From the NCBI GenBank assembly GCA_002474405.1, contig DLQW01000028.1:1-38179 (forward strand): DNA of 38,179 bases, in the 5' to 3' direction. The position numbers and the translations under genes were made by a program. Positions 1-38,179 of the stretch are shown piece by piece. The stretch is from Christensenella sp. UBA7597. Its GTDB lineage: Bacteria > Bacillota > Clostridia > Christensenellales > Borkfalkiaceae. The notes beneath the pieces were generated by a model. The model was not told the DNA's origin, made no database searches, and worked only from the letters and a program-made list of their open reading frames with translations. Numbering within the stretch: position 1 is the stretch's first letter; each line of letters begins with the position of its first letter.

Positions 1-1
1 C

Positions 2-53
2 CGAGCTTGCCTTAAACGGCAATTCGGCAAGGACTCCCGAAGGGGAAAGCAAG
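2..53. repeat. Dispersed repeat A, copy 1
   Basis: This stretch matches the reverse complement of 12436-12490 over its whole length, with only a few substitutions and single-base indels. The shared core includes GGCAATTCGGCAAGG and CGAAGGGGAAAGCAAG. A shorter partial copy of the core (GACGGCAATTCGGCAAGGA) occurs again near 99-117, and another fragment (CGGCAATTCGGCAAG) near 37025-37039. No protein fits these copies. They are non-coding dispersed repeats of unknown mobility. Confidence 0.7.
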
Positions 54-224
54 AGAAAGGAGATTTGCCACTCTACTTGCCGCGCTAGCCCGACGGCAAT
101 TCGGCAAGGATTCCCGCTATCGTAGGTTTTTTCGCGCTTTTCTCCTTTTAGAGAAAAAGCGAAAAAGGGGAAAGCAAGGGGAAGGCTGAAAATAAGGCGG
201 AAATTAAAAATTCTGACGGGTATA

Positions 225-257
225 AAATAAAGCTCTCCGGCGGGGAGCTTTATTTTT
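225..257. terminator. Bidirectional intrinsic terminator upstream of dnaG
   Basis: The arms AAATAAAGCTCTCC and GGGGAGCTTTATTT pair over 14 bases with one G-T wobble and a very short loop. A T tract follows on the plus strand, and the matching A-rich arm gives a T tract on the minus strand. It separates the dnaG operon from whatever lies to the left of the window. Confidence 0.8.
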
Positions 258-332
258 GCGGATTTTTGCATAGATTACGGATTTTTGCACAGATTTTTTA
301 AAAAATTTTCGTTAAAAAAAGGGTTTCGGGCG

Positions 333-351
333 TATAATTACGTATTATAAT
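333..351 (+). promoter_or_regulatory. Candidate promoter -10 region for the dnaG-rpoD operon
   Basis: Two overlapping TATAAT hexamers (333-338 and 346-351) lie in an AT-rich stretch about 100 bases before dnaG, just after the terminator. No good -35 hexamer is found at 17 bases from either of them, so the assignment rests on the -10 match and the position only. Confidence 0.4.
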
Positions 352-446
352 TATAGTCGTATCTGTAAAACGGGCGAAAATGCCCGGAAATACGGAAGAA
401 TTTACGGAAAAACATCGCGTTCGGCGGAAAGGAGGCGGAAAAAATT

Positions 447-2219
447 ATGCGGTTCGATCCGAAATTCTGGGAAGAATTGAAAGCAAAAAACAATATCGTG
501 GAAGTGATCGGCTCGTATATTCCGCTCACGAAGCGGGCGGGGCAATACTGGGCGTGTTGTCCGTTTCATCACGAGAAAACGCCCTCGTTTGCGGTGAAAG
601 AAGAGGACGGTTTTTACCATTGCTTCGGCTGCGGCGTTTCGGGCGACGTGGTGAAGTTTGTACAGAACATAGAATCGACCGATTTTATGACGGCGGTGCG
701 GATTCTTGCCGACCGCGCGAAAATGGAAGTGCCCGCTTCAAGCGATTTCGACGAGAAAAAAGCGCAGGAATTCAAGCGGAAAAAGGACGTGGCGCTGAAA
801 ATACTTCTGGAAACGGCACGGTTTTATCTGAGCAATCTTTACGGCGGCGATTCCCGTGCGGACAAGCACCTCGAATATATTCAGCAGCGGAAAATTTCTC
901 CTTCGGTGGCGAAAAAATTCGGGCTCGGCGCGTCGCTCGGCTATCGCGAGCTGCCCGAATATCTGCGTTCGCTCGGCTTTTCGGCGGAAGATATGCTGGA
1001 AAGCGGCGTGGTGTCTTTGGATAAGCGGGGGCGCCCGGTGGATTCTCTGGCGGGGCGGCTGATTTTTCCGATTATCAATTCGCTGGACGAAGTTGTGGCG
1101 TTCGGCGGCAGGGTGATGGAGAAAACCGATTTCGCGAAGTACAAAAACACGCGCGAAACCATTGTTTTCAACAAGCGGAAAAATTTATACAACATCAATC
1201 TTTTAAAAAAGCTCAAGCGCGAACAGGCGGTGAACGAAGTGATTATGGTGGAGGGGTATATGGATACCATTTCCCTCTATCAGGCGGGTTTTAAAAACGT
1301 GGTGGCTTCCATGGGCACGTCGCTTACGGTGGAGCAGGCGCGGCTTATCCGCCGCTATACCGACAGGGTGTACATCAGTTACGACGGAGATTTTGCCGGG
1401 CAGAGCGCGGACTTGCGCGGACTGGAAATTCTGAAAGCCGAAAATCTGACGGTGCGGGTAGTGCCGCTGCCCGACGGGCAGGACCCGGACGACGTGGCGA
1501 AAGAGGGCGCGGCGGCGTACCAAAAATGTCTGGACGCGGCGGTGCCGCTCATCGATTACAAGCTGCTTGCTGCGGGGCGGAAGTACGATTTGAAAAAATC
1601 GGACGAAAAGCGCGCGTTTGTAGCGGAGGCGCTGAAAATCGTGAGGGAAGCGGAAACGGCAAGCGAGCGGGAAGAACTTCTGAAACAGCTGCGGGATAAG
1701 ACGGGCATCACGTTGCAGTCGTTGGAGCGGGATTTGAGCGATTTGCCGGCGGCACAGTCGCAAAGCGAAACGGCGGCGACGAAAGAGGCGGAAGAGGGCG
1801 GCGATAAATTTCAGCGCGCCGAGCGGTTTATTCTGGCGGCGAAACTGTTTTCGGCGCCCTATGCGAAAGATTTCGATTTGAACCGCATTGCGTTTACGGA
1901 CGAAACGCGGAAAACGATTGCGAAGTACGTACTGGCATGCGAAGAGAACGGAGAAAAAATCCGTCCGAGCGATTTGTTCGACGTGCTGGAAGCGGATTCG
2001 CCGGAATTCGGAGCGATTCTCGATCTGAATTACGAGGACGAGCTGGAAAGCCGCGTATCGGAGAAGTTTTTCGCGGATTCGGTGGCGACGCTGGAAAAAG
2101 AAGCGGTGCAGGCGAAAATCAAGGCGCTTTCCGAAAAGTTTTCGGCGGCGACCGATCTGAAAGAACGGCAGCAAATCGCCGCGGAAATCGGCGCTCTGAC
2201 GCGGCGGCTGAAAAAATAG
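447..2219 (+). CDS. dnaG: DNA primase DnaG
   Basis: DnaG makes the RNA primers for chromosome replication and works with the replicative helicase. The 590-residue length is normal for the family. The N-terminal CHC2 zinc-binding domain is visible with ligands C38, H41, C59 and C62. The TOPRIM catalytic core has the conserved glutamate E269 in VEGYMD and the metal-binding D313-G-D315. The last ~150 residues are the variable helicase-binding region. The start is fixed by the strong ribosome binding site AGGAGG shortly before the ATG. It is the first gene of a dnaG-rpoD-trmK-nif3 run, the classical macromolecular synthesis arrangement of Bacillota, 84 bases before rpoD. I see nothing abnormal in it. 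Confidence 0.97.
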   Translation: MRFDPKFWEELKAKNNIVEVIGSYIPLTKRAGQYWACCPFHHEKTPSFAVKEEDGFYHCFGCGVSGDVVKFVQNIESTDFMTAVRILADRAKMEVPASSDFDEKKAQEFKRKKDVALKILLETARFYLSNLYGGDSRADKHLEYIQQRKISPSVAKKFGLGASLGYRELPEYLRSLGFSAEDMLESGVVSLDKRGRPVDSLAGRLIFPIINSLDEVVAFGGRVMEKTDFAKYKNTRETIVFNKRKNLYNINLLKKLKREQAVNEVIMVEGYMDTISLYQAGFKNVVASMGTSLTVEQARLIRRYTDRVYISYDGDFAGQSADLRGLEILKAENLTVRVVPLPDGQDPDDVAKEGAAAYQKCLDAAVPLIDYKLLAAGRKYDLKKSDEKRAFVAEALKIVREAETASEREELLKQLRDKTGITLQSLERDLSDLPAAQSQSETAATKEAEEGGDKFQRAERFILAAKLFSAPYAKDFDLNRIAFTDETRKTIAKYVLACEENGEKIRPSDLFDVLEADSPEFGAILDLNYEDELESRVSEKFFADSVATLEKEAVQAKIKALSEKFSAATDLKERQQIAAEIGALTRRLKK

Positions 2220-2303
2220 CGTCGCTGCCGGGCGGGCAGACAAAATAAAAAAACGGGTTATCAACGTAAGATAAACAGGCACTCACAGGAGGCAAAAAAG
2301 AAA

Positions 2304-3362
2304 ATGGAGCAAATTTCCGAGCAAAAATTGCAGGAGCTCGTTAATGCGATTATCGGCGAGTACAAGATGAAAGGGAGCATTTCCACCACGGCGCTTTGCG
2401 AGATTGTGGAAAAGGTGGATATTACGCCCGATCAGCTGGACTTCGTGTACAAGGCGCTGAAAGACGCGTCGATTCAGGTGGTGGACGAAAGCGAACGCGA
2501 CAGGGAGCTGTTTGAGCAGGCGCTTTCCGACGTGGGGCTGGACGACCCCGTGAAAATGTACCTGAAAGACATCGGACAGGTGCCGCTTCTGACGACGGAC
2601 GAAGAACTGGAACTTGCGCAGAAGATGAGCGAGGGGCAGGAAGCGGCGAAAAAACGGCTTTCCGAAGCGAATCTCCGCCTTGTGGTTTCCATTGCGAAAC
2701 GGTACGTGGGGCGGGGCATGCTGTTCCTCGATCTGATTCAGGAGGGCAACCTCGGTCTAATGAAAGCGGTGGAAAAATTCGATTATCAGAAAGGATTCAA
2801 ATTTTCCACGTATGCCACGTGGTGGATTCGTCAGTCGATAACGAGGGCAATTGCCGATCAGGCGAGAACGATTCGTATCCCCGTGCACATGGTGGAAACG
2901 ATTAACCGTCTGGTGCGCGAGCAGAGAATTCTGCTGCAGGAACTGGGGCGCGAACCGACGCTGGAAGAACTGGCGGAACGCATGGGCGTTTCGATTGAGC
3001 GGGTGAGTGAGATTCAGAAAATCGCGCAGGACCCCGTATCGCTGGAAACCCCGATCGGCGAGGAAGAGGACAGCCATCTCGGCGACTTCATCGAGGACGA
3101 CAAGACCCCCACGGCAAGCGATTCCGTGGCTTCCACGATGCTGAAAGAGCAGATCGCGCGCGTTCTGGATACGCTGACGCCGCGCGAAGAGAAGGTGCTG
3201 CGGCTTCGTTACGGCATCGACGACGGCAGACCGCGCACTCTGGAAGAAGTGGGCAAAGAATTCAACGTAACGCGGGAACGCATCCGTCAGATAGAGGCGA
3301 AAGCGCTCAGAAAATTGCGCCATCCTTCGAGAAGCAAGCGGTTGCGCGATTTTAATCCGTAA
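2304..3362 (+). CDS. rpoD: Housekeeping RNA polymerase sigma factor RpoD/SigA
   Basis: This is the primary sigma-70 factor, directing RNA polymerase to the vegetative promoters seen elsewhere in the window. At 352 residues it is the short Gram-positive SigA type. It has a small region 1.1 at the N-terminus and region 1.2 near residues 75-110. Region 2 (about 120-195) holds the core-binding helix and the -10 recognition helix, including [15 protein letters not shown]. Region 3 follows. Region 4 (about 290-345) has a -35-binding helix-turn-helix (TLEEVGKEF...[12 protein letters not shown]). A ribosome binding site AGGAGG sits about 12 bases before the ATG. It is almost certainly cotranscribed with dnaG, with no terminator in the 84-base gap. 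Confidence 0.98.
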
Positions 3363-3376
3363 AGGCTTTCGAAAGT

Positions 3377-4063
3377 ATGGCGAATACGGAGCGGATTAAG
3401 ATTTTGTGCGCGCACCTGCGCCCCGCGGAAACGTTTGCGGACGTGGGTTGCGACCACGGATATATGAGTGAGTACATGCTGAAAAACGGGCTGTGCGGAA
3501 AGCTGTATTTTTCGGACGTGAGCAAGGGAAGTCTGGAAAAAGCGAAAAAACGGCTTGCGGCGTACGTGGCGGAAGGAAAAGCCGTCGGCGTGCTGGGAGA
3601 CGGATTTTACGGGATTCCCCACGATACGGAAGAGGTACTGATTGCCGGCATGGGCGGAAGCGAAATCGTGGATATTTTATCTCACGAAAAGTACGGTTTT
3701 CTGCCCCGGCGTTTTGTATTTCAGCCGATGCTGGACGGCGAGAAGCTCAGGCGGTACTTAATAGCGCGCGGCGCGTATCTGGAGCGCGATTACACGTTTG
3801 AAAGCGACGGGAAGCCTTATGATTGCATTGTGGGGCGGCGGCGCGGCGAAAACGAAAAAGCGCAGGAATATACGCGCGGAGAATATGCGTTCGGGTACGA
3901 GAACATGCGCGAAAAATCGGTGGCGTTTCTCAGGCGGCTGAAAGAAAAACTGGCGCGCGTGGAAAAGTATCTCGGAGGCGAAAATTTAAGCGACGTTTCG
4001 CGCGGCGAGCTTTGCGCGCGGCGGGATTTTCTGCGGGGGGTGATTGCAGGTGAAATCGAATGA
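3377..4063 (+). CDS. trmK: tRNA (adenine22-N1)-methyltransferase TrmK
   Basis: TrmK methylates adenosine 22 of tRNA with S-adenosylmethionine. The 228-residue protein has the Rossmann methyltransferase glycine loop as D22-VGCDHG-28 and the family motif IAGMGG about 90 residues in, followed by the FQPM segment. In Bacillus the same gene (yqfN) lies directly after sigA and before the Nif3-like yqfO, as here. It starts 14 bases after rpoD and overlaps the next gene by 14 bases, so translation is probably coupled. Family assignment rests on motifs plus synteny, and the methylation target is known only from family members. Confidence 0.92.
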   Translation: MANTERIKILCAHLRPAETFADVGCDHGYMSEYMLKNGLCGKLYFSDVSKGSLEKAKKRLAAYVAEGKAVGVLGDGFYGIPHDTEEVLIAGMGGSEIVDILSHEKYGFLPRRFVFQPMLDGEKLRRYLIARGAYLERDYTFESDGKPYDCIVGRRRGENEKAQEYTRGEYAFGYENMREKSVAFLRRLKEKLARVEKYLGGENLSDVSRGELCARRDFLRGVIAGEIE

Positions 4064-4901
4064 TTTTTTTGCGCTGATCGAACCGACGGCGCCGATGGCG
4101 TACAGCAAAGAATTCTGTTCGCGCTACGGCGCATACGATAACAGCGGGCTGCTTCTGGACTGCGGGAACGAAGCGCACGCGGCGGTATTCGCGCTGGATT
4201 TATCGAAAGACGCGGTGAAAGCGGCGGAAAAAGCGGGCGCGGGCGTGATTGTTACGCATCACCCCGCCATTTATTCGAAACTGGCTTCGCTTTCCGCGGA
4301 CGACGAAACGGGCGGCGCCGTTCTTGCGGCGGCGCGGGCGGGCATCTCCGTGATTTCCATGCACCTGAATCTGGACGCGGCGGAAGGCGGAATCGACGAA
4401 AGTCTTGCGCGGGCGGTACGCGCGGCGGGCAGGAAGGCTGCCGGAAAGGCGGCGGAGCGTTGCGGCGAACCTACGGAAGAAAGGATGTTTACGTTTGCCT
4501 GCGGCAACGGCGCATACGGGCGCGCGTACGACGTGGCGGACGGCGCCGCGGTAAGCGCGGAAGCTTTGAAAGAAGCGCTGGACGGCATGCTTGGAGGCAG
4601 ACATACGCTGCTGTTTGCAAGCGAGGGAAAAACGGTGAAACGCGCGGCTTCGTTCTGCGGCGCGGGCGCCGACGAAGAGGCTGTGGCGTTTGCCGCGAAA
4701 AACGGGGCGGACGCGTTGATTTCTTCCGATTTCAAGCACCATATTTTAAAAGAAGCGGTTGCGCGGGGGATGGCGGTGATTGCGCCCACGCATTACGCTT
4801 CGGAAAATTACGGGTTTTATCAATTTTATTTAAAAGTACAAAAAATCGCCGGAACGGCGGGGGTAGTTTGCGAATATATCGAAAACTCCGCGCTGCTCTG
4901 A
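4050..4901 (+). CDS. Nif3-like dinuclear metal-centre protein
   Basis: This is a member of the Nif3/YqfO (GTP cyclohydrolase I type 2-like) family, whose biochemical role is still unclear. The dinuclear metal ligands are visible: H70-H71 in VTHHP, H105 and D109 in MHLNLD, and the C-terminal HH and HYASE motifs. At about 283 residues it lacks the PII-like inserted domain that makes the Bacillus protein about 370 residues. I chose the GTG at 4050 because the G-run at 4035-4040 is at proper ribosome binding distance; the TTG at 4044 is too close to it. The gene overlaps trmK by 14 bases and is followed after 19 bases by the zinc-ribbon gene, a pairing common in many bacteria. Confidence 0.88.
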   Translation: MKSNDFFALIEPTAPMAYSKEFCSRYGAYDNSGLLLDCGNEAHAAVFALDLSKDAVKAAEKAGAGVIVTHHPAIYSKLASLSADDETGGAVLAAARAGISVISMHLNLDAAEGGIDESLARAVRAAGRKAAGKAAERCGEPTEERMFTFACGNGAYGRAYDVADGAAVSAEALKEALDGMLGGRHTLLFASEGKTVKRAASFCGAGADEEAVAFAAKNGADALISSDFKHHILKEAVARGMAVIAPTHYASENYGFYQFYLKVQKIAGTAGVVCEYIENSALL

Positions 4902-4920
4902 CGGAAAGGCAGGTATAAAT

Positions 4921-5622
4921 ATGTCTGAATTGACGGCAATTTTAAAGTATCAGGAAACGGATAAGAAGCTTTTCGCTCTGGAGCGGGAGCTGGCGTCGTG
5001 CGACGAGAGAAAGGAATTCGTGAAAGTGAAAAAATTCCTTGAAAGCGCGGCGGAAAAGCTGGATTCGCTGGAATCGAAAGCGCGCGGGCTGAAAGAGAAA
5101 GCCGCTGCGGTGGAAGAAGGCTGCACCGCGGTGGAAAAGGACCTTGCGGATTTTGCGGGCATCGACGAACTGATTAAAAGCGGCGGCGACGTATCGTATT
5201 ACAAAAAAGCCGCGCAGAAGCAGCTGGACGCGCTCCGCAAGACGAAGAGCGAACTGGCGGCGCTGGTAAAGAGCGTAAAGGAAACCGATCAGGAGTACAA
5301 AGAACTGAAAAAGCAAGTGATTGCGATGCAGAAAAAGTACGCCGAGGCGAACGAGAAATACAAGGCGGTGAAAGCGAGCCGCGACGACGAGCGGAAAACG
5401 CTGGAAAAGGAGCTTGCGGGCATTGCGAAAGATATTCCCGAAGAGGCGATGAACAAATACCTTGCCAAGCGCAAGGAAAAGGTGTTCCCCGTAGTGTTCC
5501 CGCTGACGGACGGCAGATGCCCCTGCTGCGGCATGGAAGTGCCGCTGGCGGCGATGAGCAAGCTGAAAGAGGGCGTCATCGAATGCGAAAGCTGCCGCAG
5601 GATTCTGTATCAGGCGAAGTAA
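4921..5622 (+). CDS. Coiled-coil C4-type zinc-ribbon protein
   Basis: A 233-residue protein made of a long charged helical region (about residues 1-175, rich in K, E and A, typical of an antiparallel coiled coil) and a C-terminal zinc ribbon with ligand pairs C200/C203 and C222/C225. The family (COG1579, zf-RING_7 type) includes Helicobacter HP0958/FlgZ and mycobacterial Rv2229c, proposed to bind nucleic acid or act as adaptors. Its position straight after a Nif3 gene is typical, which suggests linked but unproven functions. Ribosome binding site GGCAGG precedes the ATG. No enzymatic motif is visible, so no reaction is assigned. Confidence 0.88.
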   Translation: MSELTAILKYQETDKKLFALERELASCDERKEFVKVKKFLESAAEKLDSLESKARGLKEKAAAVEEGCTAVEKDLADFAGIDELIKSGGDVSYYKKAAQKQLDALRKTKSELAALVKSVKETDQEYKELKKQVIAMQKKYAEANEKYKAVKASRDDERKTLEKELAGIAKDIPEEAMNKYLAKRKEKVFPVVFPLTDGRCPCCGMEVPLAAMSKLKEGVIECESCRRILYQAK

Positions 5623-5707
5623 CGCGCGCCCAAAGCGGCGAATTTTGACGGCAGATTGAAAAGACTTCGGGAAGCATATCCGCGCGCGGCGTTGCATAGA
5701 TTATAAA

Positions 5708-6805
5708 ATGCAGAAAACCGTGGCGAAAATTTCATTGCTTACCGTAGAGGAAAACGCTTTATACTGGAAAAAACGCACGGGCGCGAGGCTTTGCGCGGTG
5801 GTGAAAGACGACGCCTACGGGCACGGCGCGGCGGAAATCGCGGCGGCGCTTGAAAATATCGCCGATTGCTTCGCCGTTTCGAACATCGACGAAGCCGCCG
5901 CGCTCGGTTGCGTTACGGAGAAAGACGTTCTGATTCTTACTCCGCCGGCAACCGAAGCGGAGGCGAAAGAAATCGCGCTGCGCGGCTGTATCATGGCGGT
6001 GGACGGCGCGTTTACGGCTTGTGCGGCGGCAAGCGCGGCGGCGTTTTTAAAAAGCGTTTCCGCCGGCGGCGACGAGGCGGAAAAGACGGTGCGCGTGCAT
6101 ATCAAAACGAATACGGGCATGAATCGTTTCGGCTGCGACGGCGCGGCGCTTACGAGGACGGCGGAGATTTTAAAGCACAGCGCGGGCGTGCGCGTGGAGG
6201 GGATTTTTTCTCATCTGGCGGGCGTGAACAATATAAAAAATGCGGCGGCGCAGCGCGATTTGTTTGTGAAACATTGCGCGGTCGCCGAAAAATATTTCGG
6301 GCGGCTTACGCGGCATTTATCCGCCACGGCGGGCGCGTGTTTATCCGAGGAGTATTATTTCGATATGGTGCGCGTGGGGCTGGGGCTGTACGGCTATCTT
6401 CCGGAGGGATGCCTGCCGCTCGTAGCGCAGAAACGGGGGCGGGGCGGCAGAACGTTTTCGCCGGTGCGCCCCGCGATGAAAGCGTATGCGCGGTGTATTG
6501 AAAGCCGCACGTACGCCGGCGGAGAAATCGGGTACGGCGAGCGGACGGGCGTGCCGGGAGAGAAACTGCACGCGGTGAACGCGGGCTACGGCGGCGGTTT
6601 TTTCCGGAGAGAACGAAACGGCATGAGCGGTGGGAAAAACGCGGCGCTGCCGTGTATGGATTGCACGATCCGCCGCGGCGAAAAACCGCGCGGCAGAGAA
6701 ATCTGCGTGATGAAAAACGCCGGAGAGACGGCGCGGGAAGCGGGAACGATAGCGTACGAAGTGCTTTGCGCGGTGGGCTCGCATGCCGAACGCGTATATA
6801 TTTAA
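5708..6805 (+). CDS. alr: Alanine racemase (divergent, shortened C-terminal domain)
   Basis: The fold-type III PLP enzyme that converts L-alanine to D-alanine for peptidoglycan. The PLP lysine is K33 in VVKDDAYGHG, where most family members have VVKADAYGHG. TNTGMNRFG and the GYGERTGVPGE segment match the barrel and the start of the beta domain. The second catalytic base is probably Y294 in AGYGGGF, and CMD near residue 318 matches the conserved Met segment. After Y294 only ~70 residues remain, fewer than usual, so the beta domain is trimmed, while the GTIAYEVL and final ERVY motifs are kept. No clear ribosome binding site precedes the ATG. It could be a specialised racemase paralogue rather than the main one. 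Confidence 0.85.
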   Translation: MQKTVAKISLLTVEENALYWKKRTGARLCAVVKDDAYGHGAAEIAAALENIADCFAVSNIDEAAALGCVTEKDVLILTPPATEAEAKEIALRGCIMAVDGAFTACAAASAAAFLKSVSAGGDEAEKTVRVHIKTNTGMNRFGCDGAALTRTAEILKHSAGVRVEGIFSHLAGVNNIKNAAAQRDLFVKHCAVAEKYFGRLTRHLSATAGACLSEEYYFDMVRVGLGLYGYLPEGCLPLVAQKRGRGGRTFSPVRPAMKAYARCIESRTYAGGEIGYGERTGVPGEKLHAVNAGYGGGFFRRERNGMSGGKNAALPCMDCTIRRGEKPRGREICVMKNAGETAREAGTIAYEVLCAVGSHAERVYI

Positions 6806-6952
6806 GCGGAAAAGGGCGGCGGAAATTTCCGTTCGCGGCGCAAAAACGCAGGCGCACATGCCGGGCGTTTTGCGGAAGAAACAACAGAGAACGAACACGT
6901 GCGTTGCGGCGCGGATCGGATAAAAAGTTTTACACAGGAGATTACGAAGGAA

Positions 6953-7681
6953 ATGTCGAATTTCAAAAAAGAAGCGGGAAAAGTGTGGCGCACGGTACGC
7001 GAGTGTCTGTTGCACGCGCTGGTGCCGCTTTTCATGTATCTTGCCATGAGCGGCATCTTGCTTATAGTGTTGCAGAAACACGCGGGCGAGGACGGAGAAG
7101 TATCGCGCACGGCGGTGCTTACGGCGTCGATTATCTGCGGAATCATTGCGGTGGCGTACAACGCGCTGATGTCCTGGGGGTGCGGCGGAACGCATTTCGA
7201 ACAGCTGATTTCGGGCAACATGAAGCGGCGTTCGGCGGCGGAGCTCGGCAGCGATCTGACGATTACGGGCTATAAAGAACATAAGGAGTACCGCCCCTGG
7301 AAGGGATTTCTGATGGGCTTTTTCGTGTGTATTCCCGTAGTGGTAGCGGGGCTGCTGTTCGGAAAATTTCAGCCGGATATCGAAGCCGGCACGACGGGAA
7401 AAGGCGCGGCGATCACGCTTCTGATTTTCGAATTTCTCGCAGGGTGGGCGGTGATGCCGTTCCAATACCTGCACGCGCCGAATTTTTATATGTCGATTCT
7501 GTTCGCGCTGATTCCTTTCGTCGTTTCGGGCGTGTTTTATATCGTGGGCGCGTATTCGAAGCGGGCGAAAGTGGCGAAAGAACAGGCGCTTGCGGACAGA
7601 AAGAGCGCGGAGCAGGCGGCGAAGCCGAAAAAAATCAATTACGGCGGCTTGCCCGGCACGAAGCCGAACAAAAAGAGATAA
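6953..7681 (+). CDS. Multi-pass membrane protein of unknown function
   Basis: I do not recognise the family. The 242-residue protein has about five hydrophobic segments, near residues 18-41, 53-74, 115-137, 152-174 and 179-202. It ends in a soluble, lysine- and alanine-rich tail of about 40 residues. The start at 6953 is preferred over the upstream in-frame codon at 6899, because AGGAG at 6936-6940 serves it and the added residues are not hydrophobic or conserved-looking. It lies 147 bases after alr and 6 bases before rsmD, so it is probably cotranscribed with rsmD-coaD. No catalytic or transporter signature was seen. Confidence 0.75.
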   Translation: MSNFKKEAGKVWRTVRECLLHALVPLFMYLAMSGILLIVLQKHAGEDGEVSRTAVLTASIICGIIAVAYNALMSWGCGGTHFEQLISGNMKRRSAAELGSDLTITGYKEHKEYRPWKGFLMGFFVCIPVVVAGLLFGKFQPDIEAGTTGKGAAITLLIFEFLAGWAVMPFQYLHAPNFYMSILFALIPFVVSGVFYIVGAYSKRAKVAKEQALADRKSAEQAAKPKKINYGGLPGTKPNKKR

Positions 7682-7687
7682 CGGCGT

Positions 7688-8236
7688 ATGCGTATCATCG
7701 GCGGAAAGCACAGGGGCAGAGTGCTGACGGAATTCAAAGGCGAGGCGATACGCCCCACGGCGGACAGGGTGAAAGAATCCGTGTTCAATATTCTTTCGCG
7801 CGAAATCGCGGGGGCGCGGGTGCTGGATTTGTTCTGCGGCAGCGGCGCGCTGGGGCTGGAATGTATTTCCCGCGGGGCGAAAGAGGCGGTGTTCAACGAT
7901 TGTTCGAAAGACAGCGTGGCGGTGCTTACGGCAAACATAAAAAAGCTGGGCGAGGGCGAAGTATGCACGGTGCGTACGCTGGATTATCTTACCTGCCTCA
8001 GCGCGTTGCAGGGAAAATTCGATATCGTGTTTCTCGATCCGCCGTATCGGTTCGATTACGGCGTGAAGGCGGCGGAAGAAATCGCGCGGCGGGGGCTTTT
8101 AGCCGAGGACGGCGTGATTGTGTACGAACGGGACAAGCCGTTTGAAGAGAGCGCGGCGAAAAACTGCGGGTTGCGCGTTGCCGACGTGAGAAAGTACGGA
8201 AAAACGTACGTATCGTTTTTGAGGAAACTATCATGA
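7688..8236 (+). CDS. rsmD: 16S rRNA (guanine966-N2)-methyltransferase RsmD
   Basis: RsmD methylates G966 of 16S rRNA in the small ribosomal subunit. The 182-residue protein has the expected N-terminal MRIIGGKHRGR start and RPTADRVKESVFNIL segment. The SAM-binding loop is DLFCGSGALG and the N6/N2-methyltransferase catalytic motif is DPPY. The gene overlaps coaD by four bases (ATGA at 8233-8236), the widespread rsmD-coaD pair, so translation is probably coupled. Length and motifs are normal. Confidence 0.95.
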   Translation: MRIIGGKHRGRVLTEFKGEAIRPTADRVKESVFNILSREIAGARVLDLFCGSGALGLECISRGAKEAVFNDCSKDSVAVLTANIKKLGEGEVCTVRTLDYLTCLSALQGKFDIVFLDPPYRFDYGVKAAEEIARRGLLAEDGVIVYERDKPFEESAAKNCGLRVADVRKYGKTYVSFLRKLS

Positions 8237-8727
8237 AAAAATGCTTGTTTGCGGGTACGTTCGATCCGCCTACGGTGGGGCACAAAGCCGTTGTGGAACG
8301 GGCGCTGAAAGTGTTTGACGAGGTGATTGTGGCGATTATGATAAACCCCGAAAAACAGCCGACGTTCACCGTGGCGGAGCGGGAAAAACTGCTTGAAAAA
8401 ACGTTCTCGTCGCCGCGCGTGAAAATTGTTTCTTCTTCGGGCACGGTAGCCGCGCTGATGAAAGAAACGGGCGCGGACTGCTATCTTCGCGGGATTCGCA
8501 ACGGCACCGATTTCGATTACGAAACGGCAAGCTACTATTTAAGCGAAAAACTTTACGGCGAATTTGTGGCGATGTACGTGCCCTGCCCGCAGGAATTATT
8601 GCACGTTTCCTCTTCCGCCGTGCGTTCGATTCTGAAATTCGGCGAGAGCGTTGACGGGTACGTGGCGGAAGAAGCGAAAGATTTGCTTCTGAAATTTTAC
8701 GCCGGAAAACAATCCGGCAAAGGTTGA
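8233..8727 (+). CDS. coaD: Phosphopantetheine adenylyltransferase CoaD
   Basis: CoaD catalyses the penultimate step of coenzyme A synthesis, joining ATP and 4'-phosphopantetheine into dephospho-CoA. The 164-residue protein has the nucleotidyltransferase signature GTFDPPTVGH (residues 8-17, with H17 in the usual T/HxGH position) and the RGIRNGTDFDYE segment. The ISSTxVR-like C-terminal motif appears here as VSSSAVRSI. It overlaps rsmD by four bases and is followed directly by rarA, suggesting a single transcript. The usual family asparagine/proline pattern of the first loop is conserved. Confidence 0.96.
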   Translation: MKKCLFAGTFDPPTVGHKAVVERALKVFDEVIVAIMINPEKQPTFTVAEREKLLEKTFSSPRVKIVSSSGTVAALMKETGADCYLRGIRNGTDFDYETASYYLSEKLYGEFVAMYVPCPQELLHVSSSAVRSILKFGESVDGYVAEEAKDLLLKFYAGKQSGKG

Positions 8728-8729
8728 TT

Positions 8730-10040
8730 ATGGATCTTTTCGATTTCAACAACTACGAGGAAACGGCGAAGCCGCTTTCCGAGCGCATGCGCGCCAACAC
8801 GCTGAACGAATTTATCGGGCAGAAGCACCTTGTGGCGGAGGGCTCGCTTCTTCGCCGCGCCATCGCTTCGGACAGGCTGGGCAGCTGCATTTTCTGGGGA
8901 CCGCCGGGCTGCGGAAAAACCACGCTTGCTAACATCATCGCGATGACGACGAACGGCGAATTCATTAAGTTAAACGCCGTTAATTCGGGCGTGGCGGACG
9001 TGAAAAAAGCCGTGGATACCGCGCGCGAAAACCTGCGTATGTACGGCAAGCGCACCTATCTGATGCTGGACGAATGCCACCGTTTCAGCAAAACGCAGAG
9101 CGATTCGCTGTTGCCAGCCATAGAAAAGGGCACGATTATTTTTATCGGTTCCACTACCGAAAATCCGTACGCTTCGATGACGCCCGCCATCGTTTCCCGC
9201 TGCCGCGTGTTTGAATTCAAGCGGCTGACGGAGGACGAAATTGCGGACGCGCTTCGCGCCGCGTTGAAAAACCGCCTGAAAGGCTTGGGTAAAACGGGCG
9301 CGGAGGCGGACGACGACGCGATTAAACATATCGCGCGCGTGGCGGGCGGAGATTTGCGCACGGCGTACAACGCGCTGGAACTTGCCGTAAACACCACCCC
9401 GAAAGACTCGGACGGCGTGATTCGCGTGCGGCTTGCCGACGCGGAACAATCGATACAGCAGAAATCTCTTTCGTTCGGGGAGGACCAGTATTACGATTAT
9501 CTTTCGGCGTTCTGCAAATCGCTTCGCGGCAGCGATTCGAACGCGGCGCTTTATTATGCGCACAGAATCATCGAGGGCGGCGGCGACCCGATGCTGGTGG
9601 CGCGGCGCATGGTGGTGCACTCGGCGGAGGACGTGGGTCTTGCCGATCCGCGCGCGCTGCAGATGACTACGGCGGCGATGTACGCGCTGGAAAAAATAGG
9701 GTATCCCGAAGCGATGATTCCGCTTTCGGAAGCGATTATTTACGTGTGCGAAGCGGAAAAGAGCAATTCCGTCATCGAGGCGATGGAAGCGGCGAAAACG
9801 GACGTGAAAAACGCGCGCGACGACGAAGGGGTGCCCGCGTATTTAAGGGATAATTCTTACGGCAGTGCGGCGGATAAGGCGGCGAGCAGGCAGTATAAAT
9901 ACCCGCACAGCTACGGGGGGTATGTGAAACAGCAGTACCTGCCGGATTCCGTGAAAGAACACGTATATTATACGCCGAAAGGGCGCGGGTACGAGAAAGA
10001 GATAGCCGCGCGGCAGGCGGAACGCAAAGGGGAGAAATAA
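8730..10040 (+). CDS. rarA: Replication-associated recombination protein RarA (MgsA) AAA+ ATPase
   Basis: RarA/MgsA is a clamp-loader-like AAA+ ATPase acting at stalled replication forks. The 436-residue protein has Walker A GPPGCGKTT starting at residue 57, Walker B LMLDECHRF and sensor 1 STTENPYASMTPA. The C-terminal tetramerisation part includes GGDPMLVARRMVVHSAEDVGLADP. The ATG at 8730, two bases after the coaD stop and with AAAGG just upstream, is preferred over the TTG at 8724. It is the last gene before a repeat-filled gap, so it probably ends the operon that begins around 6953. Confidence 0.95.
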   Translation: MDLFDFNNYEETAKPLSERMRANTLNEFIGQKHLVAEGSLLRRAIASDRLGSCIFWGPPGCGKTTLANIIAMTTNGEFIKLNAVNSGVADVKKAVDTARENLRMYGKRTYLMLDECHRFSKTQSDSLLPAIEKGTIIFIGSTTENPYASMTPAIVSRCRVFEFKRLTEDEIADALRAALKNRLKGLGKTGAEADDDAIKHIARVAGGDLRTAYNALELAVNTTPKDSDGVIRVRLADAEQSIQQKSLSFGEDQYYDYLSAFCKSLRGSDSNAALYYAHRIIEGGGDPMLVARRMVVHSAEDVGLADPRALQMTTAAMYALEKIGYPEAMIPLSEAIIYVCEAEKSNSVIEAMEAAKTDVKNARDDEGVPAYLRDNSYGSAADKAASRQYKYPHSYGGYVKQQYLPDSVKEHVYYTPKGRGYEKEIAARQAERKGEK

Positions 10041-10056
10041 GGCGATATTAAGCCTT

Positions 10057-10165
10057 CCCTTTGGGGGAAAGTGGCGAAACTGAGCGTAAGCGAGGTTTTG
10101 CCGATAGAGGATAAGACCTCTTCAGTCAACTTCGTTGACAGCTTCCCCGAAGGGGAAGCCAAGAA
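10057..10165. repeat. Dispersed repeat B, copy 1
   Basis: This follows rarA. It is bounded by palindromic CTTCCC...GGGGAAAG and CTTCCCCGAAGGGGAAG blocks. Inside it is a 47-base stretch (10068-10114) found again without change at 12497-12543. The rest of the ~200-base gap to the lipoprotein gene is AT-rich leader. The repeat contains an inverted duplication around CAGTCAACTTCGTTGACAG that could form a hairpin, and it may also serve as a weak terminator for rarA. Confidence 0.75.
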
Positions 10166-10238
10166 GGGGAAGCCAAGATAAAAGGCAAAAAATTTTTAAA
10201 TTAAAAATAAAAAATAATAAACAAAAGGAGATATTTTT

Positions 10239-11882
10239 ATGAAAAATTTCAAGAAAAAATTTTTAAGCGCGATGCTGGCGTGCCTGATGCTCGCTCCGTG
10301 CGCGGCGGGCTTTGCTTCGTGCGATAACGGCTCGGGCAATCCTTCCGATTCGGGCAATGCGGGCGCACAGCACGAACATACGTGGAGCGCAAATTTTTCT
10401 TATAACGATACGAAGCATTATAAAGTTTGCTCCGGTTGTAGCGAAAAATCGGAAGAAGCCGAGCATATTTACGGCGAAAACGGCTATACCTGCAGCGTGT
10501 GCGGGTACGAAAACGAAGCGAAAAAGCCTGCGCAGAAACAAAGCGCGGCGGACGTTTTCGGCGGCGTGAAAGCGAGCTATTTGCGCGGAAATATCACAGA
10601 CGCGGACGGCTCGGCAAAAAGTTTTAATGAAATTTTAGATAGACAAATCGACCTGTTGGCGCAGGATATTTTGTATCGGCTCACTTATGTTTACGGGTAC
10701 AACCAAACAACGCACAACCGCACGCAAAACGCGAAATTTACTTTAAAAAACGGCGAAAACGCTTTTACATACCAAAGCCAAAACGCCGTTGTAAACAGCA
10801 ATACTTTATTAGCGGCTCAGCAAGAAGCCGTTACTGAATTAAGAAGCGTTAATATCGATGATATTGCCGATTTTCAAAAGTCGATTCAACTTGTAAGCGG
10901 AATGAACTATTTATTAAGAAACGACGCTTTGAATCTTTCTGGGGCGATTGAAGGACGGAATATGGTACTGTACAACGTATTTTCGATTTCTATTGAAACA
11001 TTAGTTGTACAAGATAAACAATGGAAATGGTACGATTCGGGTACAAGCACGTATGAAGCATTTGCTTCTACGGAAAATATCAACAAAATGAAAGCGGCAA
11101 TTGCTCAAACGCTTGCGGGCGAAACGGTAAACGGAAATTCCGCAACGTATCAAAGCTCGCTTGCTAAAATTAACGCGCTCGGCTATGAAAATTTCGATAG
11201 CGAAAAATTAGTAAACTTTATTAAATCAAGCGTAATCGGCGATTCGTTAGTGGCAAAAGACGATGAATACGCTTCCGAATTTAAAACAAAATATAACGGA
11301 ATTATCGATGCGGCGTGCATAAATTCGATAAATAAGAATACCGTTTTTGTTGATGATGAGTGCTATGATTCGCCGAGATTGTACAAGGGGTACAGTATGG
11401 TGTTGCCCGCGATTGTAAGTCAGGCAATCGGCAATACGTTCGACGGCTCGGAAATTTCGCTCTACCCCGCGATGAATCGATCTGCGGTGAAAAGTTTCGA
11501 TAATCTGGGCGCGTTTGCAAACGAATCGCAGGCGTTCGATTCTATTGTGCTGATGCCGAAAGCGGAAATTTCCGCTACGAAGCTGGCGATTAAAATTAAG
11601 GGCGCGAACAATATCGGCGTGAAATGCGAAATTAACGGCGAGTCGGTACAGGTTACGGCTTCGAACGACGGGGAATTGCTGCTGGTAGATTTGCACGCGT
11701 ATACGAAGAAAATAGGCGCGTACAACGGCGGCAAGGAGAACGATTTTTCAACCGATTTGTTCGGCGGCGCGGAAAAAAATGCGGCGAGTATTAACAACGG
11801 CGCGCACTATATAAAACTGATTTTCGAAAACCCGACCGGCGGGAAATTCTCGGTGGAAATCGACGGGTATTACAATAAATAA
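10239..11882 (+). CDS. Putative surface lipoprotein with small zinc-ribbon-like motif
   Basis: Family not recognised. The 547-residue protein starts with a lysine-rich n-region and a hydrophobic core ending in GFASC, where C28 is the likely lipidated cysteine (the lipobox is imperfect, with F at -3). A Ser/Gly/Asn-rich linker follows. Next comes a short cysteine/histidine module with H45, H47, H60, C64/C67, H76 and C85/C88, typical of small extracellular metal-binding ribbons. The remaining ~450 residues look like a secreted solute- or surface-binding domain with many N, S and T residues. Ribosome binding site AAAGGAG lies before the ATG. Codon use is more AT-rich than in the neighbours, which may mark a fast-evolving or acquired gene. 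Confidence 0.75.
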   Translation: MKNFKKKFLSAMLACLMLAPCAAGFASCDNGSGNPSDSGNAGAQHEHTWSANFSYNDTKHYKVCSGCSEKSEEAEHIYGENGYTCSVCGYENEAKKPAQKQSAADVFGGVKASYLRGNITDADGSAKSFNEILDRQIDLLAQDILYRLTYVYGYNQTTHNRTQNAKFTLKNGENAFTYQSQNAVVNSNTLLAAQQEAVTELRSVNIDDIADFQKSIQLVSGMNYLLRNDALNLSGAIEGRNMVLYNVFSISIETLVVQDKQWKWYDSGTSTYEAFASTENINKMKAAIAQTLAGETVNGNSATYQSSLAKINALGYENFDSEKLVNFIKSSVIGDSLVAKDDEYASEFKTKYNGIIDAACINSINKNTVFVDDECYDSPRLYKGYSMVLPAIVSQAIGNTFDGSEISLYPAMNRSAVKSFDNLGAFANESQAFDSIVLMPKAEISATKLAIKIKGANNIGVKCEINGESVQVTASNDGELLLVDLHAYTKKIGAYNGGKENDFSTDLFGGAEKNAASINNGAHYIKLIFENPTGGKFSVEIDGYYNK

Positions 11883-11915
11883 CGGCGAAAAAAATAACGC
11901 AAAGAGGCGATAAAA

Positions 11916-12371
11916 ATGAAGTGCTTATATTGCAGCTGTACGGAAAGCAAAGTGGTGGATTCGCGCTCGTCGGACGACGCGCGCACGATTCGCCGGCGCA
12001 GAGAGTGCGCGGGATGCGGTCGGCGGTTTACCACGTACGAAACGATTGAAGTTACGCCCGTGCTGGTGGTGAAAAACAACGGTACGCGGCAGGCGTTCAA
12101 TGCGGAAAAAATACGCAACGGCATTATAAAATCGTGCGAAAAGAGACCTGTGGCAATGGCGACGATTGACGATATTGTGGCGGATATTTCGAAGCAGGTG
12201 TATAACAGCATGGAAAGCGAAATCACTTCGAAAAAAATCGGCGAAATGGTGATGGACCGCCTGAAAACAACGGACGAGGTGGCGTATGTGCGCTATGCTT
12301 CGGTGTATCGTTCGTTTAAGGATATTTCTTCGTTTATGGCGGAATTGCAGAACATGATGGGAAATAAGTAG
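11916..12371 (+). CDS. nrdR: Transcriptional repressor NrdR
   Basis: NrdR represses ribonucleotide reductase genes by sensing ATP and dATP through its ATP-cone domain. The 151-residue length is standard. The N-terminal zinc ribbon is formed by C3/C6 and C31/C34, with the family motif DSRSSDDARTIRRRRECAGC in the middle. The ATP-cone starts near residue 49. It lies 33 bases after the lipoprotein gene and may be read from the same promoter. No ribonucleotide reductase gene and no recognisable NrdR box pair was seen in the window. Confidence 0.96.
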   Translation: MKCLYCSCTESKVVDSRSSDDARTIRRRRECAGCGRRFTTYETIEVTPVLVVKNNGTRQAFNAEKIRNGIIKSCEKRPVAMATIDDIVADISKQVYNSMESEITSKKIGEMVMDRLKTTDEVAYVRYASVYRSFKDISSFMAELQNMMGNK

Positions 12372-12435
12372 GATAAGCCTTCCCCTTGGGGCGGGGCGCG
12401 CTTGGTTGCGGAGCGTTTTAGATAAGGCAATGATT

Positions 12436-12490
12436 CTTGCTTTCCCCTTTCGGGAATACCTTGCCGAATTGCCGTTTGAAGGCAATCTCG
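12436..12490. repeat. Dispersed repeat A, copy 2 (inverted relative to copy 1)
   Basis: The reverse complement of this stretch matches positions 2-53 with only a few differences. It sits directly beside a copy of repeat B, so the two repeat families can be joined in a mosaic. Non-coding; the short open frames crossing it are translations of the repeat. Confidence 0.7.
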
Positions 12491-12496
12491 GCAAGT

Positions 12497-12602
12497 AAAG
12501 TGGCGAAACTGAGCGTAAGCGAGGTTTTGCCGATAGAGGATAAAAAAGCAGACCTCTCCACCGCCGCTACGCGGCAGAGCCTCCCCGAAGGGGAAGCCAC
12601 GA
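12497..12602. repeat. Dispersed repeat B, copy 2
   Basis: The first 47 bases (12497-12543) are identical to 10068-10114. The end again has CTCCCCGAAGGGGAAGCC, matching the closing palindrome of copy 1. The middle portion differs: here it carries an inverted GCCGCTACGCGGC hairpin. The arrangement is a conserved head, a variable hairpin and a conserved palindromic tail. Confidence 0.75.
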
Positions 12603-12686
12603 AATAAGGCAAAAAAAGCCTTCCCCTTTCTCATTTTTGCTCATCGCAAAAATTCGAAAAAATGGGAAGCCGCTCCTATGTCGCGC

Positions 12687-12923
12687 CTTCCCCTTGGGGG
12701 GGAAGGTGCTGAGCGAAAGCGAAGCGAATGAGGGGCGTAGCACATTTTTGGTTTTCTGAATATTTCGGAAGAAATTTCTGAAAATCAAGGGGCGGTAGCT
12801 TTGACGAATTTAATTTTATAATTCGCTAATGAAACTGCTTTTCTGTTGAAAAAATAATTGCTTATCGTATTTCAACTGCCCCTCATCACCGCCTTTCAGT
12901 CGGAGCTTCCCCCCAAGGGGAAG
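12687..12923. repeat. MITE-like unit with terminal inverted repeats
   Basis: The left end starts CTTCCCCTTGGGGGGGAAG (12687-12705) and the right end CTTCCCCCCAAGGGGAAG (12906-12923). These are reverse complements of each other apart from one G. The inverted similarity continues inward to ATGAGGGGC on the left (12728-12736) and GCCCCTCAT on the right (12878-12886). The ~140-base AT-rich centre codes for nothing recognisable. It sits between nrdR and ispG. Together with repeats A and B it fills the 660-base gap between those genes. Confidence 0.6.
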
Positions 12924-13031
12924 CCACGAAGTGGCTGACAATTTTTGCCGAAGAAAATTTTGCAAGCAAAATTTTATGCAGGCAAGGGGAAGCCAAGAAA
13001 GGGAAGCCAAGCAAAAAGGAAATAAAAAACT

Positions 13032-14078
13032 ATGACCAAAAAAGTTATGATCGGTTCCGTTGCCGTGGGCGGCGGAGAAAAAGTGAAAATTCAGTCGATG
13101 ACCACGTGCAAAACTTCCGATATAGAAAAATGCGCGGCGCAGACGAACGCGCTTGCCGCGGCGGGCTGCGAAATCATCCGCTATGCCGTGCTGGACGAGG
13201 CAGACGCTTATGCGATTAAAACTTTAAAAACCAAAGTTTCGATTCCCGTTGTGGCGGATATTCATTTCTCGCCTCGGCTGGCGGTGCTGGCGGTGGAAAA
13301 CGGCGCGGATAAGCTGCGCATCAATCCCGGCAACATCGGCGGAGAAAAGGAAATCGCGCTGGTGGCGGACTGCGTAAAGGCGCATCACATTCCCGTGCGG
13401 GTGGGCGCGAATACGGGCAGCATCGAAAAGGAATTTCTCGCCCGTTACGGCAGGAGCGCGCAGGCGCTTGCCGAAAGCGCGCTGTACAACGCGGCGATTC
13501 TCGAAAAACACGGCGTTTCCGATATCGTGCTTTCCGTAAAGGCTTCGGACGTGCCGCTTACGGTGGAGGCATATTCCATGCTTCCCGCGCTGTGCGATTA
13601 TCCGCTGCACGTGGGCGTTACCGAGGCGGGAAGCAAGGCGGACGGCGTGATTAAAAGCGCGGTGGGCATCGGTTCGCTGCTCCTGCGCGGCATCGGCGAT
13701 ACGATTCGCGTTTCGTTAACCGACAATTCCATAGAAGAGGTGTACGCGGCGAAGCGTATCTTACGCGCATGCGGGCTGGATAAAGACTATATCGAAGTGG
13801 TTTCGTGCCCCACGTGCGGGCGGTGCCGCTGGAACAGCATGGCGCTGGCGGAAAAGGTGAAAGAATTTGTGGCGCCGTATAAAAAGCGCGGCAAAGTGGC
13901 GGTGATGGGGTGCGTGGTGAACGGTCCCGGAGAGGCAAAGGACGCGGACCTCGGCATCGCGGGCGGCGACGGGTTCTGCCTTATTTTCAAAAACGGCGAA
14001 CCGTATAAGAAGGTGAGCGCGGAGACAGCCGAAAAAGAATTTTTAGCCGAACTTGCCGCGTTCGTGAACGGGAAATAA
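13032..14078 (+). CDS. ispG: 4-hydroxy-3-methylbut-2-enyl-diphosphate synthase IspG
   Basis: IspG (GcpE) performs the sixth step of the MEP isoprenoid pathway, reducing the cyclic diphosphate MEcPP to HMBPP with a [4Fe-4S] cluster. The 348-residue length is normal. Cluster ligands are visible as C259, C262 and C294, with the conserved glutamate E301 in NGPGE. The N-terminal TIM-barrel segment ADIHFSPRLA and the RINPGNIGG motif are present. It is followed after 22 bases by a PolC-derived gene. In many Bacillota ispG also neighbours polC, so this is a conserved neighbourhood. Its promoter must lie in the repeat-rich upstream gap, or it is read from further left. Confidence 0.96.
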   Translation: MTKKVMIGSVAVGGGEKVKIQSMTTCKTSDIEKCAAQTNALAAAGCEIIRYAVLDEADAYAIKTLKTKVSIPVVADIHFSPRLAVLAVENGADKLRINPGNIGGEKEIALVADCVKAHHIPVRVGANTGSIEKEFLARYGRSAQALAESALYNAAILEKHGVSDIVLSVKASDVPLTVEAYSMLPALCDYPLHVGVTEAGSKADGVIKSAVGIGSLLLRGIGDTIRVSLTDNSIEEVYAAKRILRACGLDKDYIEVVSCPTCGRCRWNSMALAEKVKEFVAPYKKRGKVAVMGCVVNGPGEAKDADLGIAGGDGFCLIFKNGEPYKKVSAETAEKEFLAELAAFVNGK

Positions 14079-14100
14079 GAGAAAAAATCGGACGGGAACT

Positions 14101-15636
14101 ATGAACGTAACGGAAGAATTTTTACATAAAATCCGACAGCTGGACGGGTTTAAAAACGCGATTATCACGAATATCGACGTTTTCACGCGCAAAAAAGTGG
14201 TGTGTTTTTATCTGGTAACCGATCTTGCGTATTCCGAAAGCGTGCTGCCGGCGGCGGAAGAAATTGCGGAAGCGTACATGCCGGCGGGGTTTGCCGCGGT
14301 GGTGCATGCGGAAAAGCGCACGCCGGACGAAGCGCTGCTCAGGCAGGAGATCATGCGGTTTATGAAGAGTCGTTTTCCCGCGGCTTCGGCGTTTCTCGAC
14401 GAGAAATATATCGAAGTGGAAAAACGCGAAAACGGGGCGTTGTTCTGCTTTGTGCTGGCGGCGGGCGAGCAGGCGCTGTTTACGGCGGATAATATTCTGG
14501 ACGAGGTGGCGAAGCACCTGCAAAGCACGTTCTGCGGCACGTATTTCGGCAACGTGAAAATCGCCGAAAAGCAGCGCGAAGCTCTGGAAGAGGAGATTAT
14601 AGAGGACGCCGACGCGCCGAAAATCCGCGTGTTTCCCGTAATGAATTTCAAAAAGCTGGACGGTTCGGAACCAGAGCCGAAATACGCTACGTACATTGCG
14701 GACTGCAATTCTCAGGCGGAAAACGTGTGCATCTGCGGCAGAATTTTAAATATCAACCGCCGCGAATCGAAGAAAGGCAAGGAATATTATTCGATAACGC
14801 TTACCGACGATACGGGCAACGTGCGCGGCGTGTACTTCCCAAAAAAGAACACGGCGGAAAAAATCGCGCAGCTTACGCCGGGCGCTTCGATTGTGTGCAC
14901 GGGCGATTTCGAACTGTTCAACGGCAATATTTCCTACTCTATCAAAAAAATCGATTACGGCGCGCAGCCGGAAGGGTTCGTGCCCGAAAAGCTGCCGGGA
15001 AGAAAGGTGCCCAAGGGGTATCATCACGTGTTCCCGGAGCCGTACGAAGATTATACGCAGTCCGGATTTTTCGACGACCTCGAAATGCCGGAAGATCTGA
15101 AAGCGCAGACGTTTGTGGTGTTCGATATCGAAACCACGGGGTTGAACAGCTCGCCCGCGTCGGGAAAGGTGGACAGGATTATCGAAATCGGCGCGGTGAA
15201 GATGCAGGGCGGGAGCATGACGGAGAAATTTTCTTCGTTTATCGCCTGCCCCGAAAAGCTGCCGCCGAATATCGTGGACCTGACGGGCATTCACGACGAA
15301 GATCTTGTGGGCGCGCCCGATATAGAGGACGTGCTGGCGGATTTCTACAAATTTACCGACGGGTGCGCGCTGGTGGGGCACAACGTTATGTTCGATTATC
15401 GGTTCGTGAAGTATTACGGCGAAGAATACCGCTACTTCTTCGACGCGAAAACGTACGATACGTTGACGATCGGGCAGGAAGTGCTGCGCGGAGAGGTTTC
15501 CAATTTCAAGCTGAATACGCTGGCGGATTATTATGATATTCATTTCAATCACCACCGCGCGTTCGACGACGCGCTTACCACGGCGAAGATTTTCAAAAAA
15601 CTTGTGAAAACGCGCGGTGGCTTGCAAGGACTCTGA
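14101..15636 (+). CDS. PolC N-terminal/OB/DEDDh exonuclease protein without polymerase core
   Basis: The 511-residue protein has the order of the front half of DNA polymerase III PolC. An N-terminal domain (about 1-190) is followed by an OB-fold nucleic-acid-binding domain (about 205-300) and a DnaQ-like proofreading exonuclease (about 335-505). The exonuclease residues are complete: D342 and E344 in FDIETTGL, D432 in HNVMFDYRF, H485 and D490 in HHRAFDD. The split PHP domain that normally surrounds the exonuclease, and the whole palm, fingers and beta-binding part, are absent. The protein ends cleanly, and no remnant is seen in the 180 bases after the stop. It may be a stand-alone 3'-5' exonuclease or a split PolC subunit. 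The ispG-polC gene order supports descent from polC. Confidence 0.88.
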   Translation: MNVTEEFLHKIRQLDGFKNAIITNIDVFTRKKVVCFYLVTDLAYSESVLPAAEEIAEAYMPAGFAAVVHAEKRTPDEALLRQEIMRFMKSRFPAASAFLDEKYIEVEKRENGALFCFVLAAGEQALFTADNILDEVAKHLQSTFCGTYFGNVKIAEKQREALEEEIIEDADAPKIRVFPVMNFKKLDGSEPEPKYATYIADCNSQAENVCICGRILNINRRESKKGKEYYSITLTDDTGNVRGVYFPKKNTAEKIAQLTPGASIVCTGDFELFNGNISYSIKKIDYGAQPEGFVPEKLPGRKVPKGYHHVFPEPYEDYTQSGFFDDLEMPEDLKAQTFVVFDIETTGLNSSPASGKVDRIIEIGAVKMQGGSMTEKFSSFIACPEKLPPNIVDLTGIHDEDLVGAPDIEDVLADFYKFTDGCALVGHNVMFDYRFVKYYGEEYRYFFDAKTYDTLTIGQEVLRGEVSNFKLNTLADYYDIHFNHHRAFDDALTTAKIFKKLVKTRGGLQGL

Positions 15637-15663
15637 TTTTTACGCTTTGTTTCTATCCTTTGT

Positions 15664-15697
15664 GCGGAAAAATTTCCGCCGGAGGATAATTTTTTTT
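15664..15697 (+). terminator. Weak candidate terminator after the PolC-like gene
   Basis: GCGGAAA and TTTCCGC form a 7-base stem (15664-15679) with almost no loop, and T-rich sequence begins about 10 bases later. The distance between stem and T run makes this a poor intrinsic terminator, listed only because the gap needs one. Confidence 0.3.
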
Positions 15698-15727
15698 GAC
15701 TTTTTTTGTTTTTCCCCGCGAATCCGC

Positions 15728-15756
15728 TTGACTTTATCGTTTCATAGTATTAAAAT
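15728..15756 (+). promoter_or_regulatory. Sigma-A promoter of arsR-cadA
   Basis: TTGACT (15728-15733) and TAAAAT (15751-15756) are separated by 17 bases, close to the sigma-A consensus. The start of transcription would fall inside the operator described next, which is what autorepression by an ArsR-family protein needs. Confidence 0.8.
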
Positions 15757-15773
15757 ATGAATAAATATTCATA
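15756..15773. promoter_or_regulatory. SmtB/ArsR-type metalloregulator operator
   Basis: TATGAATAAATATTCATA is a perfect 7-base inverted repeat with a 4-base centre. It closely resembles the 12-2-12 operators (ATGAAC..ATTCAT types) bound by SmtB, CzrA and ZiaR. It touches the -10 element and covers the likely transcription start, 48 bases before arsR. A bound repressor would block RNA polymerase until metal releases it. The likely regulator is the downstream gene. Confidence 0.8.
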
Positions 15774-15820
15774 AGATAATATTAAAAACAAACAAGAAAA
15801 CGAAGCAAGGAGAAACAGCG

Positions 15821-16195
15821 ATGGAAAAAAGAAAAACGCACGATACGGTAAGGGAAGAGGCGGCGCACGGCTTACGCGCGGAGCATGCGAAAAAGGTGAT
15901 GCCTGAAAGCGATATGCTGGAAGAAACGTGCAATATTTTCAAGATGCTGGCGGAGCCTTCGCGGCTGAAAATCGTGCTGGCGCTGTTGGAGGGAGAAATG
16001 TGCGTGTATCACATCGTGAACGCGGTGGGCGGAAAGCAGAGCGCGGTATCGCATCAGCTGCGTATTTTAAAGGACGGCAGAGTAATCAAAGCGCGGCGCG
16101 ACGGGCAGAACGTGGTGTATTCCATTGCGGACGAGCACATCGCGCAGATGGTGGCGATAGGCATCGAACACGCGCGGTGCGCGGCGGAAAATTAA
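15821..16195 (+). CDS. ArsR/SmtB-family metal-sensing repressor
   Basis: A 124-residue winged-helix repressor that releases DNA when it binds metal. The recognition helix region is KQSAVSHQLRILKDG (about residues 72-86). The C-terminal helix carries D104, H106, H117 and C120, which fits the alpha-5 metal site pattern D-x-H-x10-H-x2-H of SmtB/CzrA, except that the last ligand is Cys instead of His. C61 lies in the alpha-3 segment, but the CxC pair of CadC is absent. It follows its own promoter and operator and precedes a P1B-type ATPase by 82 bases. Zn(II) or Cd(II) is the likely inducer by family resemblance; this is inference. Ribosome binding site AAGGAG. Confidence 0.92.
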   Translation: MEKRKTHDTVREEAAHGLRAEHAKKVMPESDMLEETCNIFKMLAEPSRLKIVLALLEGEMCVYHIVNAVGGKQSAVSHQLRILKDGRVIKARRDGQNVVYSIADEHIAQMVAIGIEHARCAAEN

Positions 16196-16277
16196 GACCG
16201 CGGGCGCAAGCCGCAAAACGAAAAAGTTAAAAAAATCAAAGCCGTAAAGGCAGCCCGAAGGGGCAGGAGAAAGAAAT

Positions 16278-18983
16278 ATGAAAAAAACGTTGTGTATCGA
16301 AGGGCTCGACTGCGCGGCATGCGCGGCGGAGCTGGAAGAAGAACTTTCGAAAATCAAGGGAATTTCTTCCGCGTCGGTATCGTTCGTGGCGCAGAAAATT
16401 TTTCTGGAATACGAAAGCGAAGAAGCGCTTGCAAAAGCGGTGGACGCAGCGAATCACTTCGAAGAAGTGAAAGTTTTGCCCGATGAAAACGAAGCGGCGG
16501 CGCCCGCGGGCGGAAAAACCTCGCTGACGATCGAAGGGCTCGACTGCGCGGCATGCGCGGCGGAACTGGAAGAGGAGCTTTCGAAAATCAAAGGGATTTC
16601 TTCCGTTTCCGTATCGTTCGTCATGCAGAAAATCGCTTTGGAATACGCCGACGAAGAGGCGCTTGAAAAGGCGATTGCCGCGGCGAACAATTTCGAAGAG
16701 GTTAAGGTGCTTGCCGACGGCAGAGGAAACGTTTACGCGAAAAACGACGAAAACGAAAGCGGCGCCGCGGGCGAAAAAATCGTTCTGAAAATCGAAAACC
16801 TGCATTGCGCGGGCTGTGCGGCGGAACTGGAAGAAATTCTGAAGAAACACGAAGGGTTATCCGGGGTTTCCGTAGATTTCGTGGGGCAGAAAATCGCGTT
16901 TACCGCAAAGGATAAAGCCGCCGTGAAAAAGGCGATCGAAACGGCGGATAAATTTGAAAAAGTACACGTTCTTAACGCGGAAGAAGCGCTCGGCGAAGGG
17001 CGTAACGCGGAAGATACGAAGAAAAACGCAAAAAAAAGCGCGTTTGCCGAAAATAAAAAGCAGCTGATTCCCATTGTGTTTTCGGCGGTGTTCTTTCTGG
17101 CGGGCGTGTTGCTTGCCAAATGTTTCGATTTCACTGCCACGCGTGTGATTTCGTACGTGTGCTATGCCGTGGCTTACTTCTCCGTGGGCTGGAGCGTGCT
17201 TGTTTCCACGGTGAAAAATATCGCGAAAGGAAGAATTTTCGACGAAAACTTTTTAATGACGATCGCTTCCGTGGGCGCGGTGCTTCTGGGCGATTACGCC
17301 GAAGGCGTTGCCGTTATGCTTTTGTATCAGCTGGGCGAATGGCTGCAGGCGGTGGCGGTGGGTTCGTCCCGTCGTTCCGTAACCGATCTGATGGCGCTTA
17401 AAAGCGAAAGCGCGAATCTGGTGAAAACCGGGGAAAACGGCGAAGAAGAAATAGAAATCGTCGCGCCCGAAAAACTGAAAGTCGGCGACGTGGTGCTGGT
17501 GCGCGCGGGTGAAAAAATTCCCTGCGACGGCGTTGTCGTCAGCGAAAAAGCCGCGCTCGATACGAAATCTTTAACGGGCGAAGCGGAAATCAGAACGCTG
17601 AAAACGGGCGAAGAGGCGCTTTCGGGCTGCATCAACGCGGGCGGCGTGTTCCGTATGCGCATCACCAAAGAATATAAAGACAGCGCCGTGAAGCGCATTC
17701 TCGATTTGATGGAAAATTCCACGGCGCAAAAGGCGCAGAGCGAAAAATTCATCACGAAATTTTCGCGTTACTATACGCCGATCGTTTGTATTTCCGCGCT
17801 TGCTGTGGCTTTTCTGTTGCCGCTGATCGACGTGTTCAAGGGCGCAAGCTACTTTACGAATTTTGCGCGCTGGACGAGCGCGGCGCTCAATTTCCTTGTC
17901 ATTTCCTGCCCGTGCGCGCTGATTATTTCCGTGCCGCTCACCTATTTCTGCGGGCTCGGCGCCTGTGCGAGAGAGGGCGTGCTGGTGAAAGGTTCCACGT
18001 ATCTCGACGCGCTTGCCAAAGCGGAAATCATTGCGCTGGATAAGACGGGCACGCTTACGAAAGGCGATTTTTCCGTAACGAAAGTGCACGAAAACGCGCC
18101 GTTCACGGCGCGCGAAGTGCTGGCGTTCGCCGCCGCGGCGGAAAAGAATTCCACGCACCCCCTCGCCAAAGCGTTTGCCGCCGCAGGTTCGGCGGAAGAG
18201 GACGCTAGAGCGTACGCGGCGCTTTCCGCGGAAGAAATCGCGGGCAACGGCATCAAAGCCGCTCTGAAAGATAAAGCGGGCAACACGTACGAAGTGCTTT
18301 GCGGCAAAGCGGCGTTCTTAAAGAACGAGGGCGTCGCCGTAACCGAAACGCAAAGCGTGTGCACGGTGGTGTACGTTTCCGTCAACGGAAAGTTCGCGGG
18401 CTGCGCTGAAATCGGCGATTCGCTGCGCCCCACCGCGAAGAACGCGATTCGGGAACTGAAAGAAACGGGCGTGAAAAAAGCGGTGATGCTTACGGGCGAC
18501 TCCGCGGGGCGCGCCGAAAGCGTGGCGAAAGAAGCCGGGCTGGACGACTGGAAAGCGGGGCTTCTGCCGGACGACAAACTGACGGCGGCGGAAGAACTTA
18601 AAAAAGAGGGCACGCTCATCTACGTGGGCGACGGCATCAACGACGCGCCCGTGATGGCGTGCGCGGACTGCGCCGTATCCATGGGCAAACTGGGCGCGGC
18701 GGCAGCCGTGGAAGCCAGCGATCTGGTGCTGATTTCCGATGACTTGTCCGCGCTTGCCACGGGCAGAAAAACGGCGAAAAAGACGCAGAGAATCGTTAAA
18801 CAGAACATCGCGTTCTCTATTTGCTGCAAGGTGGCGTTCCTGATCGGTTCGATTGCGAACATTATTCCCTTGTGGCTTGCGGTGTTTGCGGACGTAGGCG
18901 TGATGATGCTGGCGGTACTCAACGCGCTGAGAATGTCGCGCGTGGGACTGAAGAAAGCGGAAAAGAACGGAGAAAAGGCATAA
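16278..18983 (+). CDS. cadA: P1B-type heavy-metal (Zn/Cd/Pb-like) exporting ATPase
   Basis: A 901-residue metal pump of the inner membrane. Three N-terminal heavy-metal-associated domains carry CxxC sites (CAAC, CAAC and CAGC; about residues 1-70, 78-150 and 165-235). The core has the transmembrane metal site C544-P-C546, the phosphorylated aspartate D588 in DKTGTLTKG, the HPLAKA motif and GDGINDAP. The last membrane region has ADVGVMMLAVLNALRM, the Asp-containing signature of the Zn/Cd/Pb (P1B-2) group rather than the Cu group. Regulation is through the upstream arsR and its operator. The gene is followed by rdgB after two bases. The first two HMA domains are near copies at the DNA level. 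Confidence 0.93.
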   Translation: MKKTLCIEGLDCAACAAELEEELSKIKGISSASVSFVAQKIFLEYESEEALAKAVDAANHFEEVKVLPDENEAAAPAGGKTSLTIEGLDCAACAAELEEELSKIKGISSVSVSFVMQKIALEYADEEALEKAIAAANNFEEVKVLADGRGNVYAKNDENESGAAGEKIVLKIENLHCAGCAAELEEILKKHEGLSGVSVDFVGQKIAFTAKDKAAVKKAIETADKFEKVHVLNAEEALGEGRNAEDTKKNAKKSAFAENKKQLIPIVFSAVFFLAGVLLAKCFDFTATRVISYVCYAVAYFSVGWSVLVSTVKNIAKGRIFDENFLMTIASVGAVLLGDYAEGVAVMLLYQLGEWLQAVAVGSSRRSVTDLMALKSESANLVKTGENGEEEIEIVAPEKLKVGDVVLVRAGEKIPCDGVVVSEKAALDTKSLTGEAEIRTLKTGEEALSGCINAGGVFRMRITKEYKDSAVKRILDLMENSTAQKAQSEKFITKFSRYYTPIVCISALAVAFLLPLIDVFKGASYFTNFARWTSAALNFLVISCPCALIISVPLTYFCGLGACAREGVLVKGSTYLDALAKAEIIALDKTGTLTKGDFSVTKVHENAPFTAREVLAFAAAAEKNSTHPLAKAFAAAGSAEEDARAYAALSAEEIAGNGIKAALKDKAGNTYEVLCGKAAFLKNEGVAVTETQSVCTVVYVSVNGKFAGCAEIGDSLRPTAKNAIRELKETGVKKAVMLTGDSAGRAESVAKEAGLDDWKAGLLPDDKLTAAEELKKEGTLIYVGDGINDAPVMACADCAVSMGKLGAAAAVEASDLVLISDDLSALATGRKTAKKTQRIVKQNIAFSICCKVAFLIGSIANIIPLWLAVFADVGVMMLAVLNALRMSRVGLKKAEKNGEKA

Positions 18984-18985
18984 AC

Positions 18986-19591
18986 ATGAAGCCGGAAACT
19001 TTGGTAATTGCCACGGGCAACAAACATAAATTGCAGGAAATACAGGCGATTTTCAAGGACGTGCGCGTGGTTTCCGCCCGCGAAGCGGGCTACTTCGGCG
19101 ACCCCGAAGAAACGGGCGCTACGTTTGAAGAAAACGCGATCATCAAGGCGCGGGCGGCGGCGGAGGCGCTGAACCAGCCCGCTCTCGCCGACGACAGCGG
19201 GCTGTGCGTGGCGGCGCTTGGCGGCGCGCCCGGCATTTACAGCGCGAGGTACGCGGGCGGGCACGGCGACGATAAGAAAAACCGCGAAAAATTGCTTGCC
19301 GAACTCGGCGACGAGAAAAACCGCGCGGCGTATTTCCGTTCGGCGGTGGCGCTGTGCTTTCCGCAGAGTATGGGCGGAAAAACGATTACGGCAACGGGCG
19401 ATACGCACGGCAGAATTTTAACGCGCGAAGAGGGCGAAAACGGGTTCGGCTACGATTGCCTGTTTTACAGCGACGATTTAAACAAGAGCTTCGGCGTAGC
19501 CGACGCGGCGGAAAAGAACGCGGTTTCGCACCGCTTCCGCGCGTTGACGGCGCTGAAAGAAAAGCTGGAAAGCGAGGATGAAAAGCAATGA
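18986..19591 (+). CDS. rdgB: XTP/dITP diphosphatase RdgB (HAM1 family)
   Basis: This house-cleaning pyrophosphatase removes non-canonical purine nucleotides such as dITP and XTP before they enter DNA. The 201-residue protein has the N-terminal ATGNKHKLQEI nucleotide-binding motif, TFEENAIIKA, the catalytic DDSGLCVAALGGAPGIYSAR segment and GENGFGYDCLF. The ATG at 18986 is chosen because it starts the conserved core and sits two bases after the ATPase stop. It overlaps the next gene by four bases (ATGA). RdgB with a YfcE-like phosphoesterase is a familiar pair; linkage to metal export is probably only transcriptional. Confidence 0.95.
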   Translation: MKPETLVIATGNKHKLQEIQAIFKDVRVVSAREAGYFGDPEETGATFEENAIIKARAAAEALNQPALADDSGLCVAALGGAPGIYSARYAGGHGDDKKNREKLLAELGDEKNRAAYFRSAVALCFPQSMGGKTITATGDTHGRILTREEGENGFGYDCLFYSDDLNKSFGVADAAEKNAVSHRFRALTALKEKLESEDEKQ

Positions 19592-20058
19592 AAACGGTAG
19601 TGGTGATTTCCGATACGCACGGGCATAAAGAAAATTTATCGGCGATCGCGCGCGTGCTGGACGAGGCGGATTATATCTTTCACCTCGGCGACGGCAGATA
19701 CGATATGCGCGATCTGGAAGAAAAATATCCCGACAAGGTGTATACGTTCAAGGGTAACTGCGATTTGTGCGGGGGCTTGCGCGAAGCGGAAATCGAAATA
19801 GAGGGCGTAAAAATTTTTGCCTGCCACGGCGATATGTACCGCGTAAAAAGCGAGCCGTTCACGCTTGCGGTAGAAGCGAAAAAGCGCGGCGCTTCCGTGG
19901 CGCTTTACGGGCACACGCACAACGCGGCGATAGAAGAAATCGGAGGCGTTACGCTTGTTTGTCCGGGCACAATGAAATTTCCGCTGTACGCGGGCGGCAC
20001 GTACGCGTATCTCGTCGTCTGCGGCGATAAATGCACGGCTACCATCGTAGGCGGGTGA
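19588..20058 (+). CDS. YfcE/MJ0936-family metallophosphoesterase
   Basis: A 156-residue calcineurin-like phosphoesterase. The metal ligands are visible in SDTHGH, HLGDG, KGNCD, ACHGD and GHTH, in the order typical of the YfcE/MJ0936 family. Members are cyclic-phosphodiester or broad phosphodiesterases, and the natural substrate is not known. It overlaps rdgB by four bases and is followed within 15 bases by a strong terminator, so it ends the arsR-cadA transcript. Length is on the short side but complete. Confidence 0.9.
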   Translation: MKTVVVISDTHGHKENLSAIARVLDEADYIFHLGDGRYDMRDLEEKYPDKVYTFKGNCDLCGGLREAEIEIEGVKIFACHGDMYRVKSEPFTLAVEAKKRGASVALYGHTHNAAIEEIGGVTLVCPGTMKFPLYAGGTYAYLVVCGDKCTATIVGG

Positions 20059-20072
20059 AAACGAAAAACGAT

Positions 20073-20118
20073 AAACTTCCGGCTTTCGCGAAATTTTGCG
20101 CAAGCCGGAGTTTTTTTT
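20073..20118 (+). terminator. Intrinsic terminator after the phosphoesterase gene
   Basis: The stem AAACTTCCGGCTT pairs with AAGCCGGAGTTT (one bulged base) around a loop that can itself pair (CGCGAAATTTTGCG), followed by eight T. It closes the arsR-cadA-rdgB-phosphoesterase transcript. Confidence 0.88.
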
Positions 20119-20145
20119 GCGGAAAAAGCGGCATACTTATATAAA
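20117..20145 (+). promoter_or_regulatory. Candidate promoter of the phosphate transporter gene
   Basis: TTGCGG (20117-20122) and TATAAA (20140-20145) are 17 bases apart. The -35 overlaps the last T of the upstream terminator. The matches are moderate, so the assignment is tentative. Confidence 0.4.
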
Positions 20146-20177
20146 AGACAAGCAAGGGCACGGGAGGGTAAAGTAAA

Positions 20178-21224
20178 ATGTCGCTATCGGAATTTTTCGC
20201 GCAGCTTTCGCATACTCCCGCGCTGTGGGTAACTTCGGTATTAACGCTCGGCGTGATTCTGGTGAACGGCTGGACGGACGCGCCGAACGCCATCGCCACC
20301 TGCGTGGTAACGCGCGCCATGCGCCCCCGTCCCGCCATACTGATGGCGGCGCTTTGCAATTTTGCGGGCGTGCTGTTTATGACGATTATATCTCCGCGCG
20401 TAGCCGAAACGATTTTTCATATGGTGGATTTCGGCACGGACGCGCGCGCGGCGCAGATCGCGCTTTCGGCTGCGATGCTTTCCATCGTGGCGTGGGCGGT
20501 GTTCGCGTGGGCGTTCGGCATTCCCACCAGCGAATCGCACGCGCTGATTGCGGGGCTTACCGGTTCGGCGATTGCCATGCACGGCAATTTCAGCGGCGTA
20601 AATGGCGCGGAATGGGCAAAAGTCCTTTACGGGCTTGTGTTTTCGGTGGTATTCGGCTTCGCGCTGGGCTTTTTCTTTACGAAAGCGTTGCAGAAAATTT
20701 GTAAGAACGCGGATTATCGCCGCGCCAACGCGTTCTTCGATAAAGGACAGGTAGCCGCCGCGGCGGGCACGGCGTTTATGCACGGCGCGCAGGACGGGCA
20801 GAAGTTTATGGGCGTATTTCTCCTCGGCATCGCGCTGTGCGGCGGAGATACGCGGGCGGCGGCAACCGAAATTCCGCTGTGGCTGATGATATTATGTTCG
20901 GCGGTGATGGGGCTGGGCACGTCGATCGGCGGAATGAAAATCATCAAAGCGGTGGGCATGGACATGGTGAAAATAGAAAAATATCAGGGATTCGCCGCGG
21001 ATATTTCGGCGACGGCGGGGCTGCTTGCGTGTTCGCTGCTGGGCATGCCCGTATCCACCACGCACGCGAAAACCACGGCGATTATGGGCGCGGGCGCGGC
21101 GAAACGCAGAAAATCGGTGAATTTTTCCGTGGCGAAAGAAATGCTGCTTACCTGGGTGCTCACTTTTCCGGGCTGCGGCGCGATAGGGTACCTCGTAACC
21201 AAACTGTTCGTGCGCGTGTTTTAG
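20178..21224 (+). CDS. pit: Pit-type inorganic phosphate transporter
   Basis: A PiT-family low-affinity phosphate carrier of the cytoplasmic membrane. The 348-residue protein has the two inverted family signatures: VNGWTDAPNAIAT and PTSESHALIAG in the first half, and MHGAQDGQKFMG and GMPVSTTHAKTTAI in the second. About ten hydrophobic segments alternate with short loops. Ribosome binding site GGGAGG precedes the ATG. It is followed after 73 bases by a DUF47/PhoU-like gene, the standard partner. The metal-phosphate substrate form is not decidable from sequence. Confidence 0.93.
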   Translation: MSLSEFFAQLSHTPALWVTSVLTLGVILVNGWTDAPNAIATCVVTRAMRPRPAILMAALCNFAGVLFMTIISPRVAETIFHMVDFGTDARAAQIALSAAMLSIVAWAVFAWAFGIPTSESHALIAGLTGSAIAMHGNFSGVNGAEWAKVLYGLVFSVVFGFALGFFFTKALQKICKNADYRRANAFFDKGQVAAAAGTAFMHGAQDGQKFMGVFLLGIALCGGDTRAAATEIPLWLMILCSAVMGLGTSIGGMKIIKAVGMDMVKIEKYQGFAADISATAGLLACSLLGMPVSTTHAKTTAIMGAGAAKRRKSVNFSVAKEMLLTWVLTFPGCGAIGYLVTKLFVRVF

Positions 21225-21297
21225 CCGCTCGCACGCGTTTTCAACAATCTGCGGAGAAAAAGCATACGATAAGGAAGGACAAAAAAGGGAAAAAACA

Positions 21298-21921
21298 ATG
21301 AAATCAAAGAAAAAGTTCGATTATTTCGCTTCGCTGTGCCGCATGGCGGAATTTGCCGCCGAAGAAGCGCGGCTGCTGGGAAGATTCGCGAAAAATTTCG
21401 CTTACGAAAAAACAGCCGAGCTGCGCGCCGCCACGCATGCGACGGAACGGCGGTGCGACGAAGAAAAACACGCGTTTTCCGCGGCGTTGCTGCGCGAATT
21501 TCTGCCGCCCGTCGATCGGGAAGATTTGCTTACGCTCGCCCGCGCGGCAGACGATCTGGCGGACGACGTGGACGGCGTGGCGGCGTTTTTATATATGGCG
21601 GACATCAAATCGCTGCGCGCCGACGCGGCGGATTTTACCGCTCTGCTTTCGGAAGCATGCGAAAAAGCGGCGGAGATGCTGGGCGAACTGAAAAATCTGA
21701 ACAAACCGGCACGGCTGAACGAACTGATTGCGGAAGTGAACGAAATAGAAAAGCGCGGCGACGTGCTGTACGAACGGGCGGTGCGCGCGCTGTCCGTGGA
21801 AAGCCGTTCCACGCGCGAAGTGATCGAGTGGCGGGATATTTACAAAAAATTCGAACGCTGCTTCAACGCGGCGGAAGCGCTGGCGGACGCGGCGGAAACG
21901 GCGGTTCTGAAAAATTCGTAA
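21298..21921 (+). CDS. DUF47/PhoU-like accessory protein of the Pit transporter
   Basis: A 207-residue all-helical protein of the DUF47 (PhoU_div, YkaA/TM1734-like) family, usually encoded beside Pit transporters and thought to modulate them. Visible hallmarks are the helical repeats with DDLADDVDGVAAFL and the EVNEIEKRGDVLYERAVRAL segment, where acidic residues form metal-cluster ligands in the PhoU fold. It probably acts at the cytoplasmic face of the membrane. It is preceded by the phosphate transporter and followed by a terminator, so the two genes form a small operon. Confidence 0.9.
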   Translation: MKSKKKFDYFASLCRMAEFAAEEARLLGRFAKNFAYEKTAELRAATHATERRCDEEKHAFSAALLREFLPPVDREDLLTLARAADDLADDVDGVAAFLYMADIKSLRADAADFTALLSEACEKAAEMLGELKNLNKPARLNELIAEVNEIEKRGDVLYERAVRALSVESRSTREVIEWRDIYKKFERCFNAAEALADAAETAVLKNS

Positions 21922-21959
21922 AACCGCGTGCGGAAAAATAACGCGTGCGGAAGAATAAA

Positions 21960-22007
21960 AAACAACGCCCGCAACAAACAACGCCCGCAACAAACAACGC
22001 CCGCAAC
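21960..22007. repeat. Three exact tandem copies of a 16-base repeat
   Basis: The unit AAACAACGCCCGCAAC is present three times in a row with no changes, followed by a broken fourth copy (AAACGCGG). It lies between the DUF47 gene and its terminator. It has no spacers and is therefore not a CRISPR. Slippage during replication is the simplest origin. Confidence 0.9.
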
Positions 22008-22084
22008 AAACGCGGGGCGGGCGGCAGAACCGCGGCGAACAGGCGGCAGAACGGCGAAGCGGCGAAAAATTCAAAGACGTGAAG

Positions 22085-22110
22085 AAAAAGGGAGAATCTC
22101 CCTTTTTTTT
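22085..22110 (+). terminator. Intrinsic terminator after the DUF47 gene
   Basis: AAAAAGGGA and TCCCTTTTT form a stem with a 5-base loop (extendable by GA/TC) and end in eight T. It separates the phosphate operon from the LysR gene. Confidence 0.88.
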
Positions 22111-22152
22111 CTGCTTTTTACACAAACCCCTGAAAAGTCTGCGCGCCGATTC

Positions 22153-22181
22153 TTGACAAATCGCCGAAAATGCTGTAAAAT
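22153..22181 (+). promoter_or_regulatory. Sigma-A promoter of the LysR-family gene
   Basis: TTGACA (22153-22158) and TAAAAT (22176-22181) with a 17-base spacer, the strongest match in this half of the window. Its expected start site near 22188 rules out translation from the upstream in-frame GTG at 22187 and supports the ATG at 22235. Confidence 0.88.
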
Positions 22182-22234
22182 AATAAGTGAAAGAATATAA
22201 ACGGCGGAAAAGCAACGGCGAGGAGATACGGAAG

Positions 22235-23161
22235 ATGAACATCGTATATTTGAAATATGCGGCGGCTGTGGCGAAAGCGGGGTCGCTTTCCAAGGCGGCG
22301 GAAGAACTTGCCGTGGCGCAGCCTAACCTGTCGCGCGCCATAAAAGAACTTGAAAAAGAGCTGGACATCACCATTTTCGACCGCAAGCCCAAGGGCATTG
22401 TTTTAACGCCGGACGGCGAACGCCTGTTAAGCCGCGGCAGACTGATTATCCGGGATATCGAAAAGCTGGAAACGGAATTTAAAAACAAAGGCGGCGAAAA
22501 AGCCGTGTTTTCCCTTTCCGCCGCCCGCGCCGATTATATCGCCGAAGCGTTCGCGCGGTTTTCCCGTTCGCTTACGAGGGCGGCGCGCTGCGAGGCGTAT
22601 TATAAAGAAACCAACGCGCTGCGCACGCTTTCCAACGTGCTGGAAAAGGAGTATCGGCTGGGCATTATCCGCTATGCCGCTTCGTACGATAAAGAGGCGA
22701 AAGAAATGCTGGAAAGCAAAAATCTTACGTGCGAACTGATTGCGGAATTCCGCGCGCGGATTACGATAAGCAAAACTTCGCCGCTCGCTTTGTCCGACGA
22801 AATCAAGGAGTCCGATCTTGCCAACTATACGGAGGTGGCGTACGGCGATCCGTACGTGCCTTCGGTATCTTTAACCGAAATCAAAAAAGAGGAGCTGCCG
22901 GAGGGCACGGAGCGCAGAATTTTCGTTTTCGAACGCGCGGGCGCTTTGCGGCTGGTTGCCGAAAACGAGGAAGCGTATATGTTCGCTTCGCCGCTTTCGG
23001 AAGCCACGCTTTCCCGTTACGATCTGGTGCAACGCGTATGTAAAAGTCCGAAGAAAATCTATCGCGACGTGCTCGTCTATCCGAAAAACTACGCGCTCAC
23101 CGCGCAGGATAAGGCGTTCGTAACCTGCCTCTGCGAAGAAAAACGCAAGCTGTTCCGCTGA
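22235..23161 (+). CDS. LysR-family transcriptional regulator
   Basis: A 308-residue regulator with an N-terminal winged helix-turn-helix (residues about 1-60, AGSLSKAAEELAVAQPNLSRA followed by KELEKELDITIFDR) and a C-terminal periplasmic-binding-like effector domain. The start is set by AGGAG at 22221-22225 and by the promoter position. It stands alone: no divergently transcribed partner gene lies upstream, as many LysR proteins have, because the neighbouring gene is on the same strand. The effector and targets cannot be deduced. The following kinase gene has its own promoter. Confidence 0.92.
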   Translation: MNIVYLKYAAAVAKAGSLSKAAEELAVAQPNLSRAIKELEKELDITIFDRKPKGIVLTPDGERLLSRGRLIIRDIEKLETEFKNKGGEKAVFSLSAARADYIAEAFARFSRSLTRAARCEAYYKETNALRTLSNVLEKEYRLGIIRYAASYDKEAKEMLESKNLTCELIAEFRARITISKTSPLALSDEIKESDLANYTEVAYGDPYVPSVSLTEIKKEELPEGTERRIFVFERAGALRLVAENEEAYMFASPLSEATLSRYDLVQRVCKSPKKIYRDVLVYPKNYALTAQDKAFVTCLCEEKRKLFR

Positions 23162-23185
23162 TTTTTTCCGCCCGCGGCGTAAAAA

Positions 23186-23207
23186 GCCATATCATAAACG
23201 ATATGGC
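23186..23207. repeat. Perfect inverted repeat between LysR and kinase genes
   Basis: GCCATATC and GATATGGC form an exact 8-base palindrome around a 6-base loop. No T run follows on the plus strand. On the minus strand it is followed by TTTTT, so it resembles an antisense-facing terminator. It could equally be a dimeric regulator site upstream of the kinase promoter. Confidence 0.6.
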
Positions 23208-23225
23208 GATATAAAAAACGGGTAT

Positions 23226-23254
23226 TTGCATTTTTTATTCCGTCGTGATATAAT
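23226..23254 (+). promoter_or_regulatory. Sigma-A promoter of the kinase gene
   Basis: TTGCAT (23226-23231) and a perfect TATAAT (23249-23254) are 17 bases apart, about 40 bases before the ATG of the kinase. It may also drive the hydrogenase cluster downstream, since no clear terminator lies between them. Confidence 0.7.
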
Positions 23255-23292
23255 AAAACCGACGAAAATTTTGAAAAGGAGGGTTCCCCCGG

Positions 23293-24045
23293 ATGAATCT
23301 TGACAGAGTGATTGCCGTGCGCACGCAGAAAACGGTGTATAAAGACGGCGAAGAAAGCGTGAAAGTATTCGGCGGGGAGTATTCCGCGGCGGACGTTTTA
23401 AGCGAAGCGCTTTGCCTTGCGCGTGCGGCGGAAGCGGGAATCCGCGTACCCGAAGTGCGTGCGGTGGAAAAGACGGACGGCAGATGGGCGATCGTAACGG
23501 AATACATTTACGGGCAGACGGCGGACGCCCTGATGAAAGCGCACCCGGAAAAGCGGAAAGAATACCTCGGAAAGCTTGTTCGTCTGCAGATTTCCGTGCA
23601 CGAAAAAGCGTGCGGACTTTTGCCTCGGCTTACGGATAAAATCGGGCGCGGCATTGCGCTTGCGGAAAGTTACGGGGCGGACGGAGCCGCGCTCAACGCG
23701 CTTGTAAGTGCGTTGCCGGAAAAAAATTGTTTCTGCCACGGCGATTTCAATCCCACCAACGCGGTGTTTACGGAAGAGGGAGAGGAATATCTGCTTGATT
23801 TTTCGCACGCGGCGGCGGGCGATTCGCTTACGGACGCGGCGATTACGTATCTTTACTTTTATCTGCGCGAAGGCGAGCGGGCGGCGGAAGAATATCTCGG
23901 ACTTTTTCTTGCGGAAAGCGGCGCGGGCGAAGCGGAAGCGAAAAAGCGACTGCCGCTTGCGGCGGCGGTATGGCTGCTCCGCGCCAACGAAGAGGAAAAA
24001 GAAAAGCTGCTGCCGTTTTTGAAAAACGCGGCGGCAACGGCGTAA
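23293..24045 (+). CDS. Aminoglycoside-phosphotransferase-fold kinase
   Basis: A 250-residue protein of the APH/choline-kinase fold. The Brenner motif CHGDFNPTN supplies the catalytic aspartate and the metal-binding asparagine, and LLDFSHAAAGD supplies the second metal-binding aspartate. The N-terminal ATP-binding lobe contains VTEYIYGQTADALM. Proteins like this phosphorylate antibiotics, sugars or other small hydroxyl compounds, and nothing in the neighbourhood points to one of these, so resistance should not be assumed. Ribosome binding site AGGAGG at good distance. The gap to the ferredoxin genes is 150 bases. Confidence 0.85.
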   Translation: MNLDRVIAVRTQKTVYKDGEESVKVFGGEYSAADVLSEALCLARAAEAGIRVPEVRAVEKTDGRWAIVTEYIYGQTADALMKAHPEKRKEYLGKLVRLQISVHEKACGLLPRLTDKIGRGIALAESYGADGAALNALVSALPEKNCFCHGDFNPTNAVFTEEGEEYLLDFSHAAAGDSLTDAAITYLYFYLREGERAAEEYLGLFLAESGAGEAEAKKRLPLAAAVWLLRANEEEKEKLLPFLKNAAATA

Positions 24046-24128
24046 ACGGGCGGTAACGCAGAGGTTATAAAAAAGAAAAATCACGTTTTGCGGGGTTTGC
24101 GGGAACGTCGTAAAACGGAAAAATTTAA

Positions 24129-24161
24129 AACGGACGAAAGGGCGCGGAAGAATCGTCCGTT
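24129..24161. other. Hairpin in the leader of the hydrogenase cluster
   Basis: AACGGACGA (24129-24137) and TCGTCCGTT (24153-24161) form a 9-base stem with a 15-base loop, 35 bases before the first ferredoxin gene. It is followed by A, not T, on the plus strand, so it is not a plus-strand terminator. It may stabilise the 5' end of the mRNA or mark a minus-strand stop. Confidence 0.5.
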
Positions 24162-24195
24162 AAAAAATACGGCGCCCGGAACGGAGGAAAAAGAT

Positions 24196-24438
24196 ATGAC
24201 AAAATTAACGGTTTGCATCGGCAGTTCGTGCCATCTGAAAGGCTCTCGTCAGGTAGTGGAAATTTTTCAGGACCAGATTGAAAAGCACGGCGCGAAAGAC
24301 AAAATCGAACTCAACGGCACGTTCTGCATGGGCAGATGCCGCGAGGGCGTGTGCGTTTCTCTGAACGACGAATTCTATTCGGTTTCGCCCGAAACGGCGC
24401 AGGAATTCTTCGAAACAAAGGTGCTTGCGGGGCTGTAA
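24196..24438 (+). CDS. Thioredoxin-like [2Fe-2S] ferredoxin (first copy)
   Basis: An 80-residue protein with the thioredoxin-like ferredoxin fold seen in NuoE and HydC/HymA-type subunits. The cluster ligands are visible as the pair in CIGSSC near the N-terminus and CMGRC further on. It probably shuttles electrons to or from the hydrogenase-type proteins downstream. The ATG at 24196 with GGAGG at 24183-24187 is chosen; the longer frame upstream would start inside the leader. It is followed two bases later by a second copy of the same fold. Confidence 0.85.
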   Translation: MTKLTVCIGSSCHLKGSRQVVEIFQDQIEKHGAKDKIELNGTFCMGRCREGVCVSLNDEFYSVSPETAQEFFETKVLAGL

Positions 24439-24440
24439 TC

Positions 24441-24707
24441 ATGGTGAAAGTGCAAATCTGCGTGGGCAGCTCGTGCCATCTGAAAGGTTCCGGACGCGTG
24501 GTGGAATTGTTGCAGAAATACGCGGCGGAACGCGGCATCGGGGATAAATTGCTGTTGACGGGCAGTTTCTGCACGGGCAGGTGTAACCGGCAGGGCGTTA
24601 CGGTAATCGTAAACGACGAGGCGATCACGGGCGTAACGGAAGAAAATTTTTCAACGTTTCTTTCCGGAAAGCTCGAACCCGCGCTGAAAGCGGACGGAGG
24701 AATTTAA
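24441..24707 (+). CDS. Thioredoxin-like [2Fe-2S] ferredoxin (second copy)
   Basis: An 88-residue paralogue of the preceding gene: both share the CxGSSCHLKGS opening, and CTGRC supplies the second cysteine pair. It has a short extra C-terminal tail (KLEPALKADGGI). It begins two bases after the first copy ends and stops one base before the sensory hydrogenase gene, so the three are translated as a tight unit. The pair could form a heterodimeric electron carrier; this is inference. Confidence 0.85.
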   Translation: MVKVQICVGSSCHLKGSGRVVELLQKYAAERGIGDKLLLTGSFCTGRCNRQGVTVIVNDEAITGVTEENFSTFLSGKLEPALKADGGI

Positions 24708-24708
24708 C

Positions 24709-26379
24709 ATGGATTTTCTTACGCTGAAAAAATCCAACTGCAAAAACTGCTATAAATGTATCCGCCACTGCCCCGTGAAGTCTATCCGTTTTTCGGGCAA
24801 TCAGGCGCATATCATCGGCAACGAGTGCATTCTTTGCGGACAGTGTTTCGTGGTATGCCCGCAGAACGCAAAAGAAATTTCCAGCGAAACCGAAAAGGTG
24901 AAAGTGCTTTTGTCGTCGGGCGAAAAAGTCATCGCTTCGCTGGCGCCGTCGTTTATCGCGAATTACGAGGGCGCGGGCATCGGCGGTATGCGCACGGCGC
25001 TGAAAAAGCTCGGCTTTTACGACGCGGAAGAAACGGCGATCGGCGCCACCATCGTTAAAACGGAATACGAAAACATGCTCGCCGAAAAAACGCGCGACAT
25101 CGTGATTTCTTCTTGCTGCCATTCCGTAAACCTGCTCATTCAGAAATATTTTCCGAAAGAGCTGCCGTATCTCGCAAGCGTTCTTTCGCCCATGCAGGCG
25201 CACGCCAAAGACATAAAGCGCAGAAATCCCGGCGCGAAAGTGGTGTTTATCGGTCCGTGCGTAGCCAAAAAGGACGAGGCGGCGTATTACGAGGGCATCG
25301 TGGATGCGGTGCTCACTTACGAAGATCTTGCCAACTGGCTGCAGGCGGAAAACGTGGAAATCGTTGCCGAACCGGACGAAATGAAGGAGAGCCGCGCGCG
25401 CTTCTTCCCCACCACGGGCGGCATTTTAAAAACGATGAAGAAAGATCCCGAATACACCTATCTGTCGTTGGACGGCGTGGAAAACTGCATGGCGGCGCTC
25501 CGGGATATCGAAAACGGCAAAGTGCATAAATGCTTCATCGAAATGTCCGCCTGCGCGGGCAGCTGTATCGGCGGACCCGTCATGGAAAAATACCACCGCG
25601 CGCCCGTCAAAGATTATCTTGCCGTGGCGAGATACGCGGGCGAAGAAGATTTCCCCGTGGAACAGCCCGCGGAAAAGACGCTGAAAAAGAGCTTTACCGC
25701 AATCGAACGGAAGCTGGTGCCTCCCGCGGAATACGAAATCAAGGAAATTCTGAAGCGCATGGGCAAAACGCGCCCGGAGGACGAATTGAACTGCGGTTCG
25801 TGCGGGTACGATACCTGCCGCGAAAAGGCAATCGCCATTTTCCACGGCAAGGCGGAAATTTCCATGTGCCTGCCGTATCTGAAAGACAAGGCGGAAAGTT
25901 TTTCCGATTGCATGGTGAACAACACGCCGAACGGTTTGATCGTGCTCAACGAAAATCTCGAAGTGCAGCAGATCAACGCGGCGGCGCGGCGCATCATGAA
26001 CATCCGTTCCGCGTCTGACGTTCTGGGCGAGGGCGTGGTGCGTATTCTCGATACGAACATTTTCGATCGGGTGCTGAAATCGAAGCGCAGCGTGCGTAAC
26101 GAAAGAACGTACCTTGCCGAATACAAGAAGTACGTGGAACAAACGGTGGTGTACGATCCCACGTACCATTTGCTTGTGTGCATCATGCGCGATATCACCG
26201 ACGAGGAAACCGAGCGGCAGAAAAAAGAAAGCATCTCCCGCCAGACGGTGGAAGTCGCCGATAAAGTGGTGGATAAACAGATGCGCATCGTGCAGGAAAT
26301 CGCTTCGCTTCTCGGCGAAACGGCGGCGGAAACGAAAATCGCGCTCACCAAGCTGAAGGAGTCTATCAGCGATGAATGA
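24709..26379 (+). CDS. Sensory-type [FeFe]-hydrogenase-like protein with PAS domain
   Basis: The 556-residue protein begins with two [4Fe-4S] ferredoxin motifs (C11/C14/C17/C21 and C40/C43/C46/C50). A hydrogenase H-domain follows with the cysteines needed for an H-cluster: C136-C137 in SSCCHSV, C184 in GPCVAKK, and C282 and C286 in SACAGSC. The usual CCP is CCH here. A further four-cysteine iron-sulfur module (C362, C365, C370, C387) follows, then a PAS domain (about 400-500) and a helical tail. This is the architecture of group C [FeFe] hydrogenases (HydS), thought to sense H2 or redox state rather than make bulk H2. It overlaps the phosphatase gene by eight bases, its likely output partner. 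Confidence 0.85.
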   Translation: MDFLTLKKSNCKNCYKCIRHCPVKSIRFSGNQAHIIGNECILCGQCFVVCPQNAKEISSETEKVKVLLSSGEKVIASLAPSFIANYEGAGIGGMRTALKKLGFYDAEETAIGATIVKTEYENMLAEKTRDIVISSCCHSVNLLIQKYFPKELPYLASVLSPMQAHAKDIKRRNPGAKVVFIGPCVAKKDEAAYYEGIVDAVLTYEDLANWLQAENVEIVAEPDEMKESRARFFPTTGGILKTMKKDPEYTYLSLDGVENCMAALRDIENGKVHKCFIEMSACAGSCIGGPVMEKYHRAPVKDYLAVARYAGEEDFPVEQPAEKTLKKSFTAIERKLVPPAEYEIKEILKRMGKTRPEDELNCGSCGYDTCREKAIAIFHGKAEISMCLPYLKDKAESFSDCMVNNTPNGLIVLNENLEVQQINAAARRIMNIRSASDVLGEGVVRILDTNIFDRVLKSKRSVRNERTYLAEYKKYVEQTVVYDPTYHLLVCIMRDITDEETERQKKESISRQTVEVADKVVDKQMRIVQEIASLLGETAAETKIALTKLKESISDE

Positions 26380-27544
26380 TTTATGCGTAGACGTGGGATA
26401 TAAAAGCGTGAATCACTTCGGCGAGCAGCTATGCGGCGACCACGTAGACGTGGTGGAAGAGGGCGAAAATTCCTCGGTGGTGGTGCTTGCGGACGGGCTG
26501 GGAAGCGGCGTGAAAGCCAGCATTTTATCCACGCTTACCGCCAAAATCATCTCCACGATGATGGCGGAGGGGCTTTCCGTGGAAGATTGCGTTTCCACCA
26601 TCGCGGCAACGCTGCCCGTATGTTCGGTGCGCGGCGTGGCGTATTCCACTTTCACCATCGTGCATATCGTCAACGACGAAACGGCGCAGATCATCGAATT
26701 CGATAATCCGCAGGTGATTATGATCCGCGACGGCGCCTTGTACGATTATCCCCGCCGCGAAACCAGCGTGGGCGGCAAAACCATCTATCAGTCGTCGGTT
26801 TCCCTGCGCGACGGCGACGTGTTCATCGCGATGAGCGACGGCTGCCCGCACGCGGGGCTCGGCAATCAGTATAATTTCGGCTGGAAGCGCGAGGACATCG
26901 CCGATTTTATGGTGCCTCTCGTTACCGTGGGATATACGGCGAAAACGCTTTCCACCATTCTGGTGGACGAATGCAACCGTCTGTACGGCGGGCAGCCCGG
27001 CGACGACGCCACGGCGTGCGTCATCCGCGTGAGAAAGCGCGAGCCGATGAACCTTCTGTTCGGTCCGCCGAGAAATCCCGACGACGCCGACAGAATGATG
27101 TCGCTGTTCTTTTCGAAAGAGGGCAAACATATCGTATGCGGCGGCACTACGGCGTCCATCGCGGCGAAATATCTCGGCAAGCCCGTGGTGGCAAGTTTAA
27201 ACTTTGAAAAAAGCGACGTGCCGCCCATTGCCTCCATCGAAGGGGTAGACCTCGTTACCGAGGGGGTAATCACCGTGAACAAAGTGGTGGAATACGCCAA
27301 AGACGCGCTGAAAGATAACGAGCTGTACGAAAAGTGGAGCTTCTCGCGCGACGGCGCTTCGCTGATAGCAAGGCTTCTGTTCGAAGAGGCGACGGACATC
27401 AATTTCTATGTGGGCAGGGCGGTGAACCCGGCGCATCAGAACCCCGATCTGCCGATCAATTTCAATATTAAAATGAATCTTGTATCCGAACTTTCGGAGT
27501 GCCTGAAAAAAATGGGCAAGCGGATCAAGGTGAGTTATTTTTAA
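26372..27544 (+). CDS. SpoIIE-type PP2C-family serine phosphatase
   Basis: The 390-residue protein has an N-terminal PP2C/SpoIIE catalytic domain (about 1-220). D41 in LADGLGSG, the later SDG and GDDATA supply the metal-binding aspartates. Residues ~225-390 form an extra domain I do not recognise, starting at a Pro-rich linker near FGPPRNPDD and containing VCGGTTASIAAKYL. The gene overlaps the PAS hydrogenase-like gene by eight bases and lies 35 bases before the catalytic hydrogenase. A phosphatase output for an H2 or redox sensor is a reasonable inference, known from group C clusters. The target phosphoprotein is not in the window. Confidence 0.85.
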   Translation: MNDLCVDVGYKSVNHFGEQLCGDHVDVVEEGENSSVVVLADGLGSGVKASILSTLTAKIISTMMAEGLSVEDCVSTIAATLPVCSVRGVAYSTFTIVHIVNDETAQIIEFDNPQVIMIRDGALYDYPRRETSVGGKTIYQSSVSLRDGDVFIAMSDGCPHAGLGNQYNFGWKREDIADFMVPLVTVGYTAKTLSTILVDECNRLYGGQPGDDATACVIRVRKREPMNLLFGPPRNPDDADRMMSLFFSKEGKHIVCGGTTASIAAKYLGKPVVASLNFEKSDVPPIASIEGVDLVTEGVITVNKVVEYAKDALKDNELYEKWSFSRDGASLIARLLFEEATDINFYVGRAVNPAHQNPDLPINFNIKMNLVSELSECLKKMGKRIKVSYF

Positions 27545-27579
27545 AACCAGAGACAACTAACATAAAGGAAGAAACCGTT

Positions 27580-29010
27580 ATGAGAAAATTCGATACCAAA
27601 GTGCAACATTTAAAGTACAAAGTTCTGCGCGAAGTCGCGCGCGAAGCGTGGGCGGGCAGACTTGCGCAAACCGCGATCGACATCCCCAAAACCATCGTTC
27701 CCGGAAAAATTCCCACGATGCGTTGCTGCGTTTATAAGGAACGCGCGATTCTGGCGGAGCGCGTGCGCATCGCCATGGGGCTGGATAACGATAAACCGAA
27801 CGTCATCGAAGTTATCGATATCGCCTGCGACGAATGCCCGATGGGCGGTTACGAAGTAACCAATTCCTGCCGCGGCTGCCTTGCGCACCGCTGCGAGGAC
27901 GTATGCCGCTTCGGCGCGATTACGTTCGACGAAAATCACGTGGCGCACATCGATAAAACGAAGTGCAAGGAATGCGGCGCCTGCGCGAAAGTGTGCCCTT
28001 ACAGCGCGATTCACGATTACAAGCGCCCGTGCGAAACGGCGTGCAAAGTGAAAGCCATTTCGATGGGCGAAGAAAAACAGGCGTGCATCAATAACGATAA
28101 ATGTATCGCGTGCGGCGCGTGCGTTTATCAGTGCCCCTTCGGCGCCATCACAGATAAGTCGTTTATTCTGGACGTGATCGATATGATCAAGGGCAGCGAA
28201 AACAACACGAAGTACAAAGTGTACGCCGTGGTGGCTCCGTCCATTTCCAGCCAGTTCACGTATGCGAAACTCGGTCAGGTGATTACGGGCTTGAAAGAAC
28301 TCGGCTTCTACACCGTGATCGAAGCGGCGCTCGGCGCGGATATGGTGGCGCAGGCGGAATCGAAAGAACTTGCCGAAAAAGGCTTCCTGACCAGCAGCTG
28401 CTGCCCGGCGTTCGTATCGTATATTCAGAAGAATTTCCCGCAGCTGCTGCCTTACGTATCGCACAATCTTTCGCCTATGGGCGCTATTTCCAAATACATC
28501 AAAGAGCACGAAGCGCCCTGCAAAGTGGTATTCATCGGTCCCTGCACGGCAAAGAAAGCCGAAGTGCAGAAAGAGGGCGTAAAGGAATACGTGGACGCGG
28601 CGATGACGTTCGAAGAACTGCAGGCGCTGTTCGACAGCCGCGATATCGACATCACTACTCTTCCCGAAGGCGTGCTGGATAACGCTTCGTATTTCGGCAG
28701 AATTTTCGCCCGTTGCGGCGGACTTTCCGACGCCGTTGCGGAAGGACTGAAAGAACAGGGGCTCACGGATTTCGCGCTGAAAGCCTGCTCGTGCGACGGC
28801 ATCGAAGCTTGCAAAATCGCGCTGCTGAAAAAGAGCAAAAACCTGCTGGACGCCAACTTCATCGAAGGCATGGCGTGCGTGGGCGGCTGTATCGGCGGCG
28901 CCGGGTGCCTGACGCACGGCGAAAAGAACAAAGCCGAAGTGGATAAATACGGTATGCAGGCGTACGAAAAGACGATTTCCGACGCCGTTTCCATGCTGAA
29001 AAATATTTGA
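27580..29010 (+). CDS. [FeFe] hydrogenase, group-B-like
   Basis: The 476-residue protein has an N-terminal part with several cysteine groups. CKECGACAKVC and CIACGACVYQC are classical [4Fe-4S] motifs, preceded by a less usual CDEC...CRGC...C...C group. The C-terminal H-domain has C274-C275 in SSCCPAF, C322 in GPCTAKKAE, and M431, C433 and C437 in EGMACVGGC. GPC in place of MPC, and CCPAF in place of CCPGW, point to group B [FeFe] hydrogenases, common in anaerobic Clostridia and Bacteroidota. It likely turns over H2 with ferredoxin. The ATG at 27580 follows AAAGGAA. A strong terminator closes the cluster. Confidence 0.88.
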   Translation: MRKFDTKVQHLKYKVLREVAREAWAGRLAQTAIDIPKTIVPGKIPTMRCCVYKERAILAERVRIAMGLDNDKPNVIEVIDIACDECPMGGYEVTNSCRGCLAHRCEDVCRFGAITFDENHVAHIDKTKCKECGACAKVCPYSAIHDYKRPCETACKVKAISMGEEKQACINNDKCIACGACVYQCPFGAITDKSFILDVIDMIKGSENNTKYKVYAVVAPSISSQFTYAKLGQVITGLKELGFYTVIEAALGADMVAQAESKELAEKGFLTSSCCPAFVSYIQKNFPQLLPYVSHNLSPMGAISKYIKEHEAPCKVVFIGPCTAKKAEVQKEGVKEYVDAAMTFEELQALFDSRDIDITTLPEGVLDNASYFGRIFARCGGLSDAVAEGLKEQGLTDFALKACSCDGIEACKIALLKKSKNLLDANFIEGMACVGGCIGGAGCLTHGEKNKAEVDKYGMQAYEKTISDAVSMLKNI

Positions 29011-29020
29011 CCGTTTTCAA

Positions 29021-29055
29021 AAACCCTTTGCCTTGCCGCAAAGGGTTTACTTTTT
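29021..29055 (+). terminator. Intrinsic terminator after the hydrogenase cluster
   Basis: AAACCCTTTGC pairs exactly with GCAAAGGGTTT around the 6-base loop CTTGCC, then AC and TTTTT. It lies 10 bases after the hydrogenase stop codon. Confidence 0.9.
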
Positions 29056-29086
29056 CCGTTTTTGCAAAACAAACGTTCGTATCTTC

Positions 29087-29115
29087 TTGATTTTTCCGCA
29101 AGCGTATGATATAAT
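29087..29115 (+). promoter_or_regulatory. Sigma-A promoter of the helicase-sbcDC operon
   Basis: TTGATT (29087-29092), 17 bases, then TATAAT (29110-29115), preceded by TG one base upstream (extended -10). A strong vegetative promoter 35 bases before the helicase gene. Confidence 0.85.
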
Positions 29116-29149
29116 GATATCGTTCGTATCAAAAATCGGAGGCGCGGCG

Positions 29150-30508
29150 ATGCCCAAAGAACAAAAGCAAAGAAAAATTGCAGAAAAAACCCCGTCGGCG
29201 CCCCGTTCCGCGCCTTTGAAAACCGAGGCGGCGCCTGCGGCGAAAACGGAAGAAGAAACGTGCGCGTGGTCGCTCACCGAAGGGCAGCGCGCCGCGGAAG
29301 AAGCGATTTCGCAATGGTTTTTCAACGAAGCGCGGCAGATTTTCGTGCTTTCCGGCTACGCGGGCACGGGCAAAACGTTTCTCATCACGCACGCGGTGAA
29401 ATATGCGTTGAATCTGCAGCCGGGTGAAGAGGCGGTGTTTGTGGCGCCCACGGGCAAAGCCGCGGCGGTACTGGTGAGAAACGGCACGCCCGCGGGCACG
29501 GTACATTCGTTGATTTATACCATCGACGAAAACGATTTCGACGTGGACGAAAACGGCGAAATCATCCGCCCCGATCGCCCGCGCTTCGTGCGGCGCGAAA
29601 AAATCGACGAAAAAATAAAACTGATTATCATCGACGAAGCTTCGATGGTGGACGAAACTCTTCTGAACGACGTTCTGGCGTTCGGCGTGAAGTGCCTGTT
29701 CTGCGGCGATAAAGCGCAGCTTCCGCCCGTGCGCGGCGAAAACATCGTGTTGTCGCACGTGGATTACGCGCTTACGGAAATCGTGCGGCAGGCGGAGGAT
29801 AACCCGATTCTGGCGGTGGCGCACGCCGCGCGGGAAGGCAGGTATCTTCCGTACGGCAATTACGGCGGAAAAGTGCTGATTGTGCCGCGCGCGCAGTTCA
29901 CGGGCGAAAAACGCGAAAAATTTCTTCTCGCCGCCGATCAGGTCATCTGCGGCAAAAACACCACGAGAAACGCCCTGAACGAGGAAATCCGCGGCTATAA
30001 GGAATACGACGGCTTGCTGCCTCAGGACGGCGAAAAGCTGGTGTGCACGCTGAACGACTGGGAAAAGCCGCTGGATAAAAGCAACAAATTTTTCCTTGTG
30101 AACGGCGTCATCGGCTTTGCCGAAAACGTGCGGCGCGAGGGCAAAGGGCTTGCTTCCATGGATTTTTACCCGGACTTTCTTGCGGGCAGCGTGCGCGTGC
30201 CGTTCGATACGGGCATTTTCAGAAGCGGCGACTACCGTTATTTTTACGGCGATCGGGCGATGGAGTTTTCCGACGGCACGTTTGCGCACGAAGCGGATTT
30301 CCGCGCGCTTGCCAAAAAGAAAATCGTGCGGGACGAACCCGTGTGCCGCTTCGAATTCGCCTACGCTATCACCTGCCACAAAGCGCAGGGCTCCGAATTC
30401 AATTACGTCATCGTGTTCGACGAATCTTACGTGTTCGGCGAAGAGCGGCGGCGCTGGCTGTATACGGCGGTAACCCGCGCGAAAGAAAAGCTGCTTATCG
30501 TGCGCTGA
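29150..30508 (+). CDS. SF1B DNA helicase, Dda/RecD-like
   Basis: A 452-residue 5'-3' superfamily 1B helicase. Walker A is GYAGTGKT (residues 69-76), Walker B IIIDEASMVD, motif III GDKAQLPPV, and the late motifs are AITCHKAQGSEF and YTAVTRAKEKL. It lacks the N-terminal extension of RecD2 and is closer in size to phage Dda and related repair helicases. A lysine- and alanine-rich, probably disordered stretch covers the first ~38 residues. GGAGG seven bases before the ATG fixes the start. Only 32 bases separate it from sbcD. Co-operation with the SbcCD nuclease in DNA end or hairpin processing is an inference from the operon. Confidence 0.9.
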   Translation: MPKEQKQRKIAEKTPSAPRSAPLKTEAAPAAKTEEETCAWSLTEGQRAAEEAISQWFFNEARQIFVLSGYAGTGKTFLITHAVKYALNLQPGEEAVFVAPTGKAAAVLVRNGTPAGTVHSLIYTIDENDFDVDENGEIIRPDRPRFVRREKIDEKIKLIIIDEASMVDETLLNDVLAFGVKCLFCGDKAQLPPVRGENIVLSHVDYALTEIVRQAEDNPILAVAHAAREGRYLPYGNYGGKVLIVPRAQFTGEKREKFLLAADQVICGKNTTRNALNEEIRGYKEYDGLLPQDGEKLVCTLNDWEKPLDKSNKFFLVNGVIGFAENVRREGKGLASMDFYPDFLAGSVRVPFDTGIFRSGDYRYFYGDRAMEFSDGTFAHEADFRALAKKKIVRDEPVCRFEFAYAITCHKAQGSEFNYVIVFDESYVFGEERRRWLYTAVTRAKEKLLIVR

Positions 30509-30540
30509 ACGCGCGGAAAAAACAACGTGAGGAAAGAAAC

Positions 30541-31680
30541 ATGAAGTTGATCCATTTATCCGATTTGCATCTCGGCAAACGCGTAAACGAATTTCCGATG
30601 CTTGCCGATCAGCGGTTTATTCTTGCGCAGATTCTGCAAATCATCGACGGCGAGAGCCCGGACGGCGTTCTGATTGCCGGGGACGTATACGATAAATCGG
30701 TGCCCCCCGTAGAGGCGGTGGAGCTGTTCGACGATTTTCTGGTGAAACTGGCGGAAAGAAAAATTCCCGCGTTCGTCATCGGCGGCAATCACGATTCGCC
30801 CGAACGTCTGGCGTTCTGCAACCGCCTGATCGACGCCAGCGGCATTCATATCTCCCCCGCCTACACGGGCGCGGTGCAGCCGCTCGCCCTTTCGGACGAA
30901 TACGGAAAACTCAACCTCTATATGCTGCCTTTCGTCAAACCCGCCAACGTGCGCCGTTTCTTCCCGGACGAACCGATCGAATCGTATACCGACGCGTTGC
31001 GTACGGCAATCGGCGGCATGCACGTGAATTTCGCAGAGCGCAACGTGCTCATCACGCATCAGTTCGTTACGGGCGCCGCGCGGTGCGATTCCGAAGAAAT
31101 TTCCGTCGGCGGCACGGATAACGTGGATTCGTCCGTATTCGACGGTTTCGATTACGTGGCGCTGGGGCATATCCACGGCGCGCAGAACGTATCGTCGCAG
31201 CGAGTCAGATACTGCGGCACGCCGCTCAAATACTCGTTTTCGGAAGCGAATCAGCAAAAATCCGTTACCGTGGCGGAGCTGAAAGAAAAAGGCTCGCTTA
31301 CCGTTCGTACGGTGCCGCTCGTTCCGCTGCACGAAATGCGCGAAGTCAGGGGCACGTACGAAGAAATCGCCGCCCGTAGCTTTTACGAAAACACGTCGTA
31401 TCCTGCCGATTATCTGCACATCACGCTTACCGACGAAACGGACGTCCCCGAAGCCATGGCGAAGCTCAGGATTATTTACCGCAATTTAATGACGCTTTCC
31501 TACGATAACGCGCGCACGCGCAGCCGCACAAATTTGGGAGCCGCGACGGAAGCGGAAAAGAAAACGCCGCTGGAATTGTTTGCGGAATTTTACGAAAAAC
31601 AGAACGGCGCGCCGATGGACGAAGAGCAAACCGCGTTCGTGCGGAAACTCATCGAACGGGACGGGGAGGAAAATTCATGA
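30541..31680 (+). CDS. sbcD: Exonuclease subunit SbcD (Mre11 family)
   Basis: The nuclease subunit of SbcCD, which cuts DNA hairpins and processes blocked double-strand ends. The 379-residue protein has all metallophosphoesterase motifs: LSDLHLG, AGDVYD, GGNHDS, ITHQF and LGHIHG. The start at 30541 follows GAGGAAA. It overlaps sbcC by four bases (ATGA at 31677-31680), so the two subunits are made together. Length and motif order are normal. Confidence 0.96.
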   Translation: MKLIHLSDLHLGKRVNEFPMLADQRFILAQILQIIDGESPDGVLIAGDVYDKSVPPVEAVELFDDFLVKLAERKIPAFVIGGNHDSPERLAFCNRLIDASGIHISPAYTGAVQPLALSDEYGKLNLYMLPFVKPANVRRFFPDEPIESYTDALRTAIGGMHVNFAERNVLITHQFVTGAARCDSEEISVGGTDNVDSSVFDGFDYVALGHIHGAQNVSSQRVRYCGTPLKYSFSEANQQKSVTVAELKEKGSLTVRTVPLVPLHEMREVRGTYEEIAARSFYENTSYPADYLHITLTDETDVPEAMAKLRIIYRNLMTLSYDNARTRSRTNLGAATEAEKKTPLELFAEFYEKQNGAPMDEEQTAFVRKLIERDGEENS

Positions 31681-34442
31681 GACCGATAAAATTAACGATG
31701 TCCGCGTTCGGTCCGTACGCGGGGAAAACGGTGCTGGAACTCGATAAACTGGGCACAAGCGGCTTGTATCTGATTACGGGCGATACGGGCGCGGGGAAAA
31801 CCACGATTTTCGACGCGATCGCGTTCGCGCTGTACGGGCAGCCGAGCGGCGATAACCGCGAAACGGGCATGTTCCGCTCGCAGTACGCCGACGCGGCAAC
31901 GCCTACGTTTGCGGAACTGGTGTTCGCTTATCGCGGCGAAACGTATACCGTCCGCCGCAACCCGGAATACGAGCGGCAGAAAACGCGAGGCGAAGGCACC
32001 ACCACCGAAAAGGCGGATGCGGAGCTCGTTTATCCGGACGGGCGAGTGATTACCAAAGTAAAAGAAGTGGACAGGGCGATTGCGGAGATTATGGGCATAG
32101 ACCGCAACCAGTTTTCGCAGATTGCGATGATTGCGCAGGGCGATTTTTTAAAACTGCTGCTTGCTTCCACCGACGAGCGGAAAAAAATTTTTCAGAAGCT
32201 TTTCAACACGCAGAGTTTTTCCCGTCTGCAAAAGTCGCTGAAAACGGCGGCGGACGAACTCGGCGGCGCGTGCAAGGCGGCGGAGGATAGCATACGGCAG
32301 TACGTCGGAGGGATTGTCTGCGGCGGCGAAAGCGCGTTTGCGGGCACGCTGGAACAGGCAAAAACAAACGGCATGCCCGTTTCCGAAATCATCCCGCTGC
32401 TGGAACGGCTGAACGCGGAGGACGAAGAAACGGAAAAATCGCTTGCCGGAAAAATCGCCGCCGCGGAAAAGGAACTCATCGAAATCGAAAAACGTCTTGC
32501 ACGGGCGGAGGAGCGGCGGAAATCGGAACTCGCCTTAAAAGAGGCAAGCGAAAAACTTGCGGCGGAAAACGCGGAAAATCAGTCGCTTTCCAAGGCGGAA
32601 GAGGAAGCGAAAAAGCGCGCGGGCGAAGCTGAAGAATACGGAAAAACCGCGGCGAAACTGAATGCGGAACTGCCGCGTTACCGCGAGCGCGCGCAGGCGG
32701 CGGAAAACTGCGCGAAGCTTTCCGCGGAGATTCAGAATGGCAAAGAGCGGCTTGAAAAAGGCGAAAAATACGTGCAGAATCTCGAAGCCGATTTGCTGAA
32801 CAAAAAAGAAGAACTGAAATCGTTGCAGAACGCCGCGGCGGAAAAAGCGGAGCTCGATTCGGCGCGCAATGCCGCGGAAGAAAAAAGCAAAGCGTTAAAT
32901 GATTTACGCGCCGCTCTGCGTGAAATCGCGGAGGCGGAGGAGAAATTAACGCGCGCGCAGGAAGATTTTAAGGCAAAATTAGCCGCCGCCGAAGAGAGAA
33001 GAAAGAAGTTCGAAGCGGGCAACGCGGCGTATTTAAGCGCGCAGGCGGGCATTCTGGCGGAAACGCTGAAAGAGGGCGAACCGTGCCCCGTGTGCGGCGC
33101 GGTAAATCACCCGAAAAAAGCGTGCAAACCCGAAGCCGCGCCCACCAAAGAAACGCTCGATTTTATGGATACGGCGTGCAAAAACGCCGAAAAAGCGGCA
33201 AATTCCGCCAGCGAAGAAGCGGGCAAGAAAAACGCCGTTTTAAGGGAGAAAAAAGCGGCGGCGGAAACGAAGGCGAAGCAGTTGTTCGGCGCGCAGGACT
33301 TCGATGAAATCGCGCCCGCGCTGCAACGGGCTTTGCGTGAAAACAGCGAAACGCTGCAAACGCTTTCGGCGCAAATTTCCGCCGCGGAAGCGAAAATCAG
33401 GCAAAAAAACACCGCGGAAACGCAAATCGAAACCGCCGAAAAAAATTTACGCAGTTATCGGGACGAAATCGCGAAAATCAACGTACAGGTGGCAGGAAAC
33501 AACGCTTCTCTCGCAGAAAATCAGAAGCGCGTGAACGATTTGAACGGCGCGCTGCAATTCGCTTCGGAAGAGGAAGCGCGCGCGGCGACGGAAGCGGCGG
33601 AAAAGAAAAAAAAGGAAATCGAAGCCGCCGTTGAAGCGGCGGAAAAAGCGCGGCGGGAAAGCGATACGAAAATCGCCGGGTATCAGGCGGCTATCGAAAC
33701 GGCGAAGAAAAATCTTGCGGATAAAACGGAAACGGACGAAGAAGCGGAAACAACGCGGCGCGATGCGCTTGCGGCGGAAAAAACGCAGCTCTACGAACGG
33801 AAAAAAGCGGTGGCGATACGCCTCGGCGCCAACGAAACGGCGCTGAAAAACATCCGCGAAAAGAGCGGCGTCGTCGCGGAAACCGAACGGAAATGGCGTT
33901 TTGTAAGAAACCTTTCCGATACGGCGAACGGCACGCTCGGCGGCAAAGAAAAAGTAATGCTGGAAACATACGTGCAGGCGCATTATTTCGACAGAATCGT
34001 AAGCCGCGCCAACGTGCGTTTCATGGTGATGTCCGGCGGACAGTACGAACTGAAACGCAGCGAAACCGCAGAGGACAAAAAAAGCCAGAGCGGACTCGAT
34101 TTAAACGTTATCGATCATTACAACGGCAGCGAGCGCAGCGTAAAAACGCTTTCTGGCGGCGAGGCGTTCAAAGCTTCGTTGTCGCTCGCGCTGGGCTTGT
34201 CCGATGAAATTCAATCGTCCGCGGGCGGCATCCGGCTGGATACGATGTTCGTGGACGAAGGCTTCGGCTCGCTGGACGAAGAATCGCTTGCGCAGGCGAT
34301 GAAGGCGCTTTCTTCGTTGTCGGAAGGGGAAAGGCTGGTAGGAATCATTTCGCACGTATCCGAGCTGAAAGAAAAAATCGATAAACAAATCGTCGTAACC
34401 AAAATGCCGTCGGGCGGCAGCAAAGCGGAAATCCGCATATGA
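31677..34442 (+). CDS. sbcC: Exonuclease subunit SbcC (Rad50 family ATPase)
   Basis: The SMC-like ATPase subunit of SbcCD. The 921-residue protein has Walker A GDTGAGKTT near residue 36. Long K/E/A-rich coiled-coil arms enclose the zinc hook C470-P-V-C473, and the C-terminal half-site has LSGGEAFKASLSLALGLSDEI and Walker B MFVDEGFGSLD. The low-complexity arms are normal for the family. It ends the operon; two possible transcription stops lie within the next 150 bases. Confidence 0.96.
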   Translation: MRPIKLTMSAFGPYAGKTVLELDKLGTSGLYLITGDTGAGKTTIFDAIAFALYGQPSGDNRETGMFRSQYADAATPTFAELVFAYRGETYTVRRNPEYERQKTRGEGTTTEKADAELVYPDGRVITKVKEVDRAIAEIMGIDRNQFSQIAMIAQGDFLKLLLASTDERKKIFQKLFNTQSFSRLQKSLKTAADELGGACKAAEDSIRQYVGGIVCGGESAFAGTLEQAKTNGMPVSEIIPLLERLNAEDEETEKSLAGKIAAAEKELIEIEKRLARAEERRKSELALKEASEKLAAENAENQSLSKAEEEAKKRAGEAEEYGKTAAKLNAELPRYRERAQAAENCAKLSAEIQNGKERLEKGEKYVQNLEADLLNKKEELKSLQNAAAEKAELDSARNAAEEKSKALNDLRAALREIAEAEEKLTRAQEDFKAKLAAAEERRKKFEAGNAAYLSAQAGILAETLKEGEPCPVCGAVNHPKKACKPEAAPTKETLDFMDTACKNAEKAANSASEEAGKKNAVLREKKAAAETKAKQLFGAQDFDEIAPALQRALRENSETLQTLSAQISAAEAKIRQKNTAETQIETAEKNLRSYRDEIAKINVQVAGNNASLAENQKRVNDLNGALQFASEEEARAATEAAEKKKKEIEAAVEAAEKARRESDTKIAGYQAAIETAKKNLADKTETDEEAETTRRDALAAEKTQLYERKKAVAIRLGANETALKNIREKSGVVAETERKWRFVRNLSDTANGTLGGKEKVMLETYVQAHYFDRIVSRANVRFMVMSGGQYELKRSETAEDKKSQSGLDLNVIDHYNGSERSVKTLSGGEAFKASLSLALGLSDEIQSSAGGIRLDTMFVDEGFGSLDEESLAQAMKALSSLSEGERLVGIISHVSELKEKIDKQIVVTKMPSGGSKAEIRI

Positions 34443-34552
34443 TTCCGGCGCCCATGCGGCGAAAAAGCATTAAAAACAAAGTAAAAACTCGTAAAGTCAA
34501 GCGGTAATATAGAATTTTTTGAAAAAAAATAAAAAAATTTTTCAAAAGTGAT

Positions 34553-34592
34553 AAAATCTTCGCGGAGAGAAAAATCTCAACGAAGATTTTTC
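34553..34592. terminator. Terminator hairpin between sbcC and the transposase gene
   Basis: AAAATCTTCG pairs with CGAAGATTTT; a small inner GAGA/TCTC stem extends it, and TC TT follows the T-rich arm. The symmetric A and T arms make it plausible for both strands, closing sbcC from the left and the transposase gene from the right. Confidence 0.7.
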
Positions 34593-34666
34593 TTGTAAAA
34601 AACCGCTTTTTCAACATTTCGTTCGCCGTCGGCTCGTTTTGTTTCAAAATCATTATACGGCAAAAT

Positions 34667-34686
34667 AACCGTCTTTCGGCGGTTTT
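34667..34686. terminator. Small terminator-like hairpin near the transposase 3' end
   Basis: AACCGTC and GGCGGTT form seven pairs (one G-T) around the loop TTTC, followed by TT on the plus strand and by ATTTTG on the minus strand. It is weak and probably acts on transposase read-through. Confidence 0.45.
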
Positions 34687-34749
34687 CTGCTTTTATCAAG
34701 CACTTTTTTTACATAATGCAACTTTTTTGAAAATACACTTTCAAAAAAA

Positions 34750-35799
34750 TTAAATCGCTTTCAACTGTTCGGCGAACTTTTCCGCGCTTGTGGCATACCC
34801 GAAAATTTCTCTCGGATACGCATTTACCCAATCTTCGCACGCTTTCACGCGTTCTTCCGAAATTTTCGTAAAGTCCGTGCCCTTAGGAAATATTCGCCGA
34901 ATTTCCCGATTCAGTCGTTCGTTACTGCCGCGCTCGCACGAAGTGTACGGGTGGCAATAATAAACGCTTGTTCTTCTTCCTTTGTAAATCGACTTTTCAA
35001 GTCCGACGAAATCGGCAAATTCCGAGCCGTTATCCACGGTGATCGTTTTGAATACTTTACGAAATTTATTTCCGAACCGCCTTTCCAACCGATTCAGACT
35101 TTTCACGACTGTTTCTTTCTTCCGATTCGGCATTTTAACGATAATCTCGTATCTCGTTAATCGTTCGGTGAACACAAGCAACGTATCGCGGGAAAACTTC
35201 TTGCCGACCACGCAGTCCATTTCCCAATGTCCGAACGAATTTCGGCGCAAAACTTCTTCGGGGCGTTTTTCGATACTCGTACCGCGCGGCGCACGTTTTA
35301 CGGTGGCTTTCTCGTAATGCTTTTTCCGTATATTCACGTGTTCCATTCCGATTTTCGTGAAAATCGTTTTTGAATGGATATACCGATACAGCGTGCTTTT
35401 GCTGATAGAAGTGCGGAATAACCCGCGGCGTTTGATTTCGCCGAGTGCGGCGCACGGGGAAATTTTTCCGTTCACCACCCGTTCTTCGATATACCTTACA
35501 AACTCGAAATCGTTGCCGATTTTCAGAGGCGCGCCGTGCGTTGTTTGATTCATAAGATACAAATCGTTCGCTTTATCCGCGCTGTAAATCGTAACTGTTT
35601 TATAATGCCGATCGCCGTAACAATCGGTGGAAGTGCGTACTTTCTGCGTACATTTTCCGCGTTGCAATTCGTTGTAGACGGTGGCAAGGCAAACGCCGAG
35701 TTGTTTCGCAATCGCTTTTTTGTGCAGTCCCGCTTTCAGAAGCGTTTCCAATTCGCGCCGCCGCGTTAAAGTCATATCTTTCGATCCTTTCAATTTCAT
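34750..35799 (-). CDS. IS30-family transposase
   Basis: A complete 349-residue DDE transposase. It has an N-terminal helix-turn-helix (about residues 10-45, LLKAGLHKKAIAKQLGVCLATVYNEL). The catalytic core carries the first aspartate in HWEMDCVVG, the second in TVDNGSEF and the glutamate in SNERLNREIRRIFPKGTDF, all standard for IS30. The first ATG is used because GAGGG lies seven bases before it. No frameshift or stop is visible, so the element may be active. It faces the same way as the next two genes and is separated from the nuclease-like gene by that gene's terminator. Confidence 0.92.
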   Translation of the reverse strand: MKLKGSKDMTLTRRRELETLLKAGLHKKAIAKQLGVCLATVYNELQRGKCTQKVRTSTDCYGDRHYKTVTIYSADKANDLYLMNQTTHGAPLKIGNDFEFVRYIEERVVNGKISPCAALGEIKRRGLFRTSISKSTLYRYIHSKTIFTKIGMEHVNIRKKHYEKATVKRAPRGTSIEKRPEEVLRRNSFGHWEMDCVVGKKFSRDTLLVFTERLTRYEIIVKMPNRKKETVVKSLNRLERRFGNKFRKVFKTITVDNGSEFADFVGLEKSIYKGRRTSVYYCHPYTSCERGSNERLNREIRRIFPKGTDFTKISEERVKACEDWVNAYPREIFGYATSAEKFAEQLKAI

Positions 35800-35834
35800 A
35801 ATTTAACCCTCGCTTGTAAAAAATCGCAAAATAA

Positions 35835-35861
35835 AAGCGCAGTCAGAACCCGACCGCGCTT
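35835..35861 (-). terminator. Terminator of the nuclease-like gene
   Basis: On the minus strand AAGCGCGGTC pairs with GACTGCGCTT with one internal mismatch and then runs into TTATTTTG. It lies about 28 bases after the nuclease-like stop codon, ahead of the transposase start. Confidence 0.7.
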
Positions 35862-35889
35862 AAAAAATTTCAGCCCGAATAATTTCGGC

Positions 35890-36573
35890 TTACAGCCCTA
35901 ACAGAGGACATAAGCATTTGCCTATGTCGTTCAGATCTTCGTCGGTCATAATTATCACTTTTTTTCCTTTCGATTTATAAATATTCATAACGTATTCCTT
36001 GCTTTTTAAGTATTGTTTGCTTTTCAATTCGTTGTATTCGATATACAGATTATAATCGGGCAGATAAAAATCGGGTTTCAGTTCCTTTTGTTCGTGCGTA
36101 GTTTCGTCCTCGTAGTAAATTCTTTGCTCGTAAACGGTGCGCACGCGTTTTTCCCAAAGCCACGAAAGGATCATATATTCCGCGCGGGAACGTACCTTTC
36201 TGCCGTCGGGTGCGACGATCGTGCAATTTCCGTATTCGTCGAGGATCTGCGTTTCTTTGCAATGCGTTATCCGTATATCCACCGAACGATCTTTATACTT
36301 ATAATAGCACGTTTTGCAGAAATGCTTTCCGTCAGACGGCTCGCCGCAGATAATGCAAGTCAGATCGGAATCATTTTCCGCTTCTTCTTCGACTTCGGGC
36401 GGAACAAAAGCGGATACGGGTTTTTTGCAATCGCATTTCCGATCGGCGAAATGCCATTTTCCGCAATTTTCGCATTTCACGATTTCGCCGTTTTGTTTCA
36501 TTTCGAGATGTTCTTTGCAAAACGGATAATACAAAAATCCGTTTTTGCCGCAAATCACGCAGGGTTTACTCAT
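35890..36573 (-). CDS. Zinc-ribbon protein with PD-(D/E)XK-like nuclease domain
   Basis: A 227-residue protein with no close family I can name. The N-terminal ~105 residues carry several cysteine pairs: C5/C8, C19 with H22, C34/C37, C47/C49, C73/C76 and C86/C89, suggesting two or three small zinc ribbons joined by an acidic linker (about 57-71). The C-terminal half has the features of a PD-(D/E)XK nuclease related to those in Vsr- and UvrD-associated domains: E132 in RSRAEYMILSWL, Y148-E149, P167-D168-F in LKPDFYLP, and E179 in LYIEYNE followed by K184. Function is inferred from fold-level resemblance. GGAGG lies ten bases before the ATG, directly after an intrinsic terminator in the mRNA leader. 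It lies in a mobile region. Confidence 0.7.
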   Translation of the reverse strand: MSKPCVICGKNGFLYYPFCKEHLEMKQNGEIVKCENCGKWHFADRKCDCKKPVSAFVPPEVEEEAENDSDLTCIICGEPSDGKHFCKTCYYKYKDRSVDIRITHCKETQILDEYGNCTIVAPDGRKVRSRAEYMILSWLWEKRVRTVYEQRIYYEDETTHEQKELKPDFYLPDYNLYIEYNELKSKQYLKSKEYVMNIYKSKGKKVIIMTDEDLNDIGKCLCPLLGL

Positions 36574-36591
36574 TTTTCTTCTTCCTCCGAT

Positions 36592-36623
36592 AAAAAAAGT
36601 GCGATACCGAAAGGAATCGCACT
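36592..36623 (-). terminator. Intrinsic terminator inside the nuclease mRNA leader (attenuator)
   Basis: On the minus strand AGTGCGAT pairs with ATCGCACT around a 9-base loop, followed by seven T. The stem begins about 117 bases after the predicted start site and the U tract ends about 150 bases from it, three bases before the ribosome binding site of the nuclease-like gene. Nine bases at 36633-36641 can pair with the loop and stem base (36609-36617), with one G-U, so the leader could switch between terminated and read-through forms. Confidence 0.75.
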
Positions 36624-36740
36624 CAAAAACGTATTCCTCTCATATCTATTCGTTACCACACAAATTCCCGCAAAGGGAAAAGAAGAATACATTTTTAACG
36701 TAAATCTGTACCCTTTGCAAGAATATGGAATTTGTGTGGT
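36592..36740 (-). ncRNA. Structured leader RNA upstream of the nuclease-like gene
   Basis: Starting at the predicted transcription start near 36740, the RNA would open with 14-15 bases (36727-36741) that pair perfectly with 36654-36668. An inner 8-base helix (36711-36718 with 36670-36677) is separated by an asymmetric internal loop, and a small apical hairpin (UACA/UGUA) caps it. A ~30-base linker and the intrinsic terminator follow. The product would be an RNA of ~150 bases with both ends in hairpins. It matches no RNA class that I can recognise from memory. It may be a riboswitch or attenuator leader, a stable small RNA, or an RNA partner of the encoded protein. Confidence 0.55.
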
Positions 36741-36746
36741 AGATAT

Positions 36747-36775
36747 AATATAACACAAACACCGTATAATGTCAA
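36747..36775 (-). promoter_or_regulatory. Sigma-A promoter on the minus strand for the leader RNA and nuclease gene
   Basis: Minus-strand TTGACA (36770-36775) and TATATT (36747-36752) are separated by 17 bases, so the predicted start falls near 36740, exactly at the outer edge of the large inverted repeat. The coincidence of promoter and helix boundary supports a real RNA element. Confidence 0.85.
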
Positions 36776-36843
36776 GAGATAATAAAGGGAGAAAACCGCG
36801 AAAAAACGGAAATTGCGGCGAAGAAAAATATACAGAGAGTATT

Positions 36844-36907
36844 ACGCGACACCTTGCACAGAAACGAGCCGCGCGCTGCGCGCGCGGGCGCAAGGTGTCG
36901 CGTTTTT
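36844..36907 (+). other. Long nested hairpin, terminator-like on the plus strand
   Basis: ACGCGACACCTTGC (36844-36857) and GCAAGGTGTCGCGT (36890-36903) are an exact 14-base inverted repeat. The loop itself contains GCCGCGCGC/GCGCGCGGGC, giving a second stem with one bulge. It is followed by T-rich sequence on the plus strand. No plus-strand gene lies to its left nearby, so termination may not be its role. Directly at its left foot lies GAGTATTAC (36837-36845), one base from the TAGTATTAC nick sequence used by CRESS-type Rep proteins. A replication-origin role is possible but unproven. Confidence 0.6.
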
Positions 36908-36946
36908 CACAGACAGACAGATACATTTTGCGGTATTCCGCTTTAA

Positions 36947-37001
36947 AACAGGGGGCGGGTTCGCGCTAAACCGCTTGCGAACGCCGCCCCCAAGAACTGT
37001 T
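36947..37001 (-). terminator. GC-rich hairpin after the rep gene
   Basis: GGGGGCGG/CCGCCCCC and GTTCGC/GCGAAC form a long stem (36951-36991), with an outer AACAG/CTGTT pair. On the minus strand the hairpin is followed by TGTTTT. It lies ~145 bases after the rep stop codon and could end the rep transcript, or serve as a single-strand origin structure. Confidence 0.5.
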
Positions 37002-37146
37002 ATAAAAACGGAAAGCGGGTTTTCGGCAATTCGGCAAGAAATTTTCCTTATCCGTTGTACGGGAAAAAACGCCGTATGTGTTCCATAGGCGCAAAGGCGG
37101 GGTTTATGCGGTTTTCGGGTGCGGTATTTTCGCGGCGGGCAATTCT

Positions 37147-38160
37147 CTAAGCCACGCGCGGCGGGTTGCAAAGCACGTCTATAATGCGTATCTGACTGTA
37201 TTTCGTTTGGCGCAGTATATCCCGTTCCCAATCAATCACGTTGTCGAACAAAATATATTTTTCTACGTAGTCTTTATATGCCGTGATAATGTTTTCTTCC
37301 GAAAGTTTTTTGCAAATCACGGTGGGTATGCCGCGCGAGTAGCATATTCTTTCGTTCGTCTTGCCGATATATTTTACGATATAATCTACCGTTCTGCCGT
37401 ATTTAAGTTGCATTTCGCCGAGCGGCGTAAAATCGTTGCGCCCGAACGCTTCCGAAAAGAAATCGTTTTCGCGGTACGTCTGCATTTTTCTTTGTGCCGT
37501 GCTGTAATCTTTCTTTTCTTCGATATTGCCAATCATTTCACCGCACGGCACGTAAATCAAGCCGTGAAAATGCAATCTTCCCGTTTCGGGCGCACGCTCG
37601 AATACGCCCATATACCGCCACCCGCGCCGCGTATGCAAGTTTGAAAGGCACTTGCGGAGTTTCTCCCTAAAACTTTCCGCCGTTTGTTTTTTATCGTCGT
37701 ACGTCAGCGTGATAAAATAATTCCAACGGTTTAAATGCGCTTTGCGGCGAAAACGTTTCTTGCGCACGGCAAGATTATGCCGCTTCGCTTTGATTTTTTT
37801 TCCGATAAATTCGTCCGCGTTTTCAAGTTCGGGAAAAAGCGGCATAAGACCGTTTTTCAGAAATTCCGTTAGCGCGCGATCGCTACGTTTATCCGTCAGC
37901 CCCGATTGCATTGCCGTGGCGTAAAGACTATCGAACATATAGTCGATTTCTTCTTTCTTATGTCCTTTGTTCTTCCGCGCGCTTTGGCTTTTAAAACACT
38001 TCGTAGCGATAAAAGAGCCGCCGTCGTGGTATATCTTATAATAGCAATCTTCCGTCAGAACGGGGCGCGGCGCGTATCTGTCGTTCTCGAAAAAGTACGG
38101 GAAAAACGGGTTGTTCGTTTCAAATTCTTCGTCGATCGGGGTATATGCGGCTGGTTGCAT
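37147..38160 (-). CDS. HUH-type rolling-circle replication initiator protein
   Basis: A 337-residue Rep protein of a plasmid or single-stranded-DNA phage. Motif I is FITLTYDD (residues 149-156). Motif II has the metal-binding pair H197-F-H199 in GRLHFHGLIYV. Motif III has Y260-IVK-Y264, giving the catalytic tyrosine for nicking DNA and forming a covalent 5' link. This combination fits the G2P/ORF2-type Rep family of integrated plasmids and microvirus-like elements, and the YxxK pattern also resembles CRESS-DNA Reps. The ORF is complete, with AAGGA before the ATG at 38158-38160. Upstream sequence is outside the window, so partners such as a capsid or mobilisation gene cannot be checked. Confidence 0.85.
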   Translation of the reverse strand: MQPAAYTPIDEEFETNNPFFPYFFENDRYAPRPVLTEDCYYKIYHDGGSFIATKCFKSQSARKNKGHKKEEIDYMFDSLYATAMQSGLTDKRSDRALTEFLKNGLMPLFPELENADEFIGKKIKAKRHNLAVRKKRFRRKAHLNRWNYFITLTYDDKKQTAESFREKLRKCLSNLHTRRGWRYMGVFERAPETGRLHFHGLIYVPCGEMIGNIEEKKDYSTAQRKMQTYRENDFFSEAFGRNDFTPLGEMQLKYGRTVDYIVKYIGKTNERICYSRGIPTVICKKLSEENIITAYKDYVEKYILFDNVIDWERDILRQTKYSQIRIIDVLCNPPRVA

Positions 38161-38179
38161 TGTTGTATTTCCTTTTTAT

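What the first reader, a model, noticed from the sequence alone, without database searches (positions are those of the whole stretch)
36571..36775. Structured leader RNA with an intrinsic attenuator in front of a zinc-ribbon nuclease-like gene
Seen in sequence: a good minus-strand promoter (TTGACA-17-TATATT), a start point at the edge of a perfect 15-base inverted repeat, an inner 8-base helix, and an intrinsic terminator whose U tract ends three bases before the GGAGG of the next gene. A 9-base stretch (36633-36641) can pair with the terminator loop region (36609-36617) in a mutually exclusive way. Known regulators of this layout are riboswitches, T-boxes, protein-bound attenuators and type III toxin-antitoxin RNAs. 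None of their sequence hallmarks (T-box AGGGUGGNACCGCG, tandem antitoxin repeats) is present. Inference: a new attenuator, or an RNA-nuclease pair.
Basis: partly seen in the sequence, partly recalled or inferred. Interest (0 to 1): 0.75.

Follow-up and report, generated by a model that had tools for sequence, protein, structure and literature searches.

The report
Widespread promoter-plus-attenuator RNA in Clostridia
The stretch holds a promoter and a folded RNA leader with a built-in stop signal, and similarly built copies sit in front of many unrelated genes, often surface lipoproteins, in many uncultured Clostridia, which points to an undescribed shared gene switch.

Summary
The leader at 36592-36740 (-) has the promoter, the 15-bp outer helix, the inner helix and the terminator described. 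A covariance model built from three relatives, without this copy, recovers it (49.5 bits, E 6e-10).

Iterated models match 202 of 398 genomes of the family (E<=0.01) and 54 of 200 from the order, in 15 families (E<=0.001). In 104 aligned copies 95.4% of pair cells pair against 66.0% in shuffles. Promoter spacing is fixed, so transcription should start at the outer helix.

A chain of mutually exclusive pairings coevolves; control pairings do not. The module is not tied to the nuclease gene: 10 of 40 homologues have it, and it precedes about 53 protein clusters, with lipoproteins common.

No Rfam family reaches its cut-off, and nine paper searches found no description. Best reading: a new family of multi-copy transcription attenuators with unknown signal. 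'RNA-nuclease pair' is not supported. Expression and regulation are untested.

The parts
36747..36775 (-). Promoter TTGACA-17-TATATT with TG before the -10; the -10 ends 7 bases before the first base of P1
   Evidence: ungapped profile over 130 copies: T98% T92% G85% at -35 to -33, T88% G92% at -15/-14, T88 A95 T67 A82 A48 T95% at -12 to -7
36727..36741 (-). P1 5' arm (36740 is the inferred transcription start)
   Evidence: perfect inverted repeat; covariation in the family
36711..36718 (-). P2 5' arm
   Evidence: P2 covariation in the family
36699..36713 (-). Segment 1 side of the apical P3 hairpin and part of its loop (P3 is weak in this copy and overlaps the P2 arm; bounds read from the alignment)
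   Evidence: alignment; P3 coevolution in the family
36680..36698 (-). Segment 2 (B): apical strand UUAAAAAUGUAUUCUUCUU, pairs with segment 3
   Evidence: coevolution test
36670..36677 (-). P2 3' arm
36654..36668 (-). P1 3' arm
36623..36641 (-). Segment 3 (A): GAGAGGAAUACGUUUUUGA, pairs either with B or (36633-36641) with the terminator 5' side
36609..36623 (-). Segment 4 (T5): terminator 5' arm and loop; 36609-36617 pairs with 36633-36641 (antiterminator)
   Evidence: coevolution test
36592..36608 (-). Segment 5: terminator 3' arm (36598-36608) and U tract (36592-36598)
   Evidence: U-rich tail in 129 of 130 copies
36584..36588 (-). Ribosome-binding site GGAGG, 3 bases after the U tract
   Evidence: sequence
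35890..36573 (-). Gene behind the leader: 227-aa protein with N-terminal zinc-ribbon-like cysteines and a C-terminal PD-(D/E)XK/homing-endonuclease-like domain
   Evidence: Pfam only below cut-offs; phage resolvase and homing-endonuclease profiles E 2e-4 and 3e-4; predicted fold mean pLDDT 84.4, Foldseek best RecE E 2.5e-3 and I-Bth0305I catalytic domain E 6.9e-3, TMt 0.65, none at E<=0.001

Best explanation
A portable sigma-A-type promoter plus transcription attenuator, one copy of an undescribed multi-copy RNA family. Transcription starts on the first base of P1 (inferred from fixed promoter spacing). The RNA folds a rod (P1, P2) with an apical hairpin (P3), followed by a chain of five segments: 1 (P3 5' strand), 2 (P3 loop and 3' strand, 'B'), 3 (pre-terminator strand, 'A'), 4 (terminator 5' side), 5 (terminator 3' side with U tract). 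Supported by coevolution: pairings 1:2, 2:3, 3:4 and 4:5. Inferred from their mutual exclusion: when 1:2 holds, 3 is free to take 4 (antiterminator) and the gene is read; when 3 takes 2, terminator 4:5 forms and transcription stops just before the ribosome-binding site. The P1-P2-P3 rod is inferred to receive a signal, a ligand or protein that stabilises P3. What the signal is, is not known. Genes behind the leaders are accessory genes, with lipoproteins common; the zinc-ribbon nuclease gene of this mobile element is one.
For: Model R1 from three relatives finds this copy at 49.5 bits, E 6.3e-10. 104 copies (102 distinct): 95.4% of cells paired against 66.0% shuffled and at most 54.4% slid; 1091 cells changed on both sides against 300 shuffled; 38 of 38 pairs have such a change, against 30.4 in shuffles. 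Own against permuted partners over 130 copies, and over 22 dissimilar ones: P1, P2, 1:2, 2:3 and 3:4: 0 of 2000 permutations as good each time. Controls: 2:4 1868, linker:3 124, 1:4 1088 of 2000 as good over 130; P1-5':P2-3' 596 of 2000. 26 copies never used for the model, 24 of them from other families: 2:3 -16.9 against -10.3 kcal/mol with foreign partners, own in the best tenth for 18 of 26; 3:4 -13.7 against -9.1, 17 of 26. Fixed promoter spacing, U tail 129 of 130. 102 of 130 have an ORF of 50 aa or more with a ribosome-binding site, median 17 bases after the leader. G-U pairs in 175 of 1022 ungapped terminator cells, as expected of RNA.
Against: No expression data: neither start, terminated RNA nor read-through has been seen. 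The 104-row alignment was fitted to the structure, so its counts lean that way; the segments were cut from such alignments too. A strict promoter pattern is met in 74 of 130. Pairing 2:3 has a median of 15 pairs with a median of only 6 linker bases on either side, so with P1 and P2 both formed it needs a bend or partial opening of the rod, or acts in trans. The isolated antiterminator is more stable than the terminator in only 13 of 104 copies, and 2:3 plus terminator is more stable than the antiterminator in 104 of 104 if pseudoknot cost is ignored, so an 'on' state must be kinetic or assisted. 28 of 130 copies have no clear gene behind them. P3 is weak in the window's own copy.
Confidence: 0.78

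Rival explanations
1. The same attenuator, but switched by a dedicated RNA-binding protein (as recalled for PyrR and ribosomal protein L10 leaders) rather than by a small ligand.
For: A paired rod with a recurrent AACA after P1 (92 of 130) and a recurrent apical G[GC][UC]A (89 of 130 against 24.5 expected from shuffles) would suit a protein site. Attenuation of B. subtilis rplJL by L10(L12)4 is in the title of PMC4538822, whose text holds 'anti-antiterminator' 7 times (listing; details recalled).
Against: No candidate protein identified; no search for one was made.
Confidence: 0.35
2. A trans-acting RNA loop: terminated leaders accumulate as ~150-nt RNAs whose apical strand B pairs with strand A of other nascent leaders and enforces termination.
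For: A:B complementarity is long (median 15 pairs) and geometrically awkward in cis; some genomes hold several copies.
Against: On average A pairs clearly better with B of its own leader than with those of other leaders, which fits cis action or strict self-recognition.
Confidence: 0.12
3. A static element: a stabilising 5' hairpin and a leaky terminator that only set a low expression level; no signal.
For: No ligand or factor known; the terminator is the more stable choice in most copies.
Against: Alternative pairings 1:2, 2:3 and 3:4 all coevolve, which a static terminator does not need.
Confidence: 0.1
4. Ribosome-mediated attenuation through a leader peptide (trp/erm type).
For: 116 of 130 leaders hold some AUG, and in the window an AUG lies in segment 2; counting any start codon, 76 of 130 have a start, a ribosome-binding-site-like motif and 8 codons.
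Against: Only 29 of 130 have AUG with such a motif and at least 8 codons; AUG in the segment-B region in 60 of 130. Not a clean exclusion.
Confidence: 0.06
5. A DNA-level element, such as an invertible segment between the P1 arms or a cassette recombination site.
For: Perfect inverted repeat; the module is portable: only 131 of 8385 locus pairs share other DNA by blastn at E 1e-4.
Against: No flipped loop in the text scans of 104 copies and held loci or of 130 copies; the one scan match, L202, is the forward form on inspection. Fixed promoter spacing, G-U pairs and a U tail on one strand.
Confidence: 0.04
6. A type III toxin-antitoxin pair: leader RNA as antitoxin, nuclease as toxin.
For: Order promoter, structured RNA, terminator, nuclease gene.
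Against: No tandem repeats; leader before about 53 protein clusters; 10 of 40 nuclease homologues with it.
Confidence: 0.02

Closest known systems
Bacillus subtilis rplJL leader (L10(L12)4) and PyrR-regulated pyr leaders
   Same: Transcription attenuation by a chain of exclusive hairpins (rplJL: title and start of abstract seen in the listing; the chain of hairpins and pyr are recalled)
   Different: One more link in the chain, targets unrelated to each other, multi-copy, fixed promoter; no Rfam leader family reaches its cut-off here (in one search RF00558 L20 leader has 19.3 bits against 58.7)
Transcription-terminating riboswitches (general)
   Same: 5' structured domain, then mutually exclusive antiterminator and terminator before the start codon; two copies in one locus occur
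   Different: No known aptamer matched at its cut-off; the targets share no pathway that I can see; ligand unknown
T-box leaders
   Same: Leader with antiterminator/terminator choice
   Different: No T-box family match
trp-type attenuator
   Same: Serial segments pairing with their neighbours (recalled)
   Different: Five segments; leader peptide not conserved as AUG plus ribosome-binding site
Type III toxin-antitoxin (ToxIN, CptIN)
   Same: Promoter, RNA, terminator, nuclease gene (recalled)
   Different: No repeats; no fixed partner gene

Membership tests
Any Rfam 15 family | Score at or above the curated cut-off at the leader | tested here: not met
   Whole window, gathering: 0 matches. Leader region at E<=10: best 22.5 bits against 73. 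6 and 8 homologous loci at relaxed E: only matches far below their cut-offs overlap leaders, such as FasX 22.5 bits against 100 and ncS025 23.8 against 46. An FMN riboswitch and a tRNA in the loci were found, so the search works
T-box | T-box sequence AGGGUGGNACCGCG and specifier loop (motif recalled) | tested here: not met
   No T-box family in the answers; motif absent in the leader as read
Type III toxin-antitoxin | Tandem repeats in the antitoxin RNA | tested here: not met
   Tandem Repeats Finder on 36540-36830, 0 rows at score 30
Type III toxin-antitoxin | RNA paired with its cognate toxin gene | tested here: not met
   10 of 40 nuclease homologues with leader; about 53 protein clusters behind leaders
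Transcription attenuator (kind) | Intrinsic terminator in the leader before the start codon | tested here: met
   Terminator helix covaries, U tail 129 of 130, median 17 bases to the start codon in 102 of 130
Transcription attenuator (kind) | Conserved competing antiterminator | tested here: met
   Segment 3:4 coevolution, 0 of 2000 permutations as good; independent set -13.7 against -9.1 kcal/mol
Transcription attenuator (kind) | Regulated read-through | not testable with these tools
   needs RNA data
Riboswitch | Direct ligand binding by the RNA | not testable with these tools
   no ligand known
Riboswitch | Conserved 5' receptor domain with invariant unpaired bases | tested here: inconclusive
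   AACA after P1 92 of 130, apical G[GC][UC]A 89 of 130 against 24.5 shuffled, AAUA in the 5' part 92 of 130 against 36 shuffled: recurrent, not invariant
Ribosome-mediated attenuator | Conserved translated leader peptide | tested here: inconclusive
   AUG with ribosome-binding-site motif and 8 codons in 29 of 130; any start codon 76 of 130; no chance expectation computed

The most novel reading that the evidence does not exclude
An undescribed riboswitch class: a small molecule read by the P1-P2-P3 rod sets, through a five-segment relay, a shared switch on surface-lipoprotein, defence-like and mobile-element genes across a whole order of uncultured Clostridia, spread as a ready-made promoter-plus-switch cassette.
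Probability: 0.35. Interest if true: 0.93.

Novelty: new variant of a known kind. Interest (0 to 1): 0.78.

Why it matters
A promoter and attenuator conserved as one unit, several times per genome in some genomes, in front of unrelated accessory genes, implies a regulon and a signal nobody seems to have named in a large group of uncultured Clostridia. The relay gives coevolving pairings that can be tested by simple compensatory mutations, and identifying the signal would explain what switches many surface lipoproteins of these bacteria. It also offers a portable RNA control part.

Tried and rejected
Leader by plain DNA comparison: matches in 13 of 101 genomes (own included), all short except the window itself; most relatives appear only with structure. 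The exact 15-base P1 arm in IMG/VR gave 38 contigs, about chance by my own estimate (no call), not followed. The nuclease in IMG/VR with one sequence: no relative; with an alignment: 2 loci. Apical motif in IMG/VR: one contig, the same as L069. Core leader patterns in IMG/VR: 5 and 3 contigs; the model finds no leader at those places, only one weak match elsewhere (18.8 bits, E 0.06). Phage and plasmid collections: no match to one core leader. Invertible loop: no flipped form. Leader peptide: not conserved as AUG plus site, not cleanly excluded. In one search, filters off, seven relatives outside the training set stood at the top with the window, but L079 (25.1 bits) ranked below one opposite-strand match (27.8 bits), and L109 (G462), which looks like a divergent leader by eye, stayed in the noise (11.6 bits, E 0.9); it has no match and is not counted. 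With default filters L078 and L079 were lost. Rows dropped: of 37 matches, nine opposite-strand ones and two weak own-genome ones (L256, L258; 28.5 and 27.2 bits), leaving 26. Of 30 loci and 80 regions went into (duplicates and short pieces left out). The lipoprotein count rests on a crude text pattern that also flags a few membrane proteins and misses some lipoproteins; its background, 61 ORFs of the same loci, was picked by a stricter rule (100 aa, ATG) than the targets. Papers: (listings only) and passages of PMC8040213; none describes this leader. The supplements of PMC8040213, which reports 3161 candidate motifs, could not be read, so one of them may overlap.

Full report
What is there. 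On the minus strand a sigma-70-type promoter (36775-36747) is followed by a leader with a perfect 15-bp outer helix, an inner helix, and an intrinsic terminator whose U tract ends three bases before GGAGG of the 227-aa gene at 35890-36573. The RNA folds far better than shuffles (z -7.5). Rfam finds nothing at its cut-offs in the window.

Finding relatives. The gene product has zinc-ribbon-like cysteines (Pfam only below cut-offs) and a C-terminal domain related to phage resolvase and homing-endonuclease profiles and to part of some UvrD-type helicases. The predicted fold (mean pLDDT 84.4) has no structure match at E<=0.001; the best are RecE and the catalytic domain of homing endonuclease I-Bth0305I. 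I read the DNA upstream of 40 homologues (the output was cut in the middle, partly re-read). About a quarter showed the same plan: promoter, rod, terminator. With the final model 10 of 40 have the leader; the best of the other 30 is 22.3 bits, E 0.009.

A family of RNAs. An alignment of ten of these leaders, folded by RNAalifold, chose not the rod but a long-range pairing between the apical strand B and the pre-terminator strand A, with 7 of 11 pairs changed on both sides in at least one sequence. A model R1 built from only three near relatives found the window's copy at E 6.3e-10; L100, L141, L078, L089, L088 and L096 also stood at the top, L079 just below one opposite-strand match, and L109 in the noise (filters off). 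A pattern search in 396 genomes had meanwhile matched 5, one of which (G290) is the leader in front of an unrelated membrane-protein gene, between genes that read as tmk and mutY (names from my reading of the translations). Model R2 then gave matches in 202 of 398 genomes of the family at E<=0.01 (strict filters and 8 candidates scored per genome, so copies are undercounted; about 4 genomes would be expected by chance at that E-value, which is itself rough). From the best-scoring matches, with four nuclease loci, I gave 100 sources: every one held at least one copy, 104 in all. In these, 95.4% of cells pair against 66.0% in shuffles and 31-54% when slid, 1091 cells have changes on both sides against 300 in shuffles, and all 38 pairs have at least one such change, against 30.4 in shuffles. 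Model R3 gave 54 of 200 order genomes at E<=0.001, 44 of them outside the family, in 15 families in all. Two genomes show 8 copies each (G290, G291). The window's own genome has a second copy (G000:C37, about 4656-4847; 43.7 bits, though only 27.2 bits, E 0.009) ahead of a GmrSD_N gene, an untypical 87 bases away.

One module. Upstream bases of 130 copies, aligned without gaps at the first P1 base, give TTG at -35 to -33 (98, 92, 85%), TG at -15/-14 and TATAAT at -12 to -7; a strict pattern for both hexamers is met in 74 of 130. Thus the RNA should begin exactly with P1. Outside the leader only 131 of 8385 locus pairs share DNA by blastn: promoter and leader form the conserved unit.

The relay. 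Segments were cut from the alignments and each pairing tested as own partner against permuted partners: 1:2, 2:3 and 3:4 beat 2000 of 2000 permutations, in all 130 and in 22 dissimilar copies. Controls over 130 copies: 2:4 1868, 1:4 1088 and linker:3 124 of 2000 permutations as good (the last is the nearest to a signal; 408 of 2000 in the 22). P1 and P2 behave like true helices, a P1-5':P2-3' control does not. In 26 copies that had no part in the model, 24 of them from other families, 2:3 is -16.9 kcal/mol with its own partner against -10.3 with others, and 3:4 is -13.7 against -9.1. Unconstrained folding keeps P1 in 129 of 130. In the window, 2:3 is 36680-36698 with 36623-36641, 19 contiguous pairs, and 3:4 includes 36633-36641 with 36609-36617.

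Mechanism. By exclusion, 1:2 permits 3:4 (antitermination), 2:3 permits 4:5 (termination). The rod P1-P2-P3 is therefore the likely receiver: whatever holds P3 turns the gene on. This direction is inference. Against it: the isolated antiterminator is more stable than the terminator in only 13 of 104 copies, and 2:3 plus terminator beats it in 104 of 104 if pseudoknot cost is ignored, while 2:3 has little linker; so kinetics, a bend at the 5' bulge, or a factor is required.

Targets. Of 130 leaders 102 have an ORF of at least 50 aa with a ribosome-binding site; these form 53 clusters (a few ORFs may be spurious); 42 of 102 match a crude lipoprotein pattern against 1 of 61 other ORFs in the same loci, chosen by a stricter rule. 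Pfam on 20 of them shows BspA-type leucine-rich repeats (4), GmrSD_N, Mrr_cat, T5orf172, YspA, DUF2130, a LytTR response regulator, an APH-type kinase, RNase_T with BRCT, DUF4236, CotH, zinc ribbon and SHOCT; 4 of 20 have no family. I see no common pathway.

Context of this copy. It lies on what looks like a mobile element, next to a rolling-circle Rep (PF23343) and an IS30-like transposase (phrog_4646); among 14 stretches compared, the transposase cluster spans 7 and the Rep cluster 5, this window included in both. The nearest named relative of a P-type ATPase gene in the window is from Candidatus Scatosoma (Clostridia) at 67%.

Verdict. A real and widely conserved RNA structure with the marks of a transcription attenuator, known in kind but, as far as Rfam 15 and nine paper searches show, not described. 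The signal and the regulation itself are open.

Noticed in passing
window 37147-38160 (-) and 34750-35799 (-): Rolling-circle Rep (REP_ORF2-G2P) and IS30-like transposase (phrog_4646) flank the nuclease gene; probably the edge of a mobile element that runs off the contig.
   Followed up: partly
window 36845-36902: Long G+C-rich inverted repeat (gcgacaccttgc ... gcaaggtgtcgc with an inner GCGCGC hairpin) between Rep and the leader; possible origin or terminator.
   Followed up: no
G000:C37 about 4656-4847 (L257 1411-1602 +): Second copy of the leader in the window's own genome, 87 bases ahead of a GmrSD_N gene.
   Followed up: partly
L182, L213, L224, L265, L272, L201: Two leaders in one locus, starts about 200-290 bases apart in five of these and 1.4 kb apart in L201.
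   Followed up: no
L133 9253-9382 (G462): A divergent leader-like structure below threshold before a homologue of the nuclease.
   Followed up: partly
L125, L127-L133: Shared ~737-aa and ~704-aa proteins of unknown function near the leader and nuclease, each in seven of the 14 stretches; the first matches an unannotated 57-kb phage contig, MT835493 (46%).
   Followed up: partly
L155 1761-1878 (+): FMN riboswitch near a leader copy; served as a working control for the Rfam search.
   Followed up: no
window 16278-18983 (+): Heavy-metal P-type ATPase gene (names given by sources).
   Followed up: no
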